Below, one piece after another: positions 1 to 64,000 of a stretch of DNA of 64,000 nt. The stretch is taken from NCBI RefSeq assembly GCF_039519235.1, contig NZ_CP154351.1, positions 744,001-808,000 on the forward strand, given 5' to 3'. The DNA is from Micrococcus sp. 2A (GTDB lineage: Bacteria; Actinomycetota; Actinomycetes; Actinomycetales; Micrococcaceae). The notes under the pieces are model-generated. The model was not told the DNA's origin and did not search any database. It worked only from the letters and a program-made list of their open reading frames with translations. The stretch's first letter is position 1, and every line of letters begins with the position of its first letter. A program made the position numbers and the translations under genes.

Positions 1-1
1 G

Positions 2-3000
2 TGGATGGCGCAGGTCGGGGCCGGGGACTGGGACCTGGTGGTCATGCCCCAGACCACGTTCGAGAAGGTCCAGATCGACCCGGTGAAGCAGGCCGAGTGG
101 CTCAAGCAGTCCCAGGACGAGCTCGAGGCGGCCACGGCCGGGCAGGACCAGGACGCCGGCTGGGTGAAGCGGTCGGAGAAGGCGAAGAAGGCGCTGGAGC
201 GTCAGCACGAAAAGATCGCGGCGAACACCGATCCGGGGGTCACGTTCGAGGAGACGGGCATCGACTACCTGCTGGTGGACGAGGCGCACATGTTCAAGAA
301 CCTGGCCCGGTCCTCAGACCTGGCCGAGCTGGCATGCTCGGGGTCCCAGCGGGCCATGGACCTGGACTTCAAGCTGCGCGCGCTGCGGGAGGTCAAGACG
401 GAGGCGGCGGAGCGGGCCGGTGTGGCCGGTCCGGGGTACCTGCCGGCGGTGGCCACGTTCGCCACGGGCACCCCGGTGGCCAACAACATGGCCGAGATGT
501 GGGTGATGCAGCACTACCTGCGCCCGGACCTGCTGGAGGCCGCTCGCGTGGACACCGTGACCGCCTGGGGTCAGGCGTTCACGAAGGTCAAGCCCCAGCT
601 GCGGCCCACGGTGACCGGCGACGGCTACCAGCAGGTGATCAAGGTGGCCGAGTACGTGAACGTGCCCGAGCTGCTGTCGATCAACTCCGCGTTCACCGAC
701 GTCGTGCTCCGGGACCAGCTGGAGACGACCCTGCCGTCCGTGGCCACCGGTGACCGGATCCTGATGGCCCGCCCGCCCTCGGAGCAGGTGGCCCAGTACG
801 TGGACCAGCTCAAGGAGCGCATCGAGCTGGTGAAGAACACGCCGCCGACGAAGGGGGCGGACAACATGCTCGTGATCGTGGGCGACGGGCGGAAGGTGGC
901 GCTGGACGCGCGCCTGGTCGGCATGGACGCGGACCCGGACGGTGGACGTGTGGGCGCGGTGGCCGAGCAGATCATGACGATCCACGAGCGCACCAAGGAC
1001 ACCGAGTACCGGCTGCCCAACGGGGAGGTCTCCGAGACCACCGGGGCTCTGCAGATCGTGTTCTGCGACCAGTCCACGCCCACCGAGGACGGGTCCTGGA
1101 ACGTGTACGACCAGCTGCGCGAGGACCTGGCCGCGCGCGGGATGGACCCGGAGAAGGTGGCGTTCATCCACGAGGCCAAGACGGACGAGGCCCGGGCGGC
1201 CTTGTTCGAGAAGTGCCGGGACGGGCGGGTGAACGTGATCATCGGCTCGACCCAGAAGATGGGCACGGGCACGAACATCCAGACCCGCGCGATCGCCCTG
1301 CACCACATGGACGTGCCCTGGCGCCCGGCGGACCTGGAGCAGCGCGAGGGCCGGATCATCCGGCAGGGCAACCAGAATCCCGAGGTGTCGATCTACGCCT
1401 GGGCCACCGAGCAGACCTTCGACGTCTACAGCTGGGACATGATCGCCCGCAAGGCCACGTTCATCGCCCAGGTGAAGGCCGGTCAGCTCAACGGGCGAAC
1501 CATGGAGGACGTGGTGGCCGGGCTGGAGGTCAGCGGCGCCTCGGCCGCGGCGGTGCTCTCCGGGGACCCGCGCATCGAGCAGCTGGCCACGCTGAGCATG
1601 GACGTGGAGCAGCTGACCCGCGCGCAGAGCGCGTGGTCCCAGCAGCGAGCCACCCAGCGGGTCGAGCTGGGCCGGTACGAGGCCCGGCAGGCGTTCCTGG
1701 CCGGACGGCAGGACGCCCTGATCGGGCTGGCCGCGCAGGTGAGCCCTACCGGAGGGGATGCGTTCGCGTTCACGACGACGGACGGACAGACGATCCGCAA
1801 CCGTGGGGAGGCCGGGGAAGTCCTGGTGGCCGAGCTGCGCCGGCAGGCGGCGCGCACGGACCGAACCGACTTCCTGGACGCGACCGACCCGGAGCCGTTG
1901 GGCACCCTCGGCGGTGTCCAGGTGGGCACGGTCCGGCACGCCTCGCAGGTGTACCTGGTGCCGATGCAGGCCCCGAGCGTGCGCCGGGCCTGGTCCACGG
2001 CCCAGGTGCTCGGCGGGGACGTCTCGGCGCAGGGCTCGATCATCTCGGCGGAGAACTTCGTGGCCGAACTGCCGAACCAGCTGGTCAAGGACAAGCGCGA
2101 GCTGGACCAGTTGGCCGAGACCATCCCCGCCATGCAGGAGGGGCTGTCCGAGAGCCGGTTCCAGCAAGCCGACGAACTGGTCGCCAAGCAGCGTGAGCTC
2201 GCGGCGCTGGAGGCTGAGATGCGGGACGACGTGGACGAGTCCCTGCGCCCGGCCGTGCTCGAGTACACCGCGGAGCAGCTGAACGAGCGTGGCCTGCTCG
2301 GTCACCACACCGTCCCGCGTGAGGGCGATGTGTGGGAGTACAACAAGGCGTTCTACATCGTGGGGTACACGGACAAGTCCGTGGGCGTCCACCAGCGTCA
2401 GCTGTGGGCCTGGCCCGTGGACGGAGACCCCAAGGACGCCATCGCGGCCTCCCGAATCCAGGCCACGGGGCGGATGGTCATCCGGCGGGAGTCGGGCCTG
2501 AACGAGATCGAGCAGCGAGCCATGCAGGCCGACCTCGACCGAGACCGGATCGTGCCGAACCCAGGTATGGCGAAGGGGTACGACGGGGAGGTGCTGCGCG
2601 AGCACCAGGACCGGACCGTGCGACAAGGCCGGCTCGACGCCGAGGGGAACATGATCGAGTCCTCCACCGGGGCGCTGATCCGCGACGAGGAGTTCGTGCG
2701 GTTCGGGTCTCCGGTGATCCTGATCGACGCGACCAGCCCGGAGTCGGAGCAGGCTCGTCGGGATGCGATCGCAGAGCAGGCGTACACGCGCTGGCCGGAC
2801 GAGCTGATCCCCGGTCAGGTGCTCCAGGAGGACATCGACGGGTTCGGGTACGCCGGGGACATCGTGCGGATGCGCCCGGGGTACGGGGAGCGGCGGGTGG
2901 CCGTGTCCCCGGACACCGGGGCCGCGCGTGAGCGGATGAGCGGGTCGGCGGCGGCCGGCACCCGACGGTGGCAGGTGGCCGACGCCGTCCAGCTCTCGGA

Positions 3001-3823
3001 CGCCGAGCGCGAGAGGCTGTGGGGGGCCAAGACGCGCAGCGTGCAGGTCGGAGACCTGCGGCCAGGGGATACGGTCATGGCCACGGACGTGGACACCTCG
3101 GCCACGGCCAAGGTGCCCGTGACCATCCTGAAGACCGGCTCCGGCGGCAACCGGAACATCGTGTACGCCGACCAGGGCGGGGCCAAGCAGGAGTGCCGCC
3201 GCCGGGAGACGACGATAGTGACGGTGCTGGGCCGGACACGCGGGGCGCTGGAGCTGCCGGAACTGGCCACGCTGGCCGCCGAGGCCGGTCAGCCGGTCAA
3301 GGCGTGTCCGGCCAGGCAGATCAGTCCGGACAGCCAGTGGGTTGGCCGGACACTGGCCGTGGACACGACGGTGGACAGGGTGGCCACCGAGCGCGCAGCC
3401 GACGGGCTGAAGGTCGGGACGGTCATCGCCCAGGACTCCCGGACCATCGGGTCTCCGTATAGCGGTACGGAGGAAGTGGCCGTGCTGACTCTCAAGGACG
3501 AGGCGGGCGGGCAGTTCCAGGTCACCTCCCGCGACGCCGGCCACGTGTGGGAGTACGAGGGGAAGCTGGACGTGGAGAAGGTGTTCGGTGCTCGCCCGCT
3601 GGAGGGCTCGGTGCCCGATGCCGCGCCGGGACCTGAGACGGTCGGGGTGACAGGCGAGGCCCCGGCAAAGCAGGTGCCCACCGCCCCACCGGCGGCGGGC
3701 AAGGCCCCCGCCCTGGGCCGGGACGGGCTGGACTGGATGGGCATGGGTCCCGCGGGCCAGCCGGGCCTCGGGGTGGACCCGACGCGTCCGCCGCAAACGG
3801 GGGTGGACGGTCCCGGCTTGTGA
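2..3823 (+). CDS. SNF2/DEAD-type helicase of a conjugative element, 5' end outside the window
   Basis: The reading frame is open from the first bases, so at least the N-terminal ATPase half with Walker A lies upstream of the window. What is visible, counted from the first in-frame ATG, is a DEAH box (VDEAH, residues 91-95), then a C-terminal helicase lobe ending in an arginine-rich motif VI (QREGRIIRQG, near residue 450). Some 800 further residues contain no domain I recognise. This layout matches the very large helicases, often fused to an N6-adenine methylase, that mobile elements carry; phage P1 DarB is a distant comparison. It converges on the relaxase gene with a shared hairpin terminator between them. 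Role in transfer or anti-restriction is inference; helicase membership is firm. Confidence 0.8.
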   Translation, partial: WMAQVGAGDWDLVVMPQTTFEKVQIDPVKQAEWLKQSQDELEAATAGQDQDAGWVKRSEKAKKALERQHEKIAANTDPGVTFEETGIDYLLVDEAHMFKNLARSSDLAELACSGSQRAMDLDFKLRALREVKTEAAERAGVAGPGYLPAVATFATGTPVANNMAEMWVMQHYLRPDLLEAARVDTVTAWGQAFTKVKPQLRPTVTGDGYQQVIKVAEYVNVPELLSINSAFTDVVLRDQLETTLPSVATGDRILMARPPSEQVAQYVDQLKERIELVKNTPPTKGADNMLVIVGDGRKVALDARLVGMDADPDGGRVGAVAEQIMTIHERTKDTEYRLPNGEVSETTGALQIVFCDQSTPTEDGSWNVYDQLREDLAARGMDPEKVAFIHEAKTDEARAALFEKCRDGRVNVIIGSTQKMGTGTNIQTRAIALHHMDVPWRPADLEQREGRIIRQGNQNPEVSIYAWATEQTFDVYSWDMIARKATFIAQVKAGQLNGRTMEDVVAGLEVSGASAAAVLSGDPRIEQLATLSMDVEQLTRAQSAWSQQRATQRVELGRYEARQAFLAGRQDALIGLAAQVSPTGGDAFAFTTTDGQTIRNRGEAGEVLVAELRRQAARTDRTDFLDATDPEPLGTLGGVQVGTVRHASQVYLVPMQAPSVRRAWSTAQVLGGDVSAQGSIISAENFVAELPNQLVKDKRELDQLAETIPAMQEGLSESRFQQADELVAKQRELAALEAEMRDDVDESLRPAVLEYTAEQLNERGLLGHHTVPREGDVWEYNKAFYIVGYTDKSVGVHQRQLWAWPVDGDPKDAIAASRIQATGRMVIRRESGLNEIEQRAMQADLDRDRIVPNPGMAKGYDGEVLREHQDRTVRQGRLDAEGNMIESSTGALIRDEEFVRFGSPVILIDATSPESEQARRDAIAEQAYTRWPDELIPGQVLQEDIDGFGYAGDIVRMRPGYGERRVAVSPDTGAARERMSGSAAAGTRRWQVADAVQLSDAERERLWGAKTRSVQVGDLRPGDTVMATDVDTSATAKVPVTILKTGSGGNRNIVYADQGGAKQECRRRETTIVTVLGRTRGALELPELATLAAEAGQPVKACPARQISPDSQWVGRTLAVDTTVDRVATERAADGLKVGTVIAQDSRTIGSPYSGTEEVAVLTLKDEAGGQFQVTSRDAGHVWEYEGKLDVEKVFGARPLEGSVPDAAPGPETVGVTGEAPAKQVPTAPPAAGKAPALGRDGLDWMGMGPAGQPGLGVDPTRPPQTGVDGPGL

Positions 3824-3843
3824 GTCGAAGCCGGTAGTGGAAC

Positions 3844-3874
3844 GCGGCCCCGGAGCTTCATGCTCCGGGGCCGC
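3844..3874. terminator. bidirectional hairpin terminator between convergent genes
   Basis: A perfect 13-bp inverted repeat, GCGGCCCCGGAGC with its complement, encloses the loop TTCAT. It sits 20 bp after the helicase stop and 15 bp after the relaxase stop on the other strand, so it can serve both. No T-run follows, which is usual for actinobacterial terminators. Confidence 0.8.
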
Positions 3875-3889
3875 CCGCTGAGTGGGTGG

Positions 3890-6800
3890 CTAGAGGTCGG
3901 GGCCTTCAGGGCGATCCGGGCTGTGATGCTCGGCGCCGACGTCGACGGTGTGGTTGGCGGCGGGGGGAAGGTCGAGGACGCGCGCCAGGTGCAGCTGGTT
4001 GTCGGTCAGGGCGGCGATCCTGGCCTCGTCCTCTCCCGAGCCGGTGAGCGCGTCCAGGGCGCGCCGGTAGTGGTGCGCGGTGGCGTCGTTGGCCGTGGGG
4101 GGTCGGCCCAACACGCTGGCGGTGTGCTCGGTCTGGTTCGACACCGCCCGCCACAGCAGCACGGCGCGCAGGGTCGTCTCCGACTCGTCCCAGCCGGCCA
4201 TGTGCTCTGCCCACGCCGGAGGATCTGCCCGGATGGTCGCGGCCTGGTGCGTGAGCTCGGTGTGCAAGTGCTCGTGGACTTCCGCGACGGCGGCCGCGCG
4301 GGTGCCCTCCGCCGGGTCCTGGGCGGGCCGGTCCAGGGGTGAGGGCGGCAGGAGGCTCTGGCACTGGCCGATCACGTCCTGGGGGGTCTGCGCCTGGTCG
4401 AGTTCGCCGGAGAAGGTGCGGGCGGGGTCGGCCTTGACCATCCGGTTCCAGGTCTCGGCCGCGCGCATGGCGGCGTTCGTGGCGGGGTCGGGGAAGGCGC
4501 GGTCGATCCAGGCGCTGGTGCGCTCGGCGCGGGCGGCCCAGTCCAGGAACTCGTACTCGTGGACCAGCCGTCCCAGGTCGTTGGCCCAGGCCCGCTCGCC
4601 GGCCTGGACCTCGTGGGCGGAGCGTTCGGCGGTGGAGTGATCCAGCACGGCCTTCAGCGCGCCCACGGGGGTCTGGGCGCCGGGGGTGCGGTGCAGCAGT
4701 CCCCACTCGTCGGGGGAGGCGTGGTCGTCGGGCTCGAGGTCTACGTAGGCGTGGTTGGCCATGCGGCCTCGGGTCATGGCCACGTAGAACAGCTCGCGGG
4801 ACTGGCCGACCTCGACCACGGTGTGGCCGGTGTCCACGGTGACGCCCTGGGATCGGTGCGCGGTGGTGGCGTAGCCCAGCTCCGTGGAGGAGGCCAGGTA
4901 GTCCGGGTCCAGGATCACGGTGCCGCCGGTGGAGTCCACGATGGCCTCGGCCGAGCCGTCGGGGTTGATCCCGGTCAGGGTCAGGCGAGTGCCGTTGGCG
5001 ATGAACGCGCCGGTGGAGTCGCGCAACGAGCGGTCGTTGCGGCGGGCCAGCAGTTCGTCTCCGACGCCGGCGGCGACGTCGGCGCGCAGGGTGACGGTGG
5101 TCTCCACGTCCACCAGGCCAGCGGTCACCAGGTCGGCCTGGGCGCGGGCGTTCAGGTCGGCCACGGTCGCGTTGTCCGAGGCGATCAGGATCGTGGACAA
5201 GCCCTCACGCTTGTCGGCCAGCCAGGCGGCGTAGGCGGTGTCCGCGGCGTCGGTCTCGGGGTCTCCGTGCAGGCGCCCGGCCGCCTCGTACTGCTCCAGC
5301 ACGTCGTGGTCGCCCTCGCGCAGTTGCAGGGAGGCGCTGCGCTCCCACTCGTTGCGGAAGCGCCACACCTGATCCAGGCGTGCGACCTCCACGTCCTCGG
5401 CGCGGTCCATCCAGCCCAGGAAGCCGCCGGCCTCGACGGCCTCGAGCTGGGCAGGATCGCCCACGAGCAGCACCTTGGCCCCGGCGGTCTCGGCCTGCCG
5501 GGCCAGTTCGGCCATCTGGGCGGTGGCCACCATGGAGGCCTCGTCCACGATCAGCAGCTGTCCGGGGTGCAGGGTGAACCGGGCCTGGATCGCGTGCTGT
5601 TCGGCCAGGCGCGCGGTCATGGCCTCGATCTGCCGGGTCCGGGCGTCGGAGGCGGGGGAGTCCCAGAGCTGGGCCAGGCGGTCCTGGAGGCCGGCCACGC
5701 GTTGCGCGCGGGCGGCCGCGCCGTCCCCGACGGACTCCCACAGCCACTTGGCCGTGTTCTCCGTGGCCACGCCGAGCTCGTCGGCCAGCACGCCGGCGGC
5801 CACGGCCGAGGGAGCCAGCCCGACCACGGAGCCCTGGCCGTGCTGGGCGTGCCACAGCTGCGCGACGGCGGCCATGGTGGTGGTCTTGCCCGTGCCGGCC
5901 GGACCGATGATCGCGTCGATCCCGGACGGGGAGGCCAGGACATGGGCGGTGGCCGCCGCCTGGTCGGCCGAGAGGCGGTGGCCGTCCTTGGTGGTCACCT
6001 CGGCCACCTGTCCGGACAGGGTGTCCGGGTCGATGACCGGGGCGTCGGCGGAGCGGACACGGCCCATCAGGTAGGCCTCGTCCTCAATGACCTGCCTGGT
6101 GCTCCAGGTGCCGGCCACACGCTTGTGGTCCAGACCGGAGCGGCCAGCCGGGGCGGACAGCACGGGGTCGAACTCCGCTGGGGCGCTCATCCTGTCCGGG
6201 GTCAGGGACACGGCCTTGGCCAGGGCGGTGTCCACGAGCTCGTCGGCCGCGGCGTGCCGGTCCTCGGCGGTGTCGAACCGTACAAGGGCCAGCACGCGCT
6301 CGGCCGAGGCCAGCACGTTGGCCCGGGTGAAGGTGGTCCGGCGCACGGAGGCGTCGGTGAGCACCCACACGGCCATGGCCTCGCGGGCCTGGTCGGTGAG
6401 CTGGTCAGCGGTCACGGTGCGCCGGTCATGGCCGACGGCGGCGGCCACGATGACCGCCGGGTCGTGGCCACCGGCCAGCGCACGGTCACGCCAGCCGACC
6501 ATCTTCTCGGCCAGGGTTTCGGTGGACTCCTTCTTCGGTGTCCGGGTCTCCAGGGTGGCCTGCTGGCGCAGCTTGAGCACGACCGCCGCCGGGGCGGTGC
6601 GTCCGTGGGCGGCCTCCCACTGGGCGATGAGCTCGTCCTTGCGGGCCTGGATCAGTCGGGAGCGGGTGGAGAACTCCTCGATCAGACTGTCCGGCACGCC
6701 GGCCAGCTCCACGCGGTGGCCACCGTGGCCGGCCACGGTGGCCTGCTCGAGCTCCTGACCGGACAGCACCTGCTCCAGGGCGGCGGTGATGGCCGGGTCG

Positions 6801-7561
6801 CGGGACTCGGCCAGGGCGCCGACCTGGCCGTGGAGCCGGTCGTAGAGCAGCGCGTTGTACTTCTCGGAGATGGCCACGACGTGGCGGTGCAGGGTGTAGC
6901 TGTCCAGGGTGGCCCACTGCCCGTCCATGAGGCGCTGGACCCGGTTGGAGATCACGACGTGGGTGTGCAGCTGGGGGTCACCGGCGCGGGAGTCCCAGTG
7001 GTCGAACGCGCTGGCCACGAGTCCGGTCACGGGCACGTGGGCGACGCCGCCGTGGCCGGCGCGGGACTGGAGCACGTTGTCCTCGACCCAGGCCAGGGCC
7101 TCGGCCATGGCCTGCTGGTGGGCGGCCTGGATCTGGCCCTGCATGGCCGGCCCGGATATGGCCCAGAGCGTGGACACGGACTTGGGCACGGAGAAGGTCA
7201 GGTCGAACCCGGCCACGGGCTTGCGGGTGGCCTTGGCTGTCCGGCCAGCCGGGGTCGTGGCCCCCTCCGGGGCGGCCACCTCACGGATCGGTGACCGGCC
7301 AAGTGCGGTGCCGGTGTCCGGGTCCTTGGCCAGCTCGTAGACGGACACGGCGTCGGCCTTGGCCACCTGCTGGCCAGCGGTCAGCGACGTGCCGGCCAGA
7401 CCACGGCCCAGCCAGGTGCCGGGCGGGGCCTTGGCCTCGGTGTAGTACGCGGTCAGGTCACGCCGGGCGGTGGCCGCCCCGTCAGCGGACACGGACCGGT
7501 CACCGGTGGCCACGGAGTCCAGGTAGTAGTCGATGGACATCTTCGAGATGGACACGGTCAT
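3890..7561 (-). CDS. traA: MobF-family conjugative relaxase-helicase (TraA/TrwC-like)
   Basis: Expected to nick oriT, stay covalently bound to the 5' end and unwind the transferred strand. The N-terminal relaxase domain shows paired tyrosines (Y12, Y13) and the three-histidine metal site (H188, then HTH at 199-201 after DPQL). The C-terminal half is a RecD/TraI-type helicase: Walker A GPAGTGKT near residue 552, DEAS near 674, GDPAQLEAVE near 702 and the AHRSQGVT motif near 904. At 1223 residues it has full length for actinobacterial TraA. Its ATG overlaps the stop of the preceding zinc-finger gene by 4 bp, so the two are probably translationally coupled. Family assignment is firm; the oriT partner is inferred. 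Confidence 0.93.
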   Translation of the reverse strand: MTVSISKMSIDYYLDSVATGDRSVSADGAATARRDLTAYYTEAKAPPGTWLGRGLAGTSLTAGQQVAKADAVSVYELAKDPDTGTALGRSPIREVAAPEGATTPAGRTAKATRKPVAGFDLTFSVPKSVSTLWAISGPAMQGQIQAAHQQAMAEALAWVEDNVLQSRAGHGGVAHVPVTGLVASAFDHWDSRAGDPQLHTHVVISNRVQRLMDGQWATLDSYTLHRHVVAISEKYNALLYDRLHGQVGALAESRDPAITAALEQVLSGQELEQATVAGHGGHRVELAGVPDSLIEEFSTRSRLIQARKDELIAQWEAAHGRTAPAAVVLKLRQQATLETRTPKKESTETLAEKMVGWRDRALAGGHDPAVIVAAAVGHDRRTVTADQLTDQAREAMAVWVLTDASVRRTTFTRANVLASAERVLALVRFDTAEDRHAAADELVDTALAKAVSLTPDRMSAPAEFDPVLSAPAGRSGLDHKRVAGTWSTRQVIEDEAYLMGRVRSADAPVIDPDTLSGQVAEVTTKDGHRLSADQAAATAHVLASPSGIDAIIGPAGTGKTTTMAAVAQLWHAQHGQGSVVGLAPSAVAAGVLADELGVATENTAKWLWESVGDGAAARAQRVAGLQDRLAQLWDSPASDARTRQIEAMTARLAEQHAIQARFTLHPGQLLIVDEASMVATAQMAELARQAETAGAKVLLVGDPAQLEAVEAGGFLGWMDRAEDVEVARLDQVWRFRNEWERSASLQLREGDHDVLEQYEAAGRLHGDPETDAADTAYAAWLADKREGLSTILIASDNATVADLNARAQADLVTAGLVDVETTVTLRADVAAGVGDELLARRNDRSLRDSTGAFIANGTRLTLTGINPDGSAEAIVDSTGGTVILDPDYLASSTELGYATTAHRSQGVTVDTGHTVVEVGQSRELFYVAMTRGRMANHAYVDLEPDDHASPDEWGLLHRTPGAQTPVGALKAVLDHSTAERSAHEVQAGERAWANDLGRLVHEYEFLDWAARAERTSAWIDRAFPDPATNAAMRAAETWNRMVKADPARTFSGELDQAQTPQDVIGQCQSLLPPSPLDRPAQDPAEGTRAAAVAEVHEHLHTELTHQAATIRADPPAWAEHMAGWDESETTLRAVLLWRAVSNQTEHTASVLGRPPTANDATAHHYRRALDALTGSGEDEARIAALTDNQLHLARVLDLPPAANHTVDVGAEHHSPDRPEGPDL

Positions 7562-8262
7562 GGCCGAGCCCCCTTCTGGGTTGACCGGTCAGCGGCGGCC
7601 ACCGCTGACCGGAACCGGGCGTGCGTGGCCAGGATGCGTTTGTCCACGGCGGCCACCGGCTGGCCGGCCACGGCCTTGGCCAGACGACGGCACAGCGTGT
7701 CCCACTGCCGGACGATGCCCTGCAACTGTGACCGCTCCACAGCGGCCACCTCGGCCGCGGCGGACAGGCGGCGGTGCCGGACGGACAAGTCCTCGTACCG
7801 GACACGCAGGGCGGACAGCTGGCCGCGCAGGGCGGCCACCTCGTCCGGGGTCAGGTCAGTGCCGGCCGTGGCCACGGACCATGACCGGCGCAGGGCGGCC
7901 AGCTGGCCGGCCAGGGCGGCGTTGTCCGCCCGGACAGCGACCGTCCGGTTGGCCTGGCCAGCGATGGCCACGGCCGCTGACCGCCGCTCGGCGGCCAGCT
8001 GGCCGGCCAGCTGCTGGACCTGCTCGGTCTTGCGCCGGACGCGGGCCTCGAGCTGGCCGATGCGCGTCTCGGCGTCATGACGCTGAGCGCGCTCAGCGTC
8101 GAGCTGCGCGGTCAGGGCCAGGACGGCGGGGTCCGGGGCCTGCCCGGCGGTCCGCGCCCGGTAGGCCGCTGAACGGCACGCATGGGAGCAGTACCGCTGG
8201 CGCGGCGAGGCGTCCTCGGGAAGGGGATCGGCGCAGTGCGCGCACGGGCGTCGGTCGCTCAT
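7558..8262 (-). CDS. zinc-finger/coiled-coil accessory protein upstream of the relaxase
   Basis: About 234 residues. The N terminus carries CAHC (6-9) and a second cysteine group CSHAC about 15 residues later, a compact zinc-binding motif. It is followed by a long Ala/Arg/Glu-rich stretch (roughly 45-150) with heptad-like leucines and alanines, predicted coiled coil. I chose the ATG directly before the zinc finger; a GTG 39 bp upstream is in frame, and neither has a clear ribosome binding site. Its stop overlaps the traA ATG (ATGA). Position and architecture suggest a relaxosome auxiliary or DNA-binding partner of the relaxase. I do not recognise a named family, so function is inference. Confidence 0.75.
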   Translation of the reverse strand: MSDRRPCAHCADPLPEDASPRQRYCSHACRSAAYRARTAGQAPDPAVLALTAQLDAERAQRHDAETRIGQLEARVRRKTEQVQQLAGQLAAERRSAAVAIAGQANRTVAVRADNAALAGQLAALRRSWSVATAGTDLTPDEVAALRGQLSALRVRYEDLSVRHRRLSAAAEVAAVERSQLQGIVRQWDTLCRRLAKAVAGQPVAAVDKRILATHARFRSAVAAADRSTQKGARP

Positions 8263-8296
8263 GCCCGTGGTTCGCGCCCCGGCCGGGGGAGCGTGT

Positions 8297-8424
8297 GTCA
8301 CGCGACTCGTGACGCTAGTGCACCTTGGTGCCAGACGTGTGATGGATGGTTTGCAGGGGTGCTCCGCGCTCGGCGCGGTGTGCCCCTGGGTGTCAGCGCT
8401 CCCCTGGGGAGCGTGACACCGGGG
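8297..8424. other. cluster of four inverted repeats ahead of the mob genes (oriT candidate)
   Basis: Four inverted repeats follow each other: GTCACG/CGTGAC (8297-8313, 5-bp loop); GCACC-TT-GGTGC (8320-8331); CAGGGG...CCGCGC-TCG-GCGCGG...CCCCTG (8354-8388); and CCCC-GGTGTCA-GCTCCCC with its complements (8383-8424, one-base loop, small bulges). The last two share CCCCTGG. The cluster lies between the end of the membrane-protein gene and the start of the zinc-finger/relaxase pair. Such clustering near a MobF gene is expected of oriT; the 3' repeat may also act as the terminator of the upstream gene. No nic site can be named from sequence alone. Confidence 0.45.
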
Positions 8425-8425
8425 T

Positions 8426-9067
8426 TCAGCGGCGGGGTGCTGCGGCCTCGGCTGGGCGGCGGCGCATCGGGACTCCTCCGGTGAGGGTGCGGTGGGTGGA
8501 GGGCAGCAGGTCGGGGGCGTCTTTGGCGTACAGGTCAGCGTGGGCTTGGGTGACGGCGGTGGTGGTGACGTCGACGTGGTGGGCGTCGGCTGCCTTGATC
8601 AGTGCTGGGAGGATCGCGTCGCGCAGTGCTTGGCCTTCGCGTCGGCCGGAGCGTGGGTGGGCTGTGGTGTGCCCTTCGATGGTCCAGCCGGTGCGTGTTG
8701 CGTGGATGCCCAGGTACGCAGTGGGAGCCTCGGACGTGGGCCAGCAGTAGTAGCGCCGTCGGGGGTCTGCCAGCAAAGCCAGGTAGACCAGCCACACGAG
8801 GACCGGGGTGAGGATGGCGGCCAGGACGGCGTAGCCCGCCATGACCAGCAGCACAGTCGAGACGGGGAGGGTAGTGGTGGCCACCGCGGCGGCGAAGGCC
8901 ACAAGGACGATGACCAGTGGGAACTTGAGCCACCACGGCAGACTGCGGACGCGGACGGGCAAGCTGCGGAACTCGTCGCGGACGGCCAGACGAGTCAGCC
9001 GCCAGGCGTGGACAGGGCCTCGAGCGACCGGGGCCGGCAGGTTTGGAACGGGGACGATGTGAGCCAT
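8426..9067 (-). CDS. two-TM membrane protein with GNAT-like C-terminal part
   Basis: 213 residues. The start is set by GGAGGT eight bases before the ATG; the frame extends upstream but without a comparable site. Two hydrophobic segments lie at about residues 43-64 and 70-98, after an Arg-rich N-terminal part. The soluble C-terminal region resembles an acetyltransferase fold in its pattern: a strand with GIHAT, then HPRSGRREGQALRDAIL (like the acetyl-CoA loop G-x-G-x-A) and a Tyr-containing helix (ADLYAKDAPDLLP). The GNAT similarity is pattern-based inference; a transfer-linked membrane protein of unknown role is the safe reading. Confidence 0.7.
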   Translation of the reverse strand: MAHIVPVPNLPAPVARGPVHAWRLTRLAVRDEFRSLPVRVRSLPWWLKFPLVIVLVAFAAAVATTTLPVSTVLLVMAGYAVLAAILTPVLVWLVYLALLADPRRRYYCWPTSEAPTAYLGIHATRTGWTIEGHTTAHPRSGRREGQALRDAILPALIKAADAHHVDVTTTAVTQAHADLYAKDAPDLLPSTHRTLTGGVPMRRRPAEAAAPRR

Positions 9068-9558
9068 GCGGCTACCTCCAGGGATCTTGGATGACGGGGA
9101 GAACGACGGCCCACTCCATGCGCCTCTGGTGACCGTTGACGATTGGTGACCCTTCGCACACATGGTGCCAACATCGACGGTCAAAGTGGTCACGGTTCCG
9201 CGCTGGCCCCGGTCTGGCGAAGGCACTCGCGCCCCATGGCTGCGGATGGGGGGACGTCAAAAGGAACCATGTCCCCTGCCGCCTCGGGTGGTGGGCCACG
9301 GGCGATCTGGGCGGCCCGCGCGGAGCGAAGCGAGCAAGGGCCGCATCGGTGGTCCAGCGCCGCGCTGGTCTGGGGGTGCGGGGGGCGAAGCGCCCCCGTG
9401 AGAGGTGTGGCGGTGTCCACGGCGAGGTGGGCTCTGCGCTACTTGGACATGGGACGGCCCCTCCAGCCTTGAAACGGGATCGGCTGGAGGGGCCTGCGCG
9501 GGAGGCTCGGAGGGGGGGTGAGCCTACGACCGCGTATGCACCAGGCTACGCGGGATTC
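9068..9558. other. gene-free stretch with two hairpins
   Basis: No convincing gene on either strand. Besides the terminator at 9456-9494 it contains a short hairpin, GGGGGCG-AAG-CGCCCCC (9381-9397), and an AGCGAAGCGAG run near 9340. The long plus-strand open frame that crosses this stretch is the antisense of the two genes to its right and has no start signal. Confidence 0.5.
9456..9494 (-). terminator. terminator after the 9559-12674 gene group
   Basis: A perfect 13-bp stem (GGCCCCTCCAGCC and complement) with a 13-base loop lies about 65 bp beyond the stop of the last minus-strand gene. It has no T-tract. Confidence 0.65.
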
Positions 9559-10167
9559 TCAGCCGAGGTTAGACCAGGTGTAGTCGCTGATCCGTGGGGT
9601 CTTCTCATCCGTCATCTCGAAGGCGAACGACCGCCAGGTGTTCCCGGGTTCGCGCTCGCCCGTGGGGGACACCCACTCCCAGGCGGCGTTCACCCGGATG
9701 ACGTTCGGCTCATCGGAAGGCACCAAGGTCACGATGGGCTCGGAGGTCCAGCCCTCGGCGGCGGCGTCGGTCCACTGAGGATCGCTGGTGCCGCGGTCCG
9801 AGACGATCACCTGCTTCGCCCGCTCCGGCGTCATCAGCTTCATGGCGCGACCCTCAGATGCGGTCTCGTCCACGTCCTTGGCCGGGTCCCACGTCGTCAT
9901 CACGCGGGCGGCCTCGACGGCTGCCTCCTCGGCCGGGGTCGTCGGGGCGGACCCGAAGGGGCTGGCCGCTGGGGAACTGCTTGGGGGCGTGGGGATGGCC
10001 GAGGATTCCGTCGGTGCGTTCTGGGTGGTGGACGCCGCGACCGTGGGGGCCAGTACCGCTTCGGGGGCGGTGGGCTGGGTGATGACGTTGAGGAGCAGGG
10101 CGATGCCTGCGATGACCAACAGGCCGATTCCGCCGAGGGCAAGCTGGGCGGTGCGGGCGGAGCTCAT
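9559..10167 (-). CDS. membrane-anchored secreted protein of the transfer region
   Basis: 202 residues. An N-terminal hydrophobic helix (about 9-27) is followed by a Ser/Thr/Pro/Ala-rich linker (about 35-80) and a compact domain of about 115 residues with an amphipathic start (EEAAVEAARVMTTW) and alternating strands. This shape is that of VirB8/TcpC-like or NTF2-like secretion-channel parts, but sequence identity to them is not evident, so the assignment is tentative. It lies 12 bp after the stop of the lytic-enzyme gene and closes the same transcription unit. Confidence 0.65.
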   Translation of the reverse strand: MSSARTAQLALGGIGLLVIAGIALLLNVITQPTAPEAVLAPTVAASTTQNAPTESSAIPTPPSSSPAASPFGSAPTTPAEEAAVEAARVMTTWDPAKDVDETASEGRAMKLMTPERAKQVIVSDRGTSDPQWTDAAAEGWTSEPIVTLVPSDEPNVIRVNAAWEWVSPTGEREPGNTWRSFAFEMTDEKTPRISDYTWSNLG

Positions 10168-10179
10168 AGAAGTGTCCTT

Positions 10180-11313
10180 TCAGCGTGCCTGGCAGGGACC
10201 GGTCACGTCGCGGCCGGACGGGCAGAGGTCGATGCCGTTGGCGGCCAAGATCGGCTCAGGGTTGACGGTCGTGTGGCGCTCGTAGCTCGTGTCGGAGGCG
10301 CTGGGCTGGTTGAACTGGAGGTGTATGTGGGGGCGGCCACCGGCATTCCCGGTAACGCCCTCCTTGCAGATCGGGGTGCCGGGCTCGACGATCTGTCCGA
10401 CCTGGACGCGGTGGGAGCCGTAGGCACAGTGCCAGTAGCTGATCACATAGTGGGGCTCGGCCATCTGACGTGCGAAGACCGGGTGGTCGCCGTCCCGGTC
10501 GGTCCCGTTGGCCTTAGTGATCCGCATCTGGGTGGGGGCGACGGCATAGCCGGTGCCAGTGCCGGAGGCCAGGTCGATCGCGTTGTGATTGGCGACCTCT
10601 ACGGTGCATTTCAGCGTTGAAGGACACGGCCGCGCGCCGTAGTCGGAGGTGAAGTACCCGCCCGGGAAGGGGTGCGTCCACTCGCCGGAGATGACCACGT
10701 CGTCACCGCCCGAGAAGGCCGGCTTGCATTCAGTGGTGTAGATGCTCGCGCGGGACAGGATCTCCTCGGCGTACTCAACGGCGACGGGCTGCTGGTAGGG
10801 GATGCCCTTGGCGGCATGGACGTGCGCGGGGCCGATCCGGTAGCCAGCCAGGGCCATACGCACGACGTCCTCCGGGTCGGAGGAGTACTGCTTGTAGTCG
10901 TTCTTCAGCTTCAGCAAGAACCGGCCCTGGGCAGCGATGGAGGCGTGCCCGTCGTAGGGGTCGCCATTGCCGTATTCGGCCCAGGCCTCGTCCTTGAACT
11001 GGGCCAGACCGCGCGCGTAGCTGGAGCTGGTGGCCTTCGGGTTCCATCGGGACTCCTGGTAGATCTGGGAGGCCAGGACTTCCTGGCTGATGCCGGAGAC
11101 CTCAGCGGCCTTGGCGATGTCCTCGCGGTACTCCTCGGGGATCTGAGCCTCGCCCGCCTCACCGGCTGAGCAGATTTCAGCGATGTTCCCGTTGACGGGG
11201 GTGCGCTGGAACGAGGTGAAGGAGGCCATCATCATGGCCGGGCCCACGACCATGACGAGCACCAGGCCCAGGAGCGCGATGAGCACGCCTGCGACGATCA
11301 TCAGGCGCTTCAT
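10180..11313 (-). CDS. bifunctional cell-wall hydrolase: SLT lytic transglycosylase plus M23 peptidase
   Basis: 377 residues, VirB1-type wall remodelling enzyme expected to open the peptidoglycan for the conjugation channel. An N-terminal membrane helix (about 5-28) is followed by a lysozyme-like SLT domain with the catalytic glutamate E87 (QIYQESRWNP) and ARGLAQF at about 100-106. The C-terminal half is a LytM/M23 peptidase with zinc ligands H243 and D247 (NHNAID) and H329/H331 (HIH). All key residues are present. Its ATG overlaps the stop of the ParA-like gene (ATGA). Confidence 0.88.
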   Translation of the reverse strand: MKRLMIVAGVLIALLGLVLVMVVGPAMMMASFTSFQRTPVNGNIAEICSAGEAGEAQIPEEYREDIAKAAEVSGISQEVLASQIYQESRWNPKATSSSYARGLAQFKDEAWAEYGNGDPYDGHASIAAQGRFLLKLKNDYKQYSSDPEDVVRMALAGYRIGPAHVHAAKGIPYQQPVAVEYAEEILSRASIYTTECKPAFSGGDDVVISGEWTHPFPGGYFTSDYGARPCPSTLKCTVEVANHNAIDLASGTGTGYAVAPTQMRITKANGTDRDGDHPVFARQMAEPHYVISYWHCAYGSHRVQVGQIVEPGTPICKEGVTGNAGGRPHIHLQFNQPSASDTSYERHTTVNPEPILAANGIDLCPSGRDVTGPCQAR

Positions 11314-12674
11314 GCCAGGCCCTCGATGAGGGCGGCGGTGGCCTCGAGGTAGGCGCGGCGAGTGGCTTTGGTGAGGCGGTCCCAGTCGATTTCGTCTCCG
11401 GCGTCGAGTGCGGGGTCGAAGGGGACGACGAGGACGGCGCCGACGTGCTCGGCCAGCAGCTCGCGGACCTTGTCGAGGCGGTCGGTGTCGGCCTGGGCGG
11501 GCTGGGTGATGACGGCGATGGAGCGGGCGAGCTTGTCGGTGTGGCCGGCCTTGCGCAGGGCGTCGATGGTGACGAAGGCGCGGCGGGCGGCGTCCTCCTT
11601 GTTGGTGATGGCGATGACGATGGAGTCCGCGACGTCGACGGCTGCCTGCCAGGTGGCCGCGGTGCTCGCGTTGCCGGTGTCCACGATGGCCAGGGCGTAG
11701 TGCTGTCGCAGCACCGCGTGCATCCGGTGGAACGCGTCGGCGTCGATGACCTCGCGGTCTCCGGCGTGATCCTGCGAGGCCAGGACGTGGAAGCGGTTGT
11801 CGCCCTGGGGGCGGACGTAGCCGGTGAGGCGGTCGGCGTTCTCGGGGATGCGGAAGTCCTCGATGTTAGCCAGCAGGTCCACGGCGGTGTGCTGGTGGGA
11901 GGCGGGCAGGGCACGGTCGGCCAGATTGCCGGCGTTTTCGTTGTTGTCCCAGGCCAGCACGGTGCCGCCGCGGACTCGGCCGAGGGTGGCGGCCAGGAGG
12001 TAGGTGGCGGTGGTCTTGGAGGCGCCTCCCTTGATGTTCACGACGGCGGCGGTGCGGTGGCCGGGCAGGCCGCGCTGGATGGTGGTCGTGAGCTCGCGTT
12101 CGTGCATCTCGTCGGCCGAGGGGGCCAGGCGCAGGCCGAAGGCTTCGTTGAGCCCGCCGCGCCAGCCGTGGCGGGCGGGGGCCTGCCGACGACGGTCGGC
12201 GCGGGTGCGGGTGGCGAAGGCCTCGGCGGTGGAGGTCAGCTCCGCGTGGGCGGGCTTGCGCAGTTCGGGGCTGAAGGTGAGATCGTGCACGCCCGGGAGG
12301 TCGGAGGTGATGATCACGTCGTGGCCCAGGCGGTTGGCCGCGGACTGTCCGATGGTGTCCAACGCGGCGGTGGTCACGGTGGACGGCTGGCCGGACGGGT
12401 CGGTCAGAGTGAAGGCCGTGTAGGACAGGCGGAAGGCACGGCGGGGATCGGTGGTGTCTGGGGCCGGGGTGAGGGTGTGGGTGTCCGGGTCGAGGGTGAA
12501 GGTGTCCGGGGTGATGGTCAAACCCTCGTGGTGGCCGGTCACGGTGACCACGTGCTGGCCGGTCGGGGCTGCTGCCGCCGTGGCCAGAGCCTCGGTGAGG
12601 GAGGTGGCTGGCAGGCGGGTGCCGGTGGGGTCGGTCAGTGCAACGCGAGCGGTCAGGGTCAGGGTGGTGTCCAT
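11310..12674 (-). CDS. ParA/MinD-family ATPase with N-terminal extension
   Basis: 454 residues. The C-terminal half is a deviant-Walker ATPase: KGGASKTT at 215-222 with the signature lysine, and a following acidic switch region (WDNNENAGN, 242-250). The N-terminal 190 residues are a Thr/Asp-rich domain I cannot name. AGGAGG eight bases ahead of the ATG supports the start. Related proteins occur in actinobacterial conjugative plasmids beside transfer genes, where they may partition the element or position the transfer machinery, similar to SCO-type ParA-like proteins. No ParB gene is visible nearby; the palindrome upstream is a possible partner site. Confidence 0.82.
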   Translation of the reverse strand: MDTTLTLTARVALTDPTGTRLPATSLTEALATAAAAPTGQHVVTVTGHHEGLTITPDTFTLDPDTHTLTPAPDTTDPRRAFRLSYTAFTLTDPSGQPSTVTTAALDTIGQSAANRLGHDVIITSDLPGVHDLTFSPELRKPAHAELTSTAEAFATRTRADRRRQAPARHGWRGGLNEAFGLRLAPSADEMHERELTTTIQRGLPGHRTAAVVNIKGGASKTTATYLLAATLGRVRGGTVLAWDNNENAGNLADRALPASHQHTAVDLLANIEDFRIPENADRLTGYVRPQGDNRFHVLASQDHAGDREVIDADAFHRMHAVLRQHYALAIVDTGNASTAATWQAAVDVADSIVIAITNKEDAARRAFVTIDALRKAGHTDKLARSIAVITQPAQADTDRLDKVRELLAEHVGAVLVVPFDPALDAGDEIDWDRLTKATRRAYLEATAALIEGLA

Positions 12675-12832
12675 CGTCGGTGTCCTCCTGGGGTGAGCGC
12701 CGAGTGGCGGTCGGGGTCTGTGGGGTCGTTCTGGATTCGTTGTGTGTAGGAGGAGGTGTGTGTCCAGGTGGCGTCGTCCGGCCAGTCGTGCGCGGCCGCG
12801 CGTGATGGCGGATGGACGTGGCCGGACATGGC

Positions 12833-12866
12833 TGTGGCCACCGGACGGGAGTGTCCGGTGGCCACA
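12833..12866. repeat. 14-bp perfect inverted repeat between redoxin and ParA-like genes
   Basis: TGTGGCCACCGGAC and its exact complement flank the 6-base loop GGGAGT. Short TGGCCGG units surround it (12819-12890). It follows the stop of the redoxin gene by about 20 bp, so it can be its terminator, and it lies about 160 bp before the ParA-like start, so a centromere-like binding site is also possible. Confidence 0.6.
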
Positions 12867-12884
12867 GTGGCCGGCCGTGGCCGG

Positions 12885-13169
12885 TCAAGTGTGGGCTGGC
12901 CCGTGCGGGGCGGGAGCGGGCGTGGTGGCCGTGTCCGCGGCGCGGTACTCAGCCACGGCCGCTTGCAGAGCGTCCAGGCGCAGACCGGAGGTGGTGCTCG
13001 TGGGGGTCTGCAGGATGGGGGTCTGCTCCAGTCCGCTGGACTTCAGCTTGGTCACAAGCTCGGGCCGGCCAGTCAGATCGACGTAGTCGTAGGGGATCTG
13101 GTGGCGGTCGAGGTATGCGGTGGCCTGCTTGCAGGGGTAGCAGGTGGGCTGGCCGTACACGGTGATCAT
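12885..13169 (-). CDS. NrdH/glutaredoxin-like redoxin
   Basis: 94 residues from the chosen ATG, beginning MITVYGQPTCYPC: a thioredoxin-fold disulfide reductant with active site C10-x-x-C13, a cis-Pro region (TPIL) and a C-terminal tail rich in Ala/Pro. GAGGAG lies nine bases before this ATG. An in-frame ATG 21 bp upstream overlaps the stop of the preceding small gene (ATGA), so a coupled start at 13190 is the alternative. Redoxins of this type are common cargo on actinobacterial mobile elements; the substrate is unknown. Confidence 0.82.
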   Translation of the reverse strand: MITVYGQPTCYPCKQATAYLDRHQIPYDYVDLTGRPELVTKLKSSGLEQTPILQTPTSTTSGLRLDALQAAVAEYRAADTATTPAPAPHGPAHT

Positions 13170-13186
13170 CGCGGTGGTCTCCTCGC

Positions 13187-13348
13187 TCATCGTCCGGGGC
13201 CCGGGTGCGGGACTGTAGAAAGGCGGGCCAGGACCGTGCGGCGCAGCAGGATGTCAGCCTGCGGGCTGTAGCCGAAAGCGCGCAGGGGGATGGGCTTGGG
13301 GCGTAGGTGGTCGAAGGGCTTGGTGGGGGTGCAGGTTTGCGGCGGCAT
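13187..13348 (-). CDS. 53-residue small protein, unknown
   Basis: A short frame beginning MPPQTCTPTKPFDHLRPKP and ending in PGPGR. It has a GAGGAG site seven to eight bases ahead of its ATG. Its TGA overlaps an ATG of the next gene (ATGA), the arrangement expected of a real gene in this tightly packed unit. It is Pro/Arg-rich, has one cysteine, no membrane segment and no recognisable domain. Confidence 0.55.
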   Translation of the reverse strand: MPPQTCTPTKPFDHLRPKPIPLRAFGYSPQADILLRRTVLARLSTVPHPGPGR

Positions 13349-13357
13349 GGTGGCTCC

Positions 13358-13837
13358 TCAGAAGGGGTTCTCGGTGGCGACGTGCTCGGGCTGGCCGGAC
13401 TCGTCAGCGGTGGCGATGAGTTCGAGGTGGTCGTCGGTGTCGAGGTCCTTGTCCGCGCAGTTGTCGATCCACCAGCCAGAGCGGGTGAGCGTACGGGCGG
13501 CGGCGAAGGCTTCGCTGGCGGTCTCCTCGTCCTGTTCCTCGAGGACGGCTGCGAGGACCTGGTAGCGGATACGGGTGGCCCAGTTGAGCTGCTTCTCGGT
13601 GCCGGTGAGCTCGGGGAGCTCGTGCTCCTGCTCGAACGCGGCGGCGTCGAGGAGTGTCTGCCGGTTGAGCTTGTCGAGATCAGCGGCGCCTTGGGTCTTA
13701 AAGCACTTCGTGCAGACGCGGTTCTTGCCGAGGCCGAAGGCGTGGTTCTTGCGGCGGCCGGCGGGGACATGGGTGAGGTCTACGGTCTCGGTGTGGCCGC
13801 AGCTGAAGGCGATGGGAAGGGCGGTTTTGATGGCCAT
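13358..13837 (-). CDS. zinc-binding accessory protein of a mobile element
   Basis: 159 residues. GGAG nine bases before the ATG fixes the start, rather than the in-frame start 60 bp upstream. The N-terminal part has a zinc-site pattern: C13-G-H15 and C42-T-K-C45. The second half contains a TEKQLNWATRIR motif followed by helices and a WWIDNCAD stretch. The TEKQ-NWA-IR module is familiar from hypothetical proteins of actinobacterial plasmids, but no activity is established to my knowledge. It lies 10 bp upstream of the 53-residue gene in the same direction. Confidence 0.75.
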   Translation of the reverse strand: MAIKTALPIAFSCGHTETVDLTHVPAGRRKNHAFGLGKNRVCTKCFKTQGAADLDKLNRQTLLDAAAFEQEHELPELTGTEKQLNWATRIRYQVLAAVLEEQDEETASEAFAAARTLTRSGWWIDNCADKDLDTDDHLELIATADESGQPEHVATENPF

Positions 13838-13910
13838 GATGGGTCTCCGTTGCTTGGGCGAAGGGTCGACCTGGATTCGTGGCAGTGGCGGGGTCATGCG
13901 TGTCCACGCG

Positions 13911-14762
13911 TCAGGAGGCGAGGGTTTGGATGCGATCGGTCATGCCCGGAAGTGTCTGGAGGGCGGCGACGTCGCGGGAGAGTTTTTCCGCGGCTACGCG
14001 GGTGTAGACCATGGTGGTGGTGACATCGGCGTGGCCTAGGAGATCGCGTAGGCCAAGGATGTCCAGGGATGAGGAGTAGACGTGGGTCGCGAAGCGATGC
14101 CGGAGGGTATGGGCGGACCAGCCGGTTGTGGCCAGCAGGTCATGGATGCGTTGACCGATGGAAGCGGGTAGGTAGTGGCCGCTGGGGTTGCGGTCGCTGG
14201 GGAATAGCCAGCCGCATGAGGGTGCGAGGGCGAGCGCCTCGTTCAGGAGGGGGTGGACGGGAACGTGGCGGATATGACCGCCCTTGCCAGTGACACGGAT
14301 CTGTCCGTCGTTGATGTCTTCGGCGCGGAGGCGGGACATCTCTGCCACGCGCAGGCCGGAGAGGGAGCCCAGTAGGAGCATCAGAATGTCCTGAGGGCGG
14401 GTGCATCGTGTGATGGCGCCACGGAGGATGTGGTCTGGCGTGGGGCGGGGGAGGCCGCGGGGCACGGTGAATCGGGGGAGCTTATCGGCTGGGTTGGTGT
14501 CGGTGAGGTTGAGATCGATGGCCCAGCGGTAGTAGACGCGGATGGCGTCCGCAGCGTTCTTGCGCGTGGCGGGTGAGGCGCCGACGGTGAGCAGCCACTC
14601 CGCGAGTTGTCCGGGGGTGAGGGTGAGGGCGTCGAGGTCGTTCTCATGGGTCCAGGCGTGCAGACGTTGGGCGTAGTGCACGCGGTTGGCAACTGTGCGC
14701 GGCCGGCGGAAGACGGTAAGCCACGACTCGAATCCGGCGAGATGTGGTGGGCGTGACGACAT
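13911..14762 (-). CDS. tyrosine recombinase (XerC/D-like integrase)
   Basis: 283 residues with a SAM-like N-terminal DNA-binding domain (about 10-95) and a complete catalytic set: R138 (GLRVAE), K160 (TGKGGH), H218 and R221 (HTLRHRF), H244 (LLGHADV) and Y253. AGGAGG lies before the chosen ATG; the frame extends 66 bp further without support. Because a tRNA-Asn 3' fragment lies about 2 kb beyond, this is the likely integrase of the element. The size is nearer XerC/D than most ICE integrases, so resolution of element dimers is the alternative. Confidence 0.9.
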   Translation of the reverse strand: MSSRPPHLAGFESWLTVFRRPRTVANRVHYAQRLHAWTHENDLDALTLTPGQLAEWLLTVGASPATRKNAADAIRVYYRWAIDLNLTDTNPADKLPRFTVPRGLPRPTPDHILRGAITRCTRPQDILMLLLGSLSGLRVAEMSRLRAEDINDGQIRVTGKGGHIRHVPVHPLLNEALALAPSCGWLFPSDRNPSGHYLPASIGQRIHDLLATTGWSAHTLRHRFATHVYSSSLDILGLRDLLGHADVTTTMVYTRVAAEKLSRDVAALQTLPGMTDRIQTLAS

Positions 14763-14812
14763 GGGGTGCCTCCTACATGGGGAGGAGTGATCGTCACACG
14801 GGTCTGATGGGC

Positions 14813-14851
14813 AAAAAAGGGGGGGCAACCCGTTTATGGCTGCCCCCCCTT
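14813..14851 (-). terminator. Rho-independent terminator
   Basis: An 11-bp perfect stem (AAGGGGGGGCA and complement) with a 13-base loop, followed on the minus strand by TTTTTT. It ends the small membrane-protein transcript 26 bp after its stop. It is one of the few hairpins here with a clear T-run. Confidence 0.85.
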
Positions 14852-14876
14852 AGTGCGTGTGCTTAGCCGGGTGTGC

Positions 14877-15101
14877 TCAACCGTGTCGGGGCATGGGGAC
14901 GAACTGGAGGGCGAGCCAGCTGATGCCGCCGACGACCGCCGGGCCGGCGTACATAGACATGGGACCGCCCATGTAGAGGGCGAAAGCGCTCACGGCGGCG
15001 ACGGAGAACGCCAGGAACTTGAGGAGGGCCAGCCCGGTAGAGAAGGGACGGGTGATGAGCGCGATGAGGAACATGATGATGGCTCCGGCGAAGATCCACA
15101 T
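14877..15101 (-). CDS. 74-residue membrane protein
   Basis: Three hydrophobic stretches (about 2-20, 24-45, 51-66) separated by short turns, starting MWIFAGAIIMF. Only a weak purine stretch (AAAGGG) precedes the ATG. VirB2/VirB3-like small transfer proteins have similar size and topology, but no specific motif supports that. It has its own T-run terminator. Confidence 0.65.
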   Translation of the reverse strand: MWIFAGAIIMFLIALITRPFSTGLALLKFLAFSVAAVSAFALYMGGPMSMYAGPAVVGGISWLALQFVPMPRHG

Positions 15102-15307
15102 GGTGGCCGCCCTTTCAGGTGTGCGAGTGGTGATGTCAATACTGGCGAGGGAGCCGACTCGTTAAGCCAGTGGCTGTCCTTGGGCGTCCAGGGCGCTCGG
15201 ATGGACAAGTAACCGGTGTCAGGTCTCGTAGCGGATCATCGCGCTCATAATGGCGTTGGGCGGGTCGGTCACGTGGGTCAAGGACTCGAGCTCGTGAGCC
15301 GCCCCCT

Positions 15308-16186
15308 TCATTCGGTCCGGACGTTCTGTGAGTCGTCGGTTTCCATTTGATGGGTGCACTGCCGAGCGTACTCGGCTGGGGTTAGGTAGCCGAGCGAGGA
15401 GTGCCGGCGGTGGTGGTTGTACTCGTCCTTCCAGTCGCCGATGATGACCTGTGCGTGCAGCAGTGAGTAGAAGCTGTTGATGTTGAGGCACTCGTCGCGG
15501 ATCCGGCTGTTGAACGACTCGACGTACCCGTTGCGCCACGGCGAGCCCGGAGGGATGTAGGACAGGCCGGTGCGGGTGCCGGCCCAGTCGGCCATCGCCT
15601 CGCTGATGAACTCCGGCCCGTTGTCCGACCTGAGCACCGCCGGGGCGCCCCGGGCGGCGACGAGGTCCTCGAGGTGGGCGGTGAGTCGGTCGGCGGTAAT
15701 CGAGCGCTCCACGAGGCCGCCGATGCACTCCCGGGTGTGTTCGTCGACGATCGAGCAGATCTTGATCGGTCGTCCGTGCTCGTCGGCGTCGAACTGGAAG
15801 TCCACCGCCCACACCACGTTCGGCGCGTCCGCCGTCGGCGCGTCGACGGTCGAGGACCCGACGCGCTTGCGTCGACGCCGCTGCGGGACCCGGAGCCCTT
15901 CGTCACGCCACAGGCGTTGGATCTTCTTGTGGTTCACCACCCACCCCTCGGCGCGGGCGTCGTGATACGCCCGCCGATACCCGTAGCGGGGATGGTCCTT
16001 CGCCCAGGCGCGCAGCCACTCCCTGAGCGCCCGATCCGGGTCCGCGACCGTGTCGCCCTTGAGCGGTCGCCGGTACGCGGAGCGGCTCAGCCCGACCAGA
16101 CGGCACGCCATCCGTTCGCTCACCCGCAACTTGCGCTTGAGGTGATCGACGGCGGCGCGGCGCCTGTCCGGGCTTAGAAGTTTCCC
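15308..16186 (-). CDS. IS3-family transposase OrfB (frameshift-translated part)
   Basis: The frame carries the complete DDE catalytic set: D in WAVDFQFD, D in LRSDNGPEF and E in GYVESFN, plus the HTH_21-like DHPRYGYRR segment. The frame is open back to the slippery heptamer at 16180-16186, and its N-terminal part (LLSPDRRRAAVDHLKRK) is the usual IS3 junction sequence. Translation most probably comes from a -1 shift out of orfA, giving an OrfAB fusion; a TTG at 16129 is the only internal start with typical spacing. Confidence 0.88.
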   Translation of the reverse strand, partial: GKLLSPDRRRAAVDHLKRKLRVSERMACRLVGLSRSAYRRPLKGDTVADPDRALREWLRAWAKDHPRYGYRRAYHDARAEGWVVNHKKIQRLWRDEGLRVPQRRRRKRVGSSTVDAPTADAPNVVWAVDFQFDADEHGRPIKICSIVDEHTRECIGGLVERSITADRLTAHLEDLVAARGAPAVLRSDNGPEFISEAMADWAGTRTGLSYIPPGSPWRNGYVESFNSRIRDECLNINSFYSLLHAQVIIGDWKDEYNHHRRHSSLGYLTPAEYARQCTHQMETDDSQNVRTE

Positions 16187-16458
16187 TCAGCCAGCTCCTT
16201 GAGCGCGGCCTTCTCCAGCTCCGCTTCCGCGAGCAGACGCTTCAGGGTCGCGTTCTGCTTCTCCAGCTCCTTCAGGCGCTTTGCATCGTCGGCCTTGAGG
16301 CCGCCGTACTGGTTCCGCCACCGGTAGTACGTCTGCTCGGACACCCCGAGCTCCCGGCACACCGCCGCGACGTCCTGACCATCGGCGAGCATCCTGTCGG
16401 CCTGCCCGAGCTTACGGACGACCTGCTCGGGGGTGTGACGCTTCCTGCTGTTCGTCAT
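16174..16458 (-). CDS. IS3-family OrfA
   Basis: 94 residues: helix-turn-helix of the HTH_Tnp_1 type (RHTPEQVVRKLGQ...VCRELGVSEQTYYRWRNQYGG) followed by a leucine-zipper-like coil (LKELEKQNATLKRLLAEAELE). It ends EGNF just after the slippery sequence GGGAAAC, read G GGA AAC in the OrfA frame, exactly where OrfB takes over. Confidence 0.9.
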   Translation of the reverse strand: MTNSRKRHTPEQVVRKLGQADRMLADGQDVAAVCRELGVSEQTYYRWRNQYGGLKADDAKRLKELEKQNATLKRLLAEAELEKAALKELAEGNF

Positions 16459-16741
16459 GATCTGACCAGTCTCCCTGCCCGCGACCGCGGGCAACAGGAC
16501 GACTCTCATAACGACTGGACCTACGAAACGGGGTCAGCCCACTCGGCGAGTGCGCCTTTGAGCTCGTCCCTGCACTCGTGGGCCGAGAGGTGCTTGTTAG
16601 CTCTGGGGGCGGATATACGAGCCTGCTGCGAGATGGTCATGCGACGTGCCCTTCGTCGGTCGGCGACTTCAGGGTAGCCCTGAGGATGACGACGAGCCGG
16701 AGAGTCGCGGCGACGGTGTGATTAGCGAGGCTTCGCGACGA

Positions 16742-16782
16742 GTAATCGAAGGGTTGTTGGTTCGAGTCCAACCGGAGGAGCC
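16742..16782 (+). other. 3' half of a tRNA-Asn gene, probable attachment site
   Basis: From the 3' side of the anticodon loop the sequence reads TAATCGAAGGGTTG, then a T-arm GTTGG-TTCGAGT-CCAAC (16756-16772) and the acceptor strand CGGAGGAGCC. There is no matching 5' half (GGCTCCTCCG) upstream, so this is not a functional tRNA. Tyrosine recombinases commonly integrate into tRNA 3' ends and leave such a copy at the far end of the element. The anticodon stem context fits tRNA-Asn (GTT), an assignment from memory of actinobacterial tRNA-Asn. Confidence 0.75.
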
Positions 16783-16797
16783 GAGCAGAGGCCCCTG

Positions 16798-16814
16798 CAC
16801 CGACCATGTCGGTG
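16798..16814 (+). terminator. hairpin behind the tRNA fragment
   Basis: CACCGAC-CAT-GTCGGTG, a perfect 7-bp stem followed by GGGGGATTCTT. It probably is the original terminator of the tRNA gene at the attachment site. Confidence 0.5.
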
Positions 16815-17256
16815 TGGGGGATTCTTCGTGCCTGGAGGATGACCGGGCCGAGCAAGTCGCCAAGCGTAAGCTCCAGCAGTTCTGCCACTTGTGCCAGCTC
16901 GGTGATAGAGAAGGGGGCCTTGACCCTTGATCGTGGACCCGGTGTCGGTTCGGTTATGCCGCTTCCGTGAGGGTAGCTGACCTCGCGGCGTCGTAGGCGT
17001 TCTCGTAGCTATTTGGGCTCACCTGGCCGATCGTGGAGTGGCGTCGGCGGGTGTTGTAGCGGTTCGCCCATCGGAACACGGCCCGGTAGGCCGTGGCCTG
17101 ATCTGGAAATGCGGCCCGGCCCTCGAGAAGCTCCCGCTTGAGCGCGGCGTTGAAACTCTCCGCGAGTGAGTTGTCGGCACTCGTGCCCACCGCACCCATG
17201 GACTGGACGACGGTGAGCTGCTCGCAGAGGGCCGCGTAGGCCTTCGAGGCGTAGAC

Positions 17257-18761
17257 GGCGGGTTCAACCGGTCGTTGCAACACCGTGCGTTGAGAGCGAG
17301 CGTAGCTGCTCGGCGAAGACCTCCGCGGGAGTCTTCCAGTCCAGGACCTTCCTGGGCCTGTTGTTCAGCGTGTACGCGACTGCTGCGAGGTCCTCGGCCG
17401 ACCATCTCGACAGGTCCGTGCCCTTGGGGAAGTACTGCCGCAGCACCCCGTTCGTGTTCTCGTTCGTCGGCCGCTGCCACGGCGAGTGGGGGTCAGCGAA
17501 GAACACCTTCGTGCCCGTGGCCATCGTGAACTGGACATGCCCGGCCAGCTCCTTGCCCCGATCCCACGTCAAGCTCTGACGCAGCTGCTCCGGCACCGTC
17601 GCCATCGCCTTGATCAGGGCCGCGGTCATCGCCTCAGCCCCGTACCCACCCAGCGACGGCCCGTTCTTCACCGGCGGCCGCTCTCCCCATCCCTGCAGGC
17701 GGGGCAAGTGGACCAGGATCGTGGCCCGGCTCTTGCGCTCGGCCAGAGTCCCGATCGCTGAACGCTCGGTCCCGATGATCAGGTCCCCTTCCCAGTGCCC
17801 GGGCACAGCACGATCAGCGGCCTCGGGTGGGCGCTTGCTGAACACCACGTCCTCGGTGACGTGGCCCTGGGGCTTGTTCCGGGTACGTGCCCGCGGCTCG
17901 CGCAGAGCCCGCCCGGTACGCAGGCACGCGACGAGCTCACGCTTGAGCGCCCCACGCCCCTGGATGAACAGCGACTGATAGATCGCTTCATGAGAGATCC
18001 GCATGGACTCATCATCCGGGAACTCCAGGCGCAGCCGGCGGCTGATCTGCTCAGGGCTCCACGCCGTAGACCACCGCCGGTCCGCCCGGCGCGGTTTCAT
18101 CTTCCGCCCCTTGAAACCGGGCCCGACTGGTCCCGGCACGGCCACGCCATCGGGGCCCAGGACCACCCCGTTCAGGCGTGCCTGGACGTAGTCGTGCAGT
18201 CGCTGGTTCGTGGCCAGCTTCGCCGGCTTGGGCCGCCTGGCAGCTTCCTGGGCCTTCCACTGCGCCACCGTGGCCCGGTACTCCTGCTTCCCGGAACGAG
18301 TGGCGCAGTTACGGCGCAGCTCACGGCTGATCGTGCCGGGATCACGTCCCAGCGTGCGTGCGATCTGACGGACCCCCTGGCCCTGGGCATGGAGGATTGC
18401 GATCTCTTCACGCTCAGCGAAGGACAGGTACCGGCCGGTGGGCTCGGCCAGGGACAGCGGGGTCATCCCGCCAGCGTGACGGAACCAGCGCGCCCCGACG
18501 GGCCAGGACACGCCCACAGTCAGGGATGCCTCGACCGTCGTAACGCCGGTGGCGATCACACGCCAGAACTGGCGTTGCACCTCTCGTGAGGGCTGCGGCC
18601 TGCCAGGAGAGCGCATCGGGGCCCGCAAGGCCCGATCCGCTCTCCACTGTCGACGTGTCCCCTCGGGCACGTCACTGATCTTCCTCGCCCAGTCCTTGCT
18701 TGCCATCGCCCATACCTCCAGTGATTCCGAGAGGGTGTTGCGACGACCGATTGAATCCACC
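17257..18761 (-). mobile_element. IS30-family element, copy A (1505 bp)
   Basis: 28-bp imperfect terminal inverted repeats (24 of 28 match; GGTGGATTCAA... and GGCGGGTTCAA...) with a 3-bp target duplication GAC at 17254-17256 and 18762-18764. It has the same length as the second copy at 25481 in opposite orientation, and every reading frame, sense and antisense, is the same, so the two are identical or nearly so. Confidence 0.93.
17264..18706 (-). CDS. IS30-family transposase, copy A
   Basis: 480 residues from the ATG preceded by GGAGGT. N-terminal DNA-binding region with a second HTH of the IS30 type (LSFAEREEIAILHAQGQGVRQIARTLGRDPGTISRELRRN), then the DDE integrase core: D in HWEGDLIIG, D in TWDRGKEL and E in PTNENTNGVLRQYF. 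The stop codon lies inside the terminal inverted repeat. The product is intact and identical to copy B. Confidence 0.95.
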   Translation of the reverse strand: MASKDWARKISDVPEGTRRQWRADRALRAPMRSPGRPQPSREVQRQFWRVIATGVTTVEASLTVGVSWPVGARWFRHAGGMTPLSLAEPTGRYLSFAEREEIAILHAQGQGVRQIARTLGRDPGTISRELRRNCATRSGKQEYRATVAQWKAQEAARRPKPAKLATNQRLHDYVQARLNGVVLGPDGVAVPGPVGPGFKGRKMKPRRADRRWSTAWSPEQISRRLRLEFPDDESMRISHEAIYQSLFIQGRGALKRELVACLRTGRALREPRARTRNKPQGHVTEDVVFSKRPPEAADRAVPGHWEGDLIIGTERSAIGTLAERKSRATILVHLPRLQGWGERPPVKNGPSLGGYGAEAMTAALIKAMATVPEQLRQSLTWDRGKELAGHVQFTMATGTKVFFADPHSPWQRPTNENTNGVLRQYFPKGTDLSRWSAEDLAAVAYTLNNRPRKVLDWKTPAEVFAEQLRSLSTHGVATTG

Positions 18762-19381
18762 GACGCTGCCGTGGTCGCTGTGAAACACGGCGCCGGCGAG
18801 ACTGCCGCGGTCGCGGGCCGCGGCGCGGAGTGCGTCCTCGACGAGTTCGGTGCGCATGTGGTCGGCGACCTGCCAGCCCGCGAGCTTGCGGGAGCCGAGG
18901 TCGATGCACGTCGCGAGATACAGGTTCGACCCGTCTGCGATCGGGAGGTAGGTGATATCGCCGACGTACCGGCGGTTCGGCTCCCCGATCGAGAAGTCCC
19001 GGCCGATCAGGTCGGGGAACTTCCTCCCGGACTGGTCCGGGATCGTGGTCTTCACCCGGCGTCGCAGCCGGATCCCCACCAGCTGGTGCTCACGCATCAC
19101 GCGGGCGACGCGCTTGTGATTCACCCGCTCGGCGGCGGTGGTGACGCCGTCGTTGAGGTCGGCGGTGATCCGGGGTGCCCCGTAGGCGCGGTCGCCGCCC
19201 TGGGCGGGGTCCTGCAGCACCCTGATCCGTGCGGCGAGGGCTGTATCTTCGGCCGCTCTCGCCGCCCGTCCCGGAGCCGCCGCGAGCCAGGCGTAGAACG
19301 ACGACCTCGCGATCTCGACGATCTCGCACAACCGCTTCACGCCGTAGGCGTCCTTGTGGTCCTCGACGAACTGGAAGCGGT

Positions 19382-19711
19382 TCACCAGTTCGTCTCCCCG
19401 GCGAAATACTTCGCCGCCTGACGGAGGATGTCCCGCTCCGTCTCGAGCTTCAGCTTCTCCGCCTTCGACGCCGCCAGTTCCGCCTCCAGCCGCACGATCC
19501 TCGCCGCCTGCGACTCCGACCGCCCCGACGTGGGCGGCGACATGGTGCCGGCGGTCGTCGTGCCCGAGCCGTGCTTCTCGACCCACTCCCGCAGCGCACC
19601 GCGGGAGATCCCGAGGTCCGCCGCGATGCCATTCAACGTCGCACCGGGCGTCGACTCGTACAAGTCCACCGCCCGCTGCCGGAACTCGTCCGTGTAGTTC
19701 TTCCTAGCCAT
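19382..19711 (-). CDS. IS3-family OrfA
   Basis: 109 residues beginning MARKNYTDEFRQRAVDLYE, an HTH followed by a coiled coil (RIVRLEAELAASKAEKLKLETERDILRQAAKYF). Its stop overlaps the GTG of the disrupted orfB (GTGA). It is intact, but without a functional orfB the element cannot move on its own. Confidence 0.9.
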   Translation of the reverse strand: MARKNYTDEFRQRAVDLYESTPGATLNGIAADLGISRGALREWVEKHGSGTTTAGTMSPPTSGRSESQAARIVRLEAELAASKAEKLKLETERDILRQAAKYFAGETNW

Positions 19712-19772
19712 CCCTCGGATTCTCGCTTCCCCATCATCGTGTTGGAATCAGCGTGTCCAAGATCAGGGGTCA

Positions 19773-20442
19773 AGCGCCCCGAGATGCTCGTTCGGTCATC
19801 GCCTCGCTCGGGCGCCTCGACGAGGCGACCACCCGGATCGCCGCGGCGTGCACCGGCGTGTTCGCCGTCGCCGAGACCGGACGGATGCATCATCGGCGGG
19901 CGACGACCAGCTGGTTCCTGGGGCCGGAGTTCCTGAAGCGCTATCCGACCGTCGCCCTCGATCTCGACACCATGGTCGTGGTCGACGGGAACCTCGTCAC
20001 CGCCGGCGCTGCGTTCGCCCACATCGACCTCGCGCTCTCACTCGTGCGATCGATCAGCCCCGACCTGGCCCAACATGTCGCCAAGCTCCTCATCATCGAC
20101 GAGCGTCCGTCGCAGGCGGCCTTCGTCGCCTACGAACATCTCCGGCACGAGGACCCGATCGTCGTCGAGTTCGAACGCTTCGTGCGCGCCCGCCTGGACG
20201 AACCGTTCAACGTCGCCTTCGTCGCGCAGTCGCTCGGCACCAGCCGGCGCACCCTCGAACGACGAGTCCGTGCGGCGCTCAACCTCACTCCGCTCGGGTT
20301 CGTCCAACGGCTTCGCACCGAACGAGCTCGGCACCTCTCAGCAACCACGGATCTCACCTCCGCCGAGATCGCGCTACGGGTCGGCTACGCGAACGCCGAG
20401 ACTCTGCGCTCCCTCCTGCGCAGGGAGCGACGCCGTTCCTGA
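19773..20442 (+). pseudogene. GlxA/AraC-family regulator, 5' end lost at an IS3 end
   Basis: The frame continues into the IS end, but homology begins at about DARSVIASLGRLDEATTRIAAACTG, the second half of the DJ-1/PfpI-like sensing domain of GlxA-type regulators ([24 protein letters not shown]). The C terminus keeps a complete double HTH AraC domain (NVAFVAQSLGTSRRTLERR and DLTSAEIALRVGYANAETL). Some 80-100 N-terminal residues are missing. A GTG inside the IS end could start a shortened protein with intact DNA-binding domain. Confidence 0.8.
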
Positions 20443-21031
20443 CCTATCGCCATGCCTGTAGCCGGTGTCCTAGTGCTCGACTGGAACCACCTCTCAGCAC
20501 GTCGCGTCGACGCTACTGCGTCGCCCCTGGACGACCCACTCGACACGCCCGCAGCACAGGCCATGTGACGTGCCCCGGCTTCCCGGACGGCCGGGGTCGG
20601 GTGGCTGTGATGTGTCGCTGCGTTCTCGTCGAGGGGGTCAGCAGACTCGATCAGGGTCGATTGGGATGAGACGCGAAGGCGCTCAGGTCAAGGCGGCCGA
20701 AGCCGGCCGGCGGGGTAGCGTCGGTCACGTCGAGGTCTTTCGGATGGATGGCGTAGGAACCTCCATCGTCGGGAGACCTCGATGTCTACCTGCGGACCGA
20801 CGCGCCCGGCCGACCTACACCCTCATCTGGGAAGAGCCCATAAACGGTCGTTTGTGGCGGGCGTCCGGGATGCGACGGGGCTGTGGCTTCGTTCGCTTGG
20901 TGGCGGGGTTTTTGCAGCGCTCCGTGGCGGTCTTGTTGCCGCGATCACGCAGGACTGGCTGCAGGTAGGTGTCGCGGTCTGAACCGAGAGGGGTGCGCCC
21001 GGTCGGGGCCGTTTGGATCGCTGCCGCTACG
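20443..21031. other. gene-free stretch of 589 bp
   Basis: Several short open frames cross it, none with family resemblance or a good start. It contains an 18-bp inverted repeat CATAAACG-GT-CGTTTGTG (7 of 8 pairs) at 20839-20856, a type of site seen as recombinase or operator sequence, and an oddly lower-GC patch around it. Probably the remains of an earlier insertion beside the cadmium genes. Confidence 0.4.
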
Positions 21032-21634
21032 TCAGAGTCCGAAGGCCCCGCCGCTGACGAGAATCACGATGCCGAGGCCGATGAGAACGATGGGGAAGAG
21101 GACGTGCTCCCAGCGTTCGAGCACTTCGGCGATCGGGGGGCGGGTGGCGACGAACTTTGCCAGGGCCACCAGGACCGCGACGAGCGCGAGGAAGACGATG
21201 CAGTAGGCGACTACTGCGAGAGGTTCCACGCTGAGGAAGACAGGGGTGTAGACGCCGATGTTGTCGCCGCCGTTGGCAAGGGTGACGCCTGCGACTGTCC
21301 ACACGCCGACCTTCTTGCCGGCAACCTTGGCCTCGTCGTCATCCTCGTCATCGTCTCCGCGCCAGGCCTGCCATGCGGCCCAGAGGCCGAGGCCCAGAGG
21401 GATGAGACCGAAGTACGGGATGGCTGCCGAGGGCAGGAATGCTCCGGCGCCGATGGTCACCAGGACCGCGGCACCGAGGATGCCGGCGAATCCGAGGTAC
21501 TGGCCGGCCAGAATGCGGGCGGTAGTGCCGCGCTGGCCTGCCCCTCGCGCGAAGAAGAGGGAGAGCACGATGATGTCGTCGATGTTGGTCGCTGCGAACA
21601 GGCCCATCGCCTGCAAGACCGAGGTGAGGATCAT
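21032..21634 (-). CDS. cadD: cadmium resistance transporter CadD family
   Basis: 200 residues and five to six membrane helices, starting MILTSVLQAMGLFAATNIDDIIVL; the early conserved acidic pair in NIDD and the later NGGDNIGVYTP motif are characteristic of CadD/LysE-superfamily cadmium exporters. A short Asp/Glu-rich cytoplasmic loop (DDDEDDDE, about 94-101) lies in the middle. GGGAGG precedes the ATG, which overlaps the cmtR stop (ATGA), so the pump and its sensor are translated together. Confidence 0.9.
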   Translation of the reverse strand: MILTSVLQAMGLFAATNIDDIIVLSLFFARGAGQRGTTARILAGQYLGFAGILGAAVLVTIGAGAFLPSAAIPYFGLIPLGLGLWAAWQAWRGDDDEDDDEAKVAGKKVGVWTVAGVTLANGGDNIGVYTPVFLSVEPLAVVAYCIVFLALVAVLVALAKFVATRPPIAEVLERWEHVLFPIVLIGLGIVILVSGGAFGL

Positions 21635-21990
21635 GCGCCCTCCCCAGCTGCGTCGCATCCGGGAAGCGAGCAGGCGGGATCGATGCACGGGGCGTCTTCG
21701 TCCACTGCCAGGGTGGCATCGACCAGTGCCGTCAGCGCCTGCGCCAGGTGCGAATCGGCGATCTCATATCGTGTCCGACGACCCTCAGGCTCGGAGACGA
21801 CGATCCCGCAATCGCGCAGGCATGCCAGGTGGTTGGACACGTTCGGGCGTGTCAGGTCCAGATCTCGGGCCAGTTCCGCCGGGTAAGCGGGATGGTCGAG
21901 CAGGGTCAAGATGATCCGGGATCGAGTGGGGTCGGCCAGTGCACGACCCAGGCGGTTCATCACGTCGAGACGCGAAGCGATAGTCAGCAT
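21631..21990 (-). CDS. cmtR: Cd(II)/Pb(II)-responsive ArsR-family repressor CmtR
   Basis: 119 residues, winged-helix ArsR/SmtB fold with recognition helix LTRPNVSNHLACLRDCG. The metal ligands known for Mycobacterium tuberculosis CmtR, C57, C61 and C102, occur here at exactly the same residue numbers. The start MLTIASRLDV is chosen because it aligns with that protein and lies seven bases after a -10 box, giving a leaderless transcript. It heads the cmtR-cadD operon and should release its own promoter when cadmium or lead binds. Confidence 0.93.
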   Translation of the reverse strand: MLTIASRLDVMNRLGRALADPTRSRIILTLLDHPAYPAELARDLDLTRPNVSNHLACLRDCGIVVSEPEGRRTRYEIADSHLAQALTALVDATLAVDEDAPCIDPACSLPGCDAAGEGA

Positions 21991-21992
21991 GG

Positions 21993-22018
21993 ACTGAACT
22001 ATACAGCGCGAACTGAAC
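21993..22018 (-). promoter_or_regulatory. cmtR-cadD promoter and candidate CmtR operator
   Basis: On the minus strand the -10 box TATAGT (22003-21998) lies 7 bases before the cmtR ATG. GTTCAGT occurs twice, at 22018-22012 and 21999-21993, overlapping the -10 region; the pair is a candidate CmtR binding site. Confidence 0.65.
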
Positions 22019-22189
22019 ACTCGGTCACAGGCGTCAGCCCAGATCGCATGCCCGTAAGGGGATCCTTCACCGTACGTCGAGCGAGCTCAGTCCTCGACGA
22101 CTTCTTGTGAGGGATCGTCATGTACGCATGTGAACAGCTTCGCTCTGTGTCGTCCTTCTGGCTTCGCTTCGTGTCGGGTAGCCCGGTCG

Positions 22190-22585
22190 CTACGGCTGCA
22201 GGAGCTCTCGTTCGATGCGTTCTGCGATGGCGTCCCGCATTGGTCGCACGTCTTCCGGTGACCAGGAGTTGGGGTCGGGGAACGACCACTCCAGGACCGT
22301 GCCGCCAGGTTCTGCGGGGAGTTCGAGTCCGGGCTTCATGAGGACGACGATGTCCGCGTGTTCGAGCAGGTCGGGCGTCACGCGCCGCGGCATGCGTGCG
22401 GTGATGTCGAGGCCGAGTTCGCCTACGGTCGCGGCGATCGAGGGGTTCACCTCGTCGGCCGGGGTGATGCCGGCGGAGGTGGCCGTGTATCGGTCGGGTG
22501 CGGCGAGTTCGAGGAGTGCTGCGCCGAGTTGTGAGCGGCCGGCGTTGTGCTTGCAGATGAACAGGACAGTGGGCTTCGTGGTCAT
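22190..22585 (-). CDS. arsC: arsenate reductase, low-molecular-weight phosphatase type
   Basis: 131 residues. The P-loop C11-KHNAG-R17-S follows the first strand, and the general acid region FPDPNSW is near residue 104. This is the thiol-dependent ArsC class that reduces arsenate to arsenite for export. The ATG just before TKPTVLFICKH was chosen; the frame extends 30 bp without support. It lies downstream of the truncated flavoprotein gene. No arsR or arsenite exporter remains here, so resistance would need exporters elsewhere. Confidence 0.9.
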   Translation of the reverse strand: MTTKPTVLFICKHNAGRSQLGAALLELAAPDRYTATSAGITPADEVNPSIAATVGELGLDITARMPRRVTPDLLEHADIVVLMKPGLELPAEPGGTVLEWSFPDPNSWSPEDVRPMRDAIAERIERELLQP

Positions 22586-22599
22586 GGATGCAAGTCCGG

Positions 22600-23084
22600 T
22601 CAGTTGGTGCAGCACGAGGTGTTGCCGGTAGCCGAATCAAGCGGAGTGCAGCAGGCAGCGTCCTCAGCGGCAGGAGTGGCGGTGGCGGGCGGGGTGGTGC
22701 AGCAGGAGCTGCCGCCGATGTCGGTGGAGCAGACACCCGTTTCGGGGAGGACGAGTTCGAGCTGTCGGGCTGCGGTGTGGTCGCCGGCGAGTTCGGCGGC
22801 GATGGAGCGGACCTGCTCGTAGCCGGTGAGGAGCAGGAACGTGGGCGCGCGGCCGTAGGACTTCATGCCGGCGATGAAGAAGTTCGGCTCCGGGTGCGCC
22901 AACTCGGCGACACCGTGCGGGGGAACGGAGCCGCAGGAGTGCAGGTTCGGGTCGATCAGTGGTGCGAGGGCTCGGGGTGCTTCGACGATGTCGTCGAGGC
23001 CGAGGCGGATCTCGCGGAGCATGTCGAGGTCGGGCCGGAATCCGGTGGCGTTCACGATGACGTCGACAGTGAAGCGTCCAGTTG
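22600..23084 (-). pseudogene. ArsO-like FAD/NAD(P)H monooxygenase, C-terminal part only
   Basis: The remaining ~160 residues show the C-terminal ATG motif of flavin-containing monooxygenases (VIVNATGFRPDLDML) and the following NFFIAGMKSYGRAPTFLLLTGYEQVRSI, which matches ArsO-like proteins of arsenic operons. The N-terminal FAD- and NADPH-binding part is lost at the IS256 end, and the open frame continues into the IS. The last 45 residues form a Thr/Ala-rich tail with three Cys-Cys pairs plus single cysteines, possibly a metal or arsenite binding tail. Confidence 0.75.
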
Positions 23085-24488
23085 AGTCCCTGATAGTGGT
23101 GTAACCCTCCCCGGCCGCCAACACCGTCCCCAGCATGGACGCGGTCACCGTGGGAGCCTTCGAGTGAACCTTCCACAGCACTCTCGAAAGGGACATCACC
23201 ACGATGACCGCTCCTCACATTGTCGACCCTGAAGGCCTGCTACGCGAAGCGATCGGCGAAGCCTCGCCGGACTTGTTGCGCCACCTGCTGCAGACCGTGA
23301 TCAACGCCCTGCTCAGCGCTGACGCAGACGCGGTCTGCGGCGCCGAGTACGGCACCGCTTCTGATACCCGCACCGCACAGCGCAACGGGTACCGCCACCG
23401 GCCCCTCGACACCCGCGCCGGCACGATCGACGTGGCCATCCCGAAACTGCGCGCCGGCACGTACTTCCCAGAGTGGCTGCTCGAGCGACGCAAGCGGGCC
23501 GAGTCCGCGTTGATCACGGTCGTCGCCGACTGCTACCTCGCTGGGGTCTCCACCCGACGCATGGACAAGCTCGTGCGCCAGCTGGGCATCGACTCGCTCT
23601 CGAAGTCCCAGGTCAGCCGGATGGCCGCCGAGCTGGACGAGCACATCGACGCGTTCCGGCACCGCCCGCTGGGGGATGCCGGCCCGTTCGTGTTCCTCGC
23701 CGCGGACGCCCTGACCATGAAGGTTCGCGAGGGTGGTCGGGTGATCAACGCGGTGGCCATGGTCGCCACCGGCGTCAACGCTGACGGGCGACGTGAGGTA
23801 CTCGGGCTGCGGGTGGCCACCACGGAGTCAGGCGCGGCGTGGAACGAGTTCTTCGCTGATCTGGTCGCCCGCGGCCTTCACGGGGTGAGACTGGTGACTT
23901 CGGACTCCCACCGTGGCCTGGTCGAAGCCATCGCGGCGAGCCTGCCCGGGGCCGTGTGGCAGCGGTGCCGCACGCACTATGCCGCGAACCTGATGGCGGT
24001 GACCCCGAAGGCCATGTGGCCGGCGGTGAAGGCCATGCTCCACAGCGTCTACGACCAGCCTGACGGGCCGGCGGTGCACGCCCAGTTCGACCGGCTCTTG
24101 GACTACGTGGCCGAGCGGTTGCCCGCCGTGGCTGGGCACCTCGATGCTGCTCGGGAGGACATCCTCGCGATCATCTCGTTCCCGAAGGACGTGTGGTCCC
24201 AGATCTGGTCGAACAACCCTGCCGAGCGCCTGAATCGGGAGATCCGGCGCCGCACGGACGCGGTGGGCATCTTCCCGAACCGGGATGCCGTGGTGCGGCT
24301 CGTGGGGGCCGTGTTGGCTGAGCAGACGGATGAGTGGGCCGAGGGCCGCCGGTACCTCGGTCTCGAGCTGCTGGCCCGCTGCCGCGAGCCCCTCACGCAA
24401 GAACCGGGCACCGTGATGGGCACGGAGGTGATGCCGGCCCTGGCCTGATTCTCATGCCTCGAAGACGGTTACACCACTTCCAGGGACT
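23085..24488 (+). mobile_element. IS256-family insertion sequence
   Basis: Both ends carry AGTCCCTG..AGTGGTGTAACC as inverted repeats (23085-23106 and the complement at 24467-24488). About 1.4 kb with one transposase gene. The repeat similarity may extend a few bases further outward on both sides. No 8-9 bp duplication is visible. To the right it directly touches the next IS3-family element. Confidence 0.8.
23204..24448 (+). CDS. IS256-family transposase
   Basis: 414 residues with the mutator-type core: D in ADALTMKV, D in VTSDSHRGL, the C/H block WQRCRTHYAANL and E in SNNPAERLNREI. The N-terminal region QRNGYRHRPLDTRAGTIDVAIPKLR is typical. GAAAGGGA precedes the ATG. It is full length and apparently functional. 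Confidence 0.95.
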   Translation: MTAPHIVDPEGLLREAIGEASPDLLRHLLQTVINALLSADADAVCGAEYGTASDTRTAQRNGYRHRPLDTRAGTIDVAIPKLRAGTYFPEWLLERRKRAESALITVVADCYLAGVSTRRMDKLVRQLGIDSLSKSQVSRMAAELDEHIDAFRHRPLGDAGPFVFLAADALTMKVREGGRVINAVAMVATGVNADGRREVLGLRVATTESGAAWNEFFADLVARGLHGVRLVTSDSHRGLVEAIAASLPGAVWQRCRTHYAANLMAVTPKAMWPAVKAMLHSVYDQPDGPAVHAQFDRLLDYVAERLPAVAGHLDAAREDILAIISFPKDVWSQIWSNNPAERLNREIRRRTDAVGIFPNRDAVVRLVGAVLAEQTDEWAEGRRYLGLELLARCREPLTQEPGTVMGTEVMPALA

Positions 24489-24545
24489 TGACCAAGCGTC
24501 CCGGGTGTGATGCCGCTTCCTTTCGAGTTCGAGAGGATGTTGTTC

Positions 24546-24857
24546 ATGCCGAAGAAGTTCGATCCCGAGGTGAAGGACCGCGCGGTGCGGATGGTCCTGG
24601 ACCGTGTCGAGGAAGCCGGGTCAGTCACGAAGGCCGTGGCTTTGGTGTCGCCGAAGGTCGACGTGGGGCGCGAGACCTTGCGCCGCTGGGTCTGTCAGCA
24701 CCGCGTCGACGCCGGCCTCAAGGACGGGCCGACCAGCGATGACCTGGCCGAGCTCAAGCGCCTGCGCGGCGAGGTCAAGCGATTGCGGGAGGACAACGAG
24801 ATCCTGCGCAAGGCCTCGATTTTCTTCGCGGGGGAGCTCGACCCCCGCAACCGATGA
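24546..24857 (+). CDS. IS3-family OrfA
   Basis: 103 residues starting MPKKFDPEVKDRAVRMVLD, an HTH domain followed by a coil (LRGEVKRLREDNEILRKASIFF). The stop overlaps the orfB ATG (ATGA). An upstream in-frame ATG and GTG exist; MPKKF fits the family length. Confidence 0.9.
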   Translation: MPKKFDPEVKDRAVRMVLDRVEEAGSVTKAVALVSPKVDVGRETLRRWVCQHRVDAGLKDGPTSDDLAELKRLRGEVKRLREDNEILRKASIFFAGELDPRNR

Positions 24858-25480
24858 TCATGGGATTCATCGATCAGATGCGCGCCAAGGGGCATGCGGT
24901 CGAGTCGATCTGCAGGGTGCTCCGTCAGGAGGGCTGTCAGATCGCCGCACGCACCTACCGGGCGTGGCGCCGCCGCAGCGCGTCGGCTCGTGACACGTCC
25001 GACGCGGTCCTGCTCAACGTCCTGCACGACCTTGTCGGCACCCCGGAAGGGCTGTACGGGCGTCGGAAGATGACCGCGTGGCTGCGTCGAGAAGGTCACC
25101 AGGTCGGCGCCGGTCGTGTGGACCGGCTCATGCGGGTTGCGGGGATGAACGGTGTGCGTCGAGGCAGGCCAGTGCGCACCACCGTCCCGGCCAAGGACGG
25201 CTGCCGTGCCGGTGACCTGCTCAATCGAGACTTCACCGCGGCCGCGCCGAACACGAAGTGGGTCGCGGACTTCACCTATGTGCGCACGTGGGCGGGCTTC
25301 GTATACGTCGCGTTCGTGCTGGACTGCTACTCGCAGAGAATCCTCGCCTGGCATGCCGCGACGGCCAAGACGACCCCGCTGGTCCTGACCCCGCTGCGGA
25401 TCGCGTTGTGGGACCGTGACCGGCACGGGCACCCTGTGCAGCCCGGCGAGCTGATCGCGCACAGCGATGCCGGGTCGCAG

Positions 25481-26985
25481 GGTGGATTCAATCGGTCGTC
25501 GCAACACCCTCTCGGAATCACTGGAGGTATGGGCGATGGCAAGCAAGGACTGGGCGAGGAAGATCAGTGACGTGCCCGAGGGGACACGTCGACAGTGGAG
25601 AGCGGATCGGGCCTTGCGGGCCCCGATGCGCTCTCCTGGCAGGCCGCAGCCCTCACGAGAGGTGCAACGCCAGTTCTGGCGTGTGATCGCCACCGGCGTT
25701 ACGACGGTCGAGGCATCCCTGACTGTGGGCGTGTCCTGGCCCGTCGGGGCGCGCTGGTTCCGTCACGCTGGCGGGATGACCCCGCTGTCCCTGGCCGAGC
25801 CCACCGGCCGGTACCTGTCCTTCGCTGAGCGTGAAGAGATCGCAATCCTCCATGCCCAGGGCCAGGGGGTCCGTCAGATCGCACGCACGCTGGGACGTGA
25901 TCCCGGCACGATCAGCCGTGAGCTGCGCCGTAACTGCGCCACTCGTTCCGGGAAGCAGGAGTACCGGGCCACGGTGGCGCAGTGGAAGGCCCAGGAAGCT
26001 GCCAGGCGGCCCAAGCCGGCGAAGCTGGCCACGAACCAGCGACTGCACGACTACGTCCAGGCACGCCTGAACGGGGTGGTCCTGGGCCCCGATGGCGTGG
26101 CCGTGCCGGGACCAGTCGGGCCCGGTTTCAAGGGGCGGAAGATGAAACCGCGCCGGGCGGACCGGCGGTGGTCTACGGCGTGGAGCCCTGAGCAGATCAG
26201 CCGCCGGCTGCGCCTGGAGTTCCCGGATGATGAGTCCATGCGGATCTCTCATGAAGCGATCTATCAGTCGCTGTTCATCCAGGGGCGTGGGGCGCTCAAG
26301 CGTGAGCTCGTCGCGTGCCTGCGTACCGGGCGGGCTCTGCGCGAGCCGCGGGCACGTACCCGGAACAAGCCCCAGGGCCACGTCACCGAGGACGTGGTGT
26401 TCAGCAAGCGCCCACCCGAGGCCGCTGATCGTGCTGTGCCCGGGCACTGGGAAGGGGACCTGATCATCGGGACCGAGCGTTCAGCGATCGGGACTCTGGC
26501 CGAGCGCAAGAGCCGGGCCACGATCCTGGTCCACTTGCCCCGCCTGCAGGGATGGGGAGAGCGGCCGCCGGTGAAGAACGGGCCGTCGCTGGGTGGGTAC
26601 GGGGCTGAGGCGATGACCGCGGCCCTGATCAAGGCGATGGCGACGGTGCCGGAGCAGCTGCGTCAGAGCTTGACGTGGGATCGGGGCAAGGAGCTGGCCG
26701 GGCATGTCCAGTTCACGATGGCCACGGGCACGAAGGTGTTCTTCGCTGACCCCCACTCGCCGTGGCAGCGGCCGACGAACGAGAACACGAACGGGGTGCT
26801 GCGGCAGTACTTCCCCAAGGGCACGGACCTGTCGAGATGGTCGGCCGAGGACCTCGCAGCAGTCGCGTACACGCTGAACAACAGGCCCAGGAAGGTCCTG
26901 GACTGGAAGACTCCCGCGGAGGTCTTCGCCGAGCAGCTACGCTCGCTCTCAACGCACGGTGTTGCAACGACCGGTTGAACCCGCC
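25481..26985 (+). mobile_element. IS30-family element, copy B (1505 bp)
   Basis: Same length and terminal repeats as copy A, in opposite orientation, flanked by the 3-bp duplication CAG (25478-25480 and 26986-26988). The two transposases point outward from the metal-resistance block. Confidence 0.93.
25536..26978 (+). CDS. IS30-family transposase, copy B
   Basis: Identical in sequence to the copy A product (480 residues), with the same GGAGGT site before ATG and the same stop within the right inverted repeat. All DDE residues are present. Having two intact copies, the strain has an active-looking source for further IS30 transposition. Confidence 0.95.
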   Translation: MASKDWARKISDVPEGTRRQWRADRALRAPMRSPGRPQPSREVQRQFWRVIATGVTTVEASLTVGVSWPVGARWFRHAGGMTPLSLAEPTGRYLSFAEREEIAILHAQGQGVRQIARTLGRDPGTISRELRRNCATRSGKQEYRATVAQWKAQEAARRPKPAKLATNQRLHDYVQARLNGVVLGPDGVAVPGPVGPGFKGRKMKPRRADRRWSTAWSPEQISRRLRLEFPDDESMRISHEAIYQSLFIQGRGALKRELVACLRTGRALREPRARTRNKPQGHVTEDVVFSKRPPEAADRAVPGHWEGDLIIGTERSAIGTLAERKSRATILVHLPRLQGWGERPPVKNGPSLGGYGAEAMTAALIKAMATVPEQLRQSLTWDRGKELAGHVQFTMATGTKVFFADPHSPWQRPTNENTNGVLRQYFPKGTDLSRWSAEDLAAVAYTLNNRPRKVLDWKTPAEVFAEQLRSLSTHGVATTG

Positions 26986-27448
26986 CAGTACACGAGCCTT
27001 CGCTTCGCCGAGCACCTGGCCGCCGAGGGCATCGCCGCGTCCATCGGGACCGTCGCCGATGCGTATGACAACGCGCTCATGGAATGCGTCATCGGCTTGT
27101 ACAAGACCGAGTGCATCACCACCACGATCTTCCACAACGGCCCGTACAAGACCATCGCCGACGTCGAGTACGCCACCGCCGGATGGGTCGAGTGGTACAA
27201 CAATCGAAGGCTCCACTCGTCCCTGGCTATGACCACCCCGGCCCAGTACGAGACTGCCTACTACGCCGCCCTCAACCGAGAGCTGGCACCCACATAGGAG
27301 CGGTACGAAACCCGGGACGCTTCAGTTCCGCGATGACGGTGTCCGCGCCGCTCACCGGAGACCTGGCAGTACCGCGGACCGCCGACCTGGAGTGGTCTGC
27401 ACGCCCGGTGCGCCGCGCAACCGGCACGAGCACGGAGGAGCTCCACGC

Positions 27449-28000
27449 ATGCGCTCCACGCATACCCGCCCCGCCCTGACCGCCGCCCTTCTCGCGGGTG
27501 CCCTCGCCCTCGCCGGCTGTTCCGCCGAGGACCAGGAGAAGGTGACGGACGCCGCCTCCTCGGCGGGTGCCGCGGTGGGTTCGGCCGCTCCCTCGATCGG
27601 GGCGGCTGCGAGCTCCCTGGCCTCCTCCGCGGGCCCAGCCGTGGGATCCGCCGCCTCGGACGCGTCGTCAGCCGCCGCCAGCCGCATGGACGACATGCGC
27701 TCCAAGGACGCGAGCGGATCGGCCGCCGCCTCCGGCCACGCAGGCCACTCGATGGAGCACGCGATGGACGGCGGCCCCTCGCCGGCCGGCATCGAGGAGG
27801 CCGACGACCCGGCCTACCCCGTGGGCACCGAGGTCACGCTGACCGCCGACCACATGCCCGGCATGAAGGGCGCCGAGGCCACCGTCACCGGCGCGTTCGA
27901 CACCACCGCCTACCAGGTCGACTACACCCCCACGGACGGCGGCGAGAAGGTCACGGACCACAAGTGGGTCGTGGAGGACGAGGTCCGGCCCGCACGGTGA
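27449..28000 (+). CDS. lipoprotein with a single YdhK/DUF1541-type domain
   Basis: 183 residues. A signal peptide with lipobox LALAGC places the mature N terminus on the membrane surface. A low-complexity Ala/Ser/Gly region (about 30-90) is followed by HAGHSMEHAMDGG, rich in His/Met, then one YdhK-type domain (GTEVTLTADHMPGMKGAEATVTGAFDT to HKWVVEDEV). Family members usually have two tandem domains; this one stops after the first. GGAGGAG precedes the ATG. Such proteins often accompany copper genes, but none is seen here. It is the first gene right of the IS nest. Confidence 0.8.
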   Translation: MRSTHTRPALTAALLAGALALAGCSAEDQEKVTDAASSAGAAVGSAAPSIGAAASSLASSAGPAVGSAASDASSAAASRMDDMRSKDASGSAAASGHAGHSMEHAMDGGPSPAGIEEADDPAYPVGTEVTLTADHMPGMKGAEATVTGAFDTTAYQVDYTPTDGGEKVTDHKWVVEDEVRPAR

Positions 28001-28106
28001 CGCCGTCGACCTGGTCCGCGATCCGCAGCCCCGCGGGGGAGAAGGTCCCGCGCCGGCGCCTGTCGGTCCAGTCCGAGGTCCCGACCCTCACGTCCCTGCG
28101 ACGGCC

Positions 28107-28934
28107 CTACTCCTGCGCCCCGCGCCGGTGGCTGCCCCGCGGTCCGCAGGCCGCCCGCCGGGCCGCGGCCTCCGCGGCGTGCTCCTCCTCCACGGCGTGG
28201 AGCACCTCGGCGAGCCCCTCGTCCTGCCGGGCGCGCTCGTGCTCCTTCGCCTCGTCGCCCCGCAGGAAGTACGCGCCCAGGGAGCCGGCCAGGGTGGCGA
28301 ACACCGCCACGGAGTAGACGGCGAGCGCCACCGACAGCACGCGTGCCCCCGGGTGGTCCGCCGCGATGCCCGAGCCCGTGATGGTGGCCATGGCCGTCTG
28401 GTACAGCGCGTCGGTGTAGTCCTCCACGGCCTCGAGGGCGTAGAGCAGCTGGCTCGCAGCCAGGATCACGACGGCGGTCACCGCCGCCAGCCACGCCAGG
28501 CGACTGGAGAGCAGGCGCCCGGCGGAACGGGAGCCGCGGATGCCGGCAGAGAGGATGCCGCCGACGCGCGCCACCCGTGAGAGCCGGGCGAGCCGGACCA
28601 GCCGCAGCGCCTGCAGCGCCCGGAAGAACCGCAGGAACGGGACCAGCATGAACACGACCTGCCACCAGTTCCGCTTCCAGAACTCCGTGCTGAACCGCGC
28701 GATGTAGGCGCGCAGCAGGAACTCGCCGAGGAACACCGCCCAGAACGCCCAGCCCAGCCAGGTGAGCACCGCAGCCCAGCGCGGCTCCGTGACGAGCAGC
28801 TGGCCCAGCACCACGAACAGGAAGAGCACGCCCAGCATGCCCATCGGCCGGTCCCACCGCGCGGCCAGCGCCTCGGCCGCCAGCACCCGCCGGGACTTCT
28901 CGGGCGGGATGGTCGTGACGTCGGCGCGGGACAC
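28107..28934 (-). CDS. six-helix ion channel with S4-like voltage sensor
   Basis: 275 residues from a GTG preceded by GAGAGG. The central helix reads RFFRALQALRLVRLARLSRVAR, arginines at every third position as in S4. Two helices later a re-entrant pore region occurs, but the filter reads ATITGSGIAAD rather than TVGYGD. The C-terminal tail is charged and Ala/Glu-rich, likely coiled coil. Family: VIC superfamily / Ion_trans_2. Ion selectivity cannot be assigned because the potassium signature is altered. It converges on the lipoprotein gene and diverges from glsA. Confidence 0.8.
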   Translation of the reverse strand: MSRADVTTIPPEKSRRVLAAEALAARWDRPMGMLGVLFLFVVLGQLLVTEPRWAAVLTWLGWAFWAVFLGEFLLRAYIARFSTEFWKRNWWQVVFMLVPFLRFFRALQALRLVRLARLSRVARVGGILSAGIRGSRSAGRLLSSRLAWLAAVTAVVILAASQLLYALEAVEDYTDALYQTAMATITGSGIAADHPGARVLSVALAVYSVAVFATLAGSLGAYFLRGDEAKEHERARQDEGLAEVLHAVEEEHAAEAAARRAACGPRGSHRRGAQE

Positions 28935-29007
28935 GGGACTGCCTCTCGACGGGCGGACGGATGCCCCCACCCTAGCCACCGAGGGCCCGTCCACTAGGCT
29001 GGCCGGC

Positions 29008-29964
29008 ATGGACACCGACCGTCTCGATGCCGCTCTCACCGCCGCGCTCGAGGAGGTCGAGCCGGACCACTCGGGGGAGACATCCGACTACCTGGACGAC
29101 GTCGCCGGCCGGCAGCGGGACGGCCTGGCCGCCGCCGTCTGCACGGTGGACGGGCACCAGGCCTCGGCGGGGGAGGCCGAGCACGCGTTCGCCCTGCAGT
29201 CGGTCTCCAAGGCCCTCACCTACGCGGTGGTCCTCGAGGAGGTCGGCCTGGACGCGGTGCTCGAGCACGTCGGCGTCGAGCCCTCGGGGGAGGCGTTCAA
29301 CCACCTCTCCCTCCACGACGACGGCCGCCCGTACAACCCCCTCATCAACGCGGGCGCGATCATGGCCCACGCCCTCGTCCCCGGGAAGGACGCCCAGACG
29401 CGTGCGGGGCTGCTCCTGGACCGCTACAGCGCGATGGCCGGGGCCCGCCTCGAGGTGTCCGAGGACGTCCGCGCGGCGGAGAGCGCGCGGGCCGACCGGA
29501 ACCTGGGCCTCGCCCACCTGCTGGCCGACCCGGGCGTGCTGCCCATCGAGGCCCGGGAGGCCGTGGACGGCTACCTCACGCAGTGCTCGATCCTCGTCAC
29601 CGCGCCGCAGCTGGCGGTCATGGGCGCCACGCTCGCGGCCGGTGGGGTCAACCCGCTCTCGGGGGAGCGCGTGCTGCAGGAGTGGGTGGCCGAGCAGTCC
29701 CTCTCCGTCATGCTCACGTGCGGCATGTACGACGCCACCGGCCAGTGGGTGGCCGAGGTCGGCGTGCCGGCCAAGAGCGGCGTCTCGGGGGCCCTGCTGG
29801 GCGCGGTGCCCGGCGCCGTCGGGATCGCCACGTGGTCCCCCCGCCTCGACGAGCGCGGCAACTCCATGCGCGGCATCGGGATCTTCGAACGCCTCAGCGA
29901 GCGGTGGGACCTGCACGTGCTGCGCCACCGGGGCGCCCTGGCGGGGCTGCGCGGTGCGGACTGA
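29008..29964 (+). CDS. glsA: glutaminase
   Basis: 318 residues of the serine-dependent glutaminase family (beta-lactamase-like fold), hydrolysing L-glutamine to glutamate and ammonia. SVSK (65-68) is the S-x-x-K nucleophile motif, NAGAI follows near residue 114, and LTCGMYDATGQW carries the conserved tyrosine. Length fits single-domain bacterial GlsA. TAGGCT at 28995-29000 lies 7 bases before the ATG, so the mRNA is probably leaderless. Confidence 0.93.
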   Translation: MDTDRLDAALTAALEEVEPDHSGETSDYLDDVAGRQRDGLAAAVCTVDGHQASAGEAEHAFALQSVSKALTYAVVLEEVGLDAVLEHVGVEPSGEAFNHLSLHDDGRPYNPLINAGAIMAHALVPGKDAQTRAGLLLDRYSAMAGARLEVSEDVRAAESARADRNLGLAHLLADPGVLPIEAREAVDGYLTQCSILVTAPQLAVMGATLAAGGVNPLSGERVLQEWVAEQSLSVMLTCGMYDATGQWVAEVGVPAKSGVSGALLGAVPGAVGIATWSPRLDERGNSMRGIGIFERLSERWDLHVLRHRGALAGLRGAD

Positions 29965-30039
29965 CCTGCGCCGGCCCCCCGATCCGGTGGCCCGCCCACC
30001 CTTGCCACCACCCCGCATCCGCGGCGTAGCGTCGAGGCC

Positions 30040-30966
30040 ATGACCGAGACGAACCAGAAGGACAGCCCCGTGCAGGGCTCGCAGCTCGCCCACGACGATC
30101 CGAGCACCCGCCATCCGAAGGTCTCCCCGCCGGAGCAGCGCCAGGACGCGCCCGGCCTGGACATCATGACGGATCCGGTGCCGGACATCGGCCTGGAGTC
30201 CTACGTGGGCAAGGGCCGCCTCGAGGGACGCCGGGCCCTCATCACGGGCGGCGATTCGGGCATCGGCGCCGCCGTCGCCGTCGCGTTCGCCCGCGAGGGC
30301 GCCGACGTCGCCATCGCCTATCTGCCCGAGGAGCAGCCCGACGCGGACCGCGTCCTGAAGGCGATCGAGGAGGCGGGCCGGACCGCCGTCGCCCTGCCCG
30401 GCAGCCTGCTGGACGAGGACTACCGCAACGGGCTCGTGGACGAGGCCGTGCAGGGCCTCGGGGGTCTGGACATCCTGGTCAACAACGCCGGCCAGCAGCT
30501 GATCTCCGACAGCCTGGAGACGCTCACCGACCAGCAGGTGCTCGAGACGTTCCAGATCAACATCCTCTCGATGTTCACCCTCTCGCGTGCGGCGCTGAAG
30601 CACATGGGCCCGGGCAGCGCGATCGTGAACACCACCTCGGTGCAGGCCTACAACCCGAACCCGATGATCCTGGACTACGCCGCCACGAAGGCCGCGATCA
30701 ACAACTTCACCAAGGGCCTCGCCCAGCAGGTCGCGGAGAAGGGCATCCGCGTGAACGCGGTGGCCCCGGGCCCGATCTGGACCGTCCTCCAGGTCTCCTA
30801 CGGCCAGCCCATGGACAGGCTCGTGGAGTTCGGCCAGGACACCCCGACCGGCCGCGCCGGCCAGCCTGTGGAGATGGCCCCCGCCTACGTGTTCCTCGCC
30901 TCGGGCGAGTCCAGCTACGTCACGGGGGACACGCTGAACGCGAACGGCGGCACCCCCACCCCGTGA
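30040..30966 (+). CDS. SDR-family oxidoreductase, general-stress type
   Basis: 308 residues. An N-terminal extension of about 60 residues (hydrophilic, with VSPPEQRQDAPGLDIMTDPVPD) precedes the Rossmann fold, as in YhdF/YghA-like stress dehydrogenases. Cofactor motif TGGDSGIG (69-76), NNAG near 148-151, active-site Y-A-A-T-K near 213-217. The substrate is unknown. TAGCGT seven bases ahead of the ATG suggests a leaderless transcript. Confidence 0.88.
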   Translation: MTETNQKDSPVQGSQLAHDDPSTRHPKVSPPEQRQDAPGLDIMTDPVPDIGLESYVGKGRLEGRRALITGGDSGIGAAVAVAFAREGADVAIAYLPEEQPDADRVLKAIEEAGRTAVALPGSLLDEDYRNGLVDEAVQGLGGLDILVNNAGQQLISDSLETLTDQQVLETFQINILSMFTLSRAALKHMGPGSAIVNTTSVQAYNPNPMILDYAATKAAINNFTKGLAQQVAEKGIRVNAVAPGPIWTVLQVSYGQPMDRLVEFGQDTPTGRAGQPVEMAPAYVFLASGESSYVTGDTLNANGGTPTP

Positions 30967-31071
30967 CGTTCCCCGCCGTGAGCGGCCTCCCCGCGACGTC
31001 GTCAGCGCCACGGACGCGCGCGTCGTAGAGTCAGCCACCGAGACCAGCATCACGCACCAGAGGAGAGCACC

Positions 31072-31908
31072 ATGACGACCGCCGTCCCCGCCGTCCCCTT
31101 CCACGACGGCCAGTCCATCCCCCAGCTCGGCTACGGCGTGTGGCGCGTCGAGGACGAGGTGGCCGCCGACGTCGTGAAGCAGGCCGTCCAGGCCGGCTAC
31201 CGCCACATCGACACCGCCGCGATCTACGGCAACGAGGAGGGCGTGGGCCGCGCGATCGCGGCCGCCGGCGTCCCGCGCGAGGAGCTGTTCGTCACCACGA
31301 AGGTGTGGAACTCGGACCAGGGGTACGACGAGGCGCTCGCCGCGCTCGACGTGTCCCTGGAGAAGCTCGGCACGGACTACGTGGACCTCTGGCTGATCCA
31401 CTGGGCCAAGCCGTCCCAGGGGAAGTACGTGGAGACCTGGAAGGCCCTCATCGAGGCGCAGCGCCAGGGCAGGGTCCGCTCGATCGGCGTCTCCAACTTC
31501 CCGCAGGCCCAGCTCGAGGAGATCATCGAGGCCACGGGTGTGACCCCGGTGATCCACCAGATCGAGCTGCACCCCTACTGGCAGCAGCGGGACCTGCGGG
31601 CATTCGGCGAGCGCAGCGGCATGCTCACCGAGGCGTGGTCCCCGCTGGGCCAGGGCGGGGACGTCCTGGAGGACCCGGTGGTCACCGAGATCGCGGAGGC
31701 CCACGGCGCGACGCCGGCCCAGGTGGTCCTCGCATGGCACCTCGCGATCGGCAACGTGGTGATCCCCAAGTCGGTCACGCCCGAGCGCATCGCCTCCAAC
31801 CTCGCCGCCGCGGACGTGCGGCTGAGCGAGGACGAGATCGCCCGCATCGACGGCCTCGACCGCGCCGACGGCCGCATCGGCCCGGACCCGGCGGACATCG
31901 ACTTCTGA
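31072..31908 (+). CDS. aldo/keto reductase
   Basis: 278 residues, AKR family with the catalytic tetrad visible: D in HIDTAAIYGNE, Y in that motif, K in VTTKVWNSDQG and H in LWLIHWAKP. Closest in pattern to 2,5-diketo-D-gluconate reductases and related NADPH-dependent carbonyl reductases. AGAGGAG precedes the ATG and a TAGAGT box lies about 45 bp upstream. Substrate not deducible. Confidence 0.9.
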   Translation: MTTAVPAVPFHDGQSIPQLGYGVWRVEDEVAADVVKQAVQAGYRHIDTAAIYGNEEGVGRAIAAAGVPREELFVTTKVWNSDQGYDEALAALDVSLEKLGTDYVDLWLIHWAKPSQGKYVETWKALIEAQRQGRVRSIGVSNFPQAQLEEIIEATGVTPVIHQIELHPYWQQRDLRAFGERSGMLTEAWSPLGQGGDVLEDPVVTEIAEAHGATPAQVVLAWHLAIGNVVIPKSVTPERIASNLAAADVRLSEDEIARIDGLDRADGRIGPDPADIDF

Positions 31909-32069
31909 CCCGTCGACTCAGCCGGTCGCGGCCCCCGTCATCGCCTGCGCCCGCCGCCCGCCCCCGCTCTCGCGGAGGCGGGCGGTGATAACTTTGATCC
32001 GAACACCTCACGAGGCCGCCGCCTGGCTTCGGCCGCTCCTCCGCCGCACCACACGGAAGGCATGACCCC

Positions 32070-33071
32070 ATGTCCCATCAGGCCCCTGCCGCCGACTCGC
32101 TGAGGGTCGACGCGCCGCGCCCGGCCACCTCGGCCGCCACCACCGACCCCGGGAGCACGACCCGCACCGCCGGCGCCCCGCGCCCCACCACGCCGGTCAC
32201 CGCCCAGACGCGCGCCAGCTCCCTCTCTGACCTCCTGGCCGCCGTCGTGCGCCTCCTGCCCCTGCAGCTCAAGGACGAGCTCGCGCTCGCCAAGGGTCAG
32301 CTCAAGGGCACCGGCAAGAAGGCCGGCATCGGCGCCGCCCTGGCCCTCGTCGGCCTCTTCTTCCTCGCCCTCGTGCTCGTCGCCCTCGTGGTGGCGCTCA
32401 TCGGCGCGTTCGCCGACCCGCAGTTCTGGTTCCCCGCCCTCATGGTGGCGCTCGCGTTCCTGGTGCTCGGCCTCCTCTTCGCCGGCATCGGTGCCATGCA
32501 GGTCAAGGGCGCCATGCCCCTCGTGCCCGCCGAGACCATCCGCAACCTCGAGTACGACCTCGGCTACCTCAAGGAGGGCAACGACTTCGACCCCGCCGAG
32601 TACGACCGCCTCAAGGCGGAGCGTGCCGAGGCCAAGCGCATCGAGAAGCAGCGCGAGGCCGAGCGGAAGAAGATCGAGCAGGAGGAGAACAAGAAGGCGC
32701 AGAAGCGCGGCGAGGCCGCCCCGCATCCCGAGCAGGGCTCCGCCTCCGAGGACGAGGTCCGCCGTCGCGCCGACCTGCGCCGCCGTCACCTGGGCGACAT
32801 CCGCTCCGGCCTGGACGAGCGCGCCTCCGTGAAGGGCCAGATCGCCGCGTTCACCGCGCAGCGCAAGGGCCGTGGCGCCACCCCGGACACCGCGCACGCC
32901 CTGGACCAGACCGCCCCGTACACCGGTGCCGCGCGCGCCGGCGAGCAGGCCGCCGCCGCCGAGGACTACGTGAAGGACCGCTGGCAGCCGCTGGCCCTCC
33001 TGGGCGCCTCCTCCACCGCGTTCGCCGTCCTGGCCACCCGCCTCGGCACGAAGGGCAGGAAGCGCGACTGA
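32070..33071 (+). CDS. holin-superfamily (DUF1469-like) membrane protein
   Basis: 333 residues. A Thr/Pro/Ala-rich N terminus is followed by an amphipathic segment (LPLQLKDELALAKGQLKGTGKKAG) and two membrane helices (about 92-115 and 121-145), the module of the actinobacterial phage-holin family III/DUF1469. Then comes a long charged region (KAERAEAKRIEKQREAERK) and a C-terminal hydrophobic stretch. No phage genes are nearby, so this is a chromosomal membrane protein, not evidence of a prophage. The cellular role is unknown. Confidence 0.75.
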   Translation: MSHQAPAADSLRVDAPRPATSAATTDPGSTTRTAGAPRPTTPVTAQTRASSLSDLLAAVVRLLPLQLKDELALAKGQLKGTGKKAGIGAALALVGLFFLALVLVALVVALIGAFADPQFWFPALMVALAFLVLGLLFAGIGAMQVKGAMPLVPAETIRNLEYDLGYLKEGNDFDPAEYDRLKAERAEAKRIEKQREAERKKIEQEENKKAQKRGEAAPHPEQGSASEDEVRRRADLRRRHLGDIRSGLDERASVKGQIAAFTAQRKGRGATPDTAHALDQTAPYTGAARAGEQAAAAEDYVKDRWQPLALLGASSTAFAVLATRLGTKGRKRD

Positions 33072-33178
33072 TCCTCCGGGGCCGCGGTCCCACGACGTCG
33101 ACGCCCCGATCCGCGCGGATCGGGGCGTCGTCGTCGGTAGGGTGGTCCCGAACCCGCCCGACGTCCCTGGAGTGAGCG

Positions 33179-33820
33179 ATGCGCCTGATCGATGCCGGCC
33201 TGCGGGAGGGGCATGTGTACACCGTGCGCGAGGACTGGCTGACGCCGCCGAACCTCATCACGCTCGCCCGCTTCGGGCTCGTGCCCGTGTTCGTGTGGCT
33301 CACGACGTCGGGGGAGTACCTGACGGCCTTCATCGTCCTGGCCGTCCTCTCCTGCACCGACTGGGTGGACGGCTACGTGGCCCGGCGGTTCGACATGATG
33401 TCCACCGTCGGCGCCTGGCTCGACCCGGCGGCGGACCGGCTCTCCCTCATGGTCGTCGCGGTCACGCTCGTCGGCACCGGGATCGCCCCGCTGTGGTTCG
33501 CGCTCGCCGTGATCGTCCCGGACCTGGTGCTCGCGGCCGTCTCCGCGTGGCTGTTCCGCGGCAGCCCGGAGCTCACCGTCACCGTCTTGGGCAAGGTCCG
33601 CACGGCGATCCTGCTCGCCGGCGCCCCCGCGCTGCTGCTCTCCCGCGTCCCGGAGGCCGACACGGCGGTCTGGACCGCCGTGTCGCTCGTGCTCGTGGCG
33701 GCCGGGAGCATCCTCCACGTGGCGGCCACGCTCGACTACCTGCGTCGCGCCGTGGCGAAGGCCGCCGCCCTGCGGGCCGCCGGCGTCGATCCCCGCGACC
33801 GCGCGGCGTGGGCCGGGTGA
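33179..33820 (+). CDS. CDP-alcohol phosphatidyltransferase (PgsA-like)
   Basis: 213 residues with the full family signature D-x2-D-G-x2-A-R-x8-G-x3-D-x3-D: DWVDGYVARRF followed by STVGAWLDPAADR. Four to six membrane helices. Members transfer a phosphatidyl group from CDP-diacylglycerol to an alcohol such as glycerol phosphate or inositol phosphate; the acceptor cannot be told here. The downstream transporter gene starts 8 bp after the stop, probably co-transcribed. Confidence 0.88.
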   Translation: MRLIDAGLREGHVYTVREDWLTPPNLITLARFGLVPVFVWLTTSGEYLTAFIVLAVLSCTDWVDGYVARRFDMMSTVGAWLDPAADRLSLMVVAVTLVGTGIAPLWFALAVIVPDLVLAAVSAWLFRGSPELTVTVLGKVRTAILLAGAPALLLSRVPEADTAVWTAVSLVLVAAGSILHVAATLDYLRRAVAKAAALRAAGVDPRDRAAWAG

Positions 33821-33827
33821 GCACCCC

Positions 33828-34769
33828 GTGTACCTGATCCCGGTCCTGTGCGCGCTGGTGGGCGCCCTCTTCCTCGCGCTCGGCAGCGAGCGCCAGGCCG
33901 CCGGCGTGCGCGGCACGCAGCCGCCCGCCGCGGCCATCCCCTCGGGCGGCACGGTGGCCGCCCCGCCCGCCCCGGCGACGACGACGCCCACCGCCGAGCG
34001 CGCCCGCGGCGCCCTGCACGGGGCCCTGGCCATGCTGCGCTCCCCGGTCTGGCTGCTCGGCGGCGTGCTCATGCTGGCCGGCATCGCCCTCAACGTGATC
34101 GCCCTGGCCAACGCCCCCCTGAGCGTCGTGCAGCCGATCGGCGCGATCGCGGTGGCCATCACCACGGTGCTGCACGCTCGCACGGAGCGCCTGCGGATCG
34201 GTCCGCGCACGTGGGCCGCCGTCGGGGCGTGCATGGCGGGCTCCGTGGGCTTCGTGCTCGTGACCATGCAGGCCACCAAGCCGACCGCCGTGCCCACGGA
34301 CGCCCAGGAGCGCGAGACGGTGCTGATCGCGTGGGTCGTGGTGGCCGCGGGAGCCGTCGCCGCCACGTGGCTGAGCCGGCGGGCGAGCGCGATCGTCCCG
34401 ATCGTGGCGGCGGGTGTGCTCTACGGCTTCGTGGCCGTGTGCGTGCGCCTCACCGCGGTGCGGATCCTCGAGGGGAGGGTCCCGTCCTGGAGCACAGTGG
34501 CCGTGCTCGCCGCCGCGGCCCTGCTCGGCGTGTACTTCGTGCAGACCGCCTACCGCTACGGCCCCCCGGACCTCGTGGTGGCGGGGCTGACCGTGGTCGA
34601 CCCCATGGTCGGCGTGCTCGTGGGCGTCACCGTGCTGGACGAGCTGCGCCCCCACCTGCCCCTGTGGGTGGCCTCCGCCCTGCTGGCCGCCGCCGTTGTT
34701 GCTACCGTGGGCATCATCCAGCTCTCCCGCGGCCACCCGGACGTGGTGGCCCGCCGCGAGGCACGCTGA
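33828..34769 (+). CDS. EamA/DMT-like multi-pass transporter
   Basis: 313 residues, about nine to ten hydrophobic helices; starts with MYLIPVLCALVGALFLALGSE, and each half contains a P-rich helix (PLSVVQPIGAIAVAIT; GLTVVDPMVGVLVGVTVLDE) typical of the drug/metabolite and NIPA-like superfamily. A Pro/Ala/Thr-rich loop of about 35 residues follows the first helix. GTG start. The substrate is unknown. Confidence 0.8.
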   Translation: MYLIPVLCALVGALFLALGSERQAAGVRGTQPPAAAIPSGGTVAAPPAPATTTPTAERARGALHGALAMLRSPVWLLGGVLMLAGIALNVIALANAPLSVVQPIGAIAVAITTVLHARTERLRIGPRTWAAVGACMAGSVGFVLVTMQATKPTAVPTDAQERETVLIAWVVVAAGAVAATWLSRRASAIVPIVAAGVLYGFVAVCVRLTAVRILEGRVPSWSTVAVLAAAALLGVYFVQTAYRYGPPDLVVAGLTVVDPMVGVLVGVTVLDELRPHLPLWVASALLAAAVVATVGIIQLSRGHPDVVARREAR

Positions 34770-34815
34770 GCCGACGCCGATCCCCGGCACCACCTGCGTC
34801 CAGAGAGGGTCACCC

Positions 34816-36039
34816 GTGGCCGACCGCGCCCCCCGGAAGTCCGAGGACCGTCCGCTGACGGTGCTGATCGCCGCGGACACCTACCCCCCGGACGTCAACG
34901 GGGCCGCCGTGTTCTGCTTCCGCCTCGCCCGTGCGCTGCACGCCCGCGGCCATGACGTGCACGTGATCGCGGCGCGCAACGAGTCCGGCCCGGACGCCGT
35001 CGAGCACCGCCCTGAGGCCACCGTGCACCGGCTCTCCTCCGTGAAGGCGTTCACGCACGAGTACTACCGCTTCGTGATGCCGTGGCACGCGAAGTCGGGG
35101 ATGCGCCGCGTCCTCCGCGAGGTCCAGCCGGACGTGGTCCACGCGCAGTGCCACTACTTCATCGGCGAGGCCGCGATCATCGAGGCCGAGCGGCGCCGCA
35201 TCCGCACCGTCTCCACCAACCACTTCATCCCGGAGAACCTCGACCCCTTCCTGCCCTTCCCCCAGTGGTTCCGGGACATCGTCTCCCGGAACTCGTGGAG
35301 GGACATGGGCCGGCTCATGGGCAAGGGTGCCGCGGTCACCACCCCCACCGCGCTCGCCGCGAAGGCCATGGCGGAGAACGCCGGCCTCCAGCGGGTCCTG
35401 CCGATCTCCAACGGCATCGACGCCGCGGCCTATGAGCTCGCCCCCGGCGAGGTCGTGGAGAAGCCGGACCACCCCGTCATCCTCTTCGTGGGCCGCCTGG
35501 CCGTGGAGAAGAACGTGGAGGTGCTCATCCGGGCCGTCGCGCACCTGGCGCGCACCCGCCCCGAGCTCGACGCGCACGCGGAGATCGTGGGCGACGGCGA
35601 GCAGCGCGACCGTCTCCGCGAGGTCATCGCCGCCGAGGGGGTGGAGGAGCGCGTGCACCTGCGCGGGCACGTGTCCGAGGAGGAGCTGCACCGGGCCTAC
35701 CTGCGCGCGGACGTCTTCTGCCAGCCCGGCACCGCGGAGCTGCAGTCCCTGGTCTCCCTCGAGGCCATGAGCGCCTCCACCCCGGTGGTGCTCGCCGACG
35801 CGCTGGCCCTGCCCCACCTCGTGGACGACGGCGTCAACGGCTGGCTCTTCCCGCCCGGCGACCACGTCGCGCTCGCGGAGCGGATCGCCCGCGTGCTGGA
35901 GCTCCCGGCCGCCGAGCGCGCGGCGATGGGGGAGGCCTCCCACGCCAAGGCGGTGCGGCACTCCGCCGAGAAGAGCGTGGACCTCTTCGAGCGGCTCTAC
36001 CGCGGTGCCACGGTGGCGGAGGTCCGCGCGGCCCTCTGA
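34816..36039 (+). CDS. glycosyltransferase family 4 (GT-B)
   Basis: 407 residues from a GTG preceded by GAGAGGG. N-terminal TYPPDVNGAAVFCFRLARALHARGHDV, acceptor-side Rossmann fold; the donor-side half carries VILFVGRLAVEKNVEVLIRA and the E-x7-E motif in AELQSLVSLEAMSASTPVV. The pattern is near phosphatidyl-inositol mannosyltransferases and diacylglycerol glycosyltransferases of actinobacteria. With the nearby phosphatidyltransferase, a membrane glycolipid role is plausible but not proven. Confidence 0.88.
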   Translation: MADRAPRKSEDRPLTVLIAADTYPPDVNGAAVFCFRLARALHARGHDVHVIAARNESGPDAVEHRPEATVHRLSSVKAFTHEYYRFVMPWHAKSGMRRVLREVQPDVVHAQCHYFIGEAAIIEAERRRIRTVSTNHFIPENLDPFLPFPQWFRDIVSRNSWRDMGRLMGKGAAVTTPTALAAKAMAENAGLQRVLPISNGIDAAAYELAPGEVVEKPDHPVILFVGRLAVEKNVEVLIRAVAHLARTRPELDAHAEIVGDGEQRDRLREVIAAEGVEERVHLRGHVSEEELHRAYLRADVFCQPGTAELQSLVSLEAMSASTPVVLADALALPHLVDDGVNGWLFPPGDHVALAERIARVLELPAAERAAMGEASHAKAVRHSAEKSVDLFERLYRGATVAEVRAAL

Positions 36040-36097
36040 GGCGACGCCGGCCCCGTCCTCGCTAGGATGGGCGGGTCCCGCGCCGGTGCGCGGGCCA

Positions 36098-36171
36098 GGG
36101 GCGTTAGCTCAGTCGGTCAGAGCAGAGGACTCATAATCCTTCGGTCGCGGGTTCAAGTCCCGCACGCCCTA
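36098..36171 (+). tRNA. tRNA with CAT anticodon (tRNA-Met, possibly Ile2)
   Basis: Complete cloverleaf: acceptor GGGGCGT/ACGCCCT with a G-T first pair, D-arm TAGCTCAGTCGG, anticodon stem GAGGA/TCCTT with loop CTCATAA, T-arm GCGGG-TTCAAGT-CCCGC, discriminator A; CCA is not encoded. CAT may be elongator Met or, if lysidine-modified, Ile. A TAGGAT box lies about 30 bp upstream. Confidence 0.93.
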
Positions 36172-36179
36172 CAGGACCC

Positions 36180-36887
36180 TCACCCGGTGAGGGAGAGGAA
36201 CGCGCCGATCGCGAAGCCCACCACGGTGACCAGGCCGGCGGTCTCACCGCCCTCCTCGCGGGCCTCGGGCACCATCGTGTCGATGAGCATCACGAGCAGG
36301 GCGCCGGCGGCGAAGCCCTGCACGCCCCCCGTGAAGGAGGCGGAGGCGACATCCGCGAGGAGGCCGCCCGCGCCGGTCGCCAGGGTGCACACCAGGAACA
36401 CGACGGTCCACTGCAGCAGCACGGAGCGTTTGGACTTGCCGGCCTTCAGCGAGTCCGCCGAGGCGGCGATGGACTCGGGCAGGTTGGACATGAAGACCGC
36501 GACGAGCAGGGCCATCGAGACCCCCTCGCCCATGGCCAGGCCGATGCCGAGCACCACCTGCTCGGGGATGCCGTCCAGCAGCGCGCCCACGGTGAGGGAC
36601 GCGCCCGAGGACGCGCCGCCCCCGGAGTGCTTCGCCCGCCGCTCCACGTAGCCGTTGCCGAGGAAGTAGGCCAGCGCCCCGACCACGAGGCCCACGCCCA
36701 CCGCCAGCGGGCCGGCCGCCTCGACTCCGGACTCGGCGAGCTCTAAGGACACGGAGGCGATGAGGGCTCCCGCGCCGAACGCGAGGATCAGGCCGATCGT
36801 GCCCCGGTGCCAGTCACGCAGGGTGGCGAGCACGGCGCCCAGCAGCAGCGACGACGCGGCCACCGCGCCCCAGAGAAGGGTGGTCAT
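36180..36887 (-). CDS. ZIP-like divalent metal transporter
   Basis: 235 residues, about seven to eight membrane helices. Conserved ZIP-type motifs in the later helices include LLDGIPEQVVLGIGLAMGEG and VFMSNLPESIAAS, corresponding to the metal-path helices IV and V (here D/E and N rather than paired histidines). The substrate may be zinc or another divalent ion. It ends only 8 bp from the tRNA on the opposite strand. Confidence 0.82.
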   Translation of the reverse strand: MTTLLWGAVAASSLLLGAVLATLRDWHRGTIGLILAFGAGALIASVSLELAESGVEAAGPLAVGVGLVVGALAYFLGNGYVERRAKHSGGGASSGASLTVGALLDGIPEQVVLGIGLAMGEGVSMALLVAVFMSNLPESIAASADSLKAGKSKRSVLLQWTVVFLVCTLATGAGGLLADVASASFTGGVQGFAAGALLVMLIDTMVPEAREEGGETAGLVTVVGFAIGAFLSLTG

Positions 36888-36925
36888 GGGCGCCAGCCTA
36901 GTCCTGGCGCCGTCCTGACCGCAGA

Positions 36926-36980
36926 CGACGCCGGCCCCCGCCCCGGACCGTTCGGTCGCGTGGGGCGGGGGCCGGCGTCG
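36926..36980 (-). terminator. strong hairpin terminator
   Basis: A perfect 19-bp stem (CGACGCCGGCCCCCGCCCC and complement) with a 17-base loop, 38 bp beyond the stop of the NlpC/P60 gene and upstream of the ZIP gene. No T-run. Confidence 0.8.
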
Positions 36981-37018
36981 GGCTTCCCGTGCCGCCGTTC
37001 AGGCGGCGGGGGTCAGGC

Positions 37019-37909
37019 TCAGTAGCGGCCCACCACGGAGAGCATGTTCGAGGACATGATGTTCATGTCCGTGATGACGAGGTCGGCGGTGGGGTTCAGC
37101 GCGTGGGCGATCTTGCCGTCGCCGATGTACATGGCCACGTGATAGATGCGGCCGGTGGACTGGTTGGCCCAGAACACGAGGTCGCCGGGCTGGGCGTTGG
37201 CACGCGAGACCTTGGTGGGGGCGTTCACGTACTGGTCGTGGCTGGTGCGGGCCACAGTGATGCCGGACTGGGCCATGGCCTGCTTCACGAGGCCCGAGCA
37301 GTCGTAGCCGTAGGGGCCGTTGCCGCCCCAGGCGAAGTACGTGGAGGAGCTGCGGACCTTGGCGACCATGAAGTCGATCGCGGCCTGCTTGGAGGAGGAC
37401 TGGCGCACCGGCTCCGGGGCCGGGGCGGGGGCCGGAGCGGTGGTGGAGGTGCGCTCGACGGCGGTGGAGGTCTTCAGGACCATGCCCGGGTGCAGCATGG
37501 TCGAGGTCGTCATGCCGTTCAGGGAGGTCAGTGCGGACATGCTCATGCCGACGCGCTGGGAGATGACCCACCAGCCGTCGCCGGCGCGCACGGTGTAGGT
37601 GCCGCCCGAGGTCGGGGCCGGGGCCGCGGTGGTGGTGCCGGTGAGGCGCAGCACGTCGCCCGGGTAGATGATCGAGGACCCGGAGAGGCCGTTGAGGCTC
37701 ATCAGCTCCGAGAGGGCCACGCCGTTGGCGGCGGCGATGCGCCACAGGGTGTCGCCGGAACGCACGGTGTAGGTGGACTCGGCGGCCTGCGCGGAGGGCG
37801 CCGCGGCGACGGTGCCGACGCCGGCGAGGGTGCCGGCGCTCAGGGCGAGGGCGAAGGAGGCCGCGGCGACGCGGTGATGCCGGCGGATGGCGGGGGAGAT
37901 CTCAGTCAT
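37019..37909 (-). CDS. secreted LysM - NlpC/P60 peptidoglycan endopeptidase
   Basis: 296 residues. A signal peptide ends near AAPSAQAAE, then two LysM modules (STYTVRSGDTLWRIAA..., GTYTVRAGDGWWVISQ...), a Pro/Ala linker and an NlpC/P60 domain with catalytic C in YGYDCSGLV and H in IYHVAMYIGDG, plus a third polar residue near HALNPT. It should cut within wall peptides and bind glycan by LysM. I preferred the MTEISPAIRR start, with GGGAAG upstream, over an ATG 15 bp earlier. Confidence 0.92.
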   Translation of the reverse strand: MTEISPAIRRHHRVAAASFALALSAGTLAGVGTVAAAPSAQAAESTYTVRSGDTLWRIAAANGVALSELMSLNGLSGSSIIYPGDVLRLTGTTTAAPAPTSGGTYTVRAGDGWWVISQRVGMSMSALTSLNGMTTSTMLHPGMVLKTSTAVERTSTTAPAPAPAPEPVRQSSSKQAAIDFMVAKVRSSSTYFAWGGNGPYGYDCSGLVKQAMAQSGITVARTSHDQYVNAPTKVSRANAQPGDLVFWANQSTGRIYHVAMYIGDGKIAHALNPTADLVITDMNIMSSNMLSVVGRY

Positions 37910-38068
37910 GGCGCTACTTCCCATTCGTGACCAGCGTCCTTCGGGCAGGGCGCCACGTGGTGCCCGGGTGTAGCCGGACCGCTGGTGCGAGTGATGAACA
38001 GTGATGGAGAGACCGGGACGCAGGGTGCGAGAGGAAGCCCGGAGTGGATCGCAACCGATCCGTGATCA

Positions 38069-38096
38069 AAGATACCGGATCGTTATCGAAACGCAA
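38069..38096 (-). promoter_or_regulatory. candidate promoter of the LysM-NlpC gene with a long leader
   Basis: On the minus strand TTGCGT (38096-38091) and TATCTT (38074-38069) are spaced by 16 bp in an unusually AT-rich island. The leader to the start codon would be about 150 bases and can form a CGGGCA/TGCCCG hairpin near 37950-37975. I looked for the c-di-AMP (ydaO) riboswitch core and did not find it. The remaining intergenic sequence up to 38343 shows nothing clear. Confidence 0.5.
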
Positions 38097-38355
38097 TATG
38101 AACGCCGGGGAACATCCAGGGGCAATCCACGAAATCCTGCGCTGACGTGGCCTTGCGCGCCTCGCGAGTGTGCCGCAGGACACGTTCTCCACGTCGTCGC
38201 TCCGGGCTCGTCTCGCCCGTCCACCGCCGGGGGCGCGGCAGCCCTCTCGCGGGCACGGCGCACGGTGCCGAGGGCCGACGTCGACGCGCTCGTGGCCGGC
38301 CCCACGCTCACGGGGGTCTCGGCCTGCGGTGGGCCGGGCGCGCTAGCGTGGAGCG

Positions 38356-39555
38356 GTGACCGCCCCTCGCCCCCTGCGCCTCCTCCTGGACGCGCGCTAC
38401 ACGCGCACCGACTTCCACGACGGCATCTCCCGCTACGGCGCGAGCCTCATCGAGGCCGTCCACCGGATCACGACGACGTCGGGGGACGCCGACGGCGAAG
38501 GCGTCCGGACGGCCATGCTCATCGCCGACGAGCGCCAGCTGGCCCTGCTCCCCGCGGGCGTCCCGTGGCACCGGGTCTCCGGCCCCGTCTCCGTCCGGGA
38601 GCCGTTCGTGGCCCGGCAGGTCCGGGCGCTCGAGCCGGACGTGGTGTTCTCGCCCATGCAGACGATGGGCTCGTGGGGGCGGGACTACGGCCTGATCCTC
38701 ACGCTGCACGACCTCATCTACTACGAGCACCCCACCCCGCCGGGGCGCCTCCCCGAGCCGATCCGCTGGCTCTGGCGGGCCTACCACCTCAGCTACGCGC
38801 CGCAGCGGCTCCTGCTGGACCGGGGCGACGCCGTGGCAACGGTCTCGCAGACCACCGCGGAGCTGATCGCCCGCCACCGCCTCACCCGCCGGCCCGTGCA
38901 CGTGATCGGCAACGCGCCGCCGGACGTCGCGACGCCGCGGGACCCGGACGCCGCCCCGGAGCGGCTCTTGGTCTACATGGGCTCCTTCATGGACTACAAG
39001 GACGTGGAGTCCCTGCTGGACGCCGCCCCCGCGCTGCCGGGCTACGAGCTGCACCTGCTGTCCCCGATCCCGCAGCAGCGACGGGCCGAGCTGGAGGCCC
39101 GGCTGGCCGGACGGCGCGCCGCCGCCGGGGAGTCCGGCGCCCGGGTCCTCTTCCACGGCGGCGCCTCCGAGGCGGAGTACGCGGACCTGCTGCGGCGGGC
39201 CACGGCCCTCGTCACGCTCTCCCGGGCCGAGGGGTTCGGCCTGCCCGTCGCCGAGGCCATGGCCCACGGCACCCCCGTGATCTGCTCGGACCTGCCGATC
39301 TTCCAGGAGGTCGCGGGGGCCGGCACGCCGGCGTACCGCGGCGTGCCGCTGGACGGCGACCGCCCCGCCGCCCTCGTGGCGCGGGTGCGCGAGCTCGAAG
39401 ACCCGGCGGAGTTCGCGCGGGCCTCCCGCGCGAGCGCCGCCCAGGCGGCCCGGTTCAGCTGGGACCGCTCGGCGCGGAACCTGCTGCGGCTGGCACGCCG
39501 GGTGGCCGAGGACCGTGCTGCGGCCACAGGACGGAGGGACCGCTCCAGCCGATGA
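38356..39555 (+). CDS. glycosyltransferase family 4
   Basis: 399 residues from a GTG six bases after TAGCGT (leaderless). The N-terminal part reads LLLDARYTRTDFHDGISRYGASLI, followed by LTLHDLIYYEHP; the donor domain has LLVYMGSFMDYKDVESLL and the nucleotide-sugar motif LSRAEGFGLPVAEAMAHGTPVI with E-x7-E. Similar enzymes build mannose-containing wall glycans. Its 3' end overlaps a convergent peptidase gene by 101 bp. Confidence 0.88.
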   Translation: MTAPRPLRLLLDARYTRTDFHDGISRYGASLIEAVHRITTTSGDADGEGVRTAMLIADERQLALLPAGVPWHRVSGPVSVREPFVARQVRALEPDVVFSPMQTMGSWGRDYGLILTLHDLIYYEHPTPPGRLPEPIRWLWRAYHLSYAPQRLLLDRGDAVATVSQTTAELIARHRLTRRPVHVIGNAPPDVATPRDPDAAPERLLVYMGSFMDYKDVESLLDAAPALPGYELHLLSPIPQQRRAELEARLAGRRAAAGESGARVLFHGGASEAEYADLLRRATALVTLSRAEGFGLPVAEAMAHGTPVICSDLPIFQEVAGAGTPAYRGVPLDGDRPAALVARVRELEDPAEFARASRASAAQAARFSWDRSARNLLRLARRVAEDRAAATGRRDRSSR

Positions 39556-40141
39556 GCCAGAGCGGGTCCACGTAGCGGTCGAAGAGGGCCCCTCCCACGC
39601 GCCACCCGTCCTCGCGGCGCACGCCCCAGTGGACGCACGGCACGAGGCAGTGCGCGCCCAGCGGGTCGGCTGTCCCCACCACCTCTCCCGCGGAGACGCG
39701 CGCGCCCACCGGGACCAGGGCGGTGACGGGCTCGAACGAGCTCACGAGACCGTCGTCGTGGGCGATCGTGAGCACGGGACGGTCCACCACGCCGCCGGCG
39801 AACCGCACCGTTCCGTCCGCGGGGGAGCGGACGGCCCCTGAGCCCGTCGCCAGGTCCACGCCGCGGTGCCCGCGCCCCCACGGCTGGAGGGGCGCGGCGA
39901 AGGCCCGGCGGACGTCCTGCGGTCCCGCCCCGGCCACGGGCGCGCGCCACCCGGGCCGCGCCTCGCCCGCGGCGAGCAGCCCGTGCGGCGCGGCGGCGGG
40001 ATCCGCGGAGGGATCGCCCGTGAGGGGCACGGAGACGGACGTGACGAGCAGGGTGGCCAGGAGGGTGGCGAGCACCGCGAGCACCGCGAGGGCCCGCGGG
40101 CCGCGGAGGGGGCGGGGGAGCGGAGGGGATGATCCGGCCAT
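39455..40141 (-). CDS. M23-family peptidase, membrane-anchored
   Basis: 228 residues from the ATG chosen in front of the hydrophobic helix (about 16-42). The LytM domain has zinc ligands in [10 protein letters not shown] and the closing H in [10 protein letters not shown]; the H-x-H motif is reduced to V-H-W, so the second histidine of the usual pair is missing. The last 34 codons overlap the convergent glycosyltransferase gene. It may be a degenerate scaffold-type LytM protein rather than an active endopeptidase. Confidence 0.78.
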
Positions 40142-40544
40142 GCGGACAGCCTGCCCGGGGCGCGCCCCGCCCGGTTCGATCGGGCCCGGGATGGGGGACG
40201 GAGCGGGGCTCTCCGCGCGCTGTGCAGGAGCGGGCCGGCCGCGTCCGGCCGACCCCGGGTGCGGTAGGCTTGGCCCCAGCGGTGTCCTGCGCCGGCGTCT
40301 CGCCGTGCGCTCGGGCACCGACTACGCGCATCAGGGTGGGCCCGCTCCGGCGAGCCCAGCCCCCACGTTCGGTCCCCCGCCTCCGCCGCCACGGCGTCGT
40401 CGGGGGTGCACGCGGGGCCCGGCAGCCGCCGTCCTGATGCCAGGGGTCGCACGTGCCGTGCGGCCGACAACCGTCAAGAACCGACCGGCAGACCGCCCGC
40501 GCGCGAAGCGCGGGGTGCCACGGCTGCCACAGAAGGGAAACGTC
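40142..40544 (+). other. promoter and leader region of rpsB
   Basis: About 400 bp without a gene. TAGGCT at 40265-40270 is a plausible -10 box. The leader contains GGTCGCACG-TGC-CGTGCGGCC (40445-40465, one G-T pair) and CCCGCGC-GCGAA-GCGCGGG (40496-40514) before the ribosome binding site. Such a folded leader could carry S2 autoregulation, as known for rpsB leaders elsewhere; that is inference. Confidence 0.5.
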
Positions 40545-41504
40545 ATGCCCGTCGTGACCATGCGCCAGCTCCTCGACTCCGGTGTCCATTTCGGCCACCA
40601 GACCCGCCGCTGGAACCCCAAGATGAAGCGCTTCATCCTCACCGAGCGCAACGGCATCTACGTGATCGACCTGCAGCAGTCGCTGTCCTACATCGATCGC
40701 GCCTACGAGTTCGTCAAGGAGACGGTGGCCCACGGCGGCACCATCCTCTTCGTCGGCACCAAGAAGCAGGCCCAGGAGGCCATCGCCGACCAGGCCGGCC
40801 GCGTGGGCATGCCCTACGTGAACCACCGCTGGCTGGGCGGCATGCTCACCAACTACTCCACGGTCTCCAAGCGCGTGCAGCGCATGAAGGAGCTCGAGGA
40901 GATCGACTTCGAGGACGTCGCCGGCTCCGGCCACACCAAGAAGGAGCTCCTGCTCCTGAACCGCGAGCTGCAGAAGCTGCAGGCCAACCTCGGCGGCATC
41001 CGCAACATGGCGAAGACCCCCTCCGCCGTGTGGATCGTGGACACCAAGAAGGAGCACCTCGCCGTCGACGAGGCGCAGAAGCTCAACATCCCCGTGGTGG
41101 CGATCCTCGACACCAACTGCGATCCGGACGAGGTCACCTACCCGATCCCGGGCAACGACGACGCGATCCGCTCCGTCAACCTGCTCACCCGCGTGGTGGC
41201 CGACGCCGTGGCCGAGGGCCTGATGGCCCGCCAGGGCGGCGGCAAGTCCGGTCAGTCCGCCGCCGAGCCGATGGCCGAGTGGGAGCGCGAGCTGCTCGAG
41301 CAGCACAACGCCGAGCAGGCCGTGAAGACCGCGGCTCCCGCCGCCGAGCAGGCCGCCCCGCAGGCCCAGGAGCAGGCCCCCGCGGCCGCCGCTCCGGCCG
41401 CCGGCGAGGCCGTGGCGCCGGGCGCCACCGAGGCGCCGGCCCTCGAGGTGCCCCAGGCCGAGGAGACCGTGGCTGAGACCGAGGCCCCGGCCCAGGCCGA
41501 GTGA
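40545..41504 (+). CDS. rpsB: 30S ribosomal protein S2
   Basis: 319 residues beginning [27 protein letters not shown], with the conserved [10 protein letters not shown] and [10 protein letters not shown] blocks. The C-terminal 75 residues are an Ala/Glu/Pro-rich tail, longer than in E. coli but common in actinobacteria. GAAGGGA precedes the ATG. A strong hairpin separates it from tsf. Confidence 0.98.
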
Positions 41505-41519
41505 CCCCGCCCGGGTGAG

Positions 41520-41553
41520 GGGCGGCCCGGTGCCCATCGGCACCGGGCCGCCC
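41520..41553 (+). terminator. hairpin between rpsB and tsf
   Basis: Perfect 15-bp stem GGGCGGCCCGGTGCC and complement around CATC. It probably lowers tsf expression relative to rpsB or terminates part of the transcripts. Confidence 0.75.
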
Positions 41554-41614
41554 ACCCCGGATCCCATCCCCAGCACATCCCGCACCACCCCACCACGGGA
41601 AGGACCGAACGAGC

Positions 41615-42451
41615 ATGGCGAACTACACCGCTGCTGACATCAAGGCCCTGCGCGAGCGCACCGGCGCCGGCATGATGGACGTCAAGAAGGCCCTCGACGA
41701 GGCCAACGGCGACGCCGAGAAGGCCACCGAGATCATCCGCGTGAAGGGCCTCAAGGGCGCCACCAAGCGCGAGGGCCGCTCCGCGGCCGAGGGCCTCGTG
41801 GCCGCCACCGTCGAGAACGGCGTGGGCGTCATGATCGAGCTCAACTGCGAGACCGACTTCGTGGCCAAGGCCGAGAAGTTCATCACCCTGGGCGACGTGG
41901 TGCTGCGCGCCGCCGTCGCCTCCGGCGCCACCGACGTCGAGGGCCTGCTGGCCTCCGACCACGAGGGCCGCACCCTGGGCGACTACGTCATCGAGGAGGG
42001 CGCCCTGCTGGGCGAGAAGGTCGTCGTGCGCCGTCTGGCCCGCGTCGAGGGCTCCTTCGTGGACGCCTACCTCCACAAGACCTCCAAGGACCTGCCGGCG
42101 CAGGTGGGCGTGCTGCTCGCCGTCGACGCCGACTCCGCGGAGGCCAAGACGGCCGCGCACGACATCGCCGTGCACACCGCCGCCTACTCGCCCACGTACC
42201 TCTCCCGCGACGACGTCCCGGCCGAGACCGTGGAGAACGAGCGTCGCATCGCCGACGAGTCCGCGCGCGCCGAGGGCAAGCCGGAGCAGGCTCTCCCGAA
42301 GATCGTGGAGGGCCGCCTGACCGGCTTCTTCAAGGAGATCGTGCTTGTGGACCAGCCCTTCGCGAAGGACCCGAAGACCACCGTCGGCAAGGTGGCCTCC
42401 GAGGCCGGCACCGCCGTCACCGGCTTCGCCCGCTTCCGCGTCGGCGCCTGA
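41615..42451 (+). CDS. tsf: translation elongation factor Ts
   Basis: 278 residues starting MANYTAADIKALRERTGAGMMDVKKAL, the UBA-like N-terminal motif; later the TDFVAK motif (CETDFVAKAEKF) that contacts EF-Tu, and the C-terminal QPFAKDPKTTV. It recycles EF-Tu-GDP to EF-Tu-GTP. GGAAGGA lies upstream. Standard gene order behind rpsB. Confidence 0.98.
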   Translation: MANYTAADIKALRERTGAGMMDVKKALDEANGDAEKATEIIRVKGLKGATKREGRSAAEGLVAATVENGVGVMIELNCETDFVAKAEKFITLGDVVLRAAVASGATDVEGLLASDHEGRTLGDYVIEEGALLGEKVVVRRLARVEGSFVDAYLHKTSKDLPAQVGVLLAVDADSAEAKTAAHDIAVHTAAYSPTYLSRDDVPAETVENERRIADESARAEGKPEQALPKIVEGRLTGFFKEIVLVDQPFAKDPKTTVGKVASEAGTAVTGFARFRVGA

Positions 42452-42483
42452 TCCGCGCCGCCCGCGCCGGGCGGAGCACTCGA

Positions 42484-42526
42484 GACGAGCCGCGTCCCCA
42501 CCTCATCGGTGGGGGCGCGGCTCGTC
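42484..42526 (+). terminator. terminator after tsf
   Basis: GACGAGCCGCGTCCCCACC pairs with its complement around TCAT, with one unpaired base; about 19 bp of stem directly behind tsf. A TAGACT box at 42586-42591 then provides a separate start for pyrH. Confidence 0.78.
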
Positions 42527-42664
42527 CCGTGTCCGACGCCGTCTCCGGGTGCCGGTCCGGGGGTGGGGCCCACGACGCCGGCCGGTAGACTCGCGCACGA
42601 TGCCCGCCCCGCGCCTCCGCGCGGCCGGCGGCCCCTCGTCCCCCAGTCATGCCAGGAGATCCCC

Positions 42665-43435
42665 ATGGAGTCCAACCGCGCCCCCGCAGCCCCCCGCACG
42701 GCCGAGACCGCGCAGCAGAACGCCGACGAGACGGGCCGGCGCCGCGTCCTGCTCAAGCTCTCGGGCGAGGTGTTCGGGGGCGGGAGCGTCGGCGTGGACC
42801 CCGTGACCGTCAGCGGGATCGCCGAGCAGATCGCCGCCGCGGCCGACCGGGTGGAGATCGCCATCGTCGTCGGCGGCGGCAACTTCTTCCGCGGCGCCGA
42901 GCTCTCCGAGAGCGGCATGGACCGCCGGCGCGCCGACTACATGGGCATGCTCGGCACCGTGATGAACTGCCTGGCCCTGCAGGACTTCCTCCTCCAGGCC
43001 GGCGTGTCCACGCGCGTGCAGTCCGCCATCCACATGGAGCAGGTGGCCGAGTCCTACATCCCGCTGCGCGCCATCCGCCACATGCAGAAGGGCCGCGTCG
43101 TGATCTTCGGCGCCGGCACCGGCCTGCCCTACTTCTCCACCGACACCGTGGCCGCACAGCGGGCGCTCGAGGTGGGCGCGGACGAGGTGCTGATGGCCAA
43201 GTCCGGCGTGGACGGCGTGTATACCGCGGACCCCAAGAAGGACCCCACGGCCCGGCGCCTGGAGCACCTGACGTACGACGAGGCGCTGCTGAACAACATC
43301 CGCGTGATGGACCTGACCGCCATGACCATGTGCAAGGACAACGACCTGAGCATGCGCGTGTTCGGCATGGAGGGCCCGGGCAACGTGACCCGCGCGCTGC
43401 TCGGCGAGCCGATCGGCACCACCGTCACCCCGTGA
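42665..43435 (+). CDS. pyrH: UMP kinase
   Basis: 256 residues of the hexameric amino-acid-kinase-type UMP kinase: [10 protein letters not shown] (ATP binding), [11 protein letters not shown] (UMP/phosphate loop) and [14 protein letters not shown]. An N-terminal extension of about 25 residues precedes the core. It phosphorylates UMP to UDP for RNA, wall sugar and lipid nucleotides. AGGAG before the ATG; the frame runs further upstream without support. Confidence 0.97.
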
Positions 43436-43488
43436 GCCCCGCCGCGTAGGATGGCACCAGACCCGAACCGCACCACCGAGGAGAGACC

Positions 43489-44046
43489 GTGATCCAGGAG
43501 ACCCTGCAGTCCGCGCAAGAGCAGATGGACCGCACCATCGAGGCCACGCGCGAGGACTTCGCCGCCGTGCGCACCGGCCGCGCCAACCCCGGGCTGTACT
43601 CCAAGGTGATGGTGGACTACTACGGCTCCTACACCCCGCTGCAGCAGCTCGCGTCCTTCACCACCACGGACGCCCGCACGCTGCTCATCACGCCCTTCGA
43701 CTCCAGCGCCCTGCGCAACATCGAGAAGGCGCTGTCCGAGTCGGAGATCGGCGCCAACCCGTCCAACGACGGCAAGGTCATCCGCGTGGTCATGCCGGAG
43801 CTGACCGAGGAGCGCCGCAAGGAGTACGTGAAGCTCGTGAAGTCGAAGGCGGAGGAGCACAAGGTCTCCATCCGCAACGCCCGCCGCAAGGCCAAGGAGG
43901 CCATGGACAAGGCGGTCAAGGACGGCGAGATCGGCGAGGACGAGGGCACGCGCGGCGAGAAGGACCTGGACGCGCTGACCAAGAAGCACGTCGACCTCGT
44001 GGACGAGATGTCGAAGAAGAAGGAAGCCGAGCTGCTCGAGGTCTGA
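43489..44046 (+). CDS. frr: ribosome recycling factor
   Basis: 185 residues, GTG start with GAGGAGAG upstream. The conserved VRTGRANPGL stretch, PFD, and the helical C terminus (VRNARRKA-type SIRNARRKAKEAMDKAVKDGEIGEDEG) identify RRF, which splits post-termination ribosomes with EF-G. A TAGGAT box at 43447-43452 gives a promoter 36 bp upstream. Confidence 0.97.
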   Translation: MIQETLQSAQEQMDRTIEATREDFAAVRTGRANPGLYSKVMVDYYGSYTPLQQLASFTTTDARTLLITPFDSSALRNIEKALSESEIGANPSNDGKVIRVVMPELTEERRKEYVKLVKSKAEEHKVSIRNARRKAKEAMDKAVKDGEIGEDEGTRGEKDLDALTKKHVDLVDEMSKKKEAELLEV

Positions 44047-44072
44047 TCCTCGCGCTCCGGCGTCCCGCCTCG

Positions 44073-44903
44073 ATGACACCCGCCCCCATCACCGCGCCCC
44101 CGCGCGGCGGCCGCGACCTCAAGTCCGCCGTCGTCGTGGGGGTCGGCCTGTTGGCCGTCGCCCTGGTGGGCCTCTTGTGGCTGCCGTGGGTGCTGGTGAC
44201 GCTCCTCGTGGCGCTGCTCCTGGGCGGGGTCTCCGAGGTGGCGGCCGCCGTGCGGGGGATCGGGATGGACGTCCCACGTCCGCCGCTGTGGATCGCCGCG
44301 GCGGCCCTGCCGCTGGCCACGTGGTGGGGCGGCGTCCCCGCCCTGTTCCTGGCGTTGCTCGCCTCACTCCTGGCCGTGTGCCTCTGGACGGCGGCCACGC
44401 GGCGTCGGCCCACGGGGCAGTTCATCCTCGCCGGCGTGTTCGTGGTGCTGTGGGCCCCCTTCCTGCTCTCCTTCGGCGTGGCGCTGTTCGCCCAGCCGCA
44501 CGGGCGCATGATGGTGCTGTGCCTGCTCCTCATGGTGGTGTCCAACGACACGTTCGGCTACGCCGTGGGCTACCGCTTCGGCCGCACGCCCATCGCCCCG
44601 CGCATCAGCCCCAGGAAGTCGTGGGAGGGCCTCGGCGGCTCCCTGGCCGGCTCCGTGCTGGTGGGCGTCGTGGCGGTGCCGCTGCTGGTGGGCCAGCCCT
44701 GGTGGGTGGGCGCGCTGCTGGGCGTGCTCACCGTGGCGGCCGCCACGTGCGGCGACTTCTCCGAGTCGATGGTCAAGCGCGAGCTCGGCATCAAGGACAT
44801 GTCCTCGATGCTCCCGGGCCACGGCGGGATCATGGACCGACTCGACTCCCTGGTCTTCGCGGCGCCCGTGGCCTACACGGTCATGGCGCTGCCGTTCACC
44901 TGA
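44073..44903 (+). CDS. cdsA: phosphatidate cytidylyltransferase
   Basis: 276 residues, about seven to eight membrane helices. The C-terminal CDS signature is complete: RISPRKSWEGLGGSLAGS, then DFSESMVKRELGIKDMSS and PGHGGIMDRLDSL. It forms CDP-diacylglycerol from phosphatidic acid and CTP, the precursor used by the phosphatidyltransferase encoded at 33.2 kb. Follows frr by 26 bp, probably one transcript. Confidence 0.95.
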   Translation: MTPAPITAPPRGGRDLKSAVVVGVGLLAVALVGLLWLPWVLVTLLVALLLGGVSEVAAAVRGIGMDVPRPPLWIAAAALPLATWWGGVPALFLALLASLLAVCLWTAATRRRPTGQFILAGVFVVLWAPFLLSFGVALFAQPHGRMMVLCLLLMVVSNDTFGYAVGYRFGRTPIAPRISPRKSWEGLGGSLAGSVLVGVVAVPLLVGQPWWVGALLGVLTVAAATCGDFSESMVKRELGIKDMSSMLPGHGGIMDRLDSLVFAAPVAYTVMALPFT

Positions 44904-44961
44904 TCCCCTTCCCCCCGCCGCCCCGCACCGCGGGGCTCCGACCCACCCCGCAGGAGACGCC

Positions 44962-45582
44962 ATGACCCCCCGCCCCCCGAAGGACGCCGTTCCCTCCGCC
45001 GACCACGTCTTCCAGACCGTCGAGTCGGACGAGATCGGCTACGAGCCCACCCACGTGGACGCGTTCATGGAGCGCGCCCGCGAGGCCGCCGAGGGACGCG
45101 GCGAGCTCACCCCCGAGCAGGTGCGCCAGGCTCGCTTCGCCACCGTGGACGGCGGCTACGCCACCGACGAGGTGGACGACGCCCTGGACCGCCTCGAGGA
45201 GGCCCTCACCGCCGCTGAGCGGGACGCCGTCGTGCGCGAGCACGGCGACGGGGAGTGGGACGCCGCGCTCGAGGAGAGCACCCGCGAGCTCCTGGACCGC
45301 GCGGACCGCGCACCCGCCGAGCGCTTCCGCCGCCCCACCCGCGAGGACGCCCCCGCCTACGCCGTCGACGACGTCGATGCCCTCCTCGACCGACTCCGCG
45401 CGACCCTCGGGAGCACGCATCGGGTCACCGCTGAGCGCGGCGACGCCGCGGACCGTCCGCTGACCGCCGACGACGTCCGCCGGTCGTCCTTCGCCGAGGC
45501 CGAGGGCCGCGACGGCTACGACGAGGCGCAGGTGGACGTCTACCTGGACGCCGCCGTCGACGTGCTGCTGCGCCGCGGCTGA
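44962..45582 (+). CDS. protein with four DivIVA-like repeats
   Basis: 206 acidic residues. The pattern F-x5-GY-x3-VD-x2-LD-x-L, the N-terminal lipid-binding motif region of DivIVA, occurs four times: VFQTVESDEIGYEPTHVDAF, RFATVDGGYATDEVDDALDR, FRRPTREDAPAYAVDDVDALL and SSFAEAEGRDGYDEAQVDVYL. There is no long coiled coil, so it is not DivIVA/Wag31 itself. DivIVA-domain family with unknown role; its place behind cdsA recurs in Micrococcaceae as far as I recall. Confidence 0.8.
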   Translation: MTPRPPKDAVPSADHVFQTVESDEIGYEPTHVDAFMERAREAAEGRGELTPEQVRQARFATVDGGYATDEVDDALDRLEEALTAAERDAVVREHGDGEWDAALEESTRELLDRADRAPAERFRRPTREDAPAYAVDDVDALLDRLRATLGSTHRVTAERGDAADRPLTADDVRRSSFAEAEGRDGYDEAQVDVYLDAAVDVLLRRG

Positions 45583-45654
45583 CCCGCCCGGCGTCCAGGA
45601 CCGCCTCGCCCGGCGCGGGGCGGTCCCGGGCGCCGATGGCAAATCGCGTCCACC

Positions 45655-45672
45655 ATGTGACTACAATCACAT
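45655..45672 (+). promoter_or_regulatory. CRP/GlxR-type palindrome over a -10 box, upstream of bkdA
   Basis: ATGTGA-CTACAA-TCACAT is a perfect 6+6 inverted repeat matching the CRP-type consensus TGTGA-N6-TCACA. The sequence TACAAT inside it (45662-45667) is a good -10 box, so binding would block RNA polymerase. It lies 92 bp before the bkdA start. Confidence 0.7.
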
Positions 45673-45763
45673 TTCAGACGCGCCCTGACGCCGCCCACCC
45701 CCGCCGCGCAGGACGCCTCCACCCTCGCCCCTCACCTGGGGCGACGTATGGAAGGCTGAGTTC

Positions 45764-46933
45764 ATGACCCTGGTGCACCCCACCCCCGTGGAGCACGGCT
45801 CCACCGATCCCGCCGCCGGCCACACCCCCCTCGAGGACGGGCACGCGTCCGCGGGCGCGACGCTGCAGGTGCTCGACGCCGAGGGGACCCGCGTCCCCTC
45901 GCCGGAGCTCGATCCGTGGCTGGAGGACGTGGACGCCGCCGTCCTCGCGGACCTCTTCCGCAGCATGACCGTGGTGCGCCGGCTGGACACGGAGGCCACC
46001 CACCTGCAGCGCCAGGGTGAACTCGCCCTGTGGCCCCCGCTGCTGGGCCAGGAGGCGTCCCAGGTGGGCTCGGCCGCCGCCCTGCGCGCGGACGACTTCG
46101 TCTTCCCCTCGTATCGCGAGAACGGCGTGGCCCTGCTGCGCGGCGTCCCCGCCCTGGACCTGCTGCGCGTGTGGCGGGGATCCACGTTCTCCGGCTGGGA
46201 TCCCAAGACCACCGGCGTGGCCACCCAGCAGATCATCATCGGCGCCCAGGCGCTGCACGCCGTCGGCTACGCGATGGGCGTCCAGCGCGACCAGGCCGAC
46301 GCCGCCACGATCGTCTACTTCGGCGACGGCGCCACGAGCCAGGGCGACGTGAACGAGGCCATGGTCTTCAGCGCGACCTACCAGTCGCCCGTCGTGTTCT
46401 TCTGCCAGAACAACCACTGGGCCATCTCCGAGCCCGTGGGGCTGCAGGCCCGTCGGAACATCGCGGACCGCCCGTGGGGCTTCGGCATCCCCGCCCTGCG
46501 CGTGGACGGCAACGACGTCCTCGCGGTGCTGGCGGCCACGCGCCAGGCTGTGGCCCGCGCGGCCGAGGGCGGCGGCCCCACCTTCATCGAGGCGGTCACC
46601 TACCGCATGGGCCCGCACACGACCGCGGACGACCCCACGCGCTACCAGGACCCCGAGGTGCTCGAGGCCTGGCGCGCCCGCGACCCCCTGGCGCGTGTCG
46701 AGGCGCACCTGGCCTCGCTCGGCGAGGACGTGGACGCGATCCGCGCCGAGGCCCAGGCGGCCGCCGACGAGCTGGCCGCGGAGGTCCGCCGCGCGCTCGA
46801 GGGACTCGTGGAGGACGGGCCGGACACGATGTTCTCGGAGGTGTACGCGGAGCCGCACCAGGAGCTGGAGCGCCAGCACCGGGACCACGGGCTGTTCCTA
46901 GCCCAGTTCGACGACGAGGAGGCAGGCGCATGA
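45764..46933 (+). CDS. bkdA: branched-chain 2-oxoacid dehydrogenase E1 alpha
   Basis: 389 residues, thiamine-diphosphate enzyme. The ThDP motif spans FGDGATSQGDVNEAM (near 187-200) to CQNNHWAIS; RMGPHTTADDPTRYQ is the phosphorylation-loop region of E1 alpha. An N-terminal extension of 60 residues is Pro/His-rich. PdhA-type annotation is possible, but the neighbourhood (leucine catabolism genes) favours the branched-chain complex, as in the mycobacterial bkdABC. The stop overlaps bkdB (ATGA). Confidence 0.88.
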   Translation: MTLVHPTPVEHGSTDPAAGHTPLEDGHASAGATLQVLDAEGTRVPSPELDPWLEDVDAAVLADLFRSMTVVRRLDTEATHLQRQGELALWPPLLGQEASQVGSAAALRADDFVFPSYRENGVALLRGVPALDLLRVWRGSTFSGWDPKTTGVATQQIIIGAQALHAVGYAMGVQRDQADAATIVYFGDGATSQGDVNEAMVFSATYQSPVVFFCQNNHWAISEPVGLQARRNIADRPWGFGIPALRVDGNDVLAVLAATRQAVARAAEGGGPTFIEAVTYRMGPHTTADDPTRYQDPEVLEAWRARDPLARVEAHLASLGEDVDAIRAEAQAAADELAAEVRRALEGLVEDGPDTMFSEVYAEPHQELERQHRDHGLFLAQFDDEEAGA

Positions 46934-48006
46934 GCGAGCGCATGACGTTCGGCCGCGCGATCAACCGCGGCCTCCACCGGGCCCTGGCGGAGGACCCCAA
47001 GGTCCTGCTCATGGGCGAGGACATCGGCGCGCTCGGCGGTGTCTTCCGGATCACGGACGGGCTCCAGGAGGAGTTCGGCAGGGACCGCGTGCTGGACACC
47101 CCGCTCGCCGAGTCCGGGATCGTCGGCACGGCCGTGGGCCTGGCGATGCGCGGCTACCGGCCCGTCGTCGAGATCCAGTTCGACGGCTTCGTGTACCCGG
47201 CCTTCGACCAGATCGTGGCGAACCTGGCCAAGCTGCGGGCCCGTACCCGGGGCGCCGTGCCCATGCCGGTGACCGTCCGCATCCCCTTCGGCGGCGGCAT
47301 CGGCTCGCCCGAGCACCACTCCGAGTCGCCCGAGGCGTACTTCCTGCACACCGCGGGCCTGCGCGTGGTCTCCCCGTCCTCTCCGCAGGACGGGTACGAC
47401 ATGATCCGCGGCGCCATCGCCTCGGACGACCCGGTCATCTACCTCGAGCCCAAGCGCCGCTACCACGACAAGGGCGAGGTGGACGTGGACGCCGCCGTCC
47501 CGCCGCTGAGCCCCGCGCGCATCCTGCGCCCCGGCTCCGACGTCACGCTCGTCTCGTACGGACCGCTCGTGAAGACGGCCCTGCAGGCCGCCGAGGTGGC
47601 CGCCGAGGAGGGCGTGGACGTGGAGGTCGTGGACCTGCGCAGCCTCTCGCCGATCGACACGGGCCTGGTGGAGTCCTCGGTGCGCCGCACCGGCCGGCTC
47701 GTGGTGGCCCACGAGGCCTCCCGCACGGGCGGTCTGGGCGCGGAGCTCGTGGCCACCGTGGCCGAGCGCGCGTTCCACTGGCTCGAGGCTCCGCCGGTGC
47801 GCGTCACCGGCATGGACGTCCCGTACCCGCCGGCCAAGCTCGAGCACCTGCACCTGCCGGACCTCGACCGCATCCTCGACGGCGTGGACCGCGCGATGGG
47901 CCGGCCCAACTCGCTGGACTCCGTGGACGCGTTCGCCGCCCCGCAGACCGCAGAGCAGTTCCTCGCCGCGCACGCCGCCGGCGCCGACGGGGAGGAGACC
48001 CGATGA
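46930..48006 (+). CDS. bkdB: branched-chain 2-oxoacid dehydrogenase E1 beta
   Basis: 358 residues of the transketolase-like beta subunit: LLMGEDIGALGGVFR, the EIQFDGFVYPAFDQ region with the catalytic E/F contacts to ThDP, GGGIGSPEHHSES, and the C-terminal VAHEASRTGGLGAEL. It pairs with the alpha subunit in a heterotetramer. Translationally coupled at both ends by 4-bp overlaps. Confidence 0.92.
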   Translation: MSERMTFGRAINRGLHRALAEDPKVLLMGEDIGALGGVFRITDGLQEEFGRDRVLDTPLAESGIVGTAVGLAMRGYRPVVEIQFDGFVYPAFDQIVANLAKLRARTRGAVPMPVTVRIPFGGGIGSPEHHSESPEAYFLHTAGLRVVSPSSPQDGYDMIRGAIASDDPVIYLEPKRRYHDKGEVDVDAAVPPLSPARILRPGSDVTLVSYGPLVKTALQAAEVAAEEGVDVEVVDLRSLSPIDTGLVESSVRRTGRLVVAHEASRTGGLGAELVATVAERAFHWLEAPPVRVTGMDVPYPPAKLEHLHLPDLDRILDGVDRAMGRPNSLDSVDAFAAPQTAEQFLAAHAAGADGEETR

Positions 48007-49412
48007 GCCAGAAGACGTTCCGCCTGCCCGACCTGGGCGAGGGCCTGACCGAGTCCGACATCGCCATGTGGCGCGTCGCCGTCGGCGACGCGGTCACCGT
48101 CAATCAGACCCTCGCCGAGGTCGAGACGGCCAAGGCCGTCGTCGAGGTCTCGAGCCCCTTGGCCGGCGTCGTGGCCCAGCTGCACGCCGAGGAGGGCGCC
48201 ACCGTCGAGGTGGGCGCCCCGCTCGTCACCTTCACGGTGGAGGGCGCCGGGGATGATCCCGCAGGCTCCGTCGGCGACGGCGGCCGGGTGCCCACGCTCG
48301 TGGGCTACGGCGCCGCGCCCGACGCCGGCAAGCCGGGTCGGCGCGTCCGCCGCGGTGCGGGTCCGTCCACCGCGGTCGAGTCGGCCCCCGTCGCCGGCCC
48401 CGAGGAGGCCCCCGACGCCCCGGGCGAGGCGCCGGCGCTCGCCGCGGAGACGGAGCCCATCGCCCCGGCCGTCGAGCGCGGCACGGGGGAGCGCCCCCGG
48501 TGCACCCCGCCGGTGCGCCTGTTCGCCAAGCGCAGCGGGGTCGACCTGACGTCCCTGACCGGCTCGGGGGCCGGCGGGGTGATCACCCGCGAGGACGTCG
48601 AGGCGTTCCTGCGGGCCGCCCAGCCTGCGGCCGCCGAGCCCGCGGCCGCGTCGTCCGCGCCGTCGTCCGCTGGCGATGCGACCGGCTCCGTGCGCACCCT
48701 GGGCGGGCGTCCGCGCGAGGTGGACGTCCCCGTCAAGGGCGTGCGCAAGGCGACCGCGGCGGCCATGGTGCAGTCGGCGTTCACCGCGCCGCACGTCACC
48801 GAGTTCCTCCAGGTGGACGTGACCGAGACCCTCGAGCTGCTGGCCGAGCTCAAGGCCGACCGCGCGTTCCGCGACGTCAAGCTCACCCCCATGACGCTCA
48901 CCGCCCGAGCCTGCCTGCTGGCCATGGAGCGCACCCCGGACGTCAACGCGCGCTGGGACGAGGCGCGCGGCGTGATCGTGCAGCAGAACGCCGTGAACCT
49001 CGGCTTCGCCGCCGCGACGCCCCGCGGGCTCATGGTGCCCAACGTCAAGGACGCCCAGGCCATGGACCTCAGGGCCCTGGGCCAGGCGATCGCCGGGCTG
49101 ACGTCGACGGCGCGCGAGGGCGCGCTGGGTCCGGCCGAGCTGACGGGCGGCACGTTCACCATCACCAACGTCGGCGTGTTCGGCGTGGACACCGGCACCC
49201 CCATCATCAACCCGGGGGAGGCGGCCATCCTGTGCCTCGGCGCCGTGCGCCGCATGCCGTGGGAGCACCGCGGGGAGATCGCGCTGCGCGACGTCGTCAC
49301 GCTCTCGCTCTCCTTCGACCACCGCCTCGTGGACGGCGAGCAGGGCTCGCGCTTCCTCGCCGACGTCGGTGCGATGCTGCGCCGGCCCGGGATGACCCTG
49401 GCGATGGTCTGA
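48003..49412 (+). CDS. bkdC: dihydrolipoamide acyltransferase E2 of the branched-chain complex
   Basis: 469 residues: one lipoyl domain with lipoylated K44 (VETAKAVVEV), a Pro/Ala linker, a peripheral subunit-binding domain (PPVRLFAKRSGVDLTSLTGSGAGGVITREDV) and a catalytic domain ending in SFDHRLVDGEQG (H-x3-D-G). Its E1 partners precede it; no E3 gene is near, so the complex uses a lipoamide dehydrogenase encoded elsewhere. Confidence 0.93.
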   Translation: MSQKTFRLPDLGEGLTESDIAMWRVAVGDAVTVNQTLAEVETAKAVVEVSSPLAGVVAQLHAEEGATVEVGAPLVTFTVEGAGDDPAGSVGDGGRVPTLVGYGAAPDAGKPGRRVRRGAGPSTAVESAPVAGPEEAPDAPGEAPALAAETEPIAPAVERGTGERPRCTPPVRLFAKRSGVDLTSLTGSGAGGVITREDVEAFLRAAQPAAAEPAAASSAPSSAGDATGSVRTLGGRPREVDVPVKGVRKATAAAMVQSAFTAPHVTEFLQVDVTETLELLAELKADRAFRDVKLTPMTLTARACLLAMERTPDVNARWDEARGVIVQQNAVNLGFAAATPRGLMVPNVKDAQAMDLRALGQAIAGLTSTAREGALGPAELTGGTFTITNVGVFGVDTGTPIINPGEAAILCLGAVRRMPWEHRGEIALRDVVTLSLSFDHRLVDGEQGSRFLADVGAMLRRPGMTLAMV

Positions 49413-49415
49413 CGC

Positions 49416-50078
49416 TCAGGCGTGGGCCGCGACGGCGGCCCATGCCATCGCGATCAGGGTCGCCCGACGCGCGGCCCGGTCCGCGGGCGTGCGGCGCACG
49501 GAGCGCGGCGTCGAGTTGAGCAGCCCGAGGACCGCCTGGGCCCGGAAGACCGCCGCGGCGGCGTCGTCGTCGGGGTGCAGCGCGGTGAGCTGCCGCGCCC
49601 ACACGTCGATGTAGGCGCGCTGCGTGGCCGTGACCTCGGCGCGCTCGGCGGCGGGCAGCGCCCGCAGGTCCCGGTCCTGCACGCGGATCACGTCCCGGTT
49701 CTCCAGGGCGAAGTCGGCGTGGAAGGCGATGAGCGCGCGCAGCACGGTCTCGCCCGGGGCCTGCGTGCCCTCCGTGGCGAGCGCGCCCGCCAGGAGGTCG
49801 CGGCTGGCCGTCTCCAGGATCTCCCGGAGCACGGCGGCCTTGTTCGCGAAGTGCCGGTAGACGGCGGGCCCGCTGATCCCGCATGCCGCGCCGATGTCCT
49901 CGAGGCGCACCGCGTCGAACCCGCTCGCCGCGAACAGTCGGGCGGCCGCGGCCAACAGGTCCGCCCGGCGCCGAGCCTTCGCGGCCAGACGGGCCGTGGG
50001 GGCGGGTGCGTCGGCGCGGGGCGGGGCCGCGCCCGGGGTCTCGGCGGAGGGTGCGGCGGAGGGTGCTGCGGAGGGCAT
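49416..50078 (-). CDS. TetR-family regulator of the leucine catabolism genes (BkaR-like)
   Basis: 220 residues. An Ala/Pro-rich N-terminal tail of about 30 residues is followed by the TetR HTH (DAVRLEDIGAACGISGPAVYRHFANKAAVLREIL). The ATG chosen lies 7 bases after TAGAGT (minus strand), a leaderless start; a GTG 9 bp upstream is less likely. It diverges from the acyl-CoA operon and converges on bkdC by a 3-bp gap, so it is placed to control both. Mycobacterial BkaR has the same position and role; orthology is inferred. Confidence 0.85.
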   Translation of the reverse strand: MPSAAPSAAPSAETPGAAPPRADAPAPTARLAAKARRRADLLAAAARLFAASGFDAVRLEDIGAACGISGPAVYRHFANKAAVLREILETASRDLLAGALATEGTQAPGETVLRALIAFHADFALENRDVIRVQDRDLRALPAAERAEVTATQRAYIDVWARQLTALHPDDDAAAAVFRAQAVLGLLNSTPRSVRRTPADRAARRATLIAMAWAAVAAHA

Positions 50079-50120
50079 GCCTGCCACTCTAGGGCGAGCC
50101 CGACGGGGCCGTGACGGCGT

Positions 50121-50178
50121 TTGCGCCCGTGATCCTGATCACTACACTGGGGACAGGTTCAGTTAGTGATCATTCACT
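50121..50178 (+). promoter_or_regulatory. acyl-CoA operon promoter with two palindromic operators
   Basis: TTGCGC (50121-50126) and TACACT (50143-50148) with a 16-bp spacer. The spacer holds GTGATC-CT-GATCAC (50129-50142), and TTAGTGATCATTCACT with AGTGA/TCACT arms lies at 50163-50178 just downstream of the start point. Both are candidate TetR-family sites. GGAAGGGG precedes the first ATG. Confidence 0.7.
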
Positions 50179-50190
50179 GGAAGGGGTCTC

Positions 50191-51810
50191 ATGACCGCCG
50201 GTCCCACCGCGGAGGCATCGGCCGCGCCCGCCAGCGCCGCCGAGCGCCACGCCGCCGGCCATGCCCGCCTCGAGGCGGAGCTCGCCGAGCTCGTCGCCCG
50301 CACCGCGCTCGGCGGCTCCGAGTCCGCCCGCGCGCGGCACACCGGCCGCGGCAAGCTCCTGGTGCGGGACCGCATCGACGCGCTCCTCGACGAGGGCTCG
50401 CCGTTCCTCGAGATCGCCGCGCTCGCCGCGCACGGCGTGTACGGCGAGGACAGCCCGGCCGCCGCCGGCGTCGTGGCGGGCATCGGCCTGGTCCACGGCC
50501 GCGCCGTGATGGTGGTGGGCAACGACGCCACCGTGAAGGGCGGCACCTACTACCCGCTGACCGTGAAGAAGCACCTGCGTGCCCAGGAGATCGCCCTCGA
50601 GAACCACCTGCCCTGCCTCTACCTCGTGGACTCGGGCGGCGCGTTCCTGCCGAAGCAGGACGAGGTGTTCCCGGACCGGGAGCACTTCGGCCGGATCTTC
50701 CGCAACCAGGCACTGCTCTCCTCGCGCCGGATCCCGCAGCTCGCGGCCGTGTGCGGCTCCTCCACCGCGGGCGGCGCGTACGTGCCCGCCATGTGCGACG
50801 AGACCGTGATCGTCCGCGAGCAGGGCACCATCTTCCTCGGAGGCCCGCCCCTCGTGAAGGCCGCGATCGGCGAGGACGTCACCCCCGAGGACCTCGGCGG
50901 CGGGCGCCTGCACGCCGAGCGCTCGGGCGTGGCGGACCACCTGGCCGACGACGACGTCCACGCCATGCAGCTGCTGCGGGACATCGTGGCCACCCTGCCC
51001 GCGCCGGCCCGCCCCGCGTGGGAGGTGCACCCCTCCCTCGAGCCCGCGAAGGACCCGGGGGAGCTGACCTCCGTCGTGCCGGTGGACGTCAACGCCCCGT
51101 ACGACGTGCACGAGGTGATCGACCGCCTCGTGGACGCCGACTCGGTGCACGAGTTCAAGCCGCTCTACGGCACCACGCTCGTCACCGCCTTCGCTCGCAT
51201 CGACGGCCACCCCGTGGGCATCCTGGCCAACAACGGCATCCTCTTCGGCGACTCGGCCCGCAAGGGCGCGCACTTCATCGAGCTGTGCGACCAGCGCGGC
51301 ATCCCGCTGCTGTTCCTCCAGAACATCTCCGGCTTCATGGTGGGCCGGGACGCGGAGGCCGGCGGCATCGCCCGCGACGGCGCGAAGATGGTCACCGCCG
51401 TCGCCACGTGTCGCGTGCCCAAGCTGACCGTGGTGATCGGCGGCTCGTTCGGCGCCGGCAACTATGCGATGTGCGGCCGCGCCTACTCCCCGCGGTTCCT
51501 CTGGATGTGGCCCAACGCCCGCATCTCCGTGATGGGCGGGCCGCAGGCCTCCGCCGTGCTGACCCAGGTCAAGCAGGACCAGCGCGCCGCGAAGGGGGAG
51601 GAGCCGATGACCGCCGAGGAGGTCGAGGCCTTCCAGGCCCCCGTGCGGCAGCAGTACGACGAGCAGGGCAGCCCCCTCTACTCCACGGCCCGCCTGTGGG
51701 ACGACGGCATCATCACCCCCGAACAGACCCGCCGCGTGCTCGCCATGGCCCTCGACGTCATCTCCCGAGCCCCCCTGCCGGACGCCCGCTTCGGCCTCTT
51801 CCGGATGTGA
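50191..51810 (+). CDS. accD1: acyl-CoA carboxylase beta subunit, methylcrotonyl-CoA type
   Basis: 539 residues of the carboxyltransferase family. [29 protein letters not shown] is the stretch that distinguishes 3-methylcrotonyl-CoA carboxylase from propionyl-CoA carboxylases; the oxyanion glycine pairs occur in [14 protein letters not shown] and [12 protein letters not shown]. It transfers carboxyl from biotin to 3-methylcrotonyl-CoA in leucine breakdown. First gene of a five-gene operon. Confidence 0.92.
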
Positions 51811-51818
51811 GCCTGGCC

Positions 51819-53981
51819 ATGACCCAGACCCCCGCCGAGGGCCCCGCCCTCTTCGACACCGTCCTCGTGGCCAACCGCGGCGAGATCGCCGTGCGCGTGA
51901 TCCGCACCCTGCGCCGCCTCGGCATCCGCTCCGTGGCGGTGTTCTCCGACGCCGACGCCGGCGCCCGCCACGTGCGCGAGGCGGACCTCGCCGTCCGCCT
52001 CGGCCCGGCCCCCGCCCGCGAGTCCTACCTGGACGTGGACGCGGTGGTGGCGGCCGCCGTCCGGACCGGGGCGCAGGCCGTGCACCCCGGCTACGGGTTC
52101 CTCTCCGAGAACGCGGACTTCGCCCGGGCGCTCGAGGCGGCCGGCGTCGTCTTCGTGGGCCCGCCCGTGGCGTCGCTGGACGCGATGGCGGACAAGATCC
52201 GCGCCAAGGAGAACGTCTCGGCGCGGGACGTGCCGGTGGTGCCGGGCATCGCCGACCCCACGCTCACCGACGATCAGATCGTGGCCGAGGCGCAGCGCGT
52301 CGGCTTCCCGCTGCTGATCAAGCCCTCCGCGGGCGGCGGCGGCAAGGGGATGGTGGCCGTGCACGCCGCGGACGAGCTGCCGGCCGCGCTGGCCTCCGCC
52401 CGCCGCACCGCGCGCTCCGCGTTCGGGAACGACACCCTCCTGCTCGAGCGGCTCATCACCGCCCCGCGGCACATCGAGGTGCAGGTCTTCGCGGACACCC
52501 ACGGGCGCACCGTGCACCTGGGGGAGCGGGAGTGCTCCCTGCAGCGCCGCCACCAGAAGGTGATCGAGGAGGCGCCCGCGCCCCTGCTCACCGGCCTGGC
52601 GCACGGCGCCGAGCTGCGCGCCCGTCTCGGCAGGGCCGCCGTGGACGCCGCGGAGTCCGTGGGCTACGTGGGGGCCGGCACCGTGGAGTTCCTCGTCTCG
52701 GACGAGGACCCGGACGAGTTCTTCTTCATGGAGATGAACACCCGTCTGCAGGTGGAGCACCCCGTGTCCGAGGAGGTCGTGCGGGTGCGCGGCGAGCGCG
52801 TGGACTTCGTGGAGCTGCAGCTGTGGATCGCCGCCGGACAGGACCTGGGCTTCGGCCAGGAGGACGTCACCCTGGAGGGGGCGGCCGCCGAGGCCCGCGT
52901 CTACGCCGAGGACCCCGCGCACGGGTTCCTCCCCGCCGCCGGGCCCGTGCTGCTGTGGGAGCCGCCGCGGGGGGAGGGGGTCCGCGTGGACACCCTGCTC
53001 TTCCCGCCGGACTCCGAGGACGACGCCCCCGGCCGGTCCGAGGGCCCGGACCAGCCCGAGGTCACCGGTCACTACGACCCCATGGTCGCCAAGGTGATCG
53101 CCTCCGGCGCGGACCGCCCCCAGGCACTGGACCGCCTCGAGGCGGCGCTCGCGGAGTCGGTGCTGTTCGGGGTCACGAGCAACCTGGCGTGGCTGCGGGA
53201 CCTCGTGGCGCGCGACGACGTCCGGGCCGGCCGCCTGAGGACCTCCCTGATCGACGAGGCACCGGCATGGGAGGCCCCCGCCCCCCGCGCGGAGGTCTGG
53301 GACGCGGCCGGCGCCGCCTTCGCCCCGGAGGCCCTCACCTCCGCGCTGACGGTCCAGGGGATCGACGAGGCGACCCTGGCCGCGTCCGGTCTGCGGGTGC
53401 AGCCGGCCGGCGCCTGGCACCGCCAGGACGCCTGGCGCGCCGCGGGCGCCCCCGCCCCCGCGCTGCCTCTGCGCTGGGAGGACCTCTCCGTGCTGTGGCG
53501 CGGGCCCGGGCCGGTGGCCCCGGAGGACGGGCCGTCCGCGCAGGACGGGGCGGAGTCCGGGCACGCGGGCGGTCGATCTCTGCGCCACCCCGCGGACCCG
53601 GACGCCGCGTGGGTCCACTCCGGCGGGCACACCTGGCGAATCGAGCGGCTGGGCCGCGCCGAGCGCGTGGCGGCGTCGCGCGCCGCGGCCGCCGCGCGTC
53701 GTGCCCCCGCCGGCGGCGGTTCCCCGGAGGCCCGGGCTCCCATGCCGGGCACCGTCGTCGCGGTGTCCGTGTCCACCGGCGAGCACGTCGAGGCCGGCGC
53801 CGAGCTGGCCGTCCTCGAGGCCATGAAGATGGAGCACCCCGTCACCGCGGGCGTCGCCGGCGTCGTCACCGTCCACGTCCGTCCCGGCGAGTCCGTGCCC
53901 GCGCGCGGGCTGGTTGCCACCGTCACCCCTCACACCCCCGGCACCGCCGATGTGCCCACCACCTCTGGAGAGTCCGCATGA
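51819..53981 (+). CDS. accA1: acyl-CoA carboxylase alpha subunit (biotin carboxylase plus carrier)
   Basis: 720 residues. Biotin carboxylase: LVANRGEIAVRVIRTLRRLG, the ATP-grasp GGGGKGM loop and EMNTRLQVEHPVSEEV. A BT-type linker is followed by a C-terminal biotin carrier domain with EAMKMEHPV, biotinylated K near 671. An Ala/Pro-rich inserted region (about 400-430 and 560-590) is longer than in typical MccA. ATG nine bases after the accD1 stop; its own stop overlaps the next gene. Confidence 0.93.
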   Translation: MTQTPAEGPALFDTVLVANRGEIAVRVIRTLRRLGIRSVAVFSDADAGARHVREADLAVRLGPAPARESYLDVDAVVAAAVRTGAQAVHPGYGFLSENADFARALEAAGVVFVGPPVASLDAMADKIRAKENVSARDVPVVPGIADPTLTDDQIVAEAQRVGFPLLIKPSAGGGGKGMVAVHAADELPAALASARRTARSAFGNDTLLLERLITAPRHIEVQVFADTHGRTVHLGERECSLQRRHQKVIEEAPAPLLTGLAHGAELRARLGRAAVDAAESVGYVGAGTVEFLVSDEDPDEFFFMEMNTRLQVEHPVSEEVVRVRGERVDFVELQLWIAAGQDLGFGQEDVTLEGAAAEARVYAEDPAHGFLPAAGPVLLWEPPRGEGVRVDTLLFPPDSEDDAPGRSEGPDQPEVTGHYDPMVAKVIASGADRPQALDRLEAALAESVLFGVTSNLAWLRDLVARDDVRAGRLRTSLIDEAPAWEAPAPRAEVWDAAGAAFAPEALTSALTVQGIDEATLAASGLRVQPAGAWHRQDAWRAAGAPAPALPLRWEDLSVLWRGPGPVAPEDGPSAQDGAESGHAGGRSLRHPADPDAAWVHSGGHTWRIERLGRAERVAASRAAAAARRAPAGGGSPEARAPMPGTVVAVSVSTGEHVEAGAELAVLEAMKMEHPVTAGVAGVVTVHVRPGESVPARGLVATVTPHTPGTADVPTTSGESA

Positions 53982-55165
53982 GCACCAAGCACCGCACCCT
54001 GCCCGCCCTCGAGGAGGACTACCAGGTCCTCTCCGACACCGTCCGTGAGTTCGCGGACGAGGTCGTGGCCCCCGTCTCCGCCGAGCTCGACGCCCGGCAC
54101 GAGTTCCCGTACGAGATCGTGAAGCAGATGGGCGAGATGGGCTTGTTCGGCCTGCCCTTCCCCGAGGAGTTCGGCGGCATGGGCGGCGACTACTTCGCCC
54201 TCGCCCTCGCGCTCGAGCAGCTCGGCCGCGTCAACCAGTCGGTGGCCATCACCCTCGAGGCGGGCGTCTCCCTCGGCGCGATGCCGCTGCTGAAGTTCGG
54301 CACCCAGGAGCAGAAGGAGCGCTGGCTGCCCAGCCTCGTGGCGGGCGAGAACCTGGCCGGCTTCGGCCTCACCGAGCCCGGCGCGGGCTCCGACGCCGGC
54401 GGCACCCAGACCACGGCGGTGCTCGAGGACGGCACGTGGCGCATCAACGGCGCCAAGGAGTTCATCACCAACTCCGGCACGGACATCACGAGCCTCGTCA
54501 CCGTCACCGCGGTGACCGGCACGGTGGAGGGCAAGACCGGCCCCGACGGCCGCCCCGCGAAGGAGATCTCCACGATCCTCGTGCCCGCCGGCACCGAGGG
54601 CTTCACCGTGGCCAAGCCGTACGACAAGGTCGGCTGGAACTCCTCCGACACCCACGCCCTGCACTTCACCGACGTGCGCGTCCCCGAGGAGAACCTGCTC
54701 GGCACCCGCGGCCGCGGCTTCGCGAACTTCCTCGAGATCCTCGACGAGGGCCGCATCGCCATCGCCGCGCTCGCCACGGGTGTGGCCCAGGGCTGCGTCG
54801 ACGAGTCGGTCGCCTACGCGAAGCAGCGCACCTCGTTCGGCCAGAGGATCGGCACGTTCCAGGCCGTCTCCTTCAAGATCGCCCGCATGCAGGCCCGCGC
54901 CCACGCCGCGCGCCTGGCCTACTACGAGGCGGCGCAGAAGATGCTGGCCGGCAAGCCGTTCAAGACCGAGGCCGCCATGGCGAAGATGATCGCCGGCGAG
55001 GCGGCCATGGACAACGCCCGCGACGCCACCCAGGTGTTCGGCGGCTACGGCTTCATGAACGAGACCCTCGTGGCCCGCCACTACCGCGACTCCAAGATCC
55101 TCGAGGTCGGCGAGGGCACCACCGAGGTGCAGCTCATGCTGATCGCGCGCGACCTGGGGCTGTGA
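53978..55165 (+). CDS. acyl-CoA dehydrogenase (isovaleryl/short branched-chain, FadE19-like)
   Basis: 395 residues, FAD enzyme with [15 protein letters not shown], the substrate loop [11 protein letters not shown] and [11 protein letters not shown]. The catalytic base position near the end reads [10 protein letters not shown], with the usual Glu before G-T; human isovaleryl-CoA dehydrogenase has a non-acidic residue there and uses another Glu. So it is built like short/branched-chain dehydrogenases. In the cluster it would oxidise isovaleryl-CoA to 3-methylcrotonyl-CoA. ATGA overlap with the preceding gene. Confidence 0.88.
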
Positions 55166-55719
55166 CGGTGGCGGAGACCCCCGAGCCGGGCGCGGAGAAC
55201 ACAGGGCCCGAGGTCATCGAGCAGCGCGGGCGCTACGCGGACGAGCTCGCGGTGGGCCAGGTGTACCTGCACCGGCCCGGCCGCACGCTCACGGAGGCGG
55301 ACAACGTCCTCTTCACCACGCTGACGATGAACCCGCAGGCGCTGCACCTGGACCACGCATACGCGGCCGCGCAGCCCTTCGGGAAGCCGCTCGTGAACTC
55401 CATGCTCACGCTGTCCACGCTTGTGGGCCTCGCCGTCGGGCAGACGACGCAGGGCACGCTCGTGGCGCAGCTCGGGCTGGGGGAGATCGCCTTCCCGCAC
55501 CCCGTGTTCCACGGGGACACCCTCTACGGGCGCTCGGAGGTCACCGCGGTCCGGGAGTCCTCCTCGCGACCGGGCCAGCGCATCGTCACCTTCCAGATGA
55601 CGGGGGAGAACCAGCACGGCGACGTCGTCGTGCGGGCCCAGCGCACCTGCCTCATGTGGACGGCGTCGGCCCACGCCGAGGCGAAGGCGAAGCAGGGCTC
55701 CATGGAGACCCGGGCATGA
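55162..55719 (+). CDS. MaoC-like (hot-dog) hydratase
   Basis: 185 residues. The hot-dog motif reads [26 protein letters not shown], with N-P-x3-H typical of MaoC-type hydratases. GTG start overlaps the dehydrogenase stop (GTGA). In the matching mycobacterial cluster the MaoC protein handles a 3-methylglutaconyl/HMG-CoA step in place of a crotonase-fold hydratase; this function is inferred from position. Confidence 0.85.
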
Positions 55720-56600
55720 GCGCCCCCACGGCGGCCGGGCCCCTGGCCCTCGGCCCGGCCGTGATGTTCACGCCGGCGGACCGACCCGAGCGCTTCGCCA
55801 AGGCCCTCGACCGCGCCGACGCGGTGATCCTCGACCTCGAGGACGCCGTCACGCCGGCCTCCCGCCCGGCCGCCCGCGACGCCGTGCGAGCTGCCTGGGA
55901 AGGCCGGGCAACGGGCGGCACGGACGGCGGACCGCTCGCCGCGGACCGCGTCGTCGTGCGCGTGAACCCGGCGGGCACGCCGGACCACGCCGCGGACCTG
56001 GCGATGCTCGCGGAGACCGGGTGGCGCACGCTCATGCTCGCCAAGGCGGAGTCCGCCGCGCAGGTGGACGGCCTCGTGGCGGCGCTGGGGGAGGACGTGC
56101 GCGTCGTGGCCCTGTGCGAGACCGCGGCGGGCATCCTCGCCGCGCCCGCCCTCGCGGCGCACCCCCACGTGGGCGCGCTGATGTGGGGCGCGGAGGACCT
56201 CGTGGCGTCCATGGGCGGCACGTCCTCGCGCACGGCCGACGGCGCCTACCGCCCCGTCGTCCGGCACGCACGAGCGACCGTGCTGCTCGCCGCCGCCGCG
56301 CACGGCACGGCGGCGTGGGACGCGGTGTTCCTCGACCTGCAGGATCACGCGGGCCTCGCCGCGGAGGCCGAGGACGCCGTCGCGCTCGGGTGCGCGGCCA
56401 CCGTGTGCCTCCACCCGGCGCAGGCCCCCGTGGTGCGTGAGGCCTACGCCCCGAGCGAGGAGGCGGTGGCCCGGGCCCGACGCGTGCTCGCGGCGGCCGA
56501 GGGGGCGCACGGCGCCTTCGGGCTGGACGGCACCATGGTGGACGAGGTGGTGCTCGCCCAGGCCCGGCTGACCCTCGGGCGGGTGCCGGCGGGGGACTGA
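55716..56600 (+). CDS. CitE-like beta-hydroxyacyl-CoA lyase (HpcH/HpaI family)
   Basis: 294 residues, TIM-barrel lyase: [28 protein letters not shown] with the metal-binding acidic residues, [35 protein letters not shown] and [12 protein letters not shown]. No citrate lyase alpha or gamma genes are near, so it is not a citrate lyase subunit. The mycobacterial homologue in the same cluster (Rv2498c) cleaves HMG-CoA and citramalyl-CoA; the same is likely here. Last gene of the overlapping operon. Confidence 0.88.
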
Positions 56601-56604
56601 ACGG

Positions 56605-56646
56605 CTGTATACAGGAAGGGCGCCGCGGGAGGCATTCCGCGGCGCC
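56605..56646. terminator. operon-end hairpin preceded by a CTGTATACAG palindrome
   Basis: GGCGCCGCGG and its complement (56619-56628, 56637-56646) form a 10-bp stem right after citE; it can serve the convergent acetyltransferase gene too. CTGTATACAG at 56605-56614, 5 bp after the stop, is a separate perfect palindrome. Confidence 0.7.
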
Positions 56647-56664
56647 GTCGCGTTCCAGCCGGCC

Positions 56665-57135
56665 TCAGTCCGCGCCGAGCTCCATGACGAGCTCGGTGAT
56701 GACGGCGGCGCGGGCATTGGAGAAGACCTTCTCCTCGCCCACCACCTCGAACCCCCGGCGGGAGAGGACCTTGACGGTGCCCGCGTTGTCCTCGGCCACG
56801 TGGGCCCGCACGGGGCGGTGCGGGTACCCGCGCAGGAACTCGTCCACGGCCGAGGTGGTCAGCCCGAGGCCCCAGAACTCCTGCGCCGTCCAGAAGGAGA
56901 GCTCGGCGGCGTCGTCCTGCTCGGAGCAGATCAGCGCGCCCACGGCGCGGCCCTCGTGCTCGATGGTGTGCACCTGGACGCGGGGGTCGCGCAGCAGGGT
57001 GCCCCAGTGATGGTCGAAGACCCCGCGGTCGGCAGGGCTGCGGGGGGCGATTCCGGACATCTGGTTCGCGTCCTCGTCCTGCTGGTGCACGAAGAACTCG
57101 TCCAGGTCCTCGGGGCGGACGTCACGAAGGGGCAC
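56665..57135 (-). CDS. GNAT-family acetyltransferase
   Basis: 156 residues from a GTG with GAGAGG upstream: VPLRDVRPEDLDEFFVHQQDEDAN... The acetyl-CoA binding region is degenerate (AQEFWGLGLTTSAVDEFL in place of Q/R-x-x-G-x-G/A), and AEDNAGTVKVLSRRGFEVVGEE is the usual C-terminal N-A-G-x-x-x-L-x-x-x-G-F motif. Near RimJ/ribosomal-type GNATs; the substrate is unknown. Confidence 0.85.
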   Translation of the reverse strand: MPLRDVRPEDLDEFFVHQQDEDANQMSGIAPRSPADRGVFDHHWGTLLRDPRVQVHTIEHEGRAVGALICSEQDDAAELSFWTAQEFWGLGLTTSAVDEFLRGYPHRPVRAHVAEDNAGTVKVLSRRGFEVVGEEKVFSNARAAVITELVMELGAD

Positions 57136-57252
57136 GGCGGTGGACCTCTCGGGTGAGCGGGCGGGCGGCGGCGGCCGCCCGCAGTCTTTCGGCAACGCTA
57201 TCACCGGGGGAGTGGCAGGGGCCGTCGTCACAATCGGTCACGCACTGGCGTA

Positions 57253-57296
57253 TGTATACAAAGTGGTTGACGCGCGGAGCATTCGCGGGAAAGGAT
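57253..57296 (+). promoter_or_regulatory. promoter region of the acetate permease genes
   Basis: TGTATACA (57253-57260) is a perfect palindrome of the kind bound by GntR-family regulators. TTGACG (57267-57272) with AAGGAT (57291-57296) at 18-bp spacing is a plausible promoter. The same 8-mer occurs at 56606-56613. Confidence 0.5.
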
Positions 57297-57362
57297 GTGA
57301 GCGCCATCACACACCGCTCCGCCCGCTCTGCGGCCGGACGCCCGCCCCCTGAGGGAGCACCC

Positions 57363-57740
57363 ATGTCACCCCACTCCGTCGCGCCACCGGCGCCGACCCC
57401 CGAGCAGTTCCGCGCGGCCCAGCAGTCCGAGGAGTTCACGGAGCTGCGCCGCACGTACCGCTCGTTCGCGTTCCCCATGACGGTCGCGTTCTTCGTCTGG
57501 TATCTGCTGTTCGTCATCCTGGGGGCGTTCTTCCCGCAGGTCATGGCCATCCGCCTCCACGACAACATCACGCTGGGCCTGGTCCTCGGCCTGCTGCAGT
57601 TCGTCACCACGTTCGCCATCACGGCGGCGTACGTCCGCTTCGCCAACCGCACCCTCGACCCGCGCTCCACGGCGCTGCGCGAGCGCCTCGAGCGCGAGGC
57701 GGGCTCCCACGCGGCCGACCCCACGGAGGAGATCCGATGA
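57363..57740 (+). CDS. DUF485 membrane protein, partner of ActP
   Basis: 125 residues with two membrane helices (about 38-60 and 67-92) and the signature ELRRTYRSFAFPMTVAFFVWYLLFVILGAFFP of the YjcH/DUF485 family, usually encoded directly before actP. Its stop overlaps actP (ATGA). It probably supports assembly or activity of the symporter. Confidence 0.88.
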   Translation: MSPHSVAPPAPTPEQFRAAQQSEEFTELRRTYRSFAFPMTVAFFVWYLLFVILGAFFPQVMAIRLHDNITLGLVLGLLQFVTTFAITAAYVRFANRTLDPRSTALRERLEREAGSHAADPTEEIR

Positions 57741-59353
57741 GCACCCTCGCCCCCCTCCTGGCCGCGGAGGCCGTCGGCAACCCGATGGTCAACATCGGCA
57801 TCTTCGCGGCGTTCGTCGTCGTCACCCTCGTCGTCGTGATCCGGGCCTCCAAGACCTCGGGCTCCTCGGCGGACTTCTACGCGGGAGGCCGAGGCTTCTC
57901 CGGCACCCAGAACGGCACCGCCATCGCGGGCGACTATCTCTCGGCGGCCTCGTTCCTCGGCATCGTCGGCGCGATCGCCCTCTACGGCTACGACGGCTTC
58001 CTGTACTCGATCGGCTTCCTCGTGGCGTGGCTCGTCGCCCTGCTCCTCGTGGCGGAGCTGCTGCGCAACACAGGCAAGTTCACGATGGCCGACGTGCTCT
58101 CGTTCCGCCTGCGCCAGAAGCCGGTGCGCATCGCCGCCGCCTTCGGCACCATGGCCGTCTGCCTCTTCTACCTCCTGGCCCAGATGGCCGGCGCGGGCGG
58201 CCTCGTCGCCCTGCTGCTCAACATCACGGACAGGGGCGGCCAGGCGCTCGTGATCGTGATCGTGGGCGTGCTCATGATCGCCTATGTCCTCATCGGCGGC
58301 ATGAAGGGCACCACCTACGTCCAGATCATCAAGGCGATCCTGCTCATCCTCGGCGCGGGCGTCATGACCGTGTGGGCGCTCGCCCTCTTCGGCTTCGACT
58401 TCAACGCGATGCTCGGCCGGGCCGTCGAGCTCAACCCCAAGGGTGAGGCCATCCTCGAGCCGGGCCTGCAGTACGGCAAGGACTTCACCACGCGCCTGGA
58501 CTTCGTCTCCCTGGGCCTCGCGCTCGTCCTCGGCACCGCCGGCCTGCCGCACGTCCTGATGCGCTTCTACACCGTGCCCACGGCCAAGGAGGCCCGCAAG
58601 TCGGTGGTGTGGGCGATCGTGCTCATCGGCGCCTTCTACCTCTTCACCCTGGTGCTGGGCTACGGCGCCGGTGCACTGATCGGCCCCGAGCGCATCCTCG
58701 CCGCCCCCGGCGGCGTGAACTCGGCGGCCCCGCTGCTGGCGTTCGAGCTCGGCGGGTCGATCCTGCTCGGGCTGATCTCGGCGGTCGCCTTCGCGACGAT
58801 CCTCGCGGTAGTCGCCGGCCTCGCCCTCACGGCGGCGGCGTCCTTCACGCACGACGTGTGGGGCCCCGTGATCGCGAAGAAGCCCCTGTCCTCGGAGGAT
58901 GAGGTGCGCATCGGCAAGATCACCGTGGTGGTCATCGGCATCCTCGCCATCCTCGGCGGCATCGGCGCCCAGGGCCAGAACGTCGCGTTCCTCGTGGCGC
59001 TCGCCTTCGCCGTGGCCGCCTCGGCGAACCTCCCGACCATCCTGTACTCCCTGTTCTGGAAGGGCTTCACCACGCGCGGCGCCCTCTGGTCCATGTACGG
59101 CGGCCTGCTCTCCGCGATCGTCCTGATCGTGTTCTCCCCGGTCATGTCCGGCAACCCGGCCGCCATGATCCCGAGCGCGGACTTCGTGCTCTTCCCGCTG
59201 AAGAACCCGGGCGTCGTCTCGATCCCGCTGGCCTTCTTCCTCGGCTGGCTCGGCTCCGTGACGTCTTCGCGCGCCGAGGACCCGGGCAAGCAGGCCGAGA
59301 TGGAGGTCCGCTCCCTCACCGGCATCGGCGCCGAGAAGGCCGTGAGCCACTGA
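57737..59353 (+). CDS. actP: acetate/monocarboxylate:cation symporter (SSS family)
   Basis: 538 residues, about 13 membrane helices, with SADFYAGGRGFSGTQNGTAIAGDYLSAASFLGIVG at the start, the typical ActP pattern, and TTYVQIIKAILLILG in the middle. It imports acetate and similar short acids with sodium or protons. Following the leucine operon, which yields acetyl-CoA and acetoacetate, it fits an organic-acid utilisation locus. Confidence 0.9.
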   Translation: MSTLAPLLAAEAVGNPMVNIGIFAAFVVVTLVVVIRASKTSGSSADFYAGGRGFSGTQNGTAIAGDYLSAASFLGIVGAIALYGYDGFLYSIGFLVAWLVALLLVAELLRNTGKFTMADVLSFRLRQKPVRIAAAFGTMAVCLFYLLAQMAGAGGLVALLLNITDRGGQALVIVIVGVLMIAYVLIGGMKGTTYVQIIKAILLILGAGVMTVWALALFGFDFNAMLGRAVELNPKGEAILEPGLQYGKDFTTRLDFVSLGLALVLGTAGLPHVLMRFYTVPTAKEARKSVVWAIVLIGAFYLFTLVLGYGAGALIGPERILAAPGGVNSAAPLLAFELGGSILLGLISAVAFATILAVVAGLALTAAASFTHDVWGPVIAKKPLSSEDEVRIGKITVVVIGILAILGGIGAQGQNVAFLVALAFAVAASANLPTILYSLFWKGFTTRGALWSMYGGLLSAIVLIVFSPVMSGNPAAMIPSADFVLFPLKNPGVVSIPLAFFLGWLGSVTSSRAEDPGKQAEMEVRSLTGIGAEKAVSH

Positions 59354-59377
59354 CGCCGCGGGCATCCGCCCACCCCT

Positions 59378-59423
59378 GACGACGGCGGGGCCGCACCTTC
59401 ACGGGTGCGGTCCCGCCGTCGTC
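59378..59423 (+). terminator. terminator after actP
   Basis: A 20-bp stem with one G-T pair: GACGACGGCGGGGCCGCACC pairs with 59404-59423 around TTCACG. It cleanly separates actP from dxr. Confidence 0.8.
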
Positions 59424-59488
59424 GTCCCCGGCATCCCGGCACTCCACCGTCCCGCCCTCCTCCCAGCCGCCGCTGGCATGATGGCCCG

Positions 59489-60781
59489 GTGACCCACGGA
59501 TCCCTCGCCGACTACACCCTCCCGGCCCCCGGCGTCCGCGCCGACGACCCCTCCGGCGGAGGCGACGGCGCCCCCCGCCGCGTCGCCCTCCTCGGCTCGA
59601 CCGGCTCGATCGGGACCCAGGGCCTGGACGTCATCGAGCAGGACCCCGAGCGGTTCCGGGCCGTCGCGCTCGCGGGCGGCTCCAACACCGCCCTCCTGGC
59701 CGAGCAGGCCGTGCGCCACGGCGTCGAGGCGGTGGGCTCCGCCACGGCGGGCGCGGAGGAGCTGCGCGCGGCGATCGCGGCGGCCGCCGCACGCCTCGGC
59801 CGCCCGGCTCCCGACGCCGAGCTCTTCACGGGCCCCGAGGCGGCCACCCGCATCGCGGCCTGGACCGGCGCGGACACCGTGCTCAACGGCATCACCGGCT
59901 CGATCGGCCTGCGCCCCACGCTCGCGGCCCTCGAGGCGGGCCACCGCCTCGCCCTGGCGAACAAGGAGTCGCTCATCGTGGGGGGCGCGCTCGTCAAGGC
60001 CGCCGCGGCGCCCGGCCAGCTCGTCCCCGTGGACTCCGAGCACTCCGCGCTGGCCCAGGCGCTCCGCGGCGGCACGGCGGACGAGGTCGCCCGCCTGGTC
60101 CTGACCGCCTCGGGCGGTCCGTTCCGGGGCTGCACCCGGGAGCAGCTGCGCGCGGTCACGCCCGCGCAGGCCCTCGCCCACCCCACGTGGGACATGGGCC
60201 GCGTGGTCACCACCAACTCCGCCTCGCTCGTGAACAAGGCCCTCGAGGTGATCGAGGCGCACCTGCTCTTCGACGTCGCCCTGGACCGCATCGACGTCGT
60301 GGTCCACCCGCAGTCCGTCGTGCACTCCATGGTGGAGTTCACGGACGGCTCCACCCTCGCCCAGGCCTCCCCGCCGGACATGCGCCTGCCGATCGCCCTC
60401 GGCCTCGGCTGGCCGCGCCGCGTGCCCGGCGCCGTGGGCGGATGCGACTGGACCCGCGCCGCGACCTGGACCTTCGAGCCCCTCGACGAGGAGGTGTTCC
60501 CCGCGGTGCGCCTCGCGAAGGAGGCCGCGGCCGCCTCGCCGACGCACATGGCCGTGTTCAACGCCGCCAACGAGGAGGCCGTCGACGCCTTCCATGAGGG
60601 GTGCCTCTCCTTCGACGGCATCCTGGAGACGGTCCGCGCCGTCCTCGGCGACTACGCCCCCGAGCGCGTCCTCGACGCCGCCGGCCACGGCCACGCGCCG
60701 GGAGACCTCAGCGTCGACGCCGTCCTGGCCGTCGAGGGCTGGGCCCGCGCCGCGGCCCGGGGCCGGTGGGCGCGGGCATGA
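59489..60781 (+). CDS. dxr: 1-deoxy-D-xylulose 5-phosphate reductoisomerase
   Basis: 430 residues from GTG; second step of the MEP isoprenoid pathway. NADPH motif [27 protein letters not shown], the metal/substrate motif [13 protein letters not shown], and the flexible loop with HPTWDMG. The N terminus has about 30 extra Gly/Asp-rich residues. A CATGAT box shortly before GTG may give a leaderless mRNA. The stop overlaps the rseP-like gene. Confidence 0.96.
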
Positions 60782-62136
60782 GCGCCGCCTGGTTCGTGCT
60801 CGGCGTCCTCGCCGTCGCCCTGGGCCTGGCCCTCTCGATCGCGCTGCACGAAGTGGGCCACCTCGTGCCCGCCAAGCTCTTCGGCGTCCGCGTGACGCGC
60901 TACATGATCGGCTTCGGCCCCACGGTCGCCTCGTGGCGGCGCGGGGAGACCGAGTACGGGATCAAGGCGCTCCCGCTCGGCGGCTACGTCTCCATGGTGG
61001 GCATGCTCCCACCGCCGCGCGCGGGGCAGGCGCCCCGCGCGTCCTCCACGGGGCTCTTCCGCCAGTTGGGGCGCCTGGCCGACGACGCACGGGCCCAGGC
61101 CGCCGAGGAGCTGCGGCCCGGGGACGAGGGACGCACCTTCATCTCGCTGCCGGTCTGGAAGCGGATCGTCATCATGCTCGGCGGCCCGGCCATGAACCTG
61201 TTGATCGCGCTCGCCCTGACCGCCCTGCTCGTCACCACGGTGGGCACCGCGCAGCCCAGCACGACGGCAGCGGAGGTCTTCCGCTGCGTCGTCCCCGCGC
61301 AGGAGCAGCAGGCGCGCGCCGCCGCGGGCGACACCGAGGAGTGCCGGCCCGGTGACCCCGTGGCGCCGGCCCACGAGGCAGGCATGCTGCCCGGAGACAC
61401 CGTCGTCGCCTTCGACGGCGTCCCCGTCGAGGACTGGGACGCGTTCGCCGCTGCCATCCGCGAGCGCGCCGGCCGGCCCACCGCGATCGCGTGGGAGCGG
61501 GACGGGCGGCGCATCGAGTCCACGATCACCCCGCGGCTGACGGAGCGGCCGGTGACGGACGCCGTCGGGCAGCCGGAGCGCGCCCCGGACGGCACCGCCC
61601 GCACCCAGCAGGTGGGCTTCATCGGCATGGGGGCGCAGACCGAGACCGTGACGGGGACGCCGCTGGACGCGGTGGGCCTGGTGGGCACGCAGATCCGCGG
61701 CGTCGCGGACGTGGTCCTCGTGCTGCCCCAGCGGCTGTGGGACACCGCCGTCGCGGTGCTCACCCCGGCCGAGCGCGATCCGAACGGCCCCATGTCCGTC
61801 GTCGGGGTCGGGCGGATCGCGGGGGAGGCGGCGGCGCTGGACGAGGTCTCGTTCGGGGACAAGGCCGCGATGGTGCTCTCGCTCGTGGCGGGGGTGAACG
61901 TCGCCCTGCTGGTGTTCAACCTGATCCCCCTGCTGCCGCTGGACGGCGGGCACGTGGCGGGCGCGCTCTACGAGGCGCTGCGCCGCGGCGGGGCCCGCCT
62001 GCGGGGGCGACCGGACCCCGGGCCGTTCGACCTCGCCGCGCTGATGCCCCTGACGTACGTGGTGGCCGGGGCCATGCTGGCCATGGGCCTGCTGCTGATC
62101 GTGGCGGACCTCGTGGAGCCCGTGCGGCTCTTCTGA
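60778..62136 (+). CDS. rseP: site-2 intramembrane metalloprotease (RseP/Rip1-like)
   Basis: 452 residues. H24-E-V-G-H28 in the first helix and PLDGGHV near residue 391 form the intramembrane zinc site; one PDZ domain lies between ([20 protein letters not shown]). It has the dxr-rseP-ispG gene order usual in actinobacteria, where Rip1 cleaves anti-sigma factors and other membrane proteins. An extra Ala/Gln-rich loop occurs at about 190-220. Confidence 0.94.
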
Positions 62137-62233
62137 CGGGCGGACGGCCCGGAAGGTCACAGTCCGGGCACGAAGCCGCGGCGCCGCCCGGCCCGCCCGG
62201 CCCGCCCGGAGGGCGTCCCCTAGGATCGTTGCT

Positions 62234-63235
62234 GTGAATGCCTCTCGTGACGCCTCCCCGTTTCCGAGCGCCCTGACGCGCCGCGCCACCCTCCTCGGTC
62301 TCGGCTCCCTCGCCGCGGGCCTGGCCGGGTGCTCGGCACCCGCCTCCCAGGAGGCGGCCAGCTCGTCGGCGCCCCCCGCCTCGACCTCGGCCTCGGCCTC
62401 GGAGTCCGCCGCGGACTCGTCCTCGGCCACGCCCACCCCGTCCGGCGAGCTGCCCGGCGGCGGTCGGCAGATCTTCCCGGCCCGCCGGTTCGTCGCCCTG
62501 TACGGCACTCCCGGCACCGGTGCCCTCGGCGTCCTGGGCGAGCAGGACCTCCCCGCGTCCATCGAGCGCGTGCGGGCGCTCGCGAAGACCTACGAGCCGT
62601 TCTCGGAGGAGCCGATCCAGCCGGCGTTCGAGATGATCGCCACGGTGGCCTCGGCGGACGCCGGCCCCGACGGCGCGTACTCCCGGCCCGTCAAGCGCGA
62701 CCGCCTCGAGGAGTGGGTGGACGGCGCCGGCGCGGCCGGCATCCACGTCATCCTGGACCTGCAGACCGGCTTCGAGGACTTCCCCACCCAGGCGAAGCGC
62801 ATCGAGGACCTGCTCAAGCGGCCCCACGTCGGCCTCGCCCTGGACCCGGAGTGGCGGCTGCGTCCGGGACAGAAGCACATGCGGGACATCGGCCAGGTGA
62901 CGGCCGCCGAGATCAACGAGACCAGCGCGTGGCTCTCGGACCTCGTGGCCTCCGAGGGGCTCCCCGAGAAGCTCTTCGTCCTGCACCAGTTCCGCTCGGC
63001 CATGATCGAGCAGCGGTCGGAGATCGTGGCCCGCGAGGGCCTGGCCTTCCTGCTCCACGCGGACGGGCACGGCACCCACCAGCTCAAGAAGGAGACGTAC
63101 AGCATCCTCCGCAAGAACCTCCCGGACCATATCCGCATGGCCTGGAAGAACTTCTACGACGAGGACAAGCCGATGATGACCCCGGAGCAGACCATGGCCA
63201 ACGACCCCAAGCCCTGGCTCGTCTCCTTCCAGTGA
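62234..63235 (+). CDS. lipoprotein with TIM-barrel-like domain, unknown
   Basis: 333 residues. Twin-Arg-like start (TRRATLLGLGSL) and lipobox LAGC, then a Ser/Ala-rich linker (about 37-75) and a domain with FVALYGTPGTGALGVLGEQ, IHVILDLQTGFEDFPTQ, VGLALDPEWRL and LLHADGHGT, which suggests a barrel related to glycosidases or surface proteins with unknown activity. TAGGAT (62222-62227) six bases before the GTG implies a leaderless mRNA, so it has its own promoter inside the dxr-ispG region. Confidence 0.78.
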   Translation: MNASRDASPFPSALTRRATLLGLGSLAAGLAGCSAPASQEAASSSAPPASTSASASESAADSSSATPTPSGELPGGGRQIFPARRFVALYGTPGTGALGVLGEQDLPASIERVRALAKTYEPFSEEPIQPAFEMIATVASADAGPDGAYSRPVKRDRLEEWVDGAGAAGIHVILDLQTGFEDFPTQAKRIEDLLKRPHVGLALDPEWRLRPGQKHMRDIGQVTAAEINETSAWLSDLVASEGLPEKLFVLHQFRSAMIEQRSEIVAREGLAFLLHADGHGTHQLKKETYSILRKNLPDHIRMAWKNFYDEDKPMMTPEQTMANDPKPWLVSFQ

Positions 63236-63263
63236 TCCCCGGCCGTCCTCACCGCCCCCGCCG

Positions 63264-63291
63264 GGCCCCGGTGCCGCCGTGCACCGGGGCC
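63264..63291 (+). terminator. terminator after the lipoprotein gene
   Basis: GGCCCCGGTGC and complement form an 11-bp stem around CGCCGT. The TAGGAT box at 63292-63297 follows directly and starts the ispG transcript. Confidence 0.75.
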
Positions 63292-63355
63292 TAGGATGGG
63301 ACGGATGAAGCGACGGCCTCTCGCCGCCGACCCGAGAACCGTGAGGAGCGCTGCC

Positions 63356-64000
63356 GTGCCCGTCAGCCTTGGAATGCCGTCCGCCCCGCCGCCCGTGCTG
63401 GCCCCGCGCCGGCCGACCCGGCAGATCCGGGTGGGCTCCGTGGGGGTGGGCTCGAAGCACCAGGTCTCGGTGCAGTCCATGACCACCACCAAGACCCACG
63501 ACATCGGCGCCACCCTGCAGCAGATCGCGGAGCTCACCGCTGCCGGCTGCGACATCGTGCGCGTGGCCTGCCCCACGGACAAGGACGCGGACGCGCTGAA
63601 GGTCATCGCGCGGCAGTCCACGATCCCCGTGATCGCGGACATCCACTTCCAGCCGAAGTACGTGTTCGCCGCGATCGAGGCCGGCTGCGGCGCCGTGCGC
63701 GTGAACCCGGGCAACATCCGCAAGTTCGACGACCAGGTCAAGGAGATCGCCCAGGCGGCCGCCGAGCACGGCACCTCCCTGCGCATCGGCGTCAACGCCG
63801 GCTCCCTCGACCCCCGCCTGATCCAGAAGCACGGCAAAGCCACGCCGGAGGCCCTCGTGGAGTCCGCCGTGTGGGAGGCGTCCCTCTTCGAGGAGCACGG
63901 ATTCAAGGACTTCAAGATCTCCGTGAAGCACAACGACCCGGTGATCATGGCCCGCGCGTACGAGCTCCTCGCGGAGGAGGGCGACTGGCCCCTGCACCTC
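63356..64000 (+). CDS. ispG: 4-hydroxy-3-methylbut-2-en-1-yl diphosphate synthase, 3' end outside window
   Basis: 215 residues visible. The start GTG follows GAGGAG at seven bases. [55 protein letters not shown] and [10 protein letters not shown] belong to the N-terminal barrel domain of IspG/GcpE. The C-terminal iron-sulfur domain lies beyond the window. It is the penultimate step of the MEP pathway, matching dxr 3 kb upstream. Confidence 0.95.

Follow-up and report, generated by a model that had tools for sequence, protein, structure and literature searches.

Two identical copies of an insertion sequence (IS) at the same codon of two different IS3-family transposase genes raise the question of whether an IS30-family element selects this place as its target and, if so, how the place is recognised. 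The case comes from a 64,000-nt window of Micrococcus sp. 2A (NZ_CP154351.1, 744,001-808,000), the whole stretch of DNA that was analysed, to which all positions refer.

Two IS30-family copies and their IS3 hosts

The window contains two copies (A and B) of an element of 1505 bp, which are 100% identical and mutually inverted (Table 1). Members of the IS30 family carry terminal inverted repeats of ~25-28 bp and a 2-3-bp duplication; indeed, the window element displays imperfect terminal repeats (24/28 bases) and a 3-bp duplication, and its transposase (copy B) scored 241 bits against the IS30-family model NF033563 (cut-off 80). Read in frame, the left flanks end in ...FHSDHGSV (A) and ...AHSDAGSQ (B), the right flanks begin with (V)YASKAYA and (Q)YTSLRFA, and in both copies alike the duplicated triplet (GTC in A, CAG in B) is the codon between GS and Y. 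Against the IS3 transposase model NF033516 (369 positions), hosts A and B match up to positions 285 and 286, respectively, and both exceed the cut-off of 160 although they are interrupted. The two orfB proteins share 33% identity over the compared pieces. Since both the host proteins and the duplications differ, insertions A and B are two separate events, and a single ancestral insertion followed by recombination, the alternative raised in the earlier note, is ruled out. What that note had described from the letters, namely identical copies at one codon of two orfB genes (HSDHGSV/Y and HSDAGSQ/Y; slash, insertion point), a duplication corresponding precisely to this codon and clearly different host proteins, was borne out.

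Table 1. Positions of the two elements, their target duplications and the interrupted IS3 genes in the window
Feature	Position	Strand	Basis or remark
IS30-family element, copy A	17257..18761	-	100% identity to copy B, terminal repeats, 3-bp duplication
IS30-family element, copy B	25481..26985	+	same length and identity, terminal repeats, 3-bp duplication
IS30 transposase gene, copy A	17264..18706	-	480 aa; identical to copy B gene; start chosen by eye (ATG behind internal GGAGG)
IS30 transposase gene, copy B	25536..26978	+	NF033563 match; carries inserts I1 and I2; start chosen by eye
Target duplication GTC, right side of copy A	17254..17256	- (+ strand reads GAC)	exact
Target duplication GTC, left side of copy A	18762..18764	- (+ strand reads GAC)	exact
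Target duplication CAG, left side of copy B	25478..25480	+	exact
Target duplication CAG, right side of copy B	26986..26988	+	exact
Host orfB A, front part, to HSDHGSV	18762..19586	-	NF033516 181 bits, profile 88-285; Pfam rve, HTH_21; true orfB start lies somewhere inside
Host orfB A, rear part, from VY including duplication	16954..17256	-	Pfam rve_3, rve_2
Host orfA of A	19382..19711	-	open frame; seed of OrfA profile
Host orfA of B	24507..24857	+	open frame; seed of OrfA profile
Host orfB B, front part, to HSDAGSQ	24854..25480	+	NF033516 167 bits, profile 93-286
Host orfB B, rear part	26986..27297	+	Pfam rve_3, rve_2 (found on 26959-27297)

Of the six matches that the element gave in a DNA search of the whole genome, two are the full copies, two more are fragments of it, and the remaining two are pieces of another IS30 lineage (L005 and L006). 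Both fragments adjoin the same codon (HHSDKGVQ/ at L003 and /QYVSLAYS at L004), and all four traces of the window element in its own genome are thus found at the OrfB codon.

One codon of OrfB across an IS30 clade

The survey sample was not random: it comprised close relatives (best 80 of 491 stretches), 40 hand-chosen places and 11 of 60 listed plasmid matches (443 records matched). A transposase match was present at 220 loci; 24 of these, with incomplete genes or ambiguous ends, were excluded, and the 196 retained loci were reduced to 164 distinct flank pairs by counting identical 20 + 20 bases once. Note that ends were placed by script and are wrong in a few loci (L063, L202 and some distant IS30s). 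Defining the OrfB site as position 194 of the OrfB profile, within 2 positions, we found 97 of the 126 distinct insertions of the sampled clade at this site; among the 99 insertions whose 3-bp duplication is exact, the count was 79. For IS30s outside the clade, checked against IS3 genes only, it was 0/38. As relatives share the OrfB site, a chance coincidence of the two window copies is excluded. No clade insertion was resolved elsewhere in IS3 orfA or orfB at E <= 0.001 apart from L063 and L202, the two with misplaced ends; of these, L063 was placed at the OrfB codon, where the right side of L202 also lies. Twenty of the 99 clean insertions were not counted at the OrfB site; among these, one (L074) reads HSDRGDE/F at a contig edge.

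The hosts of the clade were found in Actinomycetota and Pseudomonadota. All 65 IS3 front halves tested match the NCBIfam IS3 model at E <= 1e-5, and the only invariant columns of their alignment are the H, D and G of the target motif. The target preference proposed in the earlier note therefore extends far beyond two copies (97/126 insertions; 66 comparable IS3 hosts falling into 14 groups at 60% identity, with a median pairwise identity of 40%), and the same count speaks against mostly unrelated targets of the other copies, the outcome against which that note had asked to check its claim.

Such a distribution might also arise if one ancient IS3::IS30 composite had spread as a unit, leaving few insertions independent. 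One genome (G044) contains three loci with the same IS3 and the same IS30 and with exact IS3 ends, and an empty copy of that IS3 was sought there and none was found. However, the 14 host groups, the nine different duplicated codons and both orientations among the 73 IS3 sites, and the presence of near-identical IS30 copies in different hosts of one genome make this reading extremely unlikely; indeed, transposases identical over the compared columns occupy different IS3 hosts within one genome (window copies A and B; L115, L145 and L146). As a general account the ancient composite is refuted, and it may have added copies locally. The three composites together with the lack of an empty IS3 in G044 make hitchhiking of IS30 within IS3 plausible.

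Relative to orfB, 69 insertions were co-directional and 1 was opposite at >=74% identity, against 16 and 11, respectively, at 52-74% identity. Opposite insertions displayed more symmetrical IS30 ends (22.8 versus 20.7 of 26 for co-directional ones, p 0.0035, uncorrected for kinship), with p 0.18 inside the 52-74% identity range, and the link between orientation and end symmetry is weak. The viral contigs searched contained one distant relative.

A long asymmetric target and the transposase that may read it

We consider it very probable that the target of this clade has shifted from near-palindromic DNA to a long asymmetric sequence, the stretch of IS3 orfB around the second catalytic aspartate. 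Its consensus would be about CAY-WSS-GAY-NNN-GGN-NNN-CAR/TWY, some 30 bp, and the element would insert at the codon after GS and duplicate that codon. Judging from the insertion place, the last ~100 residues of OrfB, including the third catalytic residue, would be removed.

The clade insertions outside IS3 are informative in this respect. Scoring each site by the better of its two orientations, with per-position p values uncorrected for the number of positions, 14 of the 19 non-IS3 clade sites with a duplication rank within the best 16 of the 3898-5712 positions of their own flanks for the match to the target; one more ranks 22, and four (L069, L088, L128 and L148) rank 147 or worse. Since these sites resemble the target at the DNA level, recognition seems to extend over ~30 bp of DNA; this stretch apparently begins ~21 bp ahead of the insertion point, includes the D-box and ends ~8 bp beyond it, with perhaps two further positions at +17 and +18. 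The earlier note, which placed the target behind the D-box, was thus nearly right, but the stretch from about -21 to +8 bp crosses the D-box itself. The uncounted clean insertions and the poorly ranking off-target sites indicate that the specificity of the clade is not absolute. Beside two of the 19 non-IS3 sites, a weak IS3-like trace was seen (L128, E 0.38; L181, E 2.2).

These data bear on a survivor bias, whereby the element would insert widely and only harmless insertions into IS3 would be kept. Insertions into genes as dispensable as those of IS3 would indeed persist, but selection would permit any place in IS3, whereas the resolved IS3 insertions lie at one codon and most non-IS3 sites resemble the target DNA, which leaves this explanation barely tenable. 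They also bear on a target found through an RNA guide or through recruitment to the IS3 transposase protein rather than through reading of DNA by the IS30 transposase. A target of such length and asymmetry is uncommon among DDE elements, the insertion lies at a coding motif, and one of four flank pieces (right of copy B) has 12 bases in common with the element, a value reached by 1 of 300 shuffled pieces; however, the other three pieces, including both of copy A, have no more in common with the element than shuffled ones, no Rfam family (group II introns, other structured RNA) was matched up to E = 1 around copy B (25300-27200), and the target letters recur at the non-IS3 sites, where the protein is absent. 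We therefore regard guidance or recruitment as unlikely.

A palindromic target was rejected for the clade, since the 73 IS3 sites display 5.8 of 20 dyad pairs against 5.3 in shuffled sequences; at nine IS30 loci outside the clade, 10-16 of 20 pairs were counted. Near-palindromic hot spots, as in IS30, are thus not what the clade uses. IS30 itself has preferred sites (PMC9333248). IS30 and IS1655 have the transposase family (NF033563), the type of ends and the short duplication in common with the clade; the hot spots of IS30 are nearly palindromic or its own ends, whereas the clade inserts at an asymmetric site within a coding motif of a different IS family, and its transposase has two extra protein inserts. 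That IS30 targets its own inverted repeats (PMC9333248) would favour recognition of the site by the end-binding domain, the site resembling the ends of the element. Yet the terminal repeats and the joined ends score no better than shuffled sequences against the target matrix (178, 96 and 234 of 300 as high), making this very unlikely. Inside the IS30 itself, the best match to the matrix scores 13 and is not its own D-box, while IS3 sites score 19 or more.

The two inserts, I1 and I2, are missing from relatives and lie near residues 180-215 and 337-355 of the copy B transposase. The distance between D1 and D2 is 72-75 in 119 of 120 measured clade members and 58-60 in all 31 measured outside, and the interval containing I1 is 54-56 in 129/129 members versus 21-28 in 27/31 outside. 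PMC2516522 gives the IS30 spacing as D-(54-61)-D-(33)-E, from which the clade departs in the first spacing, the second being as usual; on sequence grounds, the clade is a variant inside the IS30 family. In the tree, one clade of 131 of the 168 transposases (local support 99) includes all 93 rows with the OrfB target (the label of L063 was assigned by hand). Placing this label on the tree requires 33 changes (shuffled mean 54.8), because off-target rows are scattered within the clade. On this tree, the inserts and the new target appear together a single time, and any role of the inserts is therefore correlative. The AlphaFold model (mean pLDDT 42.7) is passable only around two helix-turn-helices and too poor for revealing a reading domain, and among solved structures no match to the transposase profile was found up to E = 0.1. 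We infer that the transposase would read the target DNA with its N-terminal helix-turn-helix, I1 and perhaps I2.

IS3 as landing site and possible vehicle

The target stretch is a conserved part of IS3 transposases. As IS3 elements are also frequent, present in many copies and dispensable, they offer a place where insertion does no harm, even in widely differing genomes. The interrupted IS3 copy would be dead by itself, and with transposase from another IS3 copy its intact ends could continue to move the IS30; silencing of IS3 may benefit the element.

A second IS30 lineage has 8 of its 10 insertions at another conserved spot, the ANE/IL motif in IS3 orfA; a class-wide search found it in 2 of 394 genomes, one besides its own. 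A like habit in a second lineage suggests that IS3 homing could evolve more than once in IS30. As a tentative and rather doubtful extension, IS30 transposases may have become IS3-homing at least twice independently, with one clade using the orfB codon at the catalytic motif and another ANE/IL of orfA; I1 and I2 would be an exchangeable target-reading module, IS3 would be both a safe harbour and a vehicle that takes the IS30 along when mobilised in trans, and each hit would remove one active IS3, making the element a parasite of parasites that limits the IS3 load.

Related strategies are known. IS4321/IS5075 (IS110/IS1111 group) home to the terminal repeats of Tn21-like transposons and thus, like the clade, to one place in another transposon, but they belong to another transposase family and their target is a terminal repeat rather than catalytic-motif codons. 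Tn7 uses attTn7 behind glmS through the target protein TnsD; as in the clade, conserved coding DNA is read as a safe landing mark, whereas Tn7 relies on a separate protein and inserts beside a host gene, not inside the gene of a transposon. The group II intron RmInt1 inserts into ISRm2011-2 and was proposed to limit its spread (PMC4238363); it is likewise a mobile element inserting into an IS, but a self-splicing intron, while the clade element, a DDE transposon, terminates the reading frame into which it inserts. ISLxc3/ISLxx5 are IS30-family elements of Leifsonia xyli for which the authors found no conserved target (PMC2516522); ISLxc3 (1511 bp) is an actinobacterial IS30 of similar length with a 3' end of similar type (GGCGGATTCTAG), and the transposase of ISLxc3/ISLxx5 has 351 aa versus 480 aa in the window element. 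No earlier report of IS30 homing into IS3 was found in searches of the open PubMed Central literature.

Target choice is loose in most DDE insertion sequences. The present element, which has only one gene, appears to recognise ~30 bp of coding DNA and to use as its landing site the most conserved part of another transposon family, a site present in very different bacteria. The clade provides a natural system in which a change of DDE target specificity can be placed on a tree and tied to two small inserts, testable by swapping. Altogether, the finding bears on the mutual checking of mobile elements and on the frequent split IS3 genes.

Two IS30 copies within IS3 transposase genes

The earlier note had claimed that two identical IS30 copies occupy one codon of two different IS3-family orfB genes, and this was borne out. 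Copies A and B are identical over their full length, mutually inverted and bounded by imperfect terminal repeats, with exact 3-bp target duplications (GTC at copy A, CAG at copy B); the duplicated triplet is the codon separating GS and Y in HSDHGS-V-Y (host A) and HSDAGS-Q-Y (host B). The element encodes an IS30 transposase (NCBIfam model NF033563, 241 bits, cut-off 80), and the interrupted genes are IS3 transposases that score 181 bits (host A) and 167 bits (host B) from their front parts alone (NF033516, cut-off 160), with the breakpoint at profile position 285 or 286. The two hosts are distinct proteins (33% residue identity over the pieces compared).

In the whole genome of Micrococcus sp. 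2A, two more fragments of the window element each adjoin the same orfB codon. A single query, which left out more distant IS3 genes (e.g., the one listed in the table), returned nine orfB front halves there: 3 run into the element, 5 have free sites and 1 shows a small deletion precisely at the codon. Such a deletion at the target codon, seen in the IS3 orfB at locus L234, is either an excision scar or mere decay.

Between the inverted copies lie metal-resistance genes, where CmtR scored above its model cut-off and CadD-like and arsenate-reductase-like proteins below theirs; were the two copies to recombine, these genes would be inverted as a block. In addition, an IS256-family transposase lies beside a short open frame without NCBIfam match, which we take to resemble the rear of a flavoprotein, and the transposase abuts, as judged by eye, the left end of copy B's IS3.

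Features of the window, the own genome (G000) and the second IS30 lineage
Feature	Position or loci	Strand	Size
IS30-family copy A	17257-18761	minus	1505 bp
IS30-family copy B	25481-26985	plus	1505 bp
More distant IS3 gene	15311-16129		
Metal-resistance genes	21035-22615		
IS256-family transposase region	22603-24448		
IS256-family transposase	23204-24445		
Short open frame	22603-23085		
IS3 orfB with small deletion (L234)	G000:C1:2436115-2436699	minus	
Second-lineage element in own genome (L005/L209)	G000:C1:2304630-2305817		
Second-lineage orfA insertions	L005, L152, L153, L154, L159, L160, L226, L241		
Second-lineage insertions off the orfA motif	L211, L224		

Target preference across the IS30 clade

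Relatives were gathered by likeness to the window element or its transposase, ignoring flanks, and the sample comprised the best 80 of 491 stretches from named genomes, further genome loci and 11 plasmid loci. Element ends were set from terminal repeats and the duplication, and both flanks were searched with IS3 OrfA and OrfB profiles made from the window and the collected loci. This gave 164 distinct flank pairs, 126 from elements sharing 52% identity or more with the window element and 38 from more distant IS30s. The former were inserted at OrfB profile position 194 in 97 of 126 pairs (81 visible on both sides; 29 elsewhere), whereas none of the 38 distant pairs were, which upholds the suggestion that this IS30 prefers the DNA behind the IS3 D-box. 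With an exact 3-bp duplication, the proportion was 79/99 (other sites 20/99).

In a FastTree phylogeny of 168 transposases, all 93 rows with the OrfB target belonged to a single clade, which has 131 members and a local support of 99. The target label requires 33 changes on this tree, because rows with other sites are scattered inside the clade; shuffled labels required 54.8 on average and as few in 0 of 500 trials. The clade occurs in Micrococcus, Streptomyces and many other Actinomycetota, as well as in Pseudomonadota, where plasmids of Hydrogenophaga, Roseomonas, Cupriavidus and Aminobacter carry the same arrangement.

At the 73 distinct two-sided sites with a duplication, the duplicated codon was CAG (36), CAA (26), GTC (5) or one of six others (1 each), and the element was co-directional with orfB in 65 and opposite in 8. 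Among closer members the orientation is almost fixed (69 to 1); among deeper ones it is free (16 to 11). The 66 comparable hosts form 14 groups at 60% identity (median pairwise identity 40%), and all 65 front halves tested (those of the 73 sites with a usable open stretch) match the independent model NF033516. When these are aligned, no column is invariant except H, D and G of the target motif. Within one genome, transposases identical over the compared columns sit in different hosts (L115, L145 and L146; window copies A and B). Four clade members from four genera (L067, L070, L077, L078) share a non-IS3 site with near-identical short flanks, which reflects either mobile surroundings common to them or another preferred site.

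A second IS30 group (seven tree rows, support 100; 1234 bp, one 1224 bp), with a transposase ~43% identical to that of the window and a copy in the own genome, targets the conserved IS3 orfA motif LRRANE-I-LK.ASAFF (ANE|IL) in 8 of 10 distinct insertions and in both orientations, L005 fitting the motif on its left flank only. As this lineage and the OrfB clade are not neighbours on the tree, which has long and in part weak deep branches, homing to IS3 either evolved on two occasions or disappeared in the lines between them.

Probable recognition of the target DNA

A target matrix was built from 73 sites, and CA (-21, -20), GA (-15, -14), GG (-9, -8), the CAR duplication and T +1 are among its strongest positions. 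Nineteen clade insertions with a clean duplication fall outside recognisable IS3 genes, and each was scored against every position of its own flanks on both strands (3898-5712 positions): 14 of the 19 ranked among the best 16, L147 ranked 22, and L069, L088, L128 and L148 ranked 147 or worse. CA -21/-20, T -18, GA -15/-14, G -8, CAG and T +1, together with letters at +4, +5, +8, +17 and +18, were enriched at these sites (uncorrected p < 0.01), while the IS3-conserved G -9, A +2, T -26 and T +16 were not. These ranks and letters argue for a sequence-specific recognition of roughly 30 bp of DNA, by which the clade would find its target. Recruitment of the element by the IS3 protein is thereby disfavoured, since sites outside IS3 share the target letters.

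Dyad symmetry is not evident at the IS3 site (5.8 of 20 pairs, shuffled 5.3), nor does the site resemble the element's own ends. At nine IS30 loci outside the clade, 10-16 of 20 pairs were dyadic, in agreement with the nearly palindromic hot spots described for IS30 itself (PMC9333248). Insertions midway in long palindromes were seen outside the clade at L207, L162, L173, L168 and L172 (11-16/20 pairs).

Clade transposases carry two inserts missing from all 11 outside IS30s in the alignment: I1 (~33 residues, with a basic stretch) follows the helix-turn-helix region and precedes the catalytic domain, and I2 (~16 residues) lies between catalytic aspartates one and two. Among measured clade members, 119 of 120 have these aspartates at an index distance of 72-75, against 58-60 in 31/31 outside. 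The interval with I1 spans 54-56 in 129/129 members; outside the clade it spans 21-28 in 27 of 31 (others 36, 39, 53 and 53). Given that IS30 reportedly requires its N-terminal H-HTH motif to bind target (as cited in PMC1525189) and that fusion to DNA-binding proteins can steer its transposase (as cited in PMC8875745), we propose that the target site is read by the N-terminal helix-turn-helix together with I1 and perhaps I2. The predicted structure of the transposase was too poor to show the reading part.

Earlier reports and consequences for the host IS3

The family and its chemistry are already known, and IS4321/IS5075 are elements that home into transposons. RmInt1, another such element, inserts into an IS (PMC4238363). 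A full-text literature search found no report of an IS30 clade reading the DNA of the IS3 catalytic motif, nor of a second lineage in orfA. An earlier study of actinobacterial IS30 elements looked for a conserved target and found none (PMC2516522), and a large IS-neighbour survey contains, in the parts consulted, nothing of such homing (PMC9208149).

The insertion takes away the end of OrfB, and the host IS3 should by itself be dead. In another genome (G044), one IS3 carries the same IS30 at three loci with different surroundings (L115, L143, L144); the shared sequence reaches as far as the IS3 ends (TGAAGCG...CGCTTCA), 1063 bp to the left and 339-342 bp to the right, and a 3-bp duplication (AAG) surrounds the composite at one locus and not at the other two. 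No uninterrupted copy of this IS3 turned up in a search of that genome (3/3 occupied). The composite has thus moved as a whole, or else each IS3 copy was hit, and both fit homing; movement as a whole would possibly add hitchhiking to it.
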